A DNA stretch of 53,743 nucleotides, from positions 1 through 53,743 of the forward strand of contig CAIJRN010000044.1 of assembly GCA_903823115.1 (NCBI GenBank), given 5' to 3'. This document shows, one piece after another, positions 1 through 53,743 of the stretch. Origin of the DNA: an uncultured cyanobacterium (GTDB lineage Bacteria > Cyanobacteriota > Cyanobacteriia > PCC-6307 > Cyanobiaceae). Position 1 is the stretch's first letter. Every line of letters begins with the position of its first letter. The notes beneath the pieces were generated by a model. It did no database searches. It saw only the letters and a list, made by a program, of their open reading frames with translations, and had not been told where the DNA came from. Both the position numbers and the translations under genes were made by a program.

Positions 1-277
1 GCAGGTAGTAACCGATGTCACGGGCGCACTTGTCCTTGCCACGCTGGTCGGCAGCGTAGTTGTTGCCCTGCATCTGGGTGGTGTAGGGAAACTTGTTGTA
101 GACGGCCTGGGCAGCGCCGTTGACCAGTTGGTCAGCCTTGGCGGTGAGAGCCTTGGCGGCTTCCAGGGCGTTCTTGGCGCGCTCGAAGCGACCGAAGGCA
201 GCGTTGAGCTCGGTGTTGCCGAGGAAACGGCCCTGGGAGTCGGCGGCTGCGACGGCCTCGGTGAGGGGAGTCTTCAT
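1..277 (-). CDS. cpcA: Phycocyanin alpha subunit, 3' end cut off by window edge
   Basis: The alpha chain of C-phycocyanin, the bilin-carrying protein of phycobilisome rods in the cytoplasm facing the thylakoid. The first 92 residues are visible, beginning [20 protein letters not shown] and containing the bilin-binding region around residues 78-88, with the chromophore cysteine at residue 84 (KCARDIGYY). The remaining ~70 residues lie beyond base 1. It follows cpcB by 46 bases on the same strand, so the two are almost certainly cotranscribed, as in all known cpcBA operons. Identification is by direct recognition of the highly conserved N-terminus. Confidence 0.97.
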
Positions 278-323
278 GATGTGAAGGTAGGGATGAAGGT
301 GAACCGTGAATTCAGCGCGCTGA

Positions 324-842
324 TCAGGCGACAGCAGCAGCAGCGCGGTCGAAGTAGGTGCCGACTTCGGACATCAGGGCGGAGCAATCGCCGGGGGTGA
401 TGCCGTTGCGATCGTTGGCGATCGCGATGGCGGCGTCCTTCATCTTGCGGATGCCTTCAGCCACGGAAGCGCCAGGGACGCCGAGGGCGAGGTAGGTCTC
501 ACGCAGGCCGTTGAGGCAACGATCTTCCAGGACGGAAGCATCGCCGGTGAACACGGCGTAGGTGATGTAGCGGAGAACGATCTCCATGTCGCGCAGGCAG
601 GCAGCCATGCGGCGATGGGTGTAGGCGTTACCGCCGGGGGCGATCAGAGCGGGCTGCTGGGAGAAGAGTTCGCGAGCAGCGTTGGTGACGATGGCGGAAG
701 CGTTGGAGGTGATCCGGTTGACGGTATCCATCCGCTTGAGGCTGTCGCCGACGATCGCCGAGAGGGCGTCGATCTGACCGGCATTGATGAATTCGCCGCG
801 GGCATCAGCCTGCGCAACGACCTTGGTGAAGGCGTCGAACAT
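324..842 (-). CDS. cpcB: Phycocyanin beta subunit
   Basis: The beta chain of C-phycocyanin, 172 residues, the standard length. It carries two phycocyanobilin sites, both visible: Cys82 ([16 protein letters not shown]) and Cys153 ([11 protein letters not shown]). Asn72 in the GGNAYTH motif is the residue known in the family to be gamma-N-methylated. With CpcA it forms the hexamers stacked into rods. It is the first gene of a cpcBA unit and is preceded by a ~380-base region that begins just after a terminator for the upstream linker genes, so it probably has its own strong promoter. The lyase for Cys153, CpcT, is encoded about 3.5 kb upstream. Confidence 0.98.
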
Positions 843-1225
843 TGAGGTAGCTCCTGTTCTCGACCGGAGTCGGGAGGGTGGGTAAGGGGGTGAGGCGACC
901 GGAGTGAGGGGCTTGCGCCCGTCTGTCAGGGAGCCTCGGAATCAAGCGAGAGGACGTGGCCTTGACCCAGACGTTGGCGAAGCGCAGGACGCTCGGGTAA
1001 CGCAGGTCGGGACGCGTTGGTGTATCCCGTTTGACTGAACCATTGTTGATCCCGTCGGCTGCAGGTCGTGGCTGGCGTAACAAATGGTCATTGCCCTGGT
1101 CTGATCCAGTGATTGCAGCCTGTCTGACTGCTAACGCCGCCGCTTTCCTGACAATGAAAAGGGGCCCATGCAGGGCCCCGGACGGGAAAGGTGTGGAGCC
1201 GCCATGGCAAAGGCGGGGCCTGGCC
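843..1225 (-). promoter_or_regulatory. Intergenic region upstream of cpcBA; likely promoter and leader
   Basis: No gene is supported in these 383 bases. On the minus strand it holds a terminator for cpcCD near 1155-1180, then about 300 bases leading to cpcB. Because the terminator separates the linker genes from cpcBA, a cpcBA promoter is expected here. I could not pick a convincing -35/-10 pair by eye, so no exact site is given. Confidence 0.5.
1155..1180 (-). terminator. Intrinsic terminator between cpcD and cpcB
   Basis: On the minus strand a perfect 7-bp stem GGGGCCC / GGGCCCC with a five-base loop (TGCAT) is followed by TTTTC. It lies 46 bases beyond the cpcD stop codon. It would end or attenuate a cpcC-cpcD transcript before cpcB. 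The U-run is short (four), so partial read-through is possible. Confidence 0.7.
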
Positions 1226-1483
1226 TCAGCCTTTGGACCTGGCTTTGGCTTTCTTGGGGGCAGAGGAGGCTGCCGGAATGTCACCACCGCTCACGGCCAC
1301 TTCGGTGATCTTGCCGCCCATGCGCTGGACCAGCCGCATGGTCTCGTTCATGCGGGTGTAGGGAACCTGCATGACGCAGTCGGAGCTGCGCACGAAGTCG
1401 TTGTTGGCCAGCCCGGTGACGGTGATGGTGACCTGGCGGCCATTGCTGAAGCTGGTGCCTCGGGTGCCTGCAGAAACCTTCAT
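1226..1483 (-). CDS. cpcD: Phycobilisome rod-capping linker CpcD
   Basis: A small (85-residue) rod-capping linker that ends phycocyanin rods and limits their length. The CpcD domain is visible from about residue 14 to 60 (QVTITVTGLANNDFVRSSDC, then YTRMNETMRLVQRMGGKI). The same domain type ends the neighbouring CpcC. The start at ATG 1483 is chosen because it gives the family N-terminus MKVSAGTRG; longer readings into cpcC are out-of-frame shadows. The C-terminal ~20 residues form a basic, Ala/Lys/Ser-rich tail (APKKAKARSKG). It lies 43 bases after cpcC and is probably cotranscribed with it. Confidence 0.93.
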   Translation of the reverse strand: MKVSAGTRGTSFSNGRQVTITVTGLANNDFVRSSDCVMQVPYTRMNETMRLVQRMGGKITEVAVSGGDIPAASSAPKKAKARSKG

Positions 1484-1526
1484 GGGGTTGATGCCGTGAG
1501 TGGGGACAAGGGGGGAGCGAAGCCGC

Positions 1527-2372
1527 TCAGTTGACGGGGGTGAGGCTGGCGATGCGGCCTCCCTGGCGCTGCACCTGCTGCTGCACCTCCAGCAACTTGT
1601 TGAATGGCACGAACAGCACCCGATTGCTGCGCTTGTGCAGGCGGTAGTTGTTGAAGCCGGTGACTTCCACCCGGAAGGTGCGGCCCTCTTCGCCGGCACC
1701 GACGCCCTGACGGGTGACACCGTCGCTGGAGACGGCGCGGAAGGCGCTGCCCTTGGCATTCGGACTGACGACCGACATCGGCTTTTCTGAGTGCACCGCG
1801 GGGTTCAGGCGCGACTGGGTCTTGAGGGCATCGCCTCGTACCGAGGCACCCACGCCGCGGGCCAGCTGCAGCATGTAGGAGAACTGCAGGCCCTGTTGGC
1901 CGGCGGAATAATCCCAGCCGTGCAGGAAAGGAACCACCTCTTCACCAAAGCGATTCTGGTATTCGGCGCTGTCGAGGTAGGAATCGATCTCGGCGTCGAA
2001 ACCCTGCTCCTGCAGGATCGTGAAGTGGTGCAGCATCTCCGCCTTGTTCTGGGGAGCGCGGCCGAGCAGGTGCTTGAAGTTGAGCTCAATGAAGCGGTAG
2101 GCGTTGCAGTTTTCGAAGAACTTGCCCTTGTACAGACCGCTCTTGGCCACCTGGCGCACGAACTCCCGCACACTCAGATAGCCACGCCTGAAGAGCGATT
2201 CAGGCCCTTCCAGCCGCTCGCTGGCCATGATGTACTGGTTGCCGAGCACCTGCTTGTAGACCGCACGGATCAGGGCCGCCTTGTCGTTTTCGGTGGCGTT
2301 GGACCAGTTTTCCTTGTTGCGGTCGCTGGCGAAACGCTCGATGCCCAGATAGGCAGCGTTGGCGAGTGTCAT
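1527..2372 (-). CDS. cpcC: Phycocyanin-associated rod linker CpcC
   Basis: A 281-residue rod linker of the ~30-kDa class that joins phycocyanin hexamers and tunes their energy transfer. The N-terminal phycobilisome-linker domain spans about residues 18-150 (e.g. YKQVLGNQYIMASERLEGPE, then LFRRGYLSVREFVRQVAKS). A CpcD-like domain occupies about residues 228-278 (RTFRVEVTGFNNYRLHKRSN). The two-domain order and length match CpcC. It heads a cpcC-cpcD unit placed upstream of cpcBA, instead of the textbook cpcB-A-C-D order. The divergent coiled-coil gene begins 207 bases upstream. Confidence 0.96.
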   Translation of the reverse strand: MTLANAAYLGIERFASDRNKENWSNATENDKAALIRAVYKQVLGNQYIMASERLEGPESLFRRGYLSVREFVRQVAKSGLYKGKFFENCNAYRFIELNFKHLLGRAPQNKAEMLHHFTILQEQGFDAEIDSYLDSAEYQNRFGEEVVPFLHGWDYSAGQQGLQFSYMLQLARGVGASVRGDALKTQSRLNPAVHSEKPMSVVSPNAKGSAFRAVSSDGVTRQGVGAGEEGRTFRVEVTGFNNYRLHKRSNRVLFVPFNKLLEVQQQVQRQGGRIASLTPVN

Positions 2373-2579
2373 GGGCGTGGGCCTGGGGAGATGGCGTTGG
2401 GGAGAAGGCGGTTCGGCAGCCTGAATGTCTCAACCTGAGGCTGCTAGCCGGATCCTATGGGGCTGCCTTGACCTCAGGACAAGGCTTCCACAATCGTTAC
2501 AAAGGCTCGGCCGCGCGCCCCCCTGGCGGCGCCGGGCTGTGCCGATACCATCCCGCCAGAACCCTGGCACCGTTTTGCC

Positions 2580-3011
2580 ATGACATCCGAGTCCCAGCCT
2601 CTGGCCTGGTCCAGTCGCCTGGCCGATCAGCTGCAGGTGCTCTCGGAGGTGGCCGAAAGCCTCACTTATCGCATGCTGATGCTCGAAGAGCGGCTGGCGG
2701 GTCAGGAGCAGCGTCTGCTGGAGCCGGCGGATGGGGTTGATCCCCTGCTGGCCGAGGAGATGGAGCTGCGGCTGCTCGATACCGAGGAGCGATTGGCCCG
2801 CATTGAAGGCCTGCTGGGGGATGGGGAGGCCGCCGCCGCCGGACGCCATCTGCAGCCGGTGCGGCCTGCAGGTCGCCCAGCCAAGGACCTGACGCGGCCA
2901 GGATCGGCGCGCCAGGCCTCTGGAGCGGGGCCCGTCGAAGCGGAGATCCTCCAGGACGATCCCTTCCTCGACGAGGGCGAACAGCCCTTCATGGATGAGT
3001 TGACCGCCTAG
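2580..3011 (+). CDS. Conserved hypothetical coiled-coil protein
   Basis: A 143-residue acidic protein that I do not recognise as a named family. The first ~85 residues are Leu/Glu-rich with heptad-like spacing (LADQLQVLSEVAESLTYRML; EMELRLLDTEERLARIEGLL) and should form a coiled coil. The C-terminal half is low-complexity, Pro/Ala/Gly-rich, then acidic (DDPFLDEGEQPFMDE). No signal peptide or membrane segment is seen. Its position between divergent cpcC and convergent cpcL suggests a link to phycobilisomes, but this is inference only. Its stop codon overlaps the stop codon of the convergent linker gene within CTAG (3008-3011). Confidence 0.7.
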   Translation: MTSESQPLAWSSRLADQLQVLSEVAESLTYRMLMLEERLAGQEQRLLEPADGVDPLLAEEMELRLLDTEERLARIEGLLGDGEAAAAGRHLQPVRPAGRPAKDLTRPGSARQASGAGPVEAEILQDDPFLDEGEQPFMDELTA

Positions 3012-3775
3012 GAGCCGGCCGTGCTCAGCATGGTGGCGGCGATGTAGATCACCAGGCCGGTGAGCGCGAAGCCGCCGGTGGTGACCAGTCCCTGCCAGAT
3101 CTTGCGAGCCAGAGGTGAGGGGGCATCGGCGAGCCAGGCGGGGCGGGGCATGGAGAAGCCGCCGCTGGGAGCCCAGGCCGTGTTGTGACCGGCCGGCGCC
3201 CGGCGTGCCACCGCTTCGCGCCAGTAGCGGTCGTAGCGGGGGGCCTGCTGGTTGAAGGGCACGGTCCCCTGGGACTGGCCGGCCAGCACCCTGGAGCGCT
3301 GGTAGGGCACCGTGTCGTAGCCGAAGTTGTTGAGATAGTCGTCGGAGTTGAGCAGGTGGTCGATCAGCCCACCAAGGCCCTGCTGGGCGATCAGAATCGA
3401 GAGGGCGATCCGCTCCTGGTTGCTGTGCACCGGTCGACCCAGAGCCCGGCCGACGATCTGATCGACCATCCGATAGTTGCTGTTGCAGCGATAGAAGTCG
3501 TCACGGAATTTGTTCGACAACAGCAGAGCGCGCACAAAGTCCCGCACGGTGATCTGGCGGCTGCGCAGCTGGGATTCGAGCACGGCGTCGCGGTCCACCT
3601 TGAAGGCGTGAAAGAAGATCTGCCGGTAGGCCTGTTCAATCAGCTCGTCGGCACTGGTGGCGTTGCGCCCGATCGTCTGGGGCACCTGGCGGGGGGTGTC
3701 GTCGTTGCCGATGGCGAAGGGATTGACCCGGGCGTTCTGGCTGACGGGAGCTGTGGACAGCAAGGGGAGGGTCAT
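3008..3775 (-). CDS. cpcL: Rod linker with C-terminal membrane anchor (CpcL / CpcG2 type)
   Basis: A 255-residue CpcG-family linker. The phycobilisome-linker domain covers about residues 25-170 (e.g. LIEQAYRQIFFHAFKVDRDA, ITVRDFVRALLLSNKFRDDF). The C-terminal ~30 residues contain an uninterrupted hydrophobic helix (LVTTGGFALTGLVIYIAATM), which CpcG1-type rod-core linkers lack. In characterised cyanobacteria (CpcG2/CpcL) such a helix anchors coreless phycocyanin rods to the thylakoid, where they serve photosystem I. The ATG at 3775 gives the family N-terminus MTLPLLSTAPVSQNARVNPF; an upstream in-frame extension is arginine-rich and unlike the family. A conventional CpcG must be sought elsewhere in the genome. 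Confidence 0.9.
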   Translation of the reverse strand: MTLPLLSTAPVSQNARVNPFAIGNDDTPRQVPQTIGRNATSADELIEQAYRQIFFHAFKVDRDAVLESQLRSRQITVRDFVRALLLSNKFRDDFYRCNSNYRMVDQIVGRALGRPVHSNQERIALSILIAQQGLGGLIDHLLNSDDYLNNFGYDTVPYQRSRVLAGQSQGTVPFNQQAPRYDRYWREAVARRAPAGHNTAWAPSGGFSMPRPAWLADAPSPLARKIWQGLVTTGGFALTGLVIYIAATMLSTAGS

Positions 3776-4318
3776 GGTATTGGAGGGGGAGTACTGCCCG
3801 AAGGTTGCGGCGCACCGTAGGCGGAGTATTCCGATCTTCCCTGCACCGGAACCAACTCGCCAAAGTCCTTCACGTCGCCTTCGCGGCGTCCGTGGCGATT
3901 CCGGCCCGAGCATCAGTGGCGGGCCTGGAGCCTGGGGCGAGGGAGGGTCGCCGGGGCACCGATCCCGCCGGCGATCGTGCCGTCCCTGTCGGTGCCGTCG
4001 GACAGTGTCTGCCGCGATCTCGGGCGCTGTCGTCGGGTTGCCCGCTCGGCGTTGGTCTGGTGTGGTGATCTGCGGTTGCTGACTCGAATGGCTGTGGGGC
4101 CCAGGCCGGCAATCGGGCGTCCCTGTCGGGCGGTCCCTTGGGCTGTCGCCGGTTCGCTCGCTGGCGCTGGGCTCTGGTTGATCGGTTGGCGCTGGGCTGG
4201 CCAGGCCTTGTTCAACGTTTCCGGACAGCCCTGAGGGCTTGCTTGAGTCCCCCGGACAGCCCCATCTGTTCTGCCAGTGCCGTTGCCTGGCCTGTCTGGA
4301 CGCCGTGCTGTTCCGGAC
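3776..4318. other. Gene-free interval between cpcL and cpcT
   Basis: These 543 bases hold no frame that looks coding: translations in all frames are Arg/Ala/Pro/Ser-rich and resemble no family. Short imperfect direct repeats of the type ttggcgctgggct occur near 4160-4200. The upstream signals of cpcL should lie at the low-coordinate end. No clear terminator was found. Confidence 0.6.
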
Positions 4319-4924
4319 TCACTCCCCCTCGAGAGCGTCGAGCCAGGGGTCGGGGATCTCCTGGCTGTAGTCGTCGGTGCGCTCGAACTCAAACGGTCCG
4401 GCCAGGGAGCCCCAGAGCTGCTCGTGGGTCTGGGGGTCGTGGCCGCGGTCAATGGTGCGCATGCCGCGGGGATCGAGCTCGAAGCTGCTCACCAGGTAGG
4501 CCGTGGCCCCCTTGCGTTCGACCAGGCAGCGGCAGCCGGGCTCCACTTCGCCGATGAAGCCGTCGCCCTGTTCGCGCACCACATAGGTGCAGCCCTCCAG
4601 GGGGCGCAGGTCATCGGCGCGGATGGCGTCGCGTTTGGCGGCATCCGCCACGGCACCCCAGAAACGCTCGTCGCCGTGCAGGGCCTGGTTGTGGATGATC
4701 AGGCCACCGTCTCGCCGTTCGGCCCGCAGCACCCGGATGCGGTAAGGAGCTGCCGGGTTGATCGCGTAGGACTGCTCCAGCAACATGGATCCGGGTGCCA
4801 GCTGGGGCAGCGGCCGGAACTTGACCAGGATGTGGGCGTAGAGGGGCGGATTTTCAAAGGCCTGGGCCTGGTTGCTGAAGCCGGCGCTCAGCATCCGGAC
4901 CAGACGGGTGAGGGAGCTGCTCAT
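4319..4924 (-). CDS. cpcT: Phycocyanobilin lyase CpcT (CpcT/CpeT family)
   Basis: A 201-residue chromophore lyase. Characterised CpcT attaches phycocyanobilin to Cys153 of CpcB, a site present in this window's cpcB. The family fold is recognisable throughout: N-terminal LTRLVRMLSAGFSNQAQAF, then NPPLYAHILVKFRPLP, the central LLEQSYAINPAAPYRIRVLR and a late LVERKGATAYLVSSFEL. The length is normal. It starts 9 bases after the small gene at 4934-5167 and is probably cotranscribed with it. A CpeT-type lyase acting on phycoerythrin is less likely, because only phycocyanin genes are nearby. Confidence 0.9.
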   Translation of the reverse strand: MSSSLTRLVRMLSAGFSNQAQAFENPPLYAHILVKFRPLPQLAPGSMLLEQSYAINPAAPYRIRVLRAERRDGGLIIHNQALHGDERFWGAVADAAKRDAIRADDLRPLEGCTYVVREQGDGFIGEVEPGCRCLVERKGATAYLVSSFELDPRGMRTIDRGHDPQTHEQLWGSLAGPFEFERTDDYSQEIPDPWLDALEGE

Positions 4925-4933
4925 GGCCAGAAC

Positions 4934-5167
4934 CTACAGACCGAGAAGACGCACCCGGAACTCCGCCACCTGGCGGGCCTGGCTGGGGTCATCCTGGGCG
5001 AAGGGGTGGTCCGCGACGCGGCTGAGGATCAGATCCAGCTTGTCGGCGGAACTGAGACCGTGGCTCGGCTCGCGGCGTCCGTGCTCTTGCCAGGCCTCGT
5101 CGAACGCCTGGGCATAGCTGTCGGCGTTGTTGAAGGTGCGATCCGTGAACGGTTGCGGCTGTTGCAT
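4934..5167 (-). CDS. Small conserved hypothetical protein
   Basis: A 77-residue soluble protein starting MQQPQPFTDRTFNNADSYAQ and containing a hydrophilic helical stretch (FDEAWQEHGRREPSHG, SSADKLDLILSRVADHPFAQ). I do not recognise a named domain. The ATG at 5167 is chosen because a longer reading would run into the tRNA-Phe gene. It sits between tRNA-Phe and cpcT, 9 bases ahead of cpcT, which suggests joint expression. The function is unknown. Confidence 0.7.
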   Translation of the reverse strand: MQQPQPFTDRTFNNADSYAQAFDEAWQEHGRREPSHGLSSADKLDLILSRVADHPFAQDDPSQARQVAEFRVRLLGL

Positions 5168-5193
5168 GGGGAGAAAATGCCGCTTCGTCGTAA

Positions 5194-5266
5194 TGCCAGG
5201 ACCCAGATTTGAACTGGGGACACGGCGATTTTCAATCGCCTGCTCTACCAACTGAGCTATCCCGGC
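5194..5266 (-). tRNA. trnF-GAA: tRNA-Phe (GAA)
   Basis: The minus strand reads a complete 73-base cloverleaf. The acceptor stem is GCCGGGA / TCCTGGC (one G-T pair), the D-arm GCTCAGTTGGTAGAGC, the anticodon arm GGCGATTGAAAATCGCC with anticodon GAA, and the T-arm CCCAGTTCAAATCTGGG, with discriminator base A. The 3' CCA is not encoded. It lies between comF and a small conserved gene on the same strand. Confidence 0.96.
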
Positions 5267-5302
5267 TTGTCGCAGTGGCAGTGCCGTTGCGACCGAGAGA
5301 TC

Positions 5303-5992
5303 TTAGATCACAGACCCCAGGCTTCCCGGCCGAGGCGGCGTGCGGGCCAGGCAGACCATGCCCAGCACCGGCCAGCCCGCGGCCTTCAGGCAAAGGGCCC
5401 CGTTGAGGGCGGTGGCGCCGGTGGTGAGGATGTCGTCGACGATCAGCACCGGTCGGCGCCGGCGCCGTTCGCCCGCGGGCTGAGCGCGGAAGGCGCCCTG
5501 CTGGTTGGCCAGTCTCAGCCGGCGACCGAGATGGTGTTGCCCCAGCACCGGATGGGAGCGCTCCAGCAATTCGGCCCGGCGTAGCCCCAGCTGCCTGCCC
5601 AGGCTGATGCAGATCTGCGGTGGCAGCGGGTTGCCGTGCCGTTTCCAGCTGGGGATCGGCACCAGCAGCGGAGCGAGACCGCTCCCTGGCGCTGCCAGGG
5701 CCGCCAGGGAGGGCTGCAGGGGCTTGAGCAGGGCTGAGACCAGCTCCGGCCTGGGACGGCGCTTCATGTCGAGCAGCGCCTCCCGCAGGGCTCCGCCGTA
5801 GTTGCCGCTGCTCCACCAGGTCAGGGGCAGCTGGCCCTGAAGGCCCCTGGGGGGCAGGAGCAGGCGCATCTCACAGGCGAGGCAGAAGGCCGTGCCGGTG
5901 ACGTCTGACAGGGGAGGCAGTTTGCGGCAGAGCGGGCAGGGGCTACCCAGCAGCCAGCCCAGCGGCAGCGCTGACAGGCCGCGTTCCAGCAA
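5303..5992 (-). CDS. comF: ComF family phosphoribosyltransferase-like protein
   Basis: A 229-residue ComF protein, linked in naturally competent bacteria to DNA uptake. An N-terminal zinc-ribbon is visible (CPLCRK near residue 19, CLAC near residue 37). A C-terminal phosphoribosyltransferase domain has the PRPP-binding loop VLIVDDILTTGAT at about residues 183-195. The start is TTG at 5992, giving MLERGLSALPLGWLLG; no ATG precedes the zinc motif. dprA, another competence gene, is present at 16.9 kb. The gene follows the DUF2470 gene by 63 bases. Confidence 0.9.
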   Translation of the reverse strand: MLERGLSALPLGWLLGSPCPLCRKLPPLSDVTGTAFCLACEMRLLLPPRGLQGQLPLTWWSSGNYGGALREALLDMKRRPRPELVSALLKPLQPSLAALAAPGSGLAPLLVPIPSWKRHGNPLPPQICISLGRQLGLRRAELLERSHPVLGQHHLGRRLRLANQQGAFRAQPAGERRRRRPVLIVDDILTTGATALNGALCLKAAGWPVLGMVCLARTPPRPGSLGSVI

Positions 5993-6055
5993 CGCAGGGA
6001 GGGGGAAAGGCTTCAGGGGGAGAGCCGCTGTCGCCAGCGGTTGGCAACGACTGCC

Positions 6056-6328
6056 TCAAGGATTCCCAGGCAGCGACCTGAGCATGCTCACCAGGGTGCG
6101 ATGGGCATCTTCGCTGTCGGAGAGGGTGTGGTCAAACGGCACCTCCACAGCGGCGCCATCCACCTCCAGCCGCATCGCATCCGGCCCGACCGCCAGCATG
6201 CGGGCCTGCTGGGCGCTGATCAGGCCGCCGTAGTGGCGCGCATAGGCGAGCACGGCGGCGGCGTGGTCGTCGTTCATGTGCTTGCAGATCCGATCGCTCA
6301 CGGCCGGGGTCAGGGGGTCGGCGCTCAT
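6056..6328 (-). CDS. DUF2470 domain protein
   Basis: A 90-residue protein with the DUF2470 signature near its N-terminus (SDRICKHMNDDHAAAVLAYA) followed by the beta-rich part (AQQARMLAVGPDAMRLEVDG). The domain is often found at the C-terminus of heme-binding, pyridoxamine-oxidase-like proteins (the HugZ/GluBP type), but here it stands alone. ATG 6328 is chosen over a frame-compatible upstream start because it places the domain directly at the N-terminus. It follows the small membrane ORF by 32 bases, so it is probably part of the same transcript. The exact role is not known. Confidence 0.8.
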   Translation of the reverse strand: MSADPLTPAVSDRICKHMNDDHAAAVLAYARHYGGLISAQQARMLAVGPDAMRLEVDGAAVEVPFDHTLSDSEDAHRTLVSMLRSLPGNP

Positions 6329-6360
6329 CACGGCAGGGCAGAGATGGGGGGATTCTGGAG

Positions 6361-6480
6361 TCAGGCAGCGCCGAAGCGTTGCCACAGCAACAGGCCCAGG
6401 CGGATGGCGCTGAAACCGACATAGCCCGCCAGCACCACGAACAACGCCATGGACAGGATCGTTTGGAGGCGCGCGTTCAT
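6361..6480 (-). CDS. 39-residue single-span membrane peptide
   Basis: A very short ORF ([20 protein letters not shown]..., ending LLLWQRFGAA) dominated by one transmembrane helix of ~22 residues with positive residues at both ends. Its start codon overlaps the stop codon of the upstream sugar kinase in an ATGA, a layout typical of translational coupling, which supports it being real. It does not match a photosystem small subunit I recognise. Function unknown. Confidence 0.6.
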   Translation of the reverse strand: MNARLQTILSMALFVVLAGYVGFSAIRLGLLLWQRFGAA

Positions 6481-7755
6481 CGGGAGGCTGCGGCTGACTC
6501 CCCCATCCTGGCCTGGGCCTGCAGGGCCAGGCGGGCCATGCCCAGGGCGGCGGATAATCCTGGGCGGTTCAGCACCGGCACGCCCAGGGCCCGCTGACGC
6601 AGCTGGCGCCACTGGGGATTATGGGCGCCGCCGCCCAGGGTGATCACCCGGCGCAGAGGCGGCGCCCCAAGCTGGCGCAGACGCTTCCAGCCCCTGGCTT
6701 CGATGGCGGTGAGCCCCTCCAGCAGGGCCTGCAGATAGAGCGCATCGCTCACCGGCCGGGGTTCCAGACGGGGCTCCAGGGCCGGATCATCCACCGGGAA
6801 GCGCTCGCCGGTGCAGGGCAGTGGCAGCAGATCGAGGCCCGTAGGGCGTTCGGGATCGATCTGTCGGCTCAGCTCCCTGATCTGGGCGTCGCGATAGAAA
6901 CGGCGCAGCACACCCGCACCGGCGTTGGACGCCCCTCCCACCAGCCAGCGGCCGGCCAGTCGATGGCAACTGATGCCTGCCGCGTGGATCGGCGCCGCAG
7001 CGAATTGTTTCAGCACCAGCGTGGTGCCCAGCACGGCGACCCCATCCCCCTCCTGGGGATCGGCGGCCAGGAAGGCCGCATTGGCATCGGTGCTGCCGGC
7101 CACCACCTGGCAGCTGATGGGCAGGCCCAGGGCCTCGGCGCTGGTTGCCGCCAGCGGCCCCAACAGGGAACCGCTGGCTCGGATGGTGGGCAGGGCAGAT
7201 GCCCAGGACTGGTCGGCGAGGCTGCCGGCCCAGCGACGGCGCGCCAGGTCCCAGCCGAGCCGGAGATTGTTGCCCTCTTCCCCCCAGCGCCAGTCCGCCA
7301 GAAGCCAGCCCATCAGCCAATCGGCCTGATGGCGCAGCAACAACCCCGGCCCTTCCCCGGCCAGGTGGGCCCGGTGCCGCAGCTGCAGGGCCCGGGCCAG
7401 GCTGCCGCTGGCACTGGCCGCCGGGCTGGCGTCATCACAGCAGAGCTGGCGAGCCCGTTCCGCCTGCTCCGGGCAGGCCTGGTGGTAAGGCAGGGCCAGG
7501 CCCAGATCTCCCGGCAGCAGGCTGCCGTCGCGGCGGCAGAGCAACAGGGTTCCGGAGGTGCCATCGATGGCGATGGCACTCACCCTCTGGCGCAGTTCGG
7601 CTGGCAGCTGCTGCGTCAGGCCGATCAATCCGTGGCGCCAGGCTTCTGGCTCGTTGAAGCTGCCGGGGTAGGGGCTGCTGGTCTCGATCAGCAGCTCGGC
7701 AGGGCCATCGCCGTCGGCTTTTGCCAGGGCGAGGCGCAGGCCACTGCTGCCGAGA

Positions 7756-7781
<26 letters not shown>
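6477..7781 (-). CDS. FGGY-family carbohydrate kinase (ribulokinase/xylulokinase-like)
   Basis: A 434-residue sugar kinase of the FGGY family. N-terminal ATPase motif [16 protein letters not shown] is at about residues 4-19, followed by [26 protein letters not shown] and [11 protein letters not shown] in the expected order. A C-terminal nucleotide-binding [12 protein letters not shown] completes the fold. Cyanobacterial members have been described as D-ribulokinases; whether this one acts on D-ribulose or D-xylulose cannot be told from sequence alone. GTG 7781 is chosen because it puts the ATP motif at the N-terminus; this overlaps the metK 3' end by 26 bases. Longer readings upstream are metK shadows. 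Confidence 0.85.
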
Positions 7782-9011
<1,230 letters not shown>

Positions 9012-9015
<4 letters not shown>

Positions 9016-9920
9016 GCCTGCGAGCAACCTGAGACTGGTGCTGAGCCTATGGCGTCGGCGTCGCTGCTGATCGTGCCCATGGACACGCCCGGTTCCGGGT
9101 GGCTGAGACTCACCGTCAATTCGCTCCAGTGATGAAGCTGGGGCACATCGGGTTCCAGGGGCGGCGGCTGCCTCCAGCCGGCTCGATAGCCCAGGACCAC
9201 CGGCACCCCGGCGGCGCGGGCCATGCGCAGGTCGCTGTTGGCATCGCCGATCAGGGCGCAGTGCCCAGCCGCGATGCCCAATTCCCGGCAGACACCGTGG
9301 ACGGCATCGGGGTGGGGCTTGCAGGGCTGGTGTTCCGCACTCCAGATCGCCTGGAAGTGACGTTGGAAGCCATGGATCGCCAGAAAGTCGCGGATCCCCT
9401 CTTCGTGATCGTTGCTGATCACAGCGCAACGGAGGCCGGCGGCGCTGAAACGCTCCAGCAGGTCGGCGAGCCCATCGGTGGCTTGCGGGCGGTGCTGGCT
9501 GCCCTGGCCGTGCAGTGCATCGGTGCGGGCAAACACGTCTTCACTGATGGCCAGCGCCTCTGGCCAGCCCAGCCCCACCATCGCGAAGGCGGTGGCTGTG
9601 GCGATCAGATTGTGCCCGCGGGAGGCCACGGCCGTGATGCTGGCCGGATGGATGCCGGCGGGCGTGAGGCCGTAGGCGCGGCGCAATAGATCCTCCAGCA
9701 CATCGCGGCGTTGCCGTTGCGCTTGGTGATCGAGGGCTTCAAGGCAATGAAAAACCCTCGCCGTGGCAAGGGCTTCGAGCATCGGCTCGCTGTGACTCAT
9801 GGTGCCGTCCTTGTCGAACAGAACGGCTTTGATCTCGGCAGCCCCTACGCCTGCAGGCTCAGCTTCGCGGCCGGCATGCCAGGCCTCGAGAGGCTCTCCA
9901 CCCAGGTTGAGATGGACCAC
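9012..9920 (-). CDS. HAD-superfamily phosphatase (phosphoglycolate phosphatase-like)
   Basis: A ~302-residue HAD hydrolase. Motif I is [14 protein letters not shown] (catalytic Asp pair), motif II is in [12 protein letters not shown], the motif III lysine is in [10 protein letters not shown], and motif IV is in [19 protein letters not shown]. The substrate is unknown; a small phosphate ester such as phosphoglycolate is possible by family resemblance. GTG 9920 is preferred because an AAGGGG ribosome-binding sequence lies just upstream; a TTG at 9947 is an alternative. It starts 23 bases after rpsA and overlaps metK by 4. A terminator-like hairpin lies inside the gene (see separate entry). Confidence 0.85.
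9750..9772 (-). terminator. Terminator-like hairpin inside the HAD gene
   Basis: On the minus (sense) strand CCCTTGC-CACG-GCGAGGG forms a 7-bp stem with one G-U pair, followed directly by TTTTT. The same 18-base core, with the same CACG loop, forms the psbT terminator at 11905-11931. It lies about 150 bases into the HAD coding sequence and 170 bases beyond the rpsA stop. Whether it terminates anything in vivo is unproven. Confidence 0.4.
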
Positions 9921-9943
9921 GGTGGCTGAGCCCCTTGGGGAGA

Positions 9944-11008
9944 TCAATCGAGGGTGACACCCATGGGTTCACCATCTTCGGCCTGCTCCAGCAGCATCTG
10001 CTTGTAGCGGGCGGCCATTTCCTCGGCCTTGTCAAACACCTTCTGGGGATCGGTGAGCATGTCGCCGGGCTCAGGCTCGAGGGCCTTGGTGGAGAGCGAG
10101 ATCCGACCGCGCTCGGCGTCGAGATCGATGATCATCACCTTCATCTGATCGTTGACATTGAGGACCGTGTGGGGTGTCTCAATGTGCTCGTGGCTGATCT
10201 CGGAAATGTGCAGCAGTCCGCTGACGCCGCCGATGTCGATGAAGGCGCCGTAGGGCTTGATGCCGCGTACGGTGCCGAGCACCACTTCGCCCACTTCCAG
10301 GCGATTCATCTTGCGCTCCACCAGGGCGCGGCGATGGCTGAGCACCAGGCGGTTGCGCTCCTCGTCCACCTCCAGGAATTTGAGGGGCAGGAAGTCGGCC
10401 ACCAGCTCTTCCTTGGCCTTGCGGGTGCTGATGTGGCTGCCGGGTATGAAGCCGCGCAGACCCTCAACCCGCACCAGGGCACCACCGCGGTTGGTGGCGA
10501 ACACTTCGCTGTAGATGGTGGCGTCTTCTTTCTGAAGCTGGCGCACCCGTTCCCAGGCACGCTGGTATTCGATGCGTCGCACCGACAGGGTGAGCTGGCC
10601 GTCCTCGTTCTCCTCGCTCAGGATGAAGAACTCACGCACTTCACCGGGCTCAAGCACGTCGGAGAGATGCTCAACCCGGTTGATCGACACCTCCTGCAGG
10701 GGCATGAAGGCGGCGGTCTTGGCGCCGATGTCGATCATGGCGCCCTTGGATTCCAGGGCGAACACGGTGCCGTTGACGACGTCGCCGGGCTTGAAGTTGT
10801 AGTCGTACTTGCTCAGCAGTGCCGCGAAATCATCGATCGTGAAGCCAACCCCATCGCCATCGCGGGCTGCAACCCGGCTACTGGAATCATCGGCGGAGGG
10901 CACATCTTCCGGAATGGCGAGATCCAGGGAGGAGTCTTCCTCCTGCAGATCGGCAACCACCACGTCGGTGGTCAGGGTTTCGCGTTCGGAAGAGGGGGTC
11001 ACGGTCAT
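9944..11008 (-). CDS. rpsA: 30S ribosomal protein S1
   Basis: A 354-residue cyanobacterial/plastid-type S1 protein, shorter than the ~557-residue proteobacterial form. It carries three S1 RNA-binding repeats: about residues 77-146 (FKPGDVVNGTVFALESKGAM), 162-230 (the GGALVRVEGLRGFIPGSHIS region) and 247-320 (VGEVVLGTVRGIKPYGAFID). Both tails are acidic. It recruits mRNA to the small ribosomal subunit. The order nrdR then rpsA is typical of related genomes. It is the probable first gene of the minus-strand run ending near comF. Confidence 0.96.
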   Translation of the reverse strand: MTVTPSSERETLTTDVVVADLQEEDSSLDLAIPEDVPSADDSSSRVAARDGDGVGFTIDDFAALLSKYDYNFKPGDVVNGTVFALESKGAMIDIGAKTAAFMPLQEVSINRVEHLSDVLEPGEVREFFILSEENEDGQLTLSVRRIEYQRAWERVRQLQKEDATIYSEVFATNRGGALVRVEGLRGFIPGSHISTRKAKEELVADFLPLKFLEVDEERNRLVLSHRRALVERKMNRLEVGEVVLGTVRGIKPYGAFIDIGGVSGLLHISEISHEHIETPHTVLNVNDQMKVMIIDLDAERGRISLSTKALEPEPGDMLTDPQKVFDKAEEMAARYKQMLLEQAEDGEPMGVTLD

Positions 11009-11202
11009 GGATCAGGGGCGGTCTGCTCAAAGGCAGTGCGAAGGGAAGGGCCTCTCTGCCCGCCAGCAGCGGAGGCGCAATCCATAACTCTATCAACCGA
11101 CAGGCCACGACCCTGCAATTGATCGCCCCCGGTGGGCGTCCTTGGCACTCTCATGAAGAGGCTGTGGCCCGCTTGCGCTTCTCCTGCCTTCGCTCTGGGG
11201 GT

Positions 11203-11703
11203 TCAGCCCACAATCGCCAGCCGGCCTTTGCCCTTGCTGCTGCGGCCCTGGCTGGGATGGCTGAGTCCCTCAAGGGTGGCAACGAAATCGCTGACGCTCT
11301 GGAACTGGCGGTAGACCGAGGCGAAGCGCACGTAGGCCACTTCGCTCATGTCGCGCAATTGCTGCAGAACCAGCTCGCCGATTTCACTGCTGGTGACTTC
11401 CCTGCCGTTGCGCTGCTGCAGGGCCAGTTCGATCTCATCGACCACAGCCTCCAGCTGGGCTGGTTCCAGCCCGGTTTTTTCGCAGGCCCGCAGCAGGCCA
11501 TGCAGCAGTTTGGATCGGTTGAAGGTTTCGCGGGTTCCCAGTCGCTTGACCACCGTGATCGGCACGGTTTCAACCCGTTCATAGGTGGTGAAGCGAAAGT
11601 CGCAGTTGAGGCACTCACGCCGCCGCCGCACGCTGCGACCACTATCTGCCGCCCTGGATTCGAGCACCCGGCTGTCGGTGTGTTGGCAGGTGGGACATTG
11701 CAT
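11203..11703 (-). CDS. nrdR: Transcriptional repressor NrdR
   Basis: A 166-residue repressor of ribonucleotide reductase genes. It has an N-terminal zinc ribbon ([17 protein letters not shown] with CxxC, then [12 protein letters not shown]) and an ATP-cone domain beginning [20 protein letters not shown], which senses ATP/dATP. ATG 11703 is chosen because NrdR proteins begin directly with M-x-CPxC; upstream sequence in frame is not family-like. The C-terminus carries a basic Ser/Gly/Lys extension ([16 protein letters not shown]) beyond the usual ~150 residues. It lies between psbT and rpsA, all on the minus strand. Confidence 0.95.
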
Positions 11704-11904
11704 CCCCGGAGTCGCTCCGTGTTCGGTTTTCGCAAGTGTAGACAGATAACGACAGAAAGAAAAGGTTTGCTGCCATTTCGGGCTGTCTTGATGGCGGATG
11801 AACCACGGCAAGACTCAACGGTTGCCGTGATCGCTGGGGCAGCACGAACCGAAAAGGAAAGGTCTCGCAGCCTGCTGCCTGATCAACACATGGCTGTTAT
11901 TCCA

Positions 11905-11931
11905 ACAAAAAACCCTCGCCGTGGCGAGGGT
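11905..11931 (-). terminator. Intrinsic terminator after psbB-psbT
   Basis: On the minus strand a perfect 8-bp stem ACCCTCGC / GCGAGGGT with loop CACG is followed by TTTTT. It starts 37 bases past the psbT stop codon and ends the psbB-psbT transcript before nrdR. This is the clearest intrinsic terminator of the window together with that after petD. Confidence 0.88.
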
Positions 11932-11968
11932 CTTGGTTGGCGCTGTTGCCGTGGGAACGGCCGCCGGA

Positions 11969-12064
11969 TCACTTGCCGATCTTCGGGGGATCGCGGAAGG
12001 CGATGGCGAAGAACAGGGTGGAAATGGCCAGGGCCAGAATCAGGATGTAGGCGAAGCTCTCCAT
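11969..12064 (-). CDS. psbT: Photosystem II reaction-centre protein T
   Basis: A 31-residue single-span thylakoid membrane subunit of photosystem II, needed for dimer stability and repair. The sequence begins [20 protein letters not shown] and ends FRDPPKIGK, an essentially textbook PsbT. It lies 36 bases downstream of psbB on the same strand, the conserved psbB-psbT arrangement, and is followed by an intrinsic terminator. Confidence 0.96.
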
Positions 12065-12100
12065 GGGGAGTTCTCGGGAGATGAGGGATGGAGCCGGCGA

Positions 12101-13660
12101 TCAGCTGAGGGTGGAGCCAGCCGGAGGTACGTAGCCCTCGGGCAGGCGGCGGGTCGACCTGTCGCCCAGTTTCTGGAACAGACCGAACTCCACCTGTTCG
12201 CCAAGATCGGGATCGATACCGGCGAAAACATCACGGTAGAGGGTTCTGGCACCGTGCCAGATGTGGCCGAAGAAGAAGAGCAGGGCGAAGGTGGCATGGC
12301 CGAAGGTGAACCAGCCACGCGGTGAGCTGCGGAAGACACCATCGGAGTGGTAAGTCTCACGGTCGAACTCGAAGCCCTCGCCCAGCTGGGCTTTGCGTGC
12401 CAGCCGCTTGACGTCGGCCGGATCGCTGAAGGTCTGACCGTTGAGAGCACCACCGAAGATGGTGGCCGTGACACCCTGTTGCTCGAAGGAGTACTTGGCC
12501 TCCGCCCGGCGGAAGGGGATATCGGCGCGAACCACACCCTCTTCGTCCTGGAGGACGATCGGGAAGTTCTCGAAGAAGTTCGGCAGACGACGAACCTGGA
12601 GGTCGTGACCTGCTTTATCGGTGAAGGCGATGTGGCCGATCCAGCCGGTGGGCAGGCCATCGCCGTTCACCATCGGACCAACCCGGAACAGGCCGCCTTT
12701 GGCAGGACTGTTGCCGACGTAGTCATAGAAGGCCAATTTCTCGGGAATGGCCGACCAGGCTTGCTCCTTGGTGGCGCCGTTATCGATGGCGGTTTGGACG
12801 CGCCGGTTGATTTCGGTCTTGAAGTAGCTCTGATCCCACTGATAACGGGTGGGACCGAACAGCTCAATCGGGGTGGCTGCGGCGCCATACCACATGGTTC
12901 CGGCCACAATGAAGGCGGCGAAGAACACGGCGGCGATGGCGCTGGCCAGAACCGTTTCGATGTTCCCCATGCGCAGGGCCTTGTAGAGGCGCTCCGGTGG
13001 TCGGGTGGTGATGTGGAAGATGCCGGCGATGATGCCGACGATGCCCGCCGCGATGTGGTGAGCCACGATGCCGCCGGGGTTGAAGGGGTTGAAACCCTCC
13101 GGTCCCCAGGAGGGTTGCACCGCTTCAATGTGACCGTTCAGCCCGTAGGCATCGGTCACCCACATCCCTGGACCGAATACACCGGTGAGGTGGAAGGCGC
13201 CGAAGCCGAAGCAACCGAGACCGGCAAGCAGCAGGTGGATGCCGAAGATCTTGGGCAGGTCGAGGGCGGGTTCGCCGGTGCGAGGGTCCTGCCAGATCTC
13301 CAGATCCCAGTAGGTCCAGTGCCAGATGGCGGCAAGAAACAGCAGGCCACTGAAAACGATGTGAGCAGCAGCAACGCCCTCAAAGCTCCAGAAGCCGGGG
13401 TCGACACCGGTTGCTCCGGTGATGCTCCATCCGCCCCAACTGTCTGTCACACCCAGGCGGGCCATGAAGGGCATGACGAACATGCCCTGGCGCCACATGG
13501 GGTTCAGCACCGGGTCGGAGGGATCAAAAATGGCGAGCTCATAGAGCGCCATGGAGCCGGCCCAGCCGGCGACCAAGGCGGTGTGCATGAGGTGCACGGC
13601 GAGCAAGCGGCCCGGGTCGTTGATGACGACCGTGTGCACCCTGTACCAGGGCAATCCCAT
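12101..13660 (-). CDS. psbB: Photosystem II CP47 chlorophyll apoprotein
   Basis: A 519-residue core antenna protein of photosystem II with six transmembrane helices and a large lumenal loop between helices V and VI. It begins [20 protein letters not shown]. Chlorophyll-ligating histidines occur in the helices (e.g. [40 protein letters not shown]). The last helix [20 protein letters not shown] is also present. The length is normal. It is followed by psbT and is divergent from the ferredoxin-psbM pair across 157 bases that must hold both promoters. Confidence 0.98.
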
Positions 13661-13817
13661 GGGGGGTCAGATCTGGGTTGGGTTTGGCGATCGGCCAGGC
13701 CGATCCGTCTGGAGATGGTAGAGGGTGCGGATGGCCGCACGGGGCGCCAGGTAACGGACCGCAACTGCAGGCCTGGGGCGACGGTTCCAAAATGGCGGTT
13801 CCCGCCCTTGTTGCACC

Positions 13818-14318
13818 ATGCCCGTGATCCGATTCGTGCGTGAAGGCCAGGATGTGGAGTGCTATCCCGGCGAAAATCTGCGCGAGGTGGCCTTGCGCGA
13901 GGGGATCGAGCTCTACGGCCTCAAGGGAAAACTGGGTAACTGTGGTGGTTGCGGGCAGTGCATCACCTGTTTCGTCGATGTGGAGGGGGCCAGCGACGCC
14001 GCCCTCACAGCACCCACGGCGGTGGAGGTGCAGAAATTGCGGCGCCGTCCCCAGAGCTGGCGCCTGGCCTGCCAGGCCCTGGTTCAGCAGTCCCTGGCGG
14101 TGGTCACCCGGCCCCAGGCGGGCCTGGCGGATCGGGAGGCGCTCCTGGCTGAGGCCCTCTCCCGGCCCCTGCCTGCCGGCCCCTTGGCTTGGCCCACTCC
14201 TGTGGAGCAGGAGTCGGAAGAGCCTGAAACCAGCACTGACCCGGCTGGGGAGACAGCTTCAGCTGCACCAACCGCAACGAGCGATGAAGCGAACGCTGAT
14301 GGCCAACAGGGGCGGTGA
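13818..14318 (+). CDS. 2Fe-2S ferredoxin-like protein with long C-terminal tail
   Basis: A 166-residue protein. An N-terminal plant-type ferredoxin fold (MPVIRFVREGQDVECYPGEN) has a cysteine-rich cluster NCGGCGQCITC at residues 41-51 and a later cysteine in RLACQAL near residue 84. The spacing is unusual, with C-x2-C-x2-C-x2-C rather than the standard C-x4-C-x2-C. Residues beyond ~105 form a Pro/Glu/Ala-rich tail without clear structure. The gene is divergent from psbB and 27 bases ahead of psbM, a neighbourhood I recall as conserved in alpha-cyanobacteria, suggesting a photosystem II-linked or stromal electron-transfer role. This role is inference. Confidence 0.85.
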   Translation: MPVIRFVREGQDVECYPGENLREVALREGIELYGLKGKLGNCGGCGQCITCFVDVEGASDAALTAPTAVEVQKLRRRPQSWRLACQALVQQSLAVVTRPQAGLADREALLAEALSRPLPAGPLAWPTPVEQESEEPETSTDPAGETASAAPTATSDEANADGQQGR

Positions 14319-14345
14319 TACGTTCTCTGCATCTTTCCGACAGCC

Positions 14346-14453
14346 ATGGAAACCAACGACCTCGGCTTCGTAGCCAGCCTTCTGTTCGTCCTGGTTCCGG
14401 CAGTCTTTCTGATCATCCTCTACATCCAGACCAGCAGCCGCCAGGGCGGTTGA
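14346..14453 (+). CDS. psbM: Photosystem II reaction-centre protein M
   Basis: A 35-residue single-span membrane subunit at the photosystem II dimer interface. The sequence starts [20 protein letters not shown] and ends TSSRQGG, matching the family closely. It starts 27 bases after the ferredoxin-like gene, so the two are probably cotranscribed. A long inverted repeat follows at 14501-14546. Confidence 0.95.
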
Positions 14454-15523
14454 GCTGCCACGTCGGCTGGCCTGCAGGCTGAGCAGACAGATTCAGTGGC
14501 GAGCAAGCCTTCCCGTTGGCATCCGTTCCAATGGGAAGGCTTGCTCGGATTGTCCGGGCAACCTTTGCCCATCCAGCCCAGGGCTCCTTGGCCATTCTTG
14601 GCGTCTGAGGGTCGGGATAGGGGCAACGGGATCCTGTTGGAAGCTCTCGGTGTCGGCATTGATCGATTCGAAATCATGGATTTGCTGCCCTGACGACGCA
14701 GCGACTACTTCCACTCCATAGGCTTATTTCCAATGTCGCCCCTGCCGTTGTTGTGACGTCACAGCCGCATCGGTTCTGGGGCTGGATCGGCGCAGCGTCC
14801 ATCGCTAATCGATCTCAAGGCCCTTTCTGTTGAACCTTGAAGAAGCCCCGATCTGCCGCGCCGGCGAGAATGCAGACGCTGGCTGATCCGTGCCTTTCCT
14901 GATGACCGGAATGGGTGCGCCGGGGGTCGGGCCGAGTTCCACAGACCTATGGGCTTGAGTATTATATGTTGCCAGATCATCGGCCGCCCTGAGGCGATAG
15001 TCGTGCTGACGAACTAGGGATCCAAAGGGAAGTGGAACATGGATGCCCTCCCGCATCGATCTCGCTTTTCAGGCTGGATCCAGAGTGCTGGTGCCGCAAT
15101 CGGCATGATGGTATCGGCACGCCTGAGGCATGAGCGCTGAAAGCTGCTTTTGGCAGGCTTTTGGTGTAGCAGGGGAGCAGGAGTTCTGGCTGCCGTTTCA
15201 GTACGACGCATTGGCCAACGGCAGGCTTCTGCTGTGTGTCTGCCGTTGCTTGCTCTGTCTGGTCAGGTTTGCTGTGGTTGTTGGTCGTCATGACCATTCC
15301 TGGTTGACAGCACTTGTGCTCGGGGGCTCGCTTCCTTCTCGACCAAGTTCCAGGCAGATTGCGGATGGGCGGATAGGCCGATTTTCCTGGCTCAAGCACG
15401 CGTGCCATGGAGGCCATCAGAGTGCCCTCCGCCTGACCAATGGCTCAGCTTTCAACCCGGTCAACTGTGGGATCTGATGCGTGGCGTCAAGCCCCAGCTT
15501 CTGCCTGAGGGGCGTCTCCGGCT
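14454..15523. other. About 1 kb without a recognisable gene
   Basis: Apart from the inverted repeat at 14501-14546, no frame resembles a known protein. The longest open frames (15130-15477 plus; 14977-15417 minus) give Ser/Cys/His-rich or mixed translations with no domain and no conserved start context. A 12-bp perfect palindrome TGTGACGTCACA lies at 14752-14763. The base composition looks less GC-rich than the flanking genes. It may be decayed or spacer DNA next to the psbM transcription unit. Confidence 0.6.
14501..14546. repeat. 19-bp inverted repeat (hairpin) downstream of psbM
   Basis: The arms 14501-14519 and 14528-14546 pair over 19 positions (GAGCAAGCCTTCCC pairs perfectly with GGGAAGGCTTGCTC; one G-T pair further in), with an 8-base loop. 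It lies 47 bases past the psbM stop. No T-run follows on either strand, so it is not a standard intrinsic terminator. It could stabilise the psbM mRNA 3' end or be a REP-like element. Confidence 0.8.
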
Positions 15524-16372
15524 TCAGCGGCTGCCCTCCGGTTCCCTCACCAGCAGCACCGGCGCCGGGGCATGGACACGGATGTAGTCGCTGACGGAAC
15601 TGCCCAGCAGCCGATCCAGATCCACCAGGGCCTTGGCCACCAAGGGGCGGCGGTCCTGGGAGGCGATCACCAGCAGGTCGACCTTGAGCTCTTCGGCCAC
15701 CTTGCAGACGGTGCGGCTGACATCGCCGGTGCGATGGATCGCTTTCATCTCCACGCCCATGGATCGGGCCCGCTGCACCGCCTTGCCCAGCACCTCGTCG
15801 GCGGGGCTCTTGCCGCCGCGGGAGGGGGTGATGTCCTGGCGGGTCACGTGAACGCCCGTGAGGCTGCCGCCGGGGATGCCGTTGACCAGTTCACAGGCCA
15901 GGCGAATCGCGTCATCGCCGACGCCCGTACCGTCGACGGTGACCATGACCCGATTGATGGCCCGCACGTAGAGGTCGTCGCGGACAAGCAGCATCGGCCG
16001 GGTCGAGAGCTGGAAAACGTACTGGCTGGCGCTGTTGGCCAGGATCGACTGGAGCCGACCCAGCCCCCTGGAGCCCATCACGATCAGGTCGGCGTCGATC
16101 TCGTCCGCCACTTTCAGCACGGTCTGCTTGGTGTCGCCCTGGCGCACGATCGTGGTGACCTCGGTGGCGCTGAGGCCGAGGCGCTGGATGGCTTCGTTCA
16201 CCAGGGCCTCGCTGCGATCGCGGTGCTCCTGGAGGTCGCTGCCCCCCTGCTCCGGGATCACATGGAGCAGGGTGATCCGGGCCTGACGGCAAGGGGGAAT
16301 GTCCCGCAACATGCGGACCATCTCTTCCACCTGGCTCTTGCCGGAATTGGCGATCAGAAGATTGCGGAACAC
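15524..16372 (-). CDS. Universal stress protein, tandem UspA domains
   Basis: A 282-residue cytoplasmic protein with two UspA domains, about residues 1-135 and 140-280. Each has a nucleotide-binding glycine motif near its end: LIVMGSRGLGRLQSILANSA in the first, and the weaker LLVIASQDRRP in the second. The first domain therefore has the classic ATP-binding G-x2-G-x9-G-S/T-like pattern and the second has partly lost it. The start is GTG 16372 (MFRNLLIANSGKSQVEEMVR). The specific stress or partner is not indicated by neighbours. Confidence 0.88.
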   Translation of the reverse strand: MFRNLLIANSGKSQVEEMVRMLRDIPPCRQARITLLHVIPEQGGSDLQEHRDRSEALVNEAIQRLGLSATEVTTIVRQGDTKQTVLKVADEIDADLIVMGSRGLGRLQSILANSASQYVFQLSTRPMLLVRDDLYVRAINRVMVTVDGTGVGDDAIRLACELVNGIPGGSLTGVHVTRQDITPSRGGKSPADEVLGKAVQRARSMGVEMKAIHRTGDVSRTVCKVAEELKVDLLVIASQDRRPLVAKALVDLDRLLGSSVSDYIRVHAPAPVLLVREPEGSR

Positions 16373-16444
16373 GGGATGCTTTGAAGCTGGGGTTCAGCCT
16401 ATGGCTGATCGGCGGTCAGGATCCCCAAGTGCCGCAACACCGTG

Positions 16445-16918
16445 ATGCAGTCGCCACCATCCACCCTTTTCCCTGCGGAACCGGGCAGCGGCTGGTGTCT
16501 GCGCCGGCGGGTGTTGCCCCAGCACACCGACCATGCCGGCGTGATGTGGCACGGGGCTTACGTGGGCTGGTTGGAGGAGGCCCGCATCGAGGCCCTCGGG
16601 GCCGTTGGACTGCCCTACAGCGATCTGTCCGCCCGCGGCCTGGAGTTGCCGATCGTCTCCCTGGCGATTGATTACCGGCAGGCCCTGCTCCATGGCGATG
16701 CGGTGGAGGTGTGCAGCCTGGTGCTGCCGCGCCAGGGGCTGAAGCTTCCCTGGCACACCTCCCTGTTTGGGCCAGGCGGGGTTCTGGCGGCGACGGCCCG
16801 GGTGGAGCTGGTGCTGTTGGATCTCTCCGCCGGTCCGGCCCGGCGCCGGCTGCTGCGCCGTTGGCCCGCCGACCTGGACTGCGCCTTGGAGGCGTTGATC
16901 AAAAGGTCGCCGAGATAG
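16445..16918 (+). CDS. Hot-dog fold acyl-CoA thioesterase
   Basis: A 157-residue 4-hydroxybenzoyl-CoA-thioesterase-like protein. The active-site motif HTDHAGVMWHGAYVGWLEEA sits near residues 27-46, matching the YbgC/4HBT pattern (D-x-A/Q-G-x2-xH). In cyanobacteria the related enzyme hydrolyses 1,4-dihydroxy-2-naphthoyl-CoA in phylloquinone synthesis; this is a plausible but unproven assignment. ATG 16445 is preferred to an immediately preceding GTG. It is 27 bases ahead of dprA on the same strand. Confidence 0.8.
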   Translation: MQSPPSTLFPAEPGSGWCLRRRVLPQHTDHAGVMWHGAYVGWLEEARIEALGAVGLPYSDLSARGLELPIVSLAIDYRQALLHGDAVEVCSLVLPRQGLKLPWHTSLFGPGGVLAATARVELVLLDLSAGPARRRLLRRWPADLDCALEALIKRSPR

Positions 16919-16945
16919 TACATTTGAACCATTGCGAGGGTCGCG

Positions 16946-18322
16946 ATGGGGGATCTGGTGCCGGGGAAATTTCCGTTGGCTGCGTCACCCGAGCTCCTGC
17001 TCTCGGCTTGTCCTGCCCCCTGGAATGCTCGTCAGCGGCTCTGGTGGCTGCTCTGGAGTCTCTGTCCAGGCATCGGGGTCAGGCGCCTGCGGCGGCTGGT
17101 GCTGCTGCCCGGTGGCCTCGAGGCGGCCTGGCTGCTCCCGGTGGAGCTGCTGGCGGCCCAGATGGGCTGGCCCCGGAGTCTGGGGCCGGCTGTGGCTCAG
17201 TTCCGCTCCCGCTGGGGAAGCGATCCCCTGTCCCGGCTGGTCAGAGCGGGGCAGGCCGGGCGGCGGGTTCTGTTGCCCGGGGATCGGCGCTGGCCCGAGG
17301 CGATGGAGGCCCTCGATCGTCCTCCCCCGGCGCTGCATTGGCGAGGGCGAGGCAGTCTGTGGGCGCCCCTGGCCGGTCGCCTGGCCGTGGCGGTGGTCGG
17401 CACCCGCCGGCCCTCCAGCCATGGCCTGCTGATGGCCAGCCGCATCGGCGCGGCGCTGGCGGCCGCCGGCTGGCCGGTGGTGAGCGGCTTGGCGGAGGGC
17501 ATTGATGGCGCCGCCCATGAGGGTTGCCTGGCGGCCGGTGGTGCCCCGGTGGCCGTGCTCGGGACCCCTCTCGATCGCACCTATCCCCGCCATCACCGCG
17601 CTCTGCAACAGCAGGTGGCCCGCCAGGGGCTGTTGCTGAGTGAATGGCCCGTCGGAGCCCCGGTCCGGCCCGGTCACTTCGCCAGCCGCAATCGTCTGCA
17701 GGTGGCCCTGGCGACGGCCTTGGTGCTGGTGGAATGTCCGTTGGCCAGCGGTGCCCTCCATTCCGCCGATCTGGCCTGGGCCCAGGGATTGCCCCTCTGG
17801 GTGGTGCCGGCTGATGCCGCCAGGCTCTCGGCGCTGGGCAGCAACCGTCTGCTGGCCAGGGGAGCCACCCCGTTGCTCACGCCCTCCGATCTGATCGATC
17901 AACTGGGGCCGGGCCCCCTGGCCGGCGGACCCTGGTCCGCGGCCCCGGCTTTTGGTGAAATGGCTGTTGGTGAAACGGCTTCAGCAGCCAGTGCCGCCGC
18001 GATGGCTGCAGCGGCAATGACTGTCAGCGCGCGGTCCGCTGGGAGCCAGGCTCTGCCAGCCCGGGCGCCAGCGGCTCCGGTTGCAGGGGCGGTGGCTCGC
18101 CAGGGAAGGCCTGTGGAGTGCCGGTTCGACGCGGCCGGCCGGCGTCTGCTGGCAGCGGTGGGGGCCGGTGCCAGCCTGGAGCAGATCAGCCAGGCCCTGG
18201 GCCAGCCCGCCGAGCAGCTGGTGCCTGTTCTGCTGGATCTGGAATTGGCCGGTCTGCTCAGGGCCGAGCCTGGTCTGCGCTGGCGGCCGGCAGCTGTTCT
18301 GGTGCAGCAGGGGTCTGCCTAG
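16946..18322 (+). CDS. dprA: DNA-processing protein DprA/Smf
   Basis: A 458-residue protein that loads RecA on incoming single-stranded DNA during natural transformation. A SAM/HhH-like N-terminal part (LCPGIGVRRLRRLVLLPGG) precedes the Rossmann-fold core with VAVVGTRRPSSHGLLMASRI, VVSGLAEGIDGAAHEGCLAA and FASRNR, the latter matching the family F-x2-R-N-R motif. An Ala-rich low-complexity linker (about residues 340-390) leads to a winged-helix-like C-terminal domain (LLAAVGAGASLEQISQALGQ). It is longer than average because of the linker. It is followed by prmC 10 bases later, the usual neighbourhood in related genomes. Confidence 0.93.
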   Translation: MGDLVPGKFPLAASPELLLSACPAPWNARQRLWWLLWSLCPGIGVRRLRRLVLLPGGLEAAWLLPVELLAAQMGWPRSLGPAVAQFRSRWGSDPLSRLVRAGQAGRRVLLPGDRRWPEAMEALDRPPPALHWRGRGSLWAPLAGRLAVAVVGTRRPSSHGLLMASRIGAALAAAGWPVVSGLAEGIDGAAHEGCLAAGGAPVAVLGTPLDRTYPRHHRALQQQVARQGLLLSEWPVGAPVRPGHFASRNRLQVALATALVLVECPLASGALHSADLAWAQGLPLWVVPADAARLSALGSNRLLARGATPLLTPSDLIDQLGPGPLAGGPWSAAPAFGEMAVGETASAASAAAMAAAAMTVSARSAGSQALPARAPAAPVAGAVARQGRPVECRFDAAGRRLLAAVGAGASLEQISQALGQPAEQLVPVLLDLELAGLLRAEPGLRWRPAAVLVQQGSA

Positions 18323-18332
18323 GCTGAACCCC

Positions 18333-19325
18333 ATGGTTTCGCTCACCCCGTCACTGGCTGGAGGATCGGGTGCCTGCCCGCCGCTGAACCCTGACCCGGG
18401 TGAGAACCTGCTGGGTGAGGTGTTACTGGCTTGGCGGCGTCAGCTGCTCGCCCAAGGGGGCGTCGCCCATGATCTGGACTGGCTTCTCGATCTGGCGGGA
18501 GGGGTGCGTTGGCCTGTTCTGCAGCGGCTGAGGCTTGATCCCAGCCGTTCCATCCGCCTGGAGCGCAGCCGCCAGGACCTTGAAGCCATCTGGTGCCGCC
18601 ATCTGCAGACGGCCGAACCACTCCAGTACCTGGTGGGCCTCTGCCCCTGGCGGGATCTGGAGTTGCGGGTGGCTCCCGGGGTGTTGATCCCCCGGCAGGA
18701 GACGGAATGTCTGGTGGATCTGGCCCTGGCCAGCCTGCCCGCAGCACTGCTGGCCAGGGCGGAGCCAGGCTGGCCCGCTGCCGGGGGGCAGGCCGAGGCG
18801 TTTCTCTGGGCTGATCTGGGCACCGGTTCCGGCTGTATGGCCCTGGCCCTGGCCCGCGCCTTGCCGAGGACGCGCGGGCTGGCGGTGGATCGCTGCGATC
18901 AGGCCCTGGCTCAGGCGGCGCAGAATCTCAGCCGTTTTGGTCTGCAGGCGATGGTCAGCCTGCACCAGGGCGACTGGTGGGCTGGGGTGGAGCCCTGGTG
19001 GGGGCAGCTCGATCTGGTGGTGGCCAACCCTCCCTACGTCCCCACCGCCCTGATCGCAGGTCTGGATCCGGTCGTCCGTGATCATGAGCCCTGGCTCGCC
19101 CTCGATGGGGGAGAGGATGGCCTGGAGGCCATCCGTGCCATCGCCGCTGGAGCTGTCAGGGCTCTTGCTCCTGGAGGGGTGTTACTGCTGGAGCACCACC
19201 ATGACCAGAGTGCGGCGGTGCTGGAGCTTCTCAACCAGGCGGGTCTGGAGCCTGCCAGCGCCCATCCGGACCTGGAGGGTACCCTGCGTTTCGCCCGCGC
19301 CTGCAGGAGCAGCGCCGATGGATGA
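18333..19325 (+). CDS. prmC: Peptide chain release factor N5-glutamine methyltransferase
   Basis: A 330-residue HemK/PrmC methyltransferase that methylates the GGQ glutamine of release factors using S-adenosylmethionine. It has an N-terminal helical domain, then PLQYLVGLCPWRDLELRVAP and GVLIPRQETECLVDLAL, the SAM-binding LWADLGTGSGCMALALARAL, and the catalytic NPPY in LDLVVANPPYVP. ATG 18333 is chosen because it follows dprA by 10 bases; an upstream in-frame extension is a dprA shadow. Its 3' end overlaps the next gene by 8 bases. Confidence 0.94.
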   Translation: MVSLTPSLAGGSGACPPLNPDPGENLLGEVLLAWRRQLLAQGGVAHDLDWLLDLAGGVRWPVLQRLRLDPSRSIRLERSRQDLEAIWCRHLQTAEPLQYLVGLCPWRDLELRVAPGVLIPRQETECLVDLALASLPAALLARAEPGWPAAGGQAEAFLWADLGTGSGCMALALARALPRTRGLAVDRCDQALAQAAQNLSRFGLQAMVSLHQGDWWAGVEPWWGQLDLVVANPPYVPTALIAGLDPVVRDHEPWLALDGGEDGLEAIRAIAAGAVRALAPGGVLLLEHHHDQSAAVLELLNQAGLEPASAHPDLEGTLRFARACRSSADG

Positions 19326-19899
19326 AGCCAGGCTCGCGGCGCACGTGCTGGCAGGGGGCGCAGCCCTGCTCCCCACCGATACCTTGCCCGCCCTGGCGGT
19401 CCACCCAGGGGCGGCGTCCCTGATCTGGCAACTCAAAGCCAGGCCTGCCGACAAGCCCCTGATCCTGATGGCTGCCGATCTGGCCCAACTCCGCGAGGTT
19501 CTTGGCCACTCCTGGCGCCAGGAGTGGCTGAACCAGGCCGAGTCCGCCTGGCCCGGCGCTGTGACCCTGGTGTTGCCGTTCGAAGGCGCCATCACGGCGG
19601 CTCTCCATCCGGGAGGCAGCAGTCTGGGGTTGCGGGTCGCCGCCTGCGCTCCGCTGCAGGCCCTGTTGCGGCGCACGGGTCCATTGGCCACCAGCAGCGT
19701 CAACCGCTCTGGAGATCCATCGGCCCTGAATCATGCGGAGGCGTTGCAACAGTTCCCCGCCCTGCCCTGGCTGGAGCCCCTGCCCTGGCCTCAGGCCTCG
19801 GGCCAGGCCAGCACCGTGTTGGCCTGGATGAGTGCTGGCGAGCAGCCTGGCCGCTGGCAGGTGTTGCGTGCCGGCCCCGTGCCGCTCCCCTGGGGTTGA
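19318..19899 (+). CDS. Sua5/YciO/YrdC family protein (threonylcarbamoyl-AMP synthase-like)
   Basis: A 193-residue YrdC-domain protein. YrdC/TsaC makes threonylcarbamoyl-AMP for t6A37 tRNA modification. The domain is visible from GGAALLPTDTLPALAVHP through LKARPADKPLILMAADLAQL to PLATSSVNRSGDPS, covering the KxR...K/R and SxN ligand motifs. Cyanobacteria often have two such paralogues, so whether this is the essential TsaC is uncertain. It overlaps prmC by 8 bases, indicating an operon. Confidence 0.87.
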   Translation: MDEARLAAHVLAGGAALLPTDTLPALAVHPGAASLIWQLKARPADKPLILMAADLAQLREVLGHSWRQEWLNQAESAWPGAVTLVLPFEGAITAALHPGGSSLGLRVAACAPLQALLRRTGPLATSSVNRSGDPSALNHAEALQQFPALPWLEPLPWPQASGQASTVLAWMSAGEQPGRWQVLRAGPVPLPWG

Positions 19900-19906
19900 T
19901 CCGCTG

Positions 19907-20071
19907 ATGCAGGCCCTTCTCCTTCTGCTGCTGCTGACCCTGGCTGTGAGCCATTGGTTGCTGGAGCCCCTGGCCGCGCTGATCCGGCCCCTGCTGAGCC
20001 TCTCCTGGTTGGGCTGGGGGCTGCTGGCGGGAGTGATCTGGCTGTTCGCCGGCGATCGGCGTGAGGGATGA
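19907..20071 (+). CDS. Small membrane protein
   Basis: A 54-residue ORF with two hydrophobic stretches (MQALLLLLLLTLAVSHWLLE; LSLSWLGWGLLAGVIWLFAG) and a charged end (DRREG). It starts 7 bases after the TsaC-like gene and ends inside the start of the following ORF, consistent with operon membership. I do not recognise a family. Composition bias alone could give such an ORF in GC-rich DNA, but its position supports it. Confidence 0.55.
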   Translation: MQALLLLLLLTLAVSHWLLEPLAALIRPLLSLSWLGWGLLAGVIWLFAGDRREG

Positions 20072-20405
20072 GACCGGGCTTCTGGTGCCAGGCTCGGGAA
20101 GGCCGCTCTGGATTCGTCAGTCCCTGGCTTGTGGGCTGGTGTTTTTACTGAGCGCCAGGATCCCCGGCCATCTGCTGGCCTGGATCAGCTGTCTGCGCAG
20201 CACTGGCGGCTGGACGGCAGCTGGCGAACCTCTATTGGTGCTGGGGGTTGATGGTTTCGGCCTGCTCTGTGCCCTTTATTTCACCCATCGGCGTATCCGG
20301 GGCCTGGCGCTGATGCGCTGTTACCCCCCCAACCGCCTGATTCCCCTCAGTAGCCATCTGATCGGGCTGCTGTTTGGTCTGATCAGCCTCGGCACTGGAC
20401 TTTAG
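20061..20405 (+). CDS. Hypothetical membrane protein
   Basis: A 114-residue ORF with about three hydrophobic segments (QSLACGLVFLLSARIPGHLL; LLVLGVDGFGLLCALYF; LIGLLFGLISLGTGL) separated by basic loops (THRRIRG). It overlaps the preceding small membrane gene by 11 bases. No family is recognised; the start could be further in. It ends a plus-strand run beginning at the thioesterase. Confidence 0.5.
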   Translation: MRDETGLLVPGSGRPLWIRQSLACGLVFLLSARIPGHLLAWISCLRSTGGWTAAGEPLLVLGVDGFGLLCALYFTHRRIRGLALMRCYPPNRLIPLSSHLIGLLFGLISLGTGL

Positions 20406-20807
20406 GAGCCTGTTGTTGATGGATTTCCGGTGATGATCTGAGGCTTGTATCAGTGGCCTACGGCGGAATTGAGGCCAGTATCGTCCTGGTCGGGAACGGA
20501 TGCTCCTGGCTGACTTTGATTGCGGGCCCAGCAGGTGATCTGGGGCTGCAGGTTCAGCAGGGGTGTGCGAGCTCCACAAGATTCAGCTGCGTGACATCGG
20601 CGTTGGCCTTTGAGCCCGAGGCAGGGTTGTTGTCTCGGAACGGACCTCAGATCACGACAGGTTCCTGAGGCGTCGATCACAACATCACAGCTGCCAGCTG
20701 CTCGGGCTCGCCTAGATCGGCGCCCGACGGCAATCAAGGCACCACATCCCTATTCACGCGCCTGTCGAGGAGCGGCACGTCCTGACATCCAGGAGCCGGT
20801 TGGACGA
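20406..20807. other. Gene-free interval, possible decayed sequence
   Basis: No frame in these 402 bases looks coding. Open frames on both strands are Arg/Cys/Gln/Ser-rich without a domain. It separates two convergent transcription units, but no hairpin with T-run was found. A decayed gene or mobile-element remnant is possible but I could not identify one. Confidence 0.5.
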
Positions 20808-22127
20808 TCAGCCTGGCTGGCCCGGGGTCTCGGGAAGGGCCGCCACCAGAACCTTGTCGATCCGCTTGCCGTCCATGTCCATCACCTCGAAGCGCAGGCC
20901 ATCCCAGCTGAAGTGATCTCCTGCCCGGGGCACTCGGCCGAGCACATGCAGCACGAAGCCGCCGAGGGTGTGAAAGCTGCCACTGACTTCGTCGGGCAAA
21001 CTGGCACGTTGAACCAGATCTTTGAATTCACTGATATCAAGAGCGCCATCGAGTAACCAGGAACCATCTTCGCGGCGAATGATCTGTGGTTCATCGAGGT
21101 CTTCAGCCGAGGGCAGATCGCCAACGATGGCCTCCATCAGATCGGTGAGTGTCACCAGTCCTTCGATGCCGCCGTATTCATCGGTGACCAGGCCGATATG
21201 AACACCGGTCTGGCGAAATTGCTCGATCACATGCAGGGCCCGAGCCGATTCCGTGATGTAGAGAGGGAGTTGCAATAAACTCTTCAGGTCCACTGGATGG
21301 CCTGAAAGTTCGGCCGCCAGCAGGTTGCGGCCTCGCAGGATGCCGATGCAGTTGTCGAGGCTGCCCTGGGCCACGGGCAGGAGGGAATGGTTGCTGCCGG
21401 TGACCAGCTCCAGCTGTTGTTCGCGAGCGATGTTCAGATCCAGCCAGCAGATCTCGGTGCGCGGCGTCATGATGGCGCGGATTGAGCGATCCCCGAGGCG
21501 AAAGACCCGTTGCACCATGTCGTGCTCGGCCTCTTCCAGCACACCCGCTTCAGCCCCCTGGCGGATCAGGGCCTTGAGCTCTTCTTCGGTGAGGTCCGGT
21601 TCGCTCGAGCTGCGAATGCCCAGCAGATTGAGCAGAACCTCGGTGGAGATGCCCAGCAGCCGCACCAGTGGGGCCGTCCAGCTGGCGAGCCTGCGCATCG
21701 GCCGGGCGACGGCACAGGCCACGGCTTCGGGACTGTTGAGGGCGATGCGTTTGGGCAGCAGCTCGCCGATCACCAGCGAGAGATAGGTGATGACGCCGAC
21801 GACCACGGCCACGCTGAGACCTTCGCTCCAGGCTCGCAGCAGCGGAATCGAGGCCAGCAGGGGTTGGAGTCGGCGCGCCAGGGTGGCCCCCCCCACAGCG
21901 CCACTGAGGATGCCGATCAGGGTGATGCCGATCTGGACAGCGGAGAGAAAGTCGTTGGGTGAGTTGGCGAGTTTGAGGGCAGCCCGGGCCCGGGTATTGC
22001 CCTGGTCGGCCAGCTGTTCCAGCCGGATCTTACGGGCCGAAACCACGGCGATTTCCGAGCCTGAGAAGATGCCGTTGGCAACGATGAGAACGAGGATCAG
22101 AACAATTTCGACGAGGACGGTGACCAC
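20808..22127 (-). CDS. CNNM/CorC family protein (DUF21-CBS-CorC_HlyC)
   Basis: A 439-residue membrane protein, historically called hemolysin-related (TlyC). The N-terminal DUF21 transmembrane domain spans about residues 1-190 (IVLILVLIVANGIFSGSEIA at the start; LSLVIGELLPKRIALN). Two CBS domains follow (about 200-330; VFRLGDRSIRAIMTPRTEIC, TGVHIGLVTDEYGGIEGLVT). A C-terminal CorC_HlyC domain (SGSFHTLGGFVLHVLGRVPR) ends it. Relatives export or regulate Mg2+/divalent metals. The start is GTG 22127. It is flanked by gene-poor DNA on both sides, so it is probably monocistronic. Confidence 0.93.
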   Translation of the reverse strand: MVTVLVEIVLILVLIVANGIFSGSEIAVVSARKIRLEQLADQGNTRARAALKLANSPNDFLSAVQIGITLIGILSGAVGGATLARRLQPLLASIPLLRAWSEGLSVAVVVGVITYLSLVIGELLPKRIALNSPEAVACAVARPMRRLASWTAPLVRLLGISTEVLLNLLGIRSSSEPDLTEEELKALIRQGAEAGVLEEAEHDMVQRVFRLGDRSIRAIMTPRTEICWLDLNIAREQQLELVTGSNHSLLPVAQGSLDNCIGILRGRNLLAAELSGHPVDLKSLLQLPLYITESARALHVIEQFRQTGVHIGLVTDEYGGIEGLVTLTDLMEAIVGDLPSAEDLDEPQIIRREDGSWLLDGALDISEFKDLVQRASLPDEVSGSFHTLGGFVLHVLGRVPRAGDHFSWDGLRFEVMDMDGKRIDKVLVAALPETPGQPG

Positions 22128-22686
22128 AGGACTGGGGGCTCTGATTGGCAGCTTCCCGGCGGAGGTTAGCAGGGGAACACAGTGAGGAATCAGTCTCAGC
22201 CAGGAAAATGGCGATGGAAAATCCTTGCAAAGATGCCTGGTTTGATTGAATGGAAGTACTGAATCCCGTTGTCGGCCAAGCCAGCTCCGCAGCCACTCTC
22301 AAGCTCGAATCTCGTCGCCGGCAGCGATGGGGGGCGCTGTGCTGATCCGTCCCGCTGCGGGGGCTGCGGCCATGTCCCACCCAGCGGCCTGAGCGGCGAT
22401 GAGCACTGCTGCCGAGTCCCTCAAGGTTCGCTTGTCCAGGACTTTGCCGGAGGCCGGGGTGTGTGAGACGGAGGCATGGGGCTCTGGAGCGGGCGCCGCG
22501 CCAGCCTCAGAGCTCATGGCCGCTGTCCTGGGGCCTGGGCTGCTCCGATGGATTGCCGACCTCATCAACCCGTGGGCGATGCAGCCACCTGGGTGGTCAA
22601 TCTCAGTGAATTGGCTGCATAGATGTTGAAAAGGCGCGTCCCAGGGATTGGCGATTCGCCTCCGCGCTTGAGCTGACGCAAGCTCG
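22128..22686. other. Gene-free interval between CorC-like and AraC genes
   Basis: 559 bases with no convincing gene. A 76-codon plus-strand frame from ATG 22399 (MSTAAESLKVRLSRTLPEAG) ends in a Trp/Pro-rich segment; it has no recognised domain and I do not call it. No repeats or terminators were noted. Confidence 0.5.
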
Positions 22687-23722
22687 TCAGGGTCGCCGGC
22701 GCTGTTGGCGCAGCACCTCCGAGGGCTTCTGGCCGAAGCGCCGCAGGAAATCGCGGCTGAAGGCGGCCTGGCTGATGTAGCCACAATCCTGGGCCACCTG
22801 GCTCACGGTCAGGCCTGGCGCGGGCTGGCCGAGGTTGGTCATGGCCCGTTCAAGCCGTTGGCGGCGCAGCCACTGGGTGGGGCCGCAGCCGTAGCGCTGG
22901 CGGAAGGCGTACTGCAGCGAGCGACGGCTGTAGCGGCTGCGGCTTTCGAGGTCGCTGAGGCTGATCGGTTCCTGCAGATTCGCCAACATCCACTGCACTA
23001 GTGCATCATGACTGAAGGGATCTTGCTGCAGCTCCCTGGGAGCAGGGCCCGATGCGGTGTCGAGCTCGCTGCCGTCACCCTGCAACAACTGCGGCAACAG
23101 CAACATCACCAACAGCCGGCGCACCAGATCGTCGAGCTGCAGCATCGGGTTGACGCTGCCGCTGGCAGCGATGGCGGCGTGGATCAGTCGCAGGCTTTGT
23201 CTCAGCAGGTTCTGGATGTTGCCGAGGCGCCGGTCAGCGCGCTGATCCAGCAGGGTGGTGTGCTGCAAAGCTGCCTGGATGGCCAGGGAGCCCCGTGCCG
23301 ATCCGGCCATGGCGCTGGCCACCGTCTTCAGGCTCTCGGGTGGAAAGGTCACCACCACCGCAGCGCAGACGTTGGCGTGAATGCGCAGCTGGGATTGCTC
23401 CTGACTGAGAAACAGGCCGGCCTCCTGGAAGCGATAGGTCCGCCCTTCCACAGGTCGACAGCAGGCTGAGATCTCCCAGTTGCACCGCTGCGGACTTGTT
23501 GAAGAAGGGCTGCTGCCGGTCCAGGGCGTCCCAGGTGGCCACCTTCACCGGCAATACCTGATCCAACACCCCGCCGAAGATGCCGGCGTCGTGGGAGGTC
23601 ATTGAAATGTGAGGCAGCTCCAGGAGCGGCATCCCTGAGGCACTGGCTGCAGCTGTGCCCCTGTCCGTGTTTGGGTTCGGGGCAGCGGTCACCCTGGCGC
23701 TCACGGCTGTTCTGGTGCTCAT
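22687..23722 (-). pseudogene. AraC-family transcriptional regulator, frameshifted
   Basis: Two overlapping frames together make one AraC-type regulator of ~345 codons. The N-terminal part (from ATG 23722; VLDQVLPVKVATWDALDRQQ, then AAVQLGDLSLLSTC) runs out of sense near 23455. The rest continues one base out of phase from about 23451 (VEGRTYRFQEAGLFLSQEQS) to the C-terminal DNA-binding domain with two helix-turn-helix motifs (ISLSDLESRSRYSRRSLQYA; GLTVSQVAQDCGYISQAAFS). One extra base (or two missing) near 23440-23460 explains the break. Either the gene is inactivated or the assembly has an error there. A shorter protein starting at GTG 23451 would lack most of the sensing domain. Confidence 0.7.
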
Positions 23723-23905
23723 GCCTGCGATGTCGTTGCTTGCTGCTGGGTTGCGCAGGCCGATGTCCTGGGACTGGGCGGTGGCGGCTGACGGCGTGTT
23801 GTCGAGGACTGCGCCGTTGCCTGCTGATTCTGCGTGTAGCGCTATTGCTGAGCGCGGATTGACACGTTTTGTGGGTTGATCTGGGCTGGCCCCAGCTCTG
23901 CCTGG

Positions 23906-24436
23906 TTACAGCCAGTGGTGGGGATAGGGGGTGCTGGCTGGGATCAGCTGGCTGAAGGCCACGGCAACCAGCAACAACAGCAGCGATCCGGCCAGAACGG
24001 GCATCAGCACGAAGCTGGGCTTGGCAGCGAGCAGCACGCCCAGCAGGGCCACCGCTCCGGCGGGTGGATGGAGGCAACGCAGTATCTGGCCGCTGGCGAT
24101 GGTCAACCCCACCGCCAGTCCCATCACCCAGGGAGCCGTGCCGAACAGCAGCACGCAGCCGACGCTGATCAAGGCGGCGAGCGTGTTGCCGAGCACCAGG
24201 TTGCGCGGTTGGGCGAGGGGGCTTTCCGGATGACCGAAGAGCAGCACGGTGGAGGCGCCAAGGGGGGCGGCGATCAACGGGTAGTGACTCCAGGCGCTCA
24301 GGAGGCCCAGCAGGGTGATGGCGATCAGGGCACCAACCCAGGACCTGATCACCTGGTTCGCCACAAAGCTGGGCTGGTAAGCGCGGCCCCGTTGGCGCTG
24401 ATGAGCCAGGAACCAGCGAAGCCGACCCAGCACCAT
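23906..24436 (-). CDS. HPP family membrane protein (possible nitrite transporter)
   Basis: A 176-residue protein with about five transmembrane segments. The family signature is in PLIAAPLGASTVLLFGHPES and the HPP motif itself is in LRCLHPPAGAVALLGVLLAA. HPP proteins from plants and cyanobacteria have been reported as nitrite transporters; substrate here is inferred from that. The sequence is full length. It lies 26 bases downstream of rpaB on the same strand and could be cotranscribed with it. Confidence 0.85.
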   Translation of the reverse strand: MVLGRLRWFLAHQRQRGRAYQPSFVANQVIRSWVGALIAITLLGLLSAWSHYPLIAAPLGASTVLLFGHPESPLAQPRNLVLGNTLAALISVGCVLLFGTAPWVMGLAVGLTIASGQILRCLHPPAGAVALLGVLLAAKPSFVLMPVLAGSLLLLLVAVAFSQLIPASTPYPHHWL

Positions 24437-24462
24437 GCCAAATCTGTATCTAATCGAACAAT

Positions 24463-25239
24463 CTAGCCGTTCGTGACGATCCGCTGAAACATGTAACCCA
24501 TGCCCCGGGCCGTAATGATCAGCTCGGGATTTTCTGGATCTTCCTCCAGCTTGGCCCTCAGCCGTGAGACGTGCACATCCACCACTCGGGTGTCGGCATG
24601 GCGCTCCGGGGTATATCCCCAGATCTTGGTGAGGATGTCAGCGCGGCTCAGGGGTTCGCCAGAGCGACTCAGCAGCAGCTCCAGCAGGCCGAATTCCATG
24701 CCAGTCAGCCGGATCCGCTCCTCGCCGCGGAACACCTGGCGCTTGGCGGTGTTGATGCGCAGTCCACCCACCTCAATGCCATTGGAGGTGGCCGGTCGCT
24801 GGCCGCCGCTGCCGTTGCCATTGCCCTGCACCCGCCTGAGCACGCAGCGGATGCGGGCTTCGAGCTCCTTGGGGCTGAAGGGCTTCATCAGGTAGTCGTC
24901 GGCCCCCAGTTCCAGGCCCAGGATCCGGTCTTTCACCTCGGAGAGGGCCGTGAGCATCACGATCGGCACATCCGAGATCTTGCGCAGCTCCTGAATGACG
25001 CCATAGCCGTCCAGTTTGGGCATCATCACGTCGAGGACCACCAGATCGGGCTCGACGGACGCGAAGAGATCCAGAGCTTCCTCGCCATCGCAGGCGGTGG
25101 CGACGGTGTAGCCCACCATCGACAGGCGGGTTTCGAGGATGCGGCGGATACTGGCCTCGTCATCCACCACCAGAATGGTTCCCTTGTTGCCGGTCGCCTC
25201 ACGTCCGTCGGTGCCGGAATGGGGAACGGATGCGGTCAT
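24463..25239 (-). CDS. rpaB: Response regulator RpaB (OmpR/PhoB family)
   Basis: A 258-residue two-domain regulator controlling high-light and photosynthesis genes in cyanobacteria, partner of the histidine kinase Hik33/NblS. The receiver domain holds the phospho-acceptor Asp in LVVLDVMMPKLDGYGVIQEL and the conserved Lys in DDYLMKPFSPKELEARIR. The winged-helix DNA-binding domain follows (IRLTGMEFGLLELLLSRSGE; TRVVDVHVSRLRAKLEEDPE). The sequence closely resembles RpaB (Ycf27). The ~20-residue N-terminal extension before ILVVDDEASIRRIL is variable in the family. Confidence 0.93.
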   Translation of the reverse strand: MTASVPHSGTDGREATGNKGTILVVDDEASIRRILETRLSMVGYTVATACDGEEALDLFASVEPDLVVLDVMMPKLDGYGVIQELRKISDVPIVMLTALSEVKDRILGLELGADDYLMKPFSPKELEARIRCVLRRVQGNGNGSGGQRPATSNGIEVGGLRINTAKRQVFRGEERIRLTGMEFGLLELLLSRSGEPLSRADILTKIWGYTPERHADTRVVDVHVSRLRAKLEEDPENPELIITARGMGYMFQRIVTNG

Positions 25240-25348
25240 GGTGACTCGACTCAGGGGGAAATGAAGGGCCTCCGCAGGCCTTTCGTGTCGTTATGCCGAT
25301 CCTCTCAGATAGCGAGCCGGTTGGCAGGACCTTGAGTGTGGTAAGGGC

Positions 25349-26035
25349 TCAGATTGCCTCAGTATCCGCCGGCGGAGCAGGCTTGTCGCTGTCCTTGAGC
25401 GAGGGATAGGTGGCGCGGGTGAAGGCCGAGATCTCCTGGCGCACTTTGCTGCGAAAGCTGCGCGCCGTTTCGCCCGCCAGCACCGGGTAATCGGTGGCCG
25501 AGGCACGCTCGTCACCGCGCAGGTGCTTCCAGCTGGTGGGCTCCTGCAGCTTCAGGGCTTCAAGAGGGGCTGCGAAGTCGTAGTTGACGACGCGACCGAG
25601 GGCTGCGGCTTCGGCTGCCCAGCGCTCCCGCTCCGCCAGAAACAGCTTGGCTTTCAGGGTGTCCGGCAGGCCCAGCACTGGCTCGTAGTACTCCAGGGCT
25701 TTGAGTTCTTCCTCCAGCAGGATCGGCCAGGCTGCCTGCTCATCGGGCCGCAGACTCAGCGCATCGGCACTGGCCTGCATGGCCGCCAGATGGAAGCTCA
25801 ACCAGCGGTGGTGCGCTTTCTCCTTGAGGGTTTTCCTTGCGGAGCCCCGGCCGGAGCTGGGGCGTTTGGGCAGGGCGGCTTCGGCCTTGCGCAGCAACAC
25901 CCTTTCGTCCCGTTCGAGATTGATGGCCCCCCAGCGCTGCCGGTATTCCCAGAGTTCCTCGTAGACGCGCACTTCTTCAGCAGTCCAACCCAGCTCGCGC
26001 AGCTCTGCCGAGCGACAGCCTTCTTCCTTCACCAT
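25349..26035 (-). CDS. Conserved hypothetical protein
   Basis: A 228-residue soluble, helix-rich and charged protein (ELGWTAEEVRVYEELWEYRQ; HRWLSFHLAAMQASADALSL; LEEELKALEYYEPVLGLPDT). The composition, uninterrupted frame and ATG start make it a real gene, but I recognise no domain. The C-terminus is Pro/Ala-rich and likely disordered. It lies 109 bases upstream of rpaB and in the same direction. Confidence 0.75.
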   Translation of the reverse strand: MVKEEGCRSAELRELGWTAEEVRVYEELWEYRQRWGAINLERDERVLLRKAEAALPKRPSSGRGSARKTLKEKAHHRWLSFHLAAMQASADALSLRPDEQAAWPILLEEELKALEYYEPVLGLPDTLKAKLFLAERERWAAEAAALGRVVNYDFAAPLEALKLQEPTSWKHLRGDERASATDYPVLAGETARSFRSKVRQEISAFTRATYPSLKDSDKPAPPADTEAI

Positions 26036-26106
26036 CGGGAGTCCGGTCAGTTATGGCTGGCACAGTAAACGTTGGCGCTGGGTGATCGGCTCTTGCCTCC
26101 CCGGCC

Positions 26107-26322
26107 TCAGCTGTATTCACCGGGGATATCCCGTTTGGTGACCGTCACCCGATCGAAGGTCTGACCGGAGGCCCTCAGCAGTTCGTCGCCGGAGAACTCA
26201 AAGCCCAGCCCGGCGGCGATCTGGGCGACATCGTCGGCGGTGGCGGCCGCCTCGATGGCGGCTCGCAGCGTCGGGGTGTCCTGAACCCTGGCGAGAAAGG
26301 CCCGTAGTTGTTCGCGGGACAT
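26107..26322 (-). CDS. Nif11-like leader peptide family protein
   Basis: A 71-residue protein with the Nif11 domain at the N-terminus (MSREQLRAFLARVQDTPTLR) and the typical GLGFEFSGDELL segment. Some Nif11-type peptides are leaders of ribosomal natural products. Here there is no Gly-Gly cleavage site followed by a Cys/Ser/Thr-rich core: the C-terminus is VTVTKRDIPGEYS. No lanthionine synthetase or peptide exporter is nearby. It is therefore better seen as an orphan Nif11-domain protein of unknown function. Confidence 0.8.
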   Translation of the reverse strand: MSREQLRAFLARVQDTPTLRAAIEAAATADDVAQIAAGLGFEFSGDELLRASGQTFDRVTVTKRDIPGEYS

Positions 26323-26448
26323 GCGCTGGCGATGCGGCGACGGCGATCAGCATGACGCGGCCGCTCCTGGCCGTGGCCTTGGATCCCAGGGCCGGCTGGC
26401 TGGGGGCTGGGCGTTTAAGTTCTGAATCCCTTGCGGCCGGCGTTGAAG

Positions 26449-26853
26449 GTGCTGCGTTTCATCGCCAACGTCATCTGGTTTGTGTGTGGCGGTCTGGTGA
26501 TGGGATTGGGCTGGTGGCTGGCCGGATTGGTGGCGGCCCTGACGATCATCGGCATTCCCTGGGCCCGAGCCTGCTTCGTGATCGGCACCTTCTCGTTCTG
26601 GCCGTTTGGCTGCGCTGCGATCAGCCGGGCCGAACTCAGCGGCAAGCGTGATCTCGGCACCGGTCCTCTCGGTTTTCTCGCCAACCTGATCTGGTTTCTG
26701 CTGGCCGGCTGGTGGCTCGCGGTGGGTCACGTGGCCTCAGCCCTCGCCTGCTTCATCACGATCATCGGCATCCCCTTCGGCCTCCAGCACCTCAAGCTCG
26801 CCGTGATCGCCCTGGCGCCGATCGGCATGGCGGTGGTGCCGATCCGGCGCTGA
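26449..26853 (+). CDS. YccF domain membrane protein
   Basis: A ~134-residue inner-membrane protein made of two copies of the YccF motif. In the first, IANVIWFVCGGLVMGLGWWL leads to TIIGIPWARACFVIGTFSFW. In the second, ANLIWFLLAGWWLAVGHV leads to TIIGIPFGLQHLKLAVIAL. There is no ATG ahead of the first helix; GTG 26449 gives the family-like start MLRFIANVIW, and TTG 26431 is an alternative. Function is unknown. It is convergent with the VIT1-type gene, with 15 bases between stops. Confidence 0.8.
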   Translation: MLRFIANVIWFVCGGLVMGLGWWLAGLVAALTIIGIPWARACFVIGTFSFWPFGCAAISRAELSGKRDLGTGPLGFLANLIWFLLAGWWLAVGHVASALACFITIIGIPFGLQHLKLAVIALAPIGMAVVPIRR

Positions 26854-26868
26854 ACGAGCCGCCTGGAA

Positions 26869-27567
26869 TCACACCGTGGCGCCGAAGAGCTTGCCCACCG
26901 CAGCGGTCAGGCCCATGGCCAGAGCTCCCCAGAACAGCATCCTCAGGCTGCCTGTGCGGATCGGGGCGCCGCCGGCCCAGGCGGCCAGACCGCCCAGGAC
27001 CACCAGAGCCAGCAGGGCCACGGCTGTGGTGATCGCACTGATCTGTGCCGGCGGACTGAGCAGGATCGTCAGCAGCGGCAGCAGGGCTCCGGCCGCGAAG
27101 CTGGCGGCGGAGGCCAGGGCCGCCTGAATTGGTCGGGCCCGCAGGATGTCGCTCAGCCCCAACTCGTCGCGGGCATGGGCTCCGAGGGCATCATGGAGGG
27201 TGAGCTGTTCGGCCACCTGGCGTGCCAGCGCCGGCTCCAGGCCGCGCTGCCGATAGATCTCGGTGAGTTCCGCCAGTTCTCCACCCGGGTCCAGTGCCAG
27301 TTCCTGTCGCTCCCGGGCCAGGTCCGCGGCCTCGGTATCCGCCTGCGATTGCACCGAGACATATTCCCCCGCCGCCATCGACATCGCTCCGGCCACGATG
27401 GCCGCCAGGCCGGAGAGCAGCAGGGTCTGGCGATCGGCACCGGAGGCGGCGATGCCCACCACCAGGCTTGAGACAGAGATGGTGCCGTCGTTGGCGCCGA
27501 GCACCACAGCCCTCAGCCAGCCCATCCGATGGCTGTTATGGCGTTCTCGATGGTGCAGGGATGGCAT
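26869..27567 (-). CDS. VIT1/CCC1 family transporter (iron/manganese)
   Basis: A 232-residue membrane protein of the vacuolar-iron-transporter family. The first helix and metal-binding region are clear (RAVVLGANDGTISVSSLVVG; AGAMSMAAGEYVSVQSQADT), followed by a charged cytoplasmic helical domain (AADLARERQELALDPGGELA) and three C-terminal helices. The family moves Fe2+ or Mn2+, usually out of the cytosol. The length is normal. It may help balance the iron brought in by feoAB at 37 kb. It lies 12 bases downstream of a small hypothetical gene. Confidence 0.9.
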   Translation of the reverse strand: MPSLHHRERHNSHRMGWLRAVVLGANDGTISVSSLVVGIAASGADRQTLLLSGLAAIVAGAMSMAAGEYVSVQSQADTEAADLARERQELALDPGGELAELTEIYRQRGLEPALARQVAEQLTLHDALGAHARDELGLSDILRARPIQAALASAASFAAGALLPLLTILLSPPAQISAITTAVALLALVVLGGLAAWAGGAPIRTGSLRMLFWGALAMGLTAAVGKLFGATV

Positions 27568-27579
27568 GACCGAAGAGTT

Positions 27580-27774
27580 TCAGGGTTTCAGGGCCCTCAG
27601 CTTGTCCACCAGTCGCAGTCGGTGCTGCTCCAGGGTGTCGATCGCGAACAGGATCCACATCAGCTCGAGATTGATCGCCGCCGGGAGTTGCTGGCTCTGG
27701 TACGACGCCATCTCATGACGATGGATCTGACCTGCTTCCAGCTTGGCGAGGAGTTCGGCCTGCACAGGATCCAT
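27580..27774 (-). CDS. Small hypothetical protein
   Basis: A 64-residue ORF, mostly helical and soluble (MDPVQAELLAKLEAGQIHRH; LELMWILFAIDTLEQHRLRL). It is 12 bases upstream of the VIT1-type gene and probably cotranscribed. No family is recognised. It is supported by ATG start, balanced codon use and close spacing. Confidence 0.55.
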   Translation of the reverse strand: MDPVQAELLAKLEAGQIHRHEMASYQSQQLPAAINLELMWILFAIDTLEQHRLRLVDKLRALKP

Positions 27775-27867
27775 CGCTGTTCCATCCCCCGGGTCGGCGT
27801 TGCCGTCAGGTTATTGGGCTGGTTCGTGCGGACGTGACAATGGTGTCTCCTTCGCCCTGACAGCTGC

Positions 27868-30093
27868 GTGCAGGGCCCCAGCAGCGGATCCTTGAACGTC
27901 GCCTCCAGCCCTCAGGGCTCGTTGCTGTTGGCTGGCGGTGGCCACAGCCATGCCCTGGTGCTGCGCCAATGGGTCATGGCGCCGTCCCGCCGTCCCGCCG
28001 GCACCTTGATCACTCTGGTCAGTCGCGCCAGCACAGCCCTCTATTCGGGCATGGTGCCTGGCCTGGTGGCCGGCCTCTACCAGCGGAGCGAGTGCGCGAT
28101 CGATCTGCGTCGGCTCTGCGGCCTGGCCGGCGTGAGCTTCGTTCAGGCGGAGATCACCGGCCTCGATCTTGGCCAGAGGCAGCTGGAGCTGGCGGGGCGA
28201 GCGCCGCTGCGCTTCGACAGCCTCAGCCTCGATGTCGGTGCCCTGACCGGGGAGGGTGCCCCGTTGCCTGGGACCAACGGCTCCCAGCTGGACGGCAAGA
28301 ACGCGGACGGGATCAGCGAGCTGGCGGTCAAGCCGCTGGAGCCCTTTCTGGACTGGAGTGAGGCCCTGGAGCCTGGGCGGAGCGTGCGCATCCGGGGAGG
28401 GGGCGCCGCGGCCGTGGAGGTTGCCCTGGCCCTGCGCCATCGCGGTGTGGCCGCTCGCCTGCTGCTGCGAGGCGAGGAACTCCATTTCGAGTCCGCCGCC
28501 GCCCGGCGGGCCGTGGAGCGGCTGCTGGCTGCGGCGGCGATCCCGATGGAGCGCCAGGGATCCGGGCAAGCCGCTGTTCAAGCAGCGGCGGATCTGGCCT
28601 GCACCGGCAGTCGGGCTCCGGCCTGGCTGGCCGCCTCCGGGTTACCGGTGCAGGCGGCCAGCGGCCGGGTGCTGACCGAGCCGACCCTGGCGGTGATCGG
28701 TCATCCCCAGGTGTTCGCCTCCGGCGATTGCGCCCTGATCGCCGCCTCGCCCCGGCCGCCGGCGGGGGTCTGGGCGGTGCGGGCCGCACCGGTGCTGGCC
28801 AGCAATCTGCGCCGCCAGCTGGAGCAGCCGGGGGCGTCATTGCAGTCCTGGGCGCCCCAGGCCTGGGCCCTGCAGCTGCTGGGTGTGGGTGCGGCTTCCG
28901 GAGCCGCCACTGAGCCCCAGGCCTTCCGGGCACTCGCCTTCTGGGGACCGTTCGTGCTCGGACCCCACCGCTGGCTGTGGCGCTGGAAGCAGTGGATCGA
29001 CCGTCGCTTCATGGCCCGGTTCACGGACCTCGCCGCGGCCATGGCCCCGGCCAACGCCGCAGGCCCGGCCGGGGCCATGGCTTGCCGGGGCTGCGGTGCC
29101 AAGCTGGCGGCCCGACCCCTGGCCGGTGCCCTGGCCCGGCTCGATCCGCACGGACAGGCGCCGCCGGCCGAAGACGCCGCCGTGCTGGCCGTGGCCGCCG
29201 ATGGTGAGCTGCTGCTGCAGAGCATCGACGGCTTCCCGGCCCTTGTCGACGATCCCTGGCTCAATGCCCGCCTCACCACCCTGCACGCCTGCAGCGATCT
29301 CTGGGCCTGTGGTGCCTCGGTGCAGTCGGTGCAGGCCCTGGTGACCGTGCCCCAGGCTGCCGCGGCCCTGCAGGAAGAGTTGCTGCTGCAGACCTTGGCG
29401 GGGGTGCGTTCGGTGCTGGAGCCCCTGGGGGCGACCCTGATCGGCGGCCACACCCTTGAGGGCAGGGATGGGGCTGGCCTGGCCCTGGCCCTCACGGTCA
29501 ACGGTCGGGTGCCGCCGGCGCGGCACTGGCCCAAGGGTCCCCTGCTCCCCGGCGATGTGCTGCTGCTGAGCCGGCCCCTGGGCAGTGGGGTGTTGTTTGC
29601 GGCGGCGATGGCGGGGGCGGCGCAGCCGCAGTGGATCGATGCGGCCCTGGCGGTGATGCAGGCCAGCCAGGCCGAGCTGGTGCCGCTGCTCGCCGCCCAC
29701 GGGGTGCGGGTCTGCACCGACGTGACCGGCTTCGGGCTGCTGGGCCATCTGGGCGAAATGCTCGCCGCTGCTCCGGAGGTGCGGGTGGCGCTCGACGGCG
29801 AGGCGATCCCGGCTTTACCGGGGGCCCTGGAGCTGCTCGAGCGGGGGTATGCCAGCAGCCTGGCCCCGGCCAATGCCAGTGCCCTGGCCTTGCTGAAGGG
29901 GGCTGTGCGCTTCTCCAGTGGCGGCCCGCTGGCGGCGGCCCGTGAGGCCCTGTTGCTCGATCCCCAGACCTGCGGCCCTCTGCTGGCGGCGCTGCCGGCG
30001 CAGCGGGCGCCGGCGGCCCTGGCGGCGATGCGGGCTGCCGGCTTCAGCGAGGCGGCCCTGATTGGCCAGGTGCTGGCCGGCGAAGCGGTTTAG
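27868..30093 (+). CDS. selD: Fusion of NADH-dehydrogenase-like flavoprotein and selenophosphate synthetase SelD
   Basis: A 741-residue two-domain protein. The N-terminal ~390 residues resemble type-II NADH dehydrogenase/FAD oxidoreductases (SLLLAGGGHSHALVLRQWVM dinucleotide-binding motif, ALYSGMVPGLVAGLYQRSEC, and LAVIGHPQVFASGDCALIAA). The C-terminal part from about residue 404 is selenide, water dikinase, which makes selenophosphate from selenide and ATP. Its catalytic motif C-R-G-C-G-A-K (406-412) keeps both active-site Cys and Lys. Later motifs ACSDLWACGA and GGHTLEGRDGAGLALALTVN are also intact. The start is GTG 27868; TTG 27892 is possible. It converges on mnmH, the user of selenophosphate; their stop codons overlap. 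Confidence 0.92.
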   Translation: MQGPSSGSLNVASSPQGSLLLAGGGHSHALVLRQWVMAPSRRPAGTLITLVSRASTALYSGMVPGLVAGLYQRSECAIDLRRLCGLAGVSFVQAEITGLDLGQRQLELAGRAPLRFDSLSLDVGALTGEGAPLPGTNGSQLDGKNADGISELAVKPLEPFLDWSEALEPGRSVRIRGGGAAAVEVALALRHRGVAARLLLRGEELHFESAAARRAVERLLAAAAIPMERQGSGQAAVQAAADLACTGSRAPAWLAASGLPVQAASGRVLTEPTLAVIGHPQVFASGDCALIAASPRPPAGVWAVRAAPVLASNLRRQLEQPGASLQSWAPQAWALQLLGVGAASGAATEPQAFRALAFWGPFVLGPHRWLWRWKQWIDRRFMARFTDLAAAMAPANAAGPAGAMACRGCGAKLAARPLAGALARLDPHGQAPPAEDAAVLAVAADGELLLQSIDGFPALVDDPWLNARLTTLHACSDLWACGASVQSVQALVTVPQAAAALQEELLLQTLAGVRSVLEPLGATLIGGHTLEGRDGAGLALALTVNGRVPPARHWPKGPLLPGDVLLLSRPLGSGVLFAAAMAGAAQPQWIDAALAVMQASQAELVPLLAAHGVRVCTDVTGFGLLGHLGEMLAAAPEVRVALDGEAIPALPGALELLERGYASSLAPANASALALLKGAVRFSSGGPLAAAREALLLDPQTCGPLLAALPAQRAPAALAAMRAAGFSEAALIGQVLAGEAV

Positions 30094-31109
30094 CCCGGCG
30101 CCATCAGGCCCCGATCCAGCAGCTCCTGGGCCGCCGCCGCTGGGCTCAGCTGGCCCAGCTCCACCGTCGAGAGCCGATGCTGGCTGAGTTCGTGGTCGTA
30201 GCAGCGGTCGTAGTAGTCGAGCATCTGCAGGCAGGCGCTGGCCCAGTCCGCCCGTTCGATCGCCTCCAGGGCGGCGGCCGTGCGCTGGGGGCCGAGCCGT
30301 CTGGCGATGCGGAGGGTGGCCTCCGCCAGGGCCTGCGGTTCCTGGCTGCCGTAGATGGTCACCAGGTGGGCCACCCGCTGCTCGATCGGCCGTTGCACCT
30401 CCAGCACCGGCGCGGCCCGCATCTGGCGCCAGAGGCCCGTGGGGATGCGGCAGCGGCCCACCTGGGAGCTCTCCGCCTCCAGCCAGATTGCCGGCGCGCC
30501 CTCCAGGCGGCACAGGGCTGCGGCCAGCCGGTTTTCGTAGTGCTCGCTGCTGGGCTGGGGTGGCAGCCCCAGGGCGCCGAAGCTGCTGCCGCGATGGTGG
30601 GCCAGACCCTCGAGGTCCACCATCGCCACGCCCCGTTCGGCCAGGGCCAGCAGCAGTTCCGTCTTGCCGCAGCCGGTGCGTCCCCCCAGCAGCCGCAAGG
30701 GCCAGGGCCGCTCGAACAGCGCCAGCACCCAGCGGCGATAGGCCTTGTAGCCCCCCTCCAGCAGCAGCACCGGCAGGTCGAGCTGGCGGGCCAGCCAGGC
30801 CACCGAGGCCGAGCGCATGCCGCCGCGCCAGCAGTGCATCCGCAGGGGGGCGCTGTCGGTCGCGGCCTGGGCAAGGGTCCCAGCCAGGGCTCCCATGCGG
30901 GGCCCCACCAGGGCCAGGCCGCGCAGCACGGCAGCCTGGCGGCCCTGTTGTTTGTACAGGGTGCCGATCTCGGCCCGCTCGGCGTCATCGAACAGGGGCA
31001 GGTTGACGGCGCCGGGGATGTGGCCCTGGGCAAATTCCGCCGGGCTGCGAACGTCGAGGATCGCCCCCTCGCCCACCAGGAACTCAGTGATCGGCAGGGA
31101 TGGAATCAT
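30090..31109 (-). CDS. mnmH: tRNA 2-selenouridine synthase
   Basis: A 339-residue MnmH/SelU (YbbB) protein that replaces sulfur by selenium at the wobble uridine of certain tRNAs, using selenophosphate. The N-terminal rhodanese domain has AILDVRSPAEFAQGHIPGAV and the active cysteine in MHCWRGGMRSASVAWLA. The C-terminal part has a P-loop (LLGGRTGCGKTELLLALAER). ATG 31109 is chosen since family members begin shortly before the rhodanese domain; the upstream in-frame extension is basic and unlike the family. With the adjacent selD it forms a complete selenouridine pathway. Confidence 0.93.
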   Translation of the reverse strand: MIPSLPITEFLVGEGAILDVRSPAEFAQGHIPGAVNLPLFDDAERAEIGTLYKQQGRQAAVLRGLALVGPRMGALAGTLAQAATDSAPLRMHCWRGGMRSASVAWLARQLDLPVLLLEGGYKAYRRWVLALFERPWPLRLLGGRTGCGKTELLLALAERGVAMVDLEGLAHHRGSSFGALGLPPQPSSEHYENRLAAALCRLEGAPAIWLEAESSQVGRCRIPTGLWRQMRAAPVLEVQRPIEQRVAHLVTIYGSQEPQALAEATLRIARRLGPQRTAAALEAIERADWASACLQMLDYYDRCYDHELSQHRLSTVELGQLSPAAAAQELLDRGLMAPG

Positions 31110-31372
31110 GGCGGCTGGGGCCGCTGCGGATCGTGTTCCCCCCACGCGGCAGGGCAACACGATTCGCAGCTGGAGAACAACTGACGCGCGGCCAGCCTGG
31201 CGCCAACTCTGGGGCATGGCCGGGCTGCTTCACCATGCACCCAAGTCGCTGGCGTGGACTGAGCTCTCGTGGCTTCAGTCCAGGATGACGAGGCGCGTAG
31301 CCAGCTGCCGCATCCCTCGCCCTTCATCCTGTCCCCTGCGCCCGCTCCGTTCCAGCGAGCCCCGTCTCCGTG

Positions 31373-31807
31373 ATGCACTTCACCCTCTCCCTGGCCACTG
31401 AGGCCGCCATCGCCTGCCACGACCTCACCGCCGAGCTCAACGCCCGTCTCGAGGCCAGTGGTCTGCAGTCGGGGGTGCTGGTGGCCGTGGCCCAGCACAC
31501 CACCACGGCCCTGGTGATCAATGAGGCCGAGGAGCGCCTGATGGCCGATATCGCCAGCTTCTTCAGCTCCCTGGTGCGCGCGGATCATCCCTGGCTTCAC
31601 AACGATCTGCACCTGCGCGATGTGCCCGCCGATGAACCGCGCAATGCCCACTCCCATCTGATCGCCCTGATGCTCGGCAGCCAGCTGAGCCTGCCGATCG
31701 TGGACGGCCGTCTCGGCCTGGGGCGCTATCAATCCGTGATGCTGGTGGAGCTGGATGGGCCGCGGCCGCGCCAGGTGCTGGTGCAATTGCTCGGCACACA
31801 GACTTAA
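31373..31807 (+). CDS. yjbQ: YjbQ family protein (UPF0047)
   Basis: A 144-residue protein of the YjbQ/UPF0047 family (TAELNARLEASGLQSGVLVA; VAQHTTTALVINEAEERLM; HNDLHLRDVPADEPRNAHSH). E. coli YjbQ can partly replace thiamine-phosphate synthase, but the in vivo role is unsettled. The conserved His and Asp/Glu residues of the family are all visible. ATG 31373 is chosen over an overlapping GTG at 31370. It ends 15 bases before a substrate-binding protein gene and appears to head an operon with an ABC importer. Confidence 0.9.
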   Translation: MHFTLSLATEAAIACHDLTAELNARLEASGLQSGVLVAVAQHTTTALVINEAEERLMADIASFFSSLVRADHPWLHNDLHLRDVPADEPRNAHSHLIALMLGSQLSLPIVDGRLGLGRYQSVMLVELDGPRPRQVLVQLLGTQT

Positions 31808-31822
31808 CCCCCCGCCTTTTTC

Positions 31823-32770
31823 ATGACGATTCGCAGCCGCACCACCGCCATTCTGGCCGGGCTCAGCCTGGCGCTCACCCCCTTGCTGGCACCCTTGCTC
31901 AGCGGCCCTGCCATCCTGATGAATCAGGCAGCGGCTGAGCCGGCCCAGACCGCCCGGGTGCTGCGGATCGGCGCGATCCCCGATCAGAAGCCTGAGAAGC
32001 TCAATCGCCTCTATCCCCTGGTGGCCAGTGAGCTCAGCCGCCAGCTCGGGGTGACGGTGAAGTACGTGCCGGTGGTGGATTACACCGCCGCTGTGAGCGC
32101 CTTCCGCACCGGCGATCTGGATCTGGTCTGGTTCGGAGGGCTCACGGGCGTTCAGGCGCGGCTGCAGAAGCCCGGGTCCAGGGTGCTGGCGCAGCGGGAT
32201 ATCGATGTGGCCTTCCACAGCATCTTCATCGCCAACACCGGCAGCGGCATTCAGCCCTTCAGCCAGCAAAAGGGTCTGGCCCAGTTGAAGGGCAAGCGCT
32301 TCACCTTCGGCTCGGAAAGCTCCACCTCCGGGCGGCTGATGCCCCAGTATTTCCTTTCCCAGGCTGGTGTGAAGCTCACGGATTTCGCCGGTGGTGCCCC
32401 CGGCTTCAGTGGCAGCCATGACGCCACGATCGCCCTAGTGCAGAGCGGCACCTATGACGCCGGCGTGGTGAATGAACAGGTGTGGCGCACCAGCCTGCAC
32501 GATGGCAAGGTCAAGCGCGCCAAGGTGGTGGCGATCTGGAAGAGCCCCGGCTACCAGGACTATCACTGGATTGCCCAGGGGGATCTCGATCAGCGCTTCG
32601 GCAAGGGCTTCACCCTCAAGCTGCAACAGGCGATCCTCAGCTGGCGGCCCAGTGATCCGCAGCAGAAGCAGATCCTCGGCCTCTTCGGTGCTCAGCAGTT
32701 CACCGCTGCCGAGGCCGCTGCCTACGTCAAGATTGAACAGGTGGGTCGCCAGATCGGCAAGATCCGCTGA
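31823..32770 (+). CDS. PhnD-like periplasmic substrate-binding protein
   Basis: A 315-residue ABC-importer binding protein of the phosphate/phosphite/phosphonate (PhnD) type. An N-terminal signal peptide (LAGLSLALTPLLAPLLSGPA) ends near AAAEPAQ. The mature protein shows RIGAIPDQKPEKLNRLYPLV, DLDLVWFGGLTGVQARLQ, FTFGSESSTSGRLMPQYFL and DAGVVNEQVWR, the typical two-lobe pattern. No C-P lyase or phosphite dehydrogenase gene is nearby. The ligand may therefore be phosphite, phosphonate, phosphate or an unrelated anion. It is 15 bases after yjbQ and is followed by a small ORF, an ATPase and a permease. Confidence 0.87.
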   Translation: MTIRSRTTAILAGLSLALTPLLAPLLSGPAILMNQAAAEPAQTARVLRIGAIPDQKPEKLNRLYPLVASELSRQLGVTVKYVPVVDYTAAVSAFRTGDLDLVWFGGLTGVQARLQKPGSRVLAQRDIDVAFHSIFIANTGSGIQPFSQQKGLAQLKGKRFTFGSESSTSGRLMPQYFLSQAGVKLTDFAGGAPGFSGSHDATIALVQSGTYDAGVVNEQVWRTSLHDGKVKRAKVVAIWKSPGYQDYHWIAQGDLDQRFGKGFTLKLQQAILSWRPSDPQQKQILGLFGAQQFTAAEAAAYVKIEQVGRQIGKIR

Positions 32771-32792
32771 CCATCCCAGCGCCTGATTCCCC

Positions 32793-33035
32793 GTGAACTT
32801 CAACGGTTCCATCGACGAACTCAGGCAGTTGGTGGCTGCCCTGGGGATTCCCTGTCGCTGGCAGTCCAGGGGGGCCTTCCAGATGGTCGTCTTCGAGGAT
32901 GGGGTCAGCAACCTCAAGCTCAACTGGTGGCCTGGGGAAGGCCGGCTGGAGCTGGTCGGCGATCCGGCCCAGCGGGCCGATCTGCTGCTGCGGTTCCAGG
33001 CCCTGCTCGAACAGCACCCCGATGGTGAGGCCTGA
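32793..33035 (+). CDS. Small conserved-looking protein within the ABC operon
   Basis: An 80-residue soluble ORF (MNFNGSIDELRQLVAALGIP; QMVVFEDGVSNLKLNWWPGE; LVGDPAQRADLLLRFQALLE). It starts 22 bases after the binding-protein gene and overlaps the ATPase start by 14 bases, so it is translated in the same unit. I do not recognise the family. A helix-strand-strand-helix arrangement is plausible. Its fixed position among transporter genes suggests an accessory role, which is inference. Confidence 0.65.
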   Translation: MNFNGSIDELRQLVAALGIPCRWQSRGAFQMVVFEDGVSNLKLNWWPGEGRLELVGDPAQRADLLLRFQALLEQHPDGEA

Positions 33036-33795
33036 GCTGGCGGCAGCGGCTCCCTTGCTTGAGCTCCGGCAGATCAGCGTTGCCGGTCGGGGCCGGCCGC
33101 GGCTGGAGCAGCTGGATCTGCAGATCCGCCCGGGCGAGCGGGTGGCCCTGCTCGGCCCCAGCGGTGCCGGCAAGAGCACCCTGCTGGCGGTGGCCAATGG
33201 CTGCCTGCGGCCCGATGCGGGCCAGGTGCTGTGGCACGGGCAGTCACCGGAGCGCTCCGGCCGCAAGCGCCGGCGCCAGCAGGCCCGCATCGGCACCCTC
33301 TGGCAGGACCTGCGCCTGATCGAGGAGCTCAGCGTGCAGCAGAACCTCAATGCGGCTCGACTGGCCCACTGGGGCTGGCCGAAGGCCCTGTTGAACCTGT
33401 TGCTGCCGCTGGAAACCGAGGCCTGTGCGGCGGCCCTGCGGGAGATGGAGCTGGATCCGGCCCTGCTGCCGCAGCCGGTCACGGCCCTCTCCGGCGGCCA
33501 GCGCCAGCGGCTGGCGATGGCGCGGCTGTTGCGCCAGCAGCCCAGCCTGCTGCTGGCTGATGAACCACTGGCCAGCCTGGATCCGCGCCTGGCCTCCCAG
33601 CTGCTGGCCCTGTTGCTGCGCCAGGCGCAGGCTCCTCGGGCCCTGCTGCTCAGCCTGCATCGCCCCGATCTGCTGCAGGGCTTTGATCGGGTGATCGGCC
33701 TGCGGCAGGGCCGGCTGCTGTTCGACTGTGGGGCCACAGCGGTGACTGGGGCCAGCCTGCGCGAGCTCTATGGCAGCGAGGCGGGAGGTCCATGA
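33022..33795 (+). CDS. ABC transporter ATPase (PhnC-like)
   Basis: A 257-residue ATP-binding subunit of the importer. It has a Walker A (LLGPSGAGKSTLLAVANG), a Q-loop (GTLWQDLRL), the signature ALSGGQRQRLAMARLL, a Walker B (LLLADEPLASLDP) and an H-loop (SLHRPDL). The length and motifs resemble PhnC. ATG 33022 overlaps the small upstream ORF by 14 bases. Its stop overlaps the permease start in ATGA. Confidence 0.92.
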   Translation: MVRPELAAAAPLLELRQISVAGRGRPRLEQLDLQIRPGERVALLGPSGAGKSTLLAVANGCLRPDAGQVLWHGQSPERSGRKRRRQQARIGTLWQDLRLIEELSVQQNLNAARLAHWGWPKALLNLLLPLETEACAAALREMELDPALLPQPVTALSGGQRQRLAMARLLRQQPSLLLADEPLASLDPRLASQLLALLLRQAQAPRALLLSLHRPDLLQGFDRVIGLRQGRLLFDCGATAVTGASLRELYGSEAGGP

Positions 33796-35336
33796 GGCCT
33801 GCGGCGCCCTTGCTGCTGCTGCTGCCGGCCCTGGTTCTGGTGCCGCTGTTGCTGGCCCTGCCGGGACTGCTGCACGGTGGCGGCTGGGATCTGATCGCTG
33901 ACTTCGCGGCTGCGGCGCTGACGCCGTCGCTCGATCCGCTGGTGCTGCACTCGCTGCTGAGCGGCCTCGGGGTGACCGTGGCCATGGCCCTGCTCGGCTG
34001 GGGCACCAGCCTGTTTGCGGGCCTGGTGCTGGGCCTGGCCAGTTCGCGCACGATCTGGCGCACCTTGCTGGGCCATGAGCTGCCGGCGCAGCTGATCCGC
34101 CGGCTCCTGGCACTGCCTCGCTCGATTCACGAACTGCTCTGGGGCCTGTTGCTGTTGCAGGTGCTCGGGCTGCAGCCGGTGGTCGCGGTGCTGGCCATTG
34201 CCATTCCCTATGGAGCCCTGGTGGCCCGGGTCGTCAGTGATCTGCTCGATGCCCTGCCCACCGCCAACCTGGAGGCGCTGCGCGCCAGTGGGGCGCCTGC
34301 TCCCGCTGCTTTGCTGACAGCCCTGGGCCCGCCACTGTTGCCTGGGGTTCTGAGTTACGGCGGCTATCGGCTCGAATGTGCCTTGCGCAGTGCCACCTTG
34401 CTGGGGGTTTTCGGCCTGGGTGGTCTGGGCACCGAACTGAAGCTCACCTTGCAGTCGCTGGAGTTCCACGAACTCTGGAGCGGGCTGTGGCTGCTGCTCG
34501 CGGTGATGCTGGCCCTGGAGACCGGCGTGGGGCTGCTGCGCCGGCGCTGGGCGATGCCACGCCGCCTTGGACTGCATCAGCTCGCTGTGGGAAGGCGGGG
34601 CCGGGAGATGGTGCTGGCCCTGCTGGCCCTGGTGCCGCTGCTGCTGCTGCTGGGGCGGGCCATGGGGGTGGAGCCGGCCGCCCTGGCCCACTGGCAGCCG
34701 TTACCGGGGCTCGCCTCCGGCCGTTGGCAGGCGGTGCTCAGCCTGCCCTGGCCGCAGTTGGTGAGTGGCACCTTGCTGCTCACGGTTCTGGCGGCTGGCC
34801 TGGCGGTGGGCTTGGCTCCGCTGCTGCTTCTGGTCACGGCTCCCTGGCCCTGGGCACGCAGGCTCCTGGGTTTCGGTTGGATGCTGGCGCGGCTCTGGCC
34901 GCCGCCGCTGACGCTGCTGCTGCTGTTGTTCGTGCTCAAACCCGGCCTGATCACGGCAGCCCTGGCCCTGGGGCTGCACAACCTGGGCATTCTCGGCCGC
35001 CTGCTGCGGGAGAGCCTCCAGGACGGCAGTCCCGCTGCTGAGCAGGCACTGGTCGCTGCCGGCAGTGGCCCCCGCCTGGCCCTGCTGTATGGAGGGCTGT
35101 CCGGGGTGGCTCGCCCCTATCTGGCCTATGGGGCCTACCGCAGCGATGTGATGCTGCGTGAAACCGTGGTGGTGGGGCTGGCCGGTGCGGTGGGCCTGGG
35201 CAGCCAGATGCTGGAAAGCCTCAGCAGCTTCGCCTGGGATCAATTGGCGGCGCTGGTGTTGGTTTATGCCTTGCTCACCCTGGCTGGAGAGGATCTCAGT
35301 GATCGCTTGCGCCGCAGACTTCTGCGGCAGGCCTGA
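33792..35336 (+). CDS. ABC transporter permease, two PhnE-like halves in one chain
   Basis: A 514-residue membrane protein with about 12 hydrophobic segments. It has two binding-protein-dependent permease domains. In the first, the EAA-type loop is in ALRASGAPAPAALLTALGPP; in the second, in QALVAAGSGPRLALLYGGLS. PhnE permeases are usually single-domain and dimerise, so this gene looks like a tandem duplication/fusion. It starts within the stop of the ATPase gene (ATGA) and ends the operon. Together with PhnD-like and PhnC-like genes it makes a complete importer. Confidence 0.88.
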   Translation: MRPAAPLLLLLPALVLVPLLLALPGLLHGGGWDLIADFAAAALTPSLDPLVLHSLLSGLGVTVAMALLGWGTSLFAGLVLGLASSRTIWRTLLGHELPAQLIRRLLALPRSIHELLWGLLLLQVLGLQPVVAVLAIAIPYGALVARVVSDLLDALPTANLEALRASGAPAPAALLTALGPPLLPGVLSYGGYRLECALRSATLLGVFGLGGLGTELKLTLQSLEFHELWSGLWLLLAVMLALETGVGLLRRRWAMPRRLGLHQLAVGRRGREMVLALLALVPLLLLLGRAMGVEPAALAHWQPLPGLASGRWQAVLSLPWPQLVSGTLLLTVLAAGLAVGLAPLLLLVTAPWPWARRLLGFGWMLARLWPPPLTLLLLLFVLKPGLITAALALGLHNLGILGRLLRESLQDGSPAAEQALVAAGSGPRLALLYGGLSGVARPYLAYGAYRSDVMLRETVVVGLAGAVGLGSQMLESLSSFAWDQLAALVLVYALLTLAGEDLSDRLRRRLLRQA

Positions 35337-35363
35337 GAGCGCACTACGAGGCCAGAGAGTGGC

Positions 35364-35765
35364 TCAGCTGGAGAGTGACACCGAGCGGGTGAGGTATTCC
35401 TCGATGTAGCGATGGGTCTTGATCGAGGAATCAATAAATCGCAGGCCCGCCTTGCTGCTCATCGCCATGGGTGTCACCCAGCGCACCGTGGCGGGGAAGG
35501 AAACTTTGAGCTGAATGTCGTCATTCCAGACCTCGATTCGCACGAGGTCAGATGGCTTCAGCGGCAGTGTTCCCGTACGGACAACACAGCAGCCACCCTT
35601 GCTGATGTCATGAAGCGTGACGAAGATGCTCTGTTTGTCGGGGAGGGTCATCCGGGCAGGAGTCCCCGATGGCATGCGGCTGCGATCGTTGCTTCTGGGA
35701 TGGAGGGTTGGCTCTTCTGCTTCGCTTTCGGGCTGGCTTGGGGGCACTGACTCGGGTGAGGCCAC
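35364..35765 (-). CDS. PilZ domain protein
   Basis: A 133-residue protein with a PilZ domain, which binds cyclic di-GMP in many bacteria. The RxxxR motif appears as RSNDR near residue 24. The D/N-x-S-x-x-G motif appears as DISKGG near residue 53. The beta-barrel continues with VRIEVWNDDIQLKVSFPATV and KAGLRFIDSS. The spacing between the motifs is typical. The start is GTG 35765. The N-terminal ~20 residues are acidic and probably disordered. It stands alone between the ABC operon and small genes. Confidence 0.85.
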   Translation of the reverse strand: MASPESVPPSQPESEAEEPTLHPRSNDRSRMPSGTPARMTLPDKQSIFVTLHDISKGGCCVVRTGTLPLKPSDLVRIEVWNDDIQLKVSFPATVRWVTPMAMSSKAGLRFIDSSIKTHRYIEEYLTRSVSLSS

Positions 35766-35992
35766 GGTTGATTCATCTAATACTTTCTTTGATCATTGCA
35801 CAATCTCCTCACATACTGGCCGCTGCCGAGGCGGGCTCTCGCCATGTCTGGCGCGGGTGGTTTTGTTGTCACGGGTGCCGCAAGCCAGCTCCTCTGGCTG
35901 ATCCGTCTGTGGCCATGGGGAAGGGCTCCATCGAGCGGAGCCCAGATTCGGTGGCCTGCGGCGGCCGGATCCCAGGTCGCTGGATGCAGGAG

Positions 35993-36094
35993 TCAGCTGT
36001 GTTCCCGCAGGATCTCGGTGCAGGTGGTGATGCACTCGCCGTCGTCTAGTGAGCAGGTAGTGATGCACTCAAAGTAGGCCTCGACCGCATCCAT
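35993..36094 (-). CDS. Small cysteine-repeat protein
   Basis: A 33-residue ORF starting MDAVEAYFECITTCSLDDGE and ending CITTCTEILREHS. The motif ECITTC occurs twice, 11 residues apart, giving two CxxxC pairs that could bind metal or form disulfides. An in-frame ATG at 36196 would add 34 residues (MNNWPANSRDRDLGMN...), but that part lacks any pattern, so the short form is preferred. I recall similar short CxxxC proteins from marine Synechococcus/Prochlorococcus but cannot name the family. Confidence 0.6.
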   Translation of the reverse strand: MDAVEAYFECITTCSLDDGECITTCTEILREHS

Positions 36095-36196
36095 TGGTTG
36101 ATGCTTTTCGTGCCCAAATAGAGTCTTGGAGCCCAGGGAAGATTGGGTATTCATACCCAAGTCGCGATCCCGAGAGTTTGCCGGCCAGTTGTTCAT

Positions 36197-36576
36197 GGTG
36201 TTCCTGTCTCACTGCTGTTCTGACCGTACGACGAATTCCTGGTTTCGGTCACGGTTTGAGCATGAATGCTCATGGTTTTGTGATGAACTATGAAGAGTCT
36301 CCTCTTTCGGCTGGCGCCCCCTGGGCTCTCTGGCGCTGGCGTGTTGGGCCCTGCGCTGTCAGAACCTGGGATGTTGATCCATGACGTTGATCCTCGAAGC
36401 TGATCGGCTCCGGCGAGGCTCGGTTCTGAGGGATTGCCCTGGAGGTCGTTGGAGTACTGCGCCAGATCCTGTTGTCCTTTTCTAGGCCGTGGCTCAGCAG
36501 GCCTCGGCTGCACTTGCCGCATCAGCGCAGGCAGTCTCAGGGGCTGTGGCGTGAATGCCGAGCCCGGGTGCGGGCG
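36197..36576. other. Gene-free interval with a 16-bp palindrome
   Basis: 380 bases without a supported gene. A palindrome TGAGCAT-GA-ATGCTCA lies at 36257-36272 and could be an operator or a short hairpin. Translations in all frames are mixed and lack domains. Confidence 0.5.
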
Positions 36577-36729
36577 ATGAAGTCGCTGGTGCCGATGCTC
36601 GTGCTGGCTTTGGCAAGCCTTCTGGTGGCGATGGTGGCCCGGGCCATCGCTGGTGAGGCGGTTGCCCTGACCCTGTTCCTGACGCTCCTGGTCGGAGGCG
36701 GCATGGTGATGGCCATCAATCGTCGCTGA
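36577..36729 (+). CDS. Small two-helix membrane protein
   Basis: A 50-residue ORF beginning MKSLVPMLVLALASLLVAMV and ending MVMAINRR, with two hydrophobic stretches. It lies 35 bases ahead of the Fur box and in the same direction as feoAB, but the Fur box would separate their promoters. No family is recognised. In GC-rich DNA such hydrophobic ORFs can arise by chance, so support is moderate. Confidence 0.45.
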   Translation: MKSLVPMLVLALASLLVAMVARAIAGEAVALTLFLTLLVGGGMVMAINRR

Positions 36730-36764
36730 GGCTGCCGACGGACCGCCGTCGACCCTGGCCTTAG

Positions 36765-36783
36765 GATAATGAGCATCATTCGC
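36765..36783 (+). promoter_or_regulatory. Fur box upstream of feoAB
   Basis: The 19 bases GATAATGAGCATCATTCGC match the Fur consensus GATAATGATAATCATTATC at 15 of 19 positions, including GATAATGA and TCATT. It lies 45 bases before the feoA start. Iron-bound Fur would repress feoAB when iron is plentiful. Confidence 0.75.
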
Positions 36784-36827
36784 AATAAGCGGCCCTGGCT
36801 CGCCTTCTTCCCTCTGTTCCTGTCCGT

Positions 36828-37073
36828 TTGCGGCTGGTTGATCTGACTGCCGGCGAATCCTGCATGGTCACGGTGCTTGGGGTGGAAGCGGGGCTGCGTC
36901 ATCGGCTGGAGGCGCTCGGTATCAAGCCCGGCCAGCAGGTGAAAGTGCTGCGGCGCGGCTGGTGGTCGGGCCCGATCCATCTGCGCGTCGGCATGACGGA
37001 GTTGATGCTGCGTCGGGTTGACGCTGCCCGCGTCGAGATTTGCGCCGTCGATCCCGGTCGGGTGGCCCCATGA
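36828..37073 (+). CDS. feoA: Ferrous iron transport protein A
   Basis: An 81-residue SH3-like cytoplasmic protein that assists FeoB. The FeoA fold is seen in DLTAGESCMVTVLGVEAGLR, RLEALGIKPGQQVKVLRRG and PIHLRVGMTELMLRRVDA. It starts at TTG 36828, since no ATG precedes the conserved N-terminus. Its TGA overlaps the feoB ATG (ATGA), the usual translational coupling. A Fur box lies upstream. Confidence 0.92.
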   Translation: MRLVDLTAGESCMVTVLGVEAGLRHRLEALGIKPGQQVKVLRRGWWSGPIHLRVGMTELMLRRVDAARVEICAVDPGRVAP

Positions 37074-38923
37074 CCCATGGCCTCGATGCCGCCGGGCTGA
37101 CCCTGGTGCCTGGTCAGGCCACGGTGGCGGTGGTGGGCATGCCCAACACGGGTAAATCCACGCTCTTCACCCAGCTCACCTCAGCCCATGCCCATATCGG
37201 GAACTGGCCCGGGCTGACGGTGGATTTGATGCAGGCGGAGCTGAATCTTGAGGGACGCAGCGTCCAGCTGGTGGATTTACCGGGCATCTATGACCTGCGC
37301 GGCCACTCGGAGGATGAGGCCGTTGTGCGTCGCTTTCTCGAGTCCACTTCGGTGGATCTGGTGGTGGTCATCCTCAACGCCTCCCAGATCGATCGTCAGC
37401 TCAGACTGGCCCTGCAGGTGCGGCAGCTGGGCCTGCCGGCGTTGTTGTTGTTGAACATGGCCGATGAGGCCAGGCGTTTCGGCGTCGGCATCGACCTCGA
37501 CCAGCTCGCTCGCCAACTGGAGCTGCCGGTGCTGTTGATCAGCGCCAAGTACCGCCAGGGTCTGGCTCAGGCCCGCCAGGCCATCGCCAGGGAGCTGACG
37601 GCTGCCGTGCCTGGCGCGGCTTGCCCGGTGCGGGATCTGGAGATCAGGCTGGCCGCGGCGGATGACGACCTGGCCGGCTCGATGGAGTCCATCCTCCGGG
37701 CCGCTGTTACCTTCCCGGCCCAGTGGCGCGACGCCCTGACCCGCCGGCTGGATCGTTGGCTGTTGCATCCCGTGCTGGGCCTGCCGATCTTCTTTCTGGT
37801 GATGGCCCTGATGTTTCAGACCATCTATGCCCTGGGGGTGCCGATGCAGGGGGCCCTGGGCACCCTGATTTCGAATTTCAGCCAGTACGTTCTCAGCCCC
37901 TTGCTGGTCAGTTGGCCGCCCTTCCTGCGGGGGTTCATCATCGATGGACTGGTGCTGGGAATCGGCACGGTCAGCGCCTTTCTGCCGGTGATCTTCCTGT
38001 TCTTTCTCGCCATGGGTGTGGTGGAGGACAGCGGCTATCTCTCGCGGGCTGCGTTTCTGATGGATGCCTTCATGGAGCGGCTGGGGCTCGATGGCCGCAG
38101 CTTTGTGCTGTCTTTGATGGGCTTCGGCTGCAATGTGCCGGCAATTCTCGGCACCAGGGTGATGCGCTCGAGTGGATTGCGGCTGCTCTCGATGCTGATC
38201 ATTCCCTTCTCGCTCTGCTCAGCTCGCCTCAATGTCTTTCTGTTCATGGCGTCGGTGTTCTTTGCGCCGCGCCAGGCTGCCCTGGTGATCTTCGGGCTCT
38301 ATCTGCTCAGTTTTGGCGCTGCGATTCTGACGGCACTGCTGTTCAAGGGACGCTTTGCCAGTGAAGAGGCCCTGGTGCTGGAGCTGCCTCCCTATCGTCT
38401 GCCGACGATCCCCCAGGTGCTGCGCCGGGCCTGGGCGGAGGTGCGCCATTTCTGGTTCTGGGCCCGTCGGTTCATCATCTTCGGCGTGGTGAGCATCTGG
38501 TTGCTCAACAACCTGCCCCTCGGTGTCGCCCCCGCTTCCGCCCAGTCCCTTTCCGGTCACCTGGGCGAGCTGCTGCAGCCCCTCCTGGCACCGATCGGCA
38601 TCAATCCCAGGTTGACGGTGGCGCTGGTCTTCGGCTTCATCGCCAAGGAGATTGTGCTGGGCGGCCTGGCAGTGATCTATGGCCAGACCGCCAGCAGCGG
38701 TGCACTCGGACACGCCCTGGCCAGCGAGGTGAGCTGGGTGCAGGCGGTGAGCTTCATGCTGTTCACTCTGCTCTACACCCCCTGTCTTTCCACGGTGGCG
38801 GTGATTCGAACGGAGTCAAAACGACTCGGCTTCACTATATTTTCCGTGCTCTGGTCGCTGATCCTGGCCTGGTTGGTCAGTTTTTGCTTTTATCAACTGG
38901 CCTGGCTCGTGGGTTGGCGTTGA
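37070..38923 (+). CDS. feoB: Ferrous iron transporter B
   Basis: A 617-residue Fe2+ permease with an N-terminal GTPase domain and a C-terminal membrane domain of about eight helices. G1 is VAVVGMPNTGKSTLFTQLTS, G3 is VDLPGIYDLRGHSEDEAVV, and G4 is LLNMADEARRF. The membrane gate motifs GFGCNVPAILGTRVMRS and LLYTPCLSTVAVIRTES are intact. It is shorter than the ~770-residue E. coli protein, as usual for cyanobacteria. ATG 37070 is set by overlap with the feoA stop. Confidence 0.95.
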   Translation: MTHGLDAAGLTLVPGQATVAVVGMPNTGKSTLFTQLTSAHAHIGNWPGLTVDLMQAELNLEGRSVQLVDLPGIYDLRGHSEDEAVVRRFLESTSVDLVVVILNASQIDRQLRLALQVRQLGLPALLLLNMADEARRFGVGIDLDQLARQLELPVLLISAKYRQGLAQARQAIARELTAAVPGAACPVRDLEIRLAAADDDLAGSMESILRAAVTFPAQWRDALTRRLDRWLLHPVLGLPIFFLVMALMFQTIYALGVPMQGALGTLISNFSQYVLSPLLVSWPPFLRGFIIDGLVLGIGTVSAFLPVIFLFFLAMGVVEDSGYLSRAAFLMDAFMERLGLDGRSFVLSLMGFGCNVPAILGTRVMRSSGLRLLSMLIIPFSLCSARLNVFLFMASVFFAPRQAALVIFGLYLLSFGAAILTALLFKGRFASEEALVLELPPYRLPTIPQVLRRAWAEVRHFWFWARRFIIFGVVSIWLLNNLPLGVAPASAQSLSGHLGELLQPLLAPIGINPRLTVALVFGFIAKEIVLGGLAVIYGQTASSGALGHALASEVSWVQAVSFMLFTLLYTPCLSTVAVIRTESKRLGFTIFSVLWSLILAWLVSFCFYQLAWLVGWR

Positions 38924-39777
38924 GAGTTGGTCGCGTCGGTCCATGCTTGATCCAGCTTATGTATTGGTGGTTGAAAGGCGTCGGCGATTCGCGTCAGCGG
39001 TGACATTGGGGCAGGATTTTTGATGTCCTGAAAAGTCTCATAGGCTGTTTGCTGAGTGGATTTTGTGGTCAATATGCTTTTCTGGGATAGCATTGATTGA
39101 GCTTGCTTGCCGAGTCGCTTGTGTGACTATCGGGGTGTTTTGGCTGGCGCTAGGTTTAATCTTTGGTAAAAATCTAGGGGCATCCATGGCTTTTGTTTCT
39201 CAATATGCTCTCTTCTTGATTCGTCGGGATGCTGGAAATCGGGGTTTCGGGGTGATGGAAGGGTGACTTCTTTTGCCGTGGAGGAATGGTCTGTTCTGCT
39301 GCTCAATGGCAGCTGGATTGTGACGGCGAGTTGCGCTTGGCTGCCGTTGTATTGCTTCCTGGGTCTTGGCCTGCAGTTCTGGGCTGTAGTGACTCAACGT
39401 TTTTGCTCAAATCTGGGGGAGGGGACACCGTCTGCGCAACCGCTATCTGCTCGGTTGAGGATGCTGTTATCAATGCTTCTGTCCAGGTGTGTCTGTTTTT
39501 ATGGCTGATTCCTGCCGTTCTGTGACAATCGTTGCTGTCCTGGTCGAGGTGCAAAAAACACAATCAGCGACTGAGTGTTGCTTTCGATTTGAAGGCTGTT
39601 GGCTGGTTTGGCGGCGCTTGTGCGGCGCTTGGACCCCTATCCCCCTTCTTCCGCTCCATTGGTCTTCGCAAGTTGGCTGCTTGCATGGACTCGGCCTTCT
39701 CTGTGACTGGTCTCAAGAGTGTGAGCTTGGTAGTCTGCGCTGGTACCGCTAGAGCACAGTCCGTGCTTTCTCCTCCC
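38924..39777. other. AT-richer, gene-poor interval
   Basis: 854 bases visibly richer in A/T than the rest of the window, especially 38930-39580. Short open frames exist (for example 39063-39266 plus, hydrophobic, with a TTG start), but none has a recognised domain or start context. No inverted repeats marking an insertion element were seen. It may be decayed acquired DNA. Confidence 0.6.
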
Positions 39778-40002
39778 ATGCGATTCACGCTTCCCCTTGC
39801 CATGTTGGCCGCGACTTTAATCGCGATTCCCGCGGCGTCAGCCAAGGTGGTGGCCCAGGGCAAGCCCAGCCCTGGTGGTTTCTTCTGGCAGAAGAATGAG
39901 AAGGCCGATGGCAGTATCCAATTCCTGTGTCGATCCACCAAGACCTCAGGCATTCAGAAGAATGCCCAATGCGATGGAGCCAGGGCCGTCAAGCCACGCT
40001 GA
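39778..40002 (+). CDS. Small secreted protein, unknown function
   Basis: A 74-residue ORF with a clear signal peptide (MRFTLPLAMLAATLIAIPAA, then a likely cleavage after SASA-K/AxA near residue 22). The mature part is ~52 residues, basic, with two cysteines (FLCRSTK; NAQCDGAR) that could pair. I recognise no family. A longer in-frame reading upstream to 39532 is unlikely because it buries the signal peptide. It is followed by a PAS-porin ORF 157 bases on. Confidence 0.7.
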   Translation: MRFTLPLAMLAATLIAIPAASAKVVAQGKPSPGGFFWQKNEKADGSIQFLCRSTKTSGIQKNAQCDGARAVKPR

Positions 40003-40159
40003 AGCCAAATGTCCACCTGGCCTGCCCGCAGTTTCCTGTTGATATGGGTGTCCTGTCGGTCCAGATCCGATAGCCCGTGGCGTCAAGGCGGCAGCTTGGA
40101 GTGTTTGTCAAACCATGGATCACCCAACGCTGAGATGCTGAACATGCAGGCCGCAAACC

Positions 40160-42394
40160 ATGGTGCAGACCCTTGATCGACCCGGTCAATCGTTGGCTCT
40201 ATTGCAGGATCTCTGCGAGAACACCAGTGATCTGATTCAGGTTATCGGTATCGATGGGGGCGTCCAGCTGGTGAATCCTGCCTGGTACCGCAGCCTGGAC
40301 TATGGCCCTGAGCAAGCCTTGGTGCTCAATGTCTTTGCCTTGATTGCTCCCGATCACCTGCATCGCTGTCAGCTCGTCTTCCAGTCTCTGACGGCAGGCC
40401 AGCCCAGTCAGTCAATCAGCTGTGCCTTGATCACCGGTGCCGGCACTCTTATTGCCCTGGAAGGCCAGCCGGATGTGCCTTTTGATCAGAATCAGCCGGC
40501 TGCCGTGCGCCGCATCCTCCGCGATATCAGCGACCGCCAGCAGGTCGAGTATGCCGTGCGTCAACTGAATGCCACGCTTGAGCAAAAGGTGCACGAGCGC
40601 ACGGTTCAGCTGCTGAACAGCGAGAAACGGCTGCACGAGGCCCAGAGGGTCGCCAATGTCGGCGATTGGGATCGAAATCTGGCCAGTGGCACTCTCGTCT
40701 GCTCGGATCAGATCTGTCGTATCCATGGCGCTGACATCCTGCGAGGCCTGGGGGTGGAATTGGCCCAGGGGTTTCTTGCTGTCCCGGCCATGCCGGAGCC
40801 GGAGCAGCGCTGCCGGGCAACGCCGGTGTGCAGGGCAAGGCCGATGGGCTGGGCAAAGCCGATGGGCTGGGCAAAGCCGATGGGCTGGGCAAAGCCGATG
40901 GGCTGGGCAAAGCCGTGGCGAGCGGGGTGGTTGAGGTGCCTGGGCAGTGCTGCCCTGATCATGGCCACGTCCATCGGCCCCGCGAAGGCGGCAGATCCCC
41001 AGACGCCGCTGGTTACAGCTGCGGGCCCGCCCCAGTCGGCGCTGCCGGTCAAACCGCTGATCCCAACAGCGCCAGCTTCAACAGTCCTGCCCCCGTCCGT
41101 GGCGTCAGCGGCAGTGGCAGCCTTGGCAACGGCAGCAGTGGCAACCGCGGCAGTGGCAACCGCGGCAGCGGCAGGGACGCTGCCCCCATCGGCCCAGCCC
41201 GAGCCGCCCCTGGCCTTGGCCCAGTCCTGGCCCACGCTCAATGGGCTGCTCAAGCTGCCGTCCTGGATCAATCTGGCGCTCAGTTACCAGGCTGACGGCT
41301 TCCTCAATCCCAGCGGCGGCCTGGTTCAAGGCCGCAACTCGATTCAGCAGACCACGCTTGATGCCAGCTTCAGCAGTGGCTTCGGCAAGGAGCAGCAGCG
41401 CTGGAGTGAGCTCGATCACTGGCGGGTTCACGGGGAGCTTGCCCTTGTCAGCGGTGTTGCCGGCTATGGCCAACGGATCGGCGCGGCCTTCCCGCTGACA
41501 GCCCTGGATAGCCCCACCGGTTTCTGGATCACCGAGGCCAGCATCGAGCGGCTTGGTGAGGCCGTGGATGTCAAGGCGGGCCTGTTTTCACTGGATCCTG
41601 GCTTCGTCAACGCGCCGGTGTTGAACAGTTATCTGAATACGGTTTTCAACGATGTTCTCAATCTCAATCAGCCAGGCTTGCCGATCAACCCCTATGTGGC
41701 GCCGGGGCTTGAGCTGCACTGGCGGCCGGCCGCCGCCGATCCGACCTTGCCCGGCGATAGCGGTGCCTTGGGCGAATGGCATTACGCCGCCTATGTCCTC
41801 AATCCCAGCATCCATGTGGCAGCCCTGCTGGGGGTCGTGCCCAATGAACCGAGCTTTGCGGGCCATTTGCAGGTGCTGCAGTGGCGCTTCGATCGTCTGC
41901 CCGGGGCCCGGCGGCTGGTGGCGCCGATTCGCCAGCGGGGCCAATCCCTCACCCGCATGCTGCCGGTGCCCTTGTTACAGCTGGGTGGTGGTTATGTCGC
42001 CGATGACAGCAGCGGCGTGATTCTGCCGATGCTGTTTGGCTCGCTCACTCTGGCGCCCGAGTTGCCGATCGGCCTGGACAACCGGCTCTGGCTCGGACTC
42101 AGCGGCGGCAATCAAGCGGGCGGCAATCCCGTCACGCTGTTCGGCAGCGGTGGCTGGCTCTGCCAGGGCCTGATTGCCGGGCGCCCCTTTGATGTGCTGT
42201 CCCTGGGCTTTGGTCGCAGCAGCTTCAACCAGCAATTGCTGGCGGGCCTGCGGCCGCAATCGCTGCTGGAGCTCAACTACAGCTTCAATCTCAACAGCAG
42301 CCTGTCGCTGCAACCGGTGCTGCAGTGGATCCAGGCTCCGGCAAGTATTGGCTCGATTCTGGCGCTGGGCCTGCAGCTGCAGCTGCAGTTCTGA
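40160..42394 (+). CDS. PAS-domain sequence joined in frame to an OprB-like porin
   Basis: A 744-codon frame with two unrelated parts. Residues ~10-135 form a PAS sensor domain with trailing PAC region (VRRILRDISDRQQVEYAVRQ) and a coiled linker. A second PAS begins at LHEAQRVANVGDWDRNLASG but breaks off after about 45 residues. Then come four perfect MGWAKP repeats (229-252) and a signal-peptide-like stretch (GWLRCLGSAALIMATSIGPA, then KAAD). An Ala/Pro-rich linker precedes a beta-rich outer-membrane domain (about 375-744) that resembles carbohydrate-selective OprB porins and ends in LQLQLQF with C-terminal Phe. A porin would need its signal peptide at the N-terminus, so translation may really start at a repeat ATG. 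Confidence 0.7.
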   Translation: MVQTLDRPGQSLALLQDLCENTSDLIQVIGIDGGVQLVNPAWYRSLDYGPEQALVLNVFALIAPDHLHRCQLVFQSLTAGQPSQSISCALITGAGTLIALEGQPDVPFDQNQPAAVRRILRDISDRQQVEYAVRQLNATLEQKVHERTVQLLNSEKRLHEAQRVANVGDWDRNLASGTLVCSDQICRIHGADILRGLGVELAQGFLAVPAMPEPEQRCRATPVCRARPMGWAKPMGWAKPMGWAKPMGWAKPWRAGWLRCLGSAALIMATSIGPAKAADPQTPLVTAAGPPQSALPVKPLIPTAPASTVLPPSVASAAVAALATAAVATAAVATAAAAGTLPPSAQPEPPLALAQSWPTLNGLLKLPSWINLALSYQADGFLNPSGGLVQGRNSIQQTTLDASFSSGFGKEQQRWSELDHWRVHGELALVSGVAGYGQRIGAAFPLTALDSPTGFWITEASIERLGEAVDVKAGLFSLDPGFVNAPVLNSYLNTVFNDVLNLNQPGLPINPYVAPGLELHWRPAAADPTLPGDSGALGEWHYAAYVLNPSIHVAALLGVVPNEPSFAGHLQVLQWRFDRLPGARRLVAPIRQRGQSLTRMLPVPLLQLGGGYVADDSSGVILPMLFGSLTLAPELPIGLDNRLWLGLSGGNQAGGNPVTLFGSGGWLCQGLIAGRPFDVLSLGFGRSSFNQQLLAGLRPQSLLELNYSFNLNSSLSLQPVLQWIQAPASIGSILALGLQLQLQF
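40843..40914 (+). repeat. Four perfect 18-bp tandem repeats
   Basis: The unit gatgggctgggcaaagcc occurs four times without a mismatch, preceded by the partial copy gcaaggcc. In the frame of the surrounding gene each encodes M-G-W-A-K-P; because 18 is a multiple of three, copy-number change would keep the frame. It sits exactly at the junction between PAS and porin parts. Confidence 0.97.
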
Positions 42395-43771
<1,377 letters not shown>

Positions 43772-44199
43772 GGATGGAGCGCAATCTGTGAGGGCTCTCA
43801 GTATCTGTGACGCGGCCCGCAGCCTGATTTCGCTCTGCCGTCACCATGTCGGGCGCGGTCGGTCGGAGTCTGCCGCTCTGCGGGGCTGCTCAATCGGCCT
43901 GAGAACGGCCCGATCGATCTCGCTGCGGTGAGGATGATCCGCGGCAACATGGCCTCTGATCCAGCGGCCGGCACCGCTGCTGTTGCCGATCCTTGACTCA
44001 AGCCTGAATACACGCCGGCCTTCCTGCGGCGAATGCAGATTCGGCGCCAGGAGCCCGTGATCATGCCGGTGGCAGCCGTCGTGGCTGGCGCGATTTCCAT
44101 CCTTTGCCCAGCTCAGGCCGCTGGGCTGGCGGCCATTCCAGGGTGTTGCCTTCAGGTTCCCAGGCAAGGCGATGCGTGGATCGACGACTGACAACCGGA
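43772..44199. other. Gene-free interval upstream of the MtaD-type gene
   Basis: 428 bases with no frame that looks coding; open frames on both strands are Arg/Pro/Ala-rich. It should hold the promoter of the deaminase gene at its low-coordinate end. No terminator with a T-run was found after the LuxR-type gene. Confidence 0.5.
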
Positions 44200-44490
44200 T
44201 CACCGGCTGCATGGCTGATTCAACGATGGCGCGGACTGCTGTTGAGCCAGGGCCCACAGCAGCAACTGGCTGCGGCTGCGGCAACCGGTTTTGGCCAGCA
44301 GGCTCGACACGTGGCTTTCGACCGTGCGCGGACTGAGCACGAGTTCGGCCGCGATGCTGCGGTTGCTGCCGCCGCGGCGGACCAGCTGCAGAACCCTGTC
44401 TTCAGCGGGGGTGATCGGGCTCAGGAGCCAGAGGGGACAGGCCTGCGCCGTTGAGGCCGAGCCAGGGGACGGGGACACGAGCAGAGCCAC
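44200..44490 (-). CDS. LuxR-type helix-turn-helix protein without receiver domain
   Basis: A 96-residue protein consisting of a LuxR DNA-binding domain from about residue 25 to 83 (LSPITPAEDRVLQLVRRGGS; NRSIAAELVLSPRTVESHVS; LLAKTGCRSRSQLLLWAL). No receiver or autoinducer domain precedes it, and the N-terminal ~20 residues are low-complexity. It may be a stand-alone regulator or the remnant of a longer gene. The start is GTG 44490. It lies 108 bases downstream of minE. Confidence 0.75.
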   Translation of the reverse strand: MALLVSPSPGSASTAQACPLWLLSPITPAEDRVLQLVRRGGSNRSIAAELVLSPRTVESHVSSLLAKTGCRSRSQLLLWALAQQQSAPSLNQPCSR

Positions 44491-44598
44491 GGATCTGTCT
44501 GAAGTCTTCCCATCGGCCGACCCTGGAGCCTGCAGGGCTCACGGCTGGCCAGGGCGGTGGAGTGCCCCAGCCCGGAGATCCCTCGGTGAGGGCGCAGC

Positions 44599-45063
44599 TC
44601 AGGGCTGGCTGGCCGCAGAGGTTTCGCCCCTCTCGGCGGCGCTGCCGTCCTGCAGCGCATCGGCCCCTGGCGTGACGGCCGTGGCTGGTGGGCTGGCCGT
44701 GCCAGCTTCGGGGTTCTCGGCGGCATTGTCGAGGCTGGCTGCGGATTCCTTGGCTCCGGTATCGGGCCCGCCCGGCTTGCCGCTGCCAATGGGCAGCGGG
44801 AACTCCCGGGTGCGCTTGATCGGCAGGTTGGCCAGCAGGGCTGTGACCCGATCCTCGGTTTCCAGACTCACATCGCAGCTCTCGATGTCAATTTCCACGT
44901 AGCGCTGCACCACTTCGAGAATCTCGCGGCGCATCTGCTCCAGCAGCTCGGGGTTCAGGTCGCTGCGGTCGTGGGCCAGCACCAGCTGTAGCCGTTGCCG
45001 GGCCATGGTGCCGCTGGGCTTCTCTCGTCCCAGCAGGCGATTGATGAAATCGAGCACGGTCAT
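44599..45063 (-). CDS. minE: Cell division topological specificity factor MinE, with long tail
   Basis: A 154-residue MinE. The conserved part covers residues 1-88: [12 protein letters not shown] membrane-targeting helix, [20 protein letters not shown], then [18 protein letters not shown]. It drives MinD off the membrane and creates oscillation that places the division site. About 65 extra residues, rich in Ala, Gly, Pro and Glu, follow the usual end. Its start is 5 bases after the minD stop. ATG 45063 is fixed by homology; a longer reading is a minD shadow. Confidence 0.94.
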
Positions 45064-45068
45064 GGCCG

Positions 45069-45902
45069 TCAGAAGAGTCCCGTGGTTTTCCTGAGCTTGT
45101 TGAGCAGCCGTGCTCGCAGGCCGTGGCGTTGCTTGGAGGGATCGATCAGCGGGATGTCCTCGCCGCAGAGACGGCGGGCGATGTTCAGATAGGCCTGGCC
45201 GGCCGGCGAGGGGTTGTCCTCCAAGGTGAGCGGTTCGCCCCGGTTGGTGGAGATGATCACGCGCTCGTCCTCCTGCACCAGTCCCAGCAGCGGCAGGGCC
45301 AGGATGTCGGTGACGTCGTCGACGGCGAGCATCTCCTGGTTGGCCATCATCTTGGGGCGCACCCGGTTGAGCACCAGCTGCACCGGCTTGACGTCCATGG
45401 TGGACAGCAGGCCGATCACCCGGTCGGCATCGCGCACCGCCGAAACTTCCGGGGTGGTGATCACGATCGCCTCCCTGGCTGCGGCCGCCGCATTCTTGAA
45501 GCCCTGTTCGATGCCGGCGGGGGCGTCGATCAGCACGTAGTCGGAGCGTTCGGCCAGCAGACGGGCGATGGTCTGCATGTCCTCGGGCGTCAGCCACTCG
45601 AGCATGCGGGGATTGCCGGCCGGCAACAGGGCCAGGTTGGGCTGCTGCTTGTGCTTGACCAGCGCCTGGTCGAGCCGGCAGGTTTCGGCCAGCACCTCCT
45701 GGGCGGTGTAGATGATGCGGTTTTCCAGACCCAGAAGCAGGTCGAGGTTGCGCAGACCGAAGTCGGCGTCGAGCACGGCCACGGTTTTACCGAGCCGGGC
45801 CAGGGCGACACCCAGGTTGGCGGTGAGGGTGGTCTTGCCCACTCCCCCCTTGCCGGAACAGATCAGGATGATGCGGGCGGAAGCTGTCGTCACGGCGTCC
45901 AT
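45069..45902 (-). CDS. minD: Septum site-determining ATPase MinD
   Basis: A 277-residue ParA/MinD ATPase that binds the membrane and positions MinC. The deviant Walker A is [20 protein letters not shown]; further motifs are [20 protein letters not shown] and [14 protein letters not shown]. The C-terminal amphipathic membrane-targeting helix is present ([16 protein letters not shown]). ATG 45902 is preferred; an upstream in-frame ATG would add a 31-residue low-complexity segment. minE follows by 5 bases, but minC is not directly upstream: an opposite-strand cassette lies between. Confidence 0.96.
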
Positions 45903-46026
45903 CGGCGTCGATGCACGGTAGGTCGGCGGTGCCGATCGCGCTGCCTGGTTCGCAGCGCTGATGCTGGCTTGCTCGACAGGCCCGAGCCCCCTCACCTAAA
46001 ACAAGCTCTGGATCTTGATCCCCCTG

Positions 46027-47025
46027 ATGGCCGAACTTCTTCATCTCCATCAGCGTCTGGTGGTCATGCCCGACGACGGCTGTCGCTCCGTGGTTGAGCT
46101 GATCGATTCGGCCCGCGAGCAGCTGCTGCTCAAGCAGTTCAAGCTGCAGTCCGAAGACATCGAGCAGGCCCTGCAGCGGGCCCGGGAGCGGGGGGTGCAG
46201 GTGCGGGTGATGCTCAACCCCCACACCTCCGGCGGCGATCGCTGGAATGATGAGGCCTTCGCGCGCCTGCAGGCCGCGGGCATCGAGACCGCCTGGACCT
46301 CCGAGGCCTTCCCGGTCACCCATGAGAAGTCGATGGTGATCGACGAGCAGGCGGCTCTGATTGCCACCTTCAACCTCTCGGACAAATACTTCACCGAAAC
46401 CCGCGATTACGGCATCGTCAGCCAGAATCCGGTCGTTGTGGCCCAGGTGATCGCCGGCTTCGAGGCGGACTGGAATCGCACCTTCTTCGCCCCCGCCCTC
46501 GATGTCGGCCTGGTCTGGAGCAGTGCCCACAGCCGCGGCCAGATGGCCCGCATCATCGATGCCGCCACCAGCACCCTCTGGATTCAGCACCCCAAGTTTG
46601 TCGATGCGGTGATCCTCGAGCGGATCGTCTGCGCCCGTGATCGAGGCGTCAAGGTGCGGGTGCTCTGCGGCGGCAAGCACGGCATCAGTGACTGGGATAT
46701 CTATGACACGTTCTCGTCGCTGCGGATCATGCAGCGCTTCGGCGTCAAGGTGCGTCGCCAGCAGCATCTCAAGCTGCACGCCAAATTGATTCTGGTGGAT
46801 GGTCTCTATGCCCAGACCGGCTCGATGAACATCGATCGCAGCGCCTTTGATCTGCGCCGCGAGCTGGGTATCGAAAGCGATGCTCCCGAGGTGGTTGAGC
46901 GTCTCAAGCTGGTGTTCGAGGCCGATTGGAACGAAGCCAAGAAGTACAACACCCCCGATCCTCTCGATCCGAGCATGCATGAGGACGGGGAACTGCCCCC
47001 GGATCCCCACTTCGTCCATGAATGA
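46027..47025 (+). CDS. Phospholipase D-like protein with two HKD motifs
   Basis: A 332-residue cytoplasmic protein of the PLD superfamily. It has two catalytic-type repeats. The first contains VTHEKSMVIDEQAALIATFN (H-x-K-x4-D). The second contains LHAKLILVDGLYAQTGSMNI (H-x-K-x4-D-x6-G-S-x-N). It has no signal peptide or membrane helix. Members act on phosphodiester bonds in lipids or nucleic acids (cardiolipin synthases, nucleases); which one cannot be told. ATG 46027 is chosen over a TTG at 46015. It overlaps the first chromate-transporter gene by 8 bases. Confidence 0.88.
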   Translation: MAELLHLHQRLVVMPDDGCRSVVELIDSAREQLLLKQFKLQSEDIEQALQRARERGVQVRVMLNPHTSGGDRWNDEAFARLQAAGIETAWTSEAFPVTHEKSMVIDEQAALIATFNLSDKYFTETRDYGIVSQNPVVVAQVIAGFEADWNRTFFAPALDVGLVWSSAHSRGQMARIIDAATSTLWIQHPKFVDAVILERIVCARDRGVKVRVLCGGKHGISDWDIYDTFSSLRIMQRFGVKVRRQQHLKLHAKLILVDGLYAQTGSMNIDRSAFDLRRELGIESDAPEVVERLKLVFEADWNEAKKYNTPDPLDPSMHEDGELPPDPHFVHE

Positions 47026-47578
47026 GCAGCCGCCCAGCCATCGGGAACTGTTCATCGGCATGCTCCAGGTGGCCCTTTCGGCCTTCGGTGGTGGCCTCTC
47101 GGCCTGGAGCCAGAGAATCGTGGTCGAACAACGGGGCTGGCTCAGCAACGAGGAGTTCCTCACGGGCCTGACGGTGGCGCGCCTGTTCCCCGGGCCGAAT
47201 CAGATCAACATGGCCGTCTACATCGGCGCCGCCTTCCATGGCCTCAGCGGCGCCCTGGTGGCGATGGCGGGGATGTTGCTGGTGCCCTTCACGCTGCTGA
47301 TGCTGCTGGGTGTGGCCTACTTCTCCTTCCACACGTTGCCGGCGGTGGACCGCGTGCTGGCCGGGGTGGTGGCCGCCGCCGCCGGCATGGCCCTGTCGAT
47401 GGGCTTCAAGATTCTTGATCAGTACTGGAAGGATCCCGTGGCCCTGTTGCTGGCCGCGGCCACTTTTGTGGCGATGGAGTTCTTCCATGTCCGGCTGGTG
47501 CCGGTGGTGCTGATCGCCGGGCCCCTGGCGATGGCCTGGTACTGGCCGCGCACGCCCAGGTCCCCGGGTCAGCCATGA
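47018..47578 (+). CDS. chrA1: Chromate transporter, N-terminal half-type subunit
   Basis: A 186-residue short-chain CHR protein with about six hydrophobic segments. The family pattern is visible in MLQVALSAFGGGLSAWSQRI, VVEQRGWLSNEEFLTGLTVA and RLFPGPNQINMAVYIGAAFH (the FGGG and PGP motifs). Short-chain CHR proteins work as pairs encoded by adjacent genes; the partner follows. Its stop overlaps the partner's start in ATGA. Characterised relatives export chromate, but cyanobacterial substrates may differ. Confidence 0.88.
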   Translation: MNEQPPSHRELFIGMLQVALSAFGGGLSAWSQRIVVEQRGWLSNEEFLTGLTVARLFPGPNQINMAVYIGAAFHGLSGALVAMAGMLLVPFTLLMLLGVAYFSFHTLPAVDRVLAGVVAAAAGMALSMGFKILDQYWKDPVALLLAAATFVAMEFFHVRLVPVVLIAGPLAMAWYWPRTPRSPGQP

Positions 47579-48291
47579 CGCTGTCGTCGCTGCTGACCAC
47601 GGCCATGGCCACCGTCTCAGCCACTGCCACTGTCACTGCTACGGCTGCTGCCACGGTCACTGCTGCCACGGTCACCGCTGCAGCGGCTCCGGCCGTCAGT
47701 GCCGCCGCTTCAGCCCAGTGCACGCCTACCTCGCTCACGGATCTGGGCCATCTGCTGCAGGTGCTCGGCACCTTCCTGGGCCTGTCCCTGTTCTCTCTCG
47801 GCGGCGGCAACACCCTGCTGAGCGAATACCAGCACATCAGCGTCCATCAATTCTGCTGGCTCAGCCCCTCCCAGTTCGCCAATCTCTATGCCCTGGCTGA
47901 AGCGGCACCAGGCCCGAGTTCGATGCTGGTCGGCCTTCTGGGCCTGGGGGCCGCCTGGCCGGAGGGCCCCTGGTGGGCCCTGCTCAGCGGCTACGGCGCC
48001 GAGCTGGCGATCCTGTTGCCCTCGACGCTGCTGATGGTGGCGGCCTGCCTCAGCTGGAACCGGCTCAGGAACTCCCCCTGGCGCATCGCCTTTGAGCGCG
48101 GCCTCGGCCCGATCACCCTTGGCATCCTGTTTGAGGTCGGCATCAAGATCCTGCATACGGCCGACACCAATGCCGCCGGTGTCGTGGTGTCGCTGGTGGT
48201 CTGTGTGCTGATGTTGCGCACCCGCATTTCACCGCTGTGGTTCATGGCCATTGCCGGTCTCCTGGGGGGGCTGGGGGTGATCAATCGCTGA
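47575..48291 (+). CDS. chrA2: Chromate transporter, C-terminal half-type subunit with Ala/Thr/Val-rich leader
   Basis: A 238-residue partner of the preceding gene. The CHR domain begins near residue 52 (LGHLLQVLGTFLGLSLFSLG; GGGNTLLSEYQHISVHQFCW) and keeps ALAEAAPGPSSMLVGLLGLG. The first ~48 residues are a low-complexity Ala/Thr/Val stretch (MATVSATATVTATAAATVTA) not part of the family, apparently grown from short DNA repeats of the type gccacggtcactgct. The true start might lie further in. It ends 89 bases from the convergent minC. Confidence 0.87.
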   Translation: MTLSSLLTTAMATVSATATVTATAAATVTAATVTAAAAPAVSAAASAQCTPTSLTDLGHLLQVLGTFLGLSLFSLGGGNTLLSEYQHISVHQFCWLSPSQFANLYALAEAAPGPSSMLVGLLGLGAAWPEGPWWALLSGYGAELAILLPSTLLMVAACLSWNRLRNSPWRIAFERGLGPITLGILFEVGIKILHTADTNAAGVVVSLVVCVLMLRTRISPLWFMAIAGLLGGLGVINR

Positions 48292-48380
48292 GTCCTGACC
48301 GCGCCTGCCGGCTGGCTTCGGTTCGCTGGCCCGCCGGCAGGCCACCGGACAGCTCAACAGGTCAGCAGGCAGAGCGGGCT

Positions 48381-49064
48381 TCATTCACCCAGGGGCCAGC
48401 TGGGTGAGGCCGGATCGATGCGGATCTCGCCATTCACCAGGTGCGCTGTTTCGGCCTGACCCGCCGCCGGCGGGTCGGCCGGCCCCCGGGCCACCGCATC
48501 GGCGATGCGCAGCTGCAAGGGCCGCAGATGCAGGGCCACGATCCGGGCGTTGCGATCACCCCCCACGCCCGCGTGGGCCACGCCCCGCAATCGCCCCCAC
48601 ACCAGCACATGGCCAGCGGCACTGATCCTGGCTCCAGGATTCACATCCCCCAGCAGCAGCACCGAGCCCTGACTCTGCAGATGGTCGCCGGAGCGCAGAG
48701 TGCCGCGGTGGATCGTCAGGCCATCGTCCGGGGTGCTCGTGTCGTCCGGGTCTGGGGCCAGCGCCGCTGGAGCGGGCGCTTCGGTCTCCAGTCCGAGGGC
48801 CGCTGCGGCCACCAGGGTTTCGGGTCGTTGGGCGCGCACGCGAACCAGTTGCAGCTGTCGGCGCAGCAGCAGCTGCCGCAGGTCACGCAACTCCGGCAGG
48901 CGCAACAGCCAGTCGCCGGCGTCGAGCAGCAGGGTGCCCTGAAGCTTCTGGCCACCGAGGGCGTAAGTCACCTCCTCTCGGGCGCTGGCCACGCCTGTCC
49001 CGCAGGGCAGCCTCAGCTCGTGGCACTGCTGCGGGGCCAACGCCGGGATCAGTACGGCGGCCAT
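48381..49064 (-). CDS. minC: Septum site-determining protein MinC
   Basis: A 227-residue inhibitor of FtsZ polymerisation. The N-terminal half is divergent; the C-terminal beta-helix domain is clear (IHRGTLRSGDHLQSQGSVLL; LGDVNPGARISAAGHVLVWG; RLRGVAHAGVGGDRNARIVA). It lies 55 bases after the HD gene on the same strand. The minDE genes, normally next, lie about 2.5 kb further on beyond an opposite-strand cassette, so the usual minCDE transcript is broken here. Confidence 0.92.
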   Translation of the reverse strand: MAAVLIPALAPQQCHELRLPCGTGVASAREEVTYALGGQKLQGTLLLDAGDWLLRLPELRDLRQLLLRRQLQLVRVRAQRPETLVAAAALGLETEAPAPAALAPDPDDTSTPDDGLTIHRGTLRSGDHLQSQGSVLLLGDVNPGARISAAGHVLVWGRLRGVAHAGVGGDRNARIVALHLRPLQLRIADAVARGPADPPAAGQAETAHLVNGEIRIDPASPSWPLGE

Positions 49065-49119
49065 CGTCGCAAGCTGCGGTCGAGCGAAACCTAGGCGGCC
49101 CGAAGCGTCCGTCCTCAGG

Positions 49120-50364
49120 TCAATCCTGCAGCAGCCGCTGCGCCAGGGCCTGGCTGACTTCGACGGGGTGAATCAGCCAGGCGCTCTGCTGGGCCTGGGC
49201 CAGGGTGTCCACCAGGGCGGAACGCTGCTCCAAGGCCTCCAGCCGCCGGCCATCCCAGAGCCGCAGGCCCCCCTTGTAGACGTTGTATCCCCGGCTGGAG
49301 CGCTGTTGCAGGCCGCAGCAGCCCTCCGGCTCCAGGCCCGCGGCCGATGCCAGTTGCCGGGCCACGGCCAGCAGCTCCAGCCGTTCGCCGCTGGGTCGAT
49401 CGCTGACATCGGTGGCGCGCAGCAACTGGCGATCCAGCAGGCGGCGGCAGGGATCGGCCAGCTCGCTCGGTCCCTCTTCGCGCCAGCGGGCCAGGTGGTA
49501 CCCGGTGCGGATGTCGTCGTTGGCCAGGAAGTCCTCGATCGTCAGCGATTCCGCCTGCCAGAGCCAGCGGCCCATCGGCCCATCGGCCCAGACCAGGGCC
49601 GCTCCCAGCCGTCTGGCCACGCTGACGGCACGGATCAACAGCCAGGTGCTGACCACGTTGAGCCGGTGGTTGTACACGGTGCGGTACATCAGCTGCCGCA
49701 CCACCAGGTAGTGCTCCACGGCCAGGAGGCCCTTGGGGTGCACCGCCAGATTGCCGTCGGGGGCAAGGGTGAGGCTGGCCAGGATCCGCTCGAGATCCAG
49801 CTGGCCGTAGCTGGTGCCGGTGCTGAGGCTGTCGCGCAGCAGGTAGTCAAGGCGATCACAGTCGAGCTGGCTGCTGACCAGGGCTTTGATGGCACCGCAC
49901 GGGTGGCGGCCGTGCTCGAGCAGATCAGCCACCTCATCGGCCAGGCCGGGCCGTTCGGCCTCGAGTCGCTCGCGCAGGGCCGGATGCTCCCGGATCAGTC
50001 GCCCCGACCAGGTCTCGTGGCGCAGGCCGAACATCTCCTCACCGGAATGGCTGTAGGGAGCGTGGCCGACGTCATGGAGCAGGGCGGCCGCATAGAGGGC
50101 GCTGCGGTGCTCCACCAGGGTCGGCTCCAGGCGCAGCAGACGGTCGAGGGCCAGCCGGGCCAGGTGCAGCACCCCCAGCGAATGGGTGAAGCGGCTGGAT
50201 TCGGCCCCCTGAAAGGTGAGGTAGGCGGTGCCGAGCTGGCGGATCCGCCGCAGCCGCTGGAACGGGGCGGTGTCGATCAGGTCGATGGCCAGGGCTTCGG
50301 CCGGTTCGGCGTGATCGAGGCTGATCGCCCCGTGCAGGGGATCGTGATAGGTGCGTTGACTCAT
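49120..50364 (-). CDS. HD-domain phosphohydrolase
   Basis: A 414-residue metal-dependent phosphohydrolase of the dGTPase-like HD group. Metal ligands are in SSRFTHSLGVLHLARLALDR, YAAALLHDVGHAPYSHSGEE and LVSSQLDCDRLDYLLRDSLS, in the order H...HD...D. The start motif YHDPLHGAISLDHAEPAEAL matches that group. The substrate (dNTP or other nucleotide) is not known. ATG 50364 overlaps the ctpA stop (ATGA). The ctpA-HD-minC order matches what I recall for alpha-cyanobacteria. Confidence 0.9.
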   Translation of the reverse strand: MSQRTYHDPLHGAISLDHAEPAEALAIDLIDTAPFQRLRRIRQLGTAYLTFQGAESSRFTHSLGVLHLARLALDRLLRLEPTLVEHRSALYAAALLHDVGHAPYSHSGEEMFGLRHETWSGRLIREHPALRERLEAERPGLADEVADLLEHGRHPCGAIKALVSSQLDCDRLDYLLRDSLSTGTSYGQLDLERILASLTLAPDGNLAVHPKGLLAVEHYLVVRQLMYRTVYNHRLNVVSTWLLIRAVSVARRLGAALVWADGPMGRWLWQAESLTIEDFLANDDIRTGYHLARWREEGPSELADPCRRLLDRQLLRATDVSDRPSGERLELLAVARQLASAAGLEPEGCCGLQQRSSRGYNVYKGGLRLWDGRRLEALEQRSALVDTLAQAQQSAWLIHPVEVSQALAQRLLQD

Positions 50365-51680
50365 GGTGCCGCTGCCGCCTCGATGGTCTTCACCAGCAGG
50401 GTTTCGGCCTGCTCCAGCCAGCTGTCGTCATCGCCACCGGGGTTGAGGGGCTCCGGATCAGGCAGCTGCAGATCCGGTTCGATGCCCAGGTTCTGAATGT
50501 CGCGACCGCTCGGCGTCAGATAGCGGGCCACCGTCACGGCCAGGCCGCTGCCATCGCCGAGGGGGATCAGGGTCTGGATCAGACCTTTCCCATAGGTGCG
50601 GCTGCCGGCCAGGGGCGAGCGGCCGCTGTCCTGCAGGGCTCCGGCCAGAATTTCGCTGGCGCTGGCCGTGCCGCCATTCACCAGGGTCAGCATCGGGCCG
50701 GCGTAGAGGCTGCCAGCTCCGGCCACCTGACGATCGCTGATGCCGCCGCGGTCCTTGGTTTCCACGATCGGCTCCGTGTCCAGCAGGCTGTTGGCCACGG
50801 CCAGTCCCGCCTGCACCAGGCCACCGGAGTTGTTGCGCAGATCGAGCAGCAGGCCTTCGATCGGCTCCTGGCCAGGGCCCGCCGGCTGGCTGAAGGCCAT
50901 CAGGGCATCGCGCACCTGGACGGGGACCGGTTCACTGAACTGGGTGATGCGCAGCACCCCGAGCCGGTGACCATCCCGGATCACCTGGCTGGGACGCACC
51001 GGCTGCAGATCCACCTGCCGCCGTTTCAGCACGGTCTCCTTCGGGCGCTCGTTGCCCGGGGCGATCAGGGTCACGATCACCTCGCTGCCGGCATCCCCGC
51101 GCAGGGCGGATGCGGTGGCCTCCAGTCCCAGCTCCTTGCTGTTGCGGCCGTTCACGCTCACCAGCTCACTGCCGGAGGCGATGCCGGCCTCGGCCGCCGG
51201 TGAGCCAGCCAGTGGGGCGATCACCACGATCGCCTGATCGCTGGCCCGCAGGCCCAGCTGCAGTCCCACACCACAGACGGTGCCGCGGGTGTTGGACTGC
51301 AGGCTGCCGAAGTCGGCGGGCCGCAGCACCCTGGTGTAGGCGTCGCCGATCGGCTCCAGCATCGCCTCGATCGCGTCGTAGGCCTGGGAGGAGCTGACGA
51401 TCGACTTTTCGAGAGCTTTCTGGCGCAGCCTCCGCCAATGCACCGCCTCCAGCTGTGAGGGGTCGACGTAGCTCTGGTTGACCAGTCGCCAGGCGTCCAC
51501 CACCAGCGCCTGAACATCGCTGAGGGCCAGGAGCGGCCTGGGGGCCATGAGGGCTGGGCCAACAGCGACGGGCAATAGCAGCCCGATCACGGCGAGCAGG
51601 CTGAACAGGCGGCCCAGCCGCCGGCGCGCCCCTGTTTCAAAGGGTTGAGCAGGGATGGGAGGTGGGGCTGGTTCGCTCAC
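50361..51680 (-). CDS. ctpA: Carboxyl-terminal processing protease CtpA
   Basis: A 439-residue S41 protease that trims the C-terminus of the D1 protein in the lumen so that the manganese cluster can assemble. An N-terminal signal/anchor ([20 protein letters not shown]) directs export. A PDZ domain spans about 110-200 ([20 protein letters not shown]). The catalytic domain has the Ser in [20 protein letters not shown] and the Lys in [10 protein letters not shown]. The GTG at 51680 is chosen because it lies just before the signal sequence; the much longer upstream frame is a petB shadow. It is divergent from petB across 51 bases. Confidence 0.93.
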
Positions 51681-51731
51681 AGGGGGGTCAGGACGATCGG
51701 TAGACTCTCGCAACCCAAGTCCCAAGGCTGC

Positions 51732-52412
51732 ATGGCGAACTCGTCTCCTGCCGCACCCGACGCCAAGAATCCGGTTTTCAACTGGTTCGACGAACGTCTG
51801 GAAATCCAGGCCATCGTCGATGACGTCTCGGCGAAGTACGTGCCCCCGCACGTCAACATCTTTTATTGCCTCGGCGGCATCACCCTGGTCTGCTTCCTGA
51901 TCCAGTTCGCCACTGGCTTTGCGATGACCTTCTACTACAAGCCGACGGTGGTGGAGGCCTACACCTCGGTTGAATACCTGATGACGGATGTCAGCTTCGG
52001 TTGGCTGATCCGTTCCGTGCATCGCTGGAGCGCCTCGATGATGGTGCTGATGCTGATCCTGCACGTGTTCCGGGTGTACCTCACCGGCGGCTTCAAGCGT
52101 CCCCGCGAGCTCACCTGGGTCACCGGCGTCACCATGGCGGTCATCACGGTGTCCTTCGGCGTCACCGGCTACTCCCTGCCCTGGGATCAGGTTGGCTATT
52201 GGGCCGTCAAGATCGTCAGCGGCGTACCGGCAGCTGTGCCCGTCATCGGCGATTTCATGGTCGAGCTGCTGCGCGGCGGTGAGAGCGTCGGTCAGTCCAC
52301 GCTCACTCGCTTCTACAGCCTGCACACCTTTGTGCTGCCCTGGCTGCTGGCTGTGTTCATGCTGATCCACTTCCTGATGATCCGTAAGCAGGGCATCTCC
52401 GGTCCCCTCTGA
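51732..52412 (+). CDS. petB: Cytochrome b6
   Basis: A 226-residue subunit of the cytochrome b6f complex with four transmembrane helices. Heme-ligating His pairs are in [20 protein letters not shown] and [20 protein letters not shown] plus [12 protein letters not shown]. The Cys for heme ci is in [15 protein letters not shown]. It is slightly longer than usual because of a hydrophilic N-terminal stretch ([18 protein letters not shown]). A later start could restore the standard length but no in-frame ATG is available. petD follows 43 bases on. Confidence 0.97.
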
Positions 52413-52455
52413 ATCACCGTCAGTCCGCCTACGCTGCATCCACGCGCTCTGAACC

Positions 52456-52938
52456 ATGCACATCCTCAAGAAGCCTGATCTCACCGATCCCAAGCTGCGC
52501 GCCAAACTGGCCAAGGGCATGGGTCACAACTATTACGGCGAGCCGGCCTGGCCCAACGACCTCCTCTACATCTTCCCCGTGGTCATCATGGGGACCTTCG
52601 CCTGCATCGTCGGTCTGGCGGTCCTTGACCCGGCCATGCTGCTCGACAAGGCCGATCCCTTCGCCACGCCGCTGGAGATCCTCCCCGAGTGGTACCTGTA
52701 CCCGGTCTTCCAGATCCTGCGGGTCGTTCCCAACAAGTTGCTGGGCATCGCTCTGCAGACCATGATCCCCCTGGGGCTCATGCTGATCCCCTTCATCGAA
52801 AGCTTCAACAAGTTCCAGAACCCGTTCCGTCGGCCTGTTGCCATGGCCGCCTTCCTGTTCGGCACCTTCTTCACCATCTACCTGGGCATCGGTGCGGCTC
52901 TGCCGATCGACAAGTCCCTCACCCTGGGTCTGTTCTGA
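52456..52938 (+). CDS. petD: Cytochrome b6f complex subunit IV
   Basis: A 160-residue three-helix subunit that completes the quinol-oxidation site with cytochrome b6. It begins [20 protein letters not shown] and carries the conserved PEWY loop in [20 protein letters not shown]. The length is standard. It forms a petB-petD operon and is followed 39 bases later by an intrinsic terminator. Confidence 0.98.
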
Positions 52939-52975
52939 GTTCCACCGTTTGATCGGGATTCGTCCCCAATCCATC

Positions 52976-53003
52976 AGGCCGCGGCTCAGTCCGCGGCTTT
53001 TTT
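52976..53003 (+). terminator. Intrinsic terminator after petBD
   Basis: A perfect 7-bp stem GCCGCGG / CCGCGGC with a six-base loop (CTCAGT) is followed by TTTTTT. It is the clearest terminator in the window and ends the petB-petD transcript. Confidence 0.93.
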
Positions 53004-53743
53004 ATTGGCGCTGCACCTGTCGCGGTGTCGGGAGCAGACCAGACCAGGCTGGCTTGGATGTGCCCAGGCTGGCAGCGCCGACAGACTGGGCGATCAGGAA
53101 GCCAGGTCCCAGGCCCCGGAGGGTTGTGGCTGAGCCCAAAGGCGCCCGTACGTCCTGATCGACAGCCTGGGGGCTTCACAGCGGATTCCGCCAGTGCGAA
53201 CTTTTGTTCCCCTGCCCCATCGTGCTGGGAGCTGGTTGTAGCCGCCTCCATGAGCTGTTCGTGGGCACAGGGCCGCTCGTCATGGCCCCAGGCCCTGGTC
53301 AGGGCGGGATGCATCTGGGCTTGATCGCCTCTCTGTCCGCAATCACTCACCTGTGGGGCTGGGTGGAGGCATGCAGGTTCCGATCGCGAACATCGTTGCG
53401 CTCCCAAGGCGTTTCCAGACGCAAGAATCAAGCTGTCACTGGGCTTTGGAGCGATATCACCAGGCTGTGATTGCGGTTTTCAGGCCGATCAAGCGCTGAG
53501 ATTGCCCCAACGGGGAAAGGCGGGCGTCCGGATCGCAGGGAATGGGGCCCAAGGGGTGGTAATATTTTGGACTGCGCGGGAAACCGAGCAGCCGTCCGAC
53601 CGGAGGGTTCAGAAGGGTCGAGAGCCGAAAAGCCTCGAACTGGAAGAGACCAAAGGAGAGGCGGAACGGGTGAGCTGCTAGGTTCACCAAGTCTCAAACG
53701 GAGCGGCTGAAGCCGCACCCAAGAGGCGATCTACGACGAAGGA
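53004..53743. other. Non-coding 3' edge of the window
   Basis: 740 bases without a supported gene. From about 53570 to the end the plus strand becomes purine-rich with motifs such as gggaaaccgagcagcc and gaccaaaggagaggcgg and a GCGGC-TGAA-GCCGC hairpin at 53703-53716. This looks more like a structured RNA leader (for example of an rRNA operon starting beyond the window) than coding DNA. The identity is unproven. Confidence 0.45.
53557..53565 (+). promoter_or_regulatory. Candidate extended -10 promoter element
   Basis: TGGTAATAT fits the extended -10 pattern TG-N-TATAAT-like, in an otherwise GC-rich stretch. No good -35 lies 16-18 bases upstream. It would start a transcript at about 53572 running into the purine-rich sequence at the window edge. 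Confidence 0.3.

Follow-up and report, generated by a model that had tools for sequence, protein, structure and literature searches.

A continuous reading frame from a PAS domain into an OprB-type porin in an uncultured member of the Cyanobiaceae is most likely the outcome of gene decay

A single open reading frame of 744 codons (40160 to 42394, plus strand) in a 53,743-bp stretch of DNA from an uncultured cyanobacterium of the family Cyanobiaceae, hereafter called the window, runs from a sensory domain into an outer-membrane porin, and raises the question of whether the two are parts of one gene product or were brought together in some other way. The frame begins with ATG, contains no internal stop codon, and ends in Phe. 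Read from its N terminus, it consists of a PAS domain, a coil, the beginning (~40 residues) of another PAS domain, ~25 residues resembling the C terminus of EAL domains, an array of 18-bp repeats, and a porin composed of a putative signal peptide, an Ala/Pro-rich linker, and an OprB-type barrel. The original prediction described the frame correctly with respect to the first PAS domain, the abrupt end of the second, four identical repeat units, the signal-like stretch, and the OprB-like terminus in Phe. We conclude that the frame is a collage and find no support for reading it as a sensor-porin fusion protein. With a probability of roughly 0.7, we favor the explanation that a decayed signalling gene was joined by chance, and in frame, to an intact downstream porin gene by way of two deletions; ordinary gene decay is the most likely background to these events.

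The first domain (40160 to 40552) belongs to a truncated signalling gene. The sensory box model TIGR00229 matches residues 10 to 130 with 38.7 bits (cutoff, 22.9; E = 9e-10), and the Pfam PAS score in the frame falls below its cutoff (15.9 versus 22.6). The domain is followed by a coil and an N-terminal stub of a second PAS domain (40553 to 40744), which, in comparisons by eye with full PAS domains and PAS-coil-PAS proteins, starts at HEAQRVANVGDWDRNLASGTLVCSDQICRIHG and breaks off at CRIHG without its core. GC content by codon position is coding-like in the first domain (68/40/66) and is 71/39/70 over 40553 to 40750. Overall, the PAS half (69/40/67.5% GC by codon position) is free of stops and has a coding-like codon bias, and it may still be translated. 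Its GC content at third positions (GC3), 67.5%, is lower than that of five neighboring genes or gene parts (78 to 87%) and similar to that of one small neighboring gene (67.6%), a pattern compatible with recent decay or with foreign origin but not clearly indicative of either. Terminator-like sites occur within the PAS half at 40309 (plus strand) and 40602 (minus strand).

Sequences matching the PAS half at an E value of ≤1e-5 were found in 21 of 60 genomes, including its own. Among 12 such relatives inspected by eye, 11 were histidine kinase-like, 1 was a GGDEF protein, and none was EAL-like. Searches of the 60 relatives and of 299 genomes drawn from the order did not recover an intact version of the sensor gene, and no genome but its own carried the PAS half at an E value of ≤1e-12 among those 299. 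A broader set of genome contigs returned one weak match (46 residues at 39%) and again no intact gene, and the full open reading frame had zero matches in viral contigs.

The stretch that separates the PAS stub from the array (40730 to 40825; DILRGLGVELAQGFLAVPAMPEPEQRCR), a component absent from the original prediction, resembles the C-terminal tail of an EAL (c-di-GMP phosphodiesterase) domain, the match to the C termini of such domains lying at about residues 192 to 214 (ILRGLGVELAQGFLAVPAMPEP). A profile of 34 EAL C termini scored the tail at 14.6 bits and the next-best peptide, excluding its own copy, at 11.0 bits, in a search space of 3,529 six-frame peptides of 60 residues, taken from the window and the loci of eight relatives. 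In a blind search of the 60 genomes with 33 residues, 9 of the 29 non-self loci examined proved to be EAL C termini aligned in the same register (for example, ALRAMGCELAQGFVIARPMPA). Since six of these nine carry a near-identical tail, they amount to about four independent families; rough binomial bounds for the matches are 2e-26 when 9 of 29 loci are treated as independent and 3e-11 for 4 of 24. Five of the nine EAL proteins were fetched and rejected as possible parents, as they have GAF-like or receiver N termini by eye and match the PAS half at an E value of 0.06 at best.

Other tests of the tail gave weak results. No EAL domain was named by Pfam in the short tail peptides, and the full-length EAL profile gave the open reading frame 3.8 bits (E = 0.14), yet placed it at the top of the list. 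When the search space was the whole window, the tail scored 13.0 bits, and the top two of 20 codon-shuffled windows came close at 12.8 and 11.6 bits; ranked instead on the best single stretch, the tail (8.8) fell behind three of the shuffles (11.9, 10.2, and 9.6). The identification of the EAL tail thus leans on the blind search, with weak whole-window and full-profile tests beside it. The catalytic core of an EAL domain is missing: no EAL family matched the frame at an E value of ≤1, and the core residues do not occur in its translation.

A counterpart of the tail was among the other 20 loci of the blind search. Upstream of the porin gene in the relative G016 (contig C101), with no PAS domain, lies a remnant (GLAQGFLYAPAMPEPYLRCR) with 78% identity over 55 bp to the tail in the window; it scored 7.5 bits with the 34-tail profile, ranking fifth. 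The remnant stands in the porin's frame and then runs into its own TGA. Of 19 codons compared between the two genomes, 9 are the same in both, another 6 show synonymous differences, and the remaining 4 encode different residues. From this codon-wise pattern, the tail would once have been coding in this frame, and it was probably protein coding in the same frame in both lineages. Probably, then, the ancestral locus carried, ahead of the porin, a PAS-...-EAL gene that has been mostly lost elsewhere. No intact gene of this kind was found at the locus, and the parent is reconstructed from its two ends. In outline, the earlier proposal was right that a signalling gene had been truncated and joined to a porin gene.

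Alternatively, the ~25 residues might not be an EAL tail at all, and a horizontally transferred PAS fragment might have met, at its end, the old upstream DNA of the porin gene. Such a history would be consistent with a GC3 in the PAS half below that of the five neighbors (a property also of the small neighboring gene), with the restriction of the PAS half, at an E value of ≤1e-12, to a single genome among the 299 from the order, with the weak results from the Pfam peptides, shuffled windows, and full-length profile, and with DNA from 40761 onward being common to the upstream region in G016. We nevertheless consider it unlikely, given that the blind search placed the stretch on EAL C termini in register and that conservation with G016 follows codons in the same frame.

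The 18-bp tandem array extends over 40812 to 40917 (about six units) and occupies a second junction, that between the EAL tail and the porin signal peptide. Four of its units are identical (ATGGGCTGGGCAAAGCCG; 40844 to 40915) and are the sole copies in the 3.42-Mb genome at two or fewer mismatches, and the outer units have diverged. The repeats had been proposed as the scar between PAS and porin sequences. They do mark a junction, but PAS sequence stops about 70 to 100 bp ahead of them, in the EAL C terminus, and the PAS/EAL junction lies upstream of the repeats at about 40730 to 40760. We rejected a dispersed mobile repeat. Similar arrays (GGGCTGGGCAACAGCCGT-like) lie at unrelated genes in G032 (contig C280, 23573 to 23636) and G007 (contig C42, 30533 to 30613), the latter in the N terminus of what by eye is an acetolactate synthase-like gene, and matches to the array pattern in G061, G024, G016, and contig C461 of G032 look like one common sequence. 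A search for flanking repeats that would explain transposition gave only short, chance-like matches.

Relatives suggest what may have stood at the second junction before. The genomes G011, G007, and G016 have in common a leader of ~200 to 225 bp ahead of the porin signal peptide (none of 500 shuffles reached any of the pairwise scores), which, in the porin's frame, reads, for example, MALTPGITSHQLPVSGPGCLFPGLG in G016 and MAIPPSTASHQRWVSGDSCLPPGLG in G011. This leader is missing from the window, in which 40804 to 40892 resembles the leaders of G011, G007, and G016 only at chance level (121, 104, and 170 of 500 shuffles, respectively, were as good). Unmasked gapped BLASTn of 40804 to 41007 against G011 gave a 69% match overlapping the end of the G011 leader, and this signal comes from after 40893, with 79% DNA identity over 40893 to 41002. 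Tail and signal peptide are separated by 300 bp in G016, compared with 114 bp in the window, where the array fills nearly the whole interval. Given the leader comparison and this spacing, the array lies in the place expected of the leader and the stop codon of the signalling gene. Neither leader nor tail is found in G032, G028, and G021, so the window is not alone in having lost sequence here.

After the array comes a signal-like stretch (LGSAALIMATSIG, continuing to AKA/AD), and within the array the in-frame ATGs at 40844, 40862, 40880, and 40898 (40844 to 40900) are candidate starts for the porin. A start at 40898 would give a normal-looking putative signal peptide of 31 residues (MGWAKPWRAGWLRCLGSAALIMATSIGPAKA, 40898 to 40990, followed by ADP), with a cut at AKA/A placed by eye and a hydrophobic core like that of the orthologues in G011, G007, G016, and G032. 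There follow an Ala/Pro-rich linker (40991 to 41230) and the barrel (41231 to 42394), which ends in a C-terminal Phe and a stop codon. The linker contains 15-bp repeats at 41124 to 41173, and imperfect 15-bp repeats can be traced over 41099 to 41174. Pfam PF04966 (OprB) matches the porin half with 45.5 bits versus 22.9, covering only its last 95 residues (404 to 498), and no SLH domain was matched in Pfam at an E value of ≤1. Over 389 codons, dN/dS of the barrel is 0.19 to 0.24 against six orthologues, which among themselves give 0.18 to 0.33. The barrel is under purifying selection and, since its values are in line with those of the orthologues, the porin probably remains in use. As originally argued, such a porin needs an internal start; it is probably made from one, most likely an ATG of the array.

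The porin half matched sequences in 22 of 60 genomes, its own included (E ≤ 1e-10). PAS half and porin were found at one place in none of the 59 other genomes (porin, E ≤ 1e-10; PAS half, E ≤ 1e-5); besides its own genome, only G008 and G024 match both halves, which there lie on different contigs. Conservation of the same PAS-porin architecture across many genomes, the observation that the original prediction had named as contrary to it, was thus not seen. Six relatives (G011, G032, G028, G021, G007, and G016) carry an orthologous porin at the locus with 72 to 82% amino acid identity, and the PAS half is absent from their loci (best tBLASTn E value, 0.15). The genes feoA and feoB (36828 to 38923, plus strand) form a conserved left anchor, and feoB and the porin share a contig in five of the six; in G016, which is 64% complete, the porin is apparently split over two contig ends, one of them also with feoB. 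The left flank recurs in each of the six relatives; the right flank, as far as 46.2 to 46.5 kb, is common to G011, G028, G021, and G007.

Two neighboring genes deserve description. To the left of the frame, a small gene (39778 to 40002, plus strand; 74 amino acids if ATG 39778 is the start) occupies the same position in G007 and G016, the neighborhoods inspected; it occurs in 12 of 42 genus genomes, its own included, and its product looks secreted by eye (KVVAQGKPSPGGFFWQKNEKADGS..CDGA) and belongs to no Pfam family. To the right, an amidohydrolase gene (42395 to 43771, minus strand) abuts the porin stop tail to tail, and the corresponding loci of G011 and G016 contain no match to most of it. 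On contig C386 of G016 (1380 to 4016), an 879-amino-acid GGDEF-EAL-type frame, its GGDEF recognized by eye, directly follows the porin where the window has the amidohydrolase.

The shared flanks bear on whether the frame is an artefact in which two loci were joined, or the array miscounted, during assembly. The genome is a draft of 86 contigs, but a single 53.7-kb contig contains both junctions, the array is short, and the flanks agree with those of relatives on either side; we regard an artefact as highly improbable. The relatives also weigh against the whole 744-residue chain being one working protein. The single open frame is in its favor, but the PAS half is missing at the locus in all six genomes with an orthologous porin, the second PAS domain has no core, and the signal peptide would be internal, at about residue 250, which speaks against such a chain from what is known of Sec export. 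We give this idea almost no credence.

Nor does the length of the frame by itself decide for fusion. Upstream of a common porin landmark, 361 codons are open in the window, 320 in G007, 215 in G016, 150 in G011, and 92 in each of G032, G028, and G021, all six relatives being without the fusion. With 92 to 320 open codons ahead of the porin in fusion-free relatives, an open frame needs no selection. This consideration also applies to the suggestion that the locus is a real two-function gene, in which translation of the PAS stub through the array couples to or interferes with translation of the porin at the internal ATGs, making the junction regulatory. In its favor, the PAS half lacks stops and shows a codon bias like that of coding sequence, the loss of the leader common to three relatives may mean that expression has to start further upstream, and no sigma-70-like promoter was found in 39900 to 41300, although such a scan is a weak test. 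On the other hand, the arrangement occurs in one genome and in none of 59 others, and a repeat unit of 18 bp, being divisible by 3, leaves the frame unchanged whatever the copy number. We therefore judge a two-function gene to be improbable.

It is less probable still, in our estimation, that the remnant has been co-opted, such that the porin, having lost its leader, is expressed only via the PAS-stub transcript and the repeat ATGs serve as a ladder of alternative starts. If this were true, the number of ATGs would tune the length of the signal peptide, or the translation rate, of an outer-membrane channel. The locus would then be a contingency locus that is length tunable and not frame switching, the frame-switching unit that marks phase-variable loci being absent here.

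Under the preferred explanation of two deletions, the parent would have been a cyclic-di-GMP signalling gene of PAS-PAS-(probably GGDEF)-EAL organization upstream of the porin. A GGDEF domain usually stands between PAS and EAL, and we assume that the parent had one. One deletion would have taken out the interval between the beginning of the second PAS domain and the final ~25 EAL residues; a second, possibly later, would have removed the stop codon of the signalling gene together with the porin leader, leaving an 18-bp slippage array at the junction. The porin would now be translated from an internal start, probably an ATG of the array such as that at 40898, be exported, and act as a conventional OprB-type channel of the outer membrane. 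Without an output domain, the PAS stub would be a remnant or give an inert product.

The frame can be set beside known systems. PAS-GGDEF-EAL is an architecture of cyclic-di-GMP phosphodiesterases, and the frame resembles these in having a PAS N terminus and an EAL C-terminal tail in one frame; unlike them, it has no GGDEF domain and is missing nearly all of EAL, so that catalysis is impossible. Deletions are also known to fuse the remnants of pseudogenes to neighboring genes. The frame resembles such cases in the loss of a domain core and a stop codon, in its occurrence in one genome, and in a neighbor still under selection, but differs in that no stops interrupt the remnant and in the 18-bp array at the second junction. 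The porin is like the OprB porins of cyanobacteria (PF04966) in its C-terminal barrel match and terminal Phe, and perhaps in its putative signal peptide, and unlike them in having an Ala/Pro linker in place of SLH; one study reports an SLH domain in seven of nine putative Anabaena porins (PMC9705863). The fusion itself was unreported in the literature searched, which comprised open-license PMC papers.

These results suggest that what looks like a spectacular domain fusion can come, in a GC-rich genome, from two ordinary deletions. Gene calling by the longest frame would add about 250 wrong N-terminal residues to this porin and hide its putative signal peptide, and a porin miscalled in this way could drop out of outer-membrane inventories. 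If the two-deletion explanation is right, the locus would be a small natural case of a gene that has lost its leader and is offered new start codons by a repeat array.
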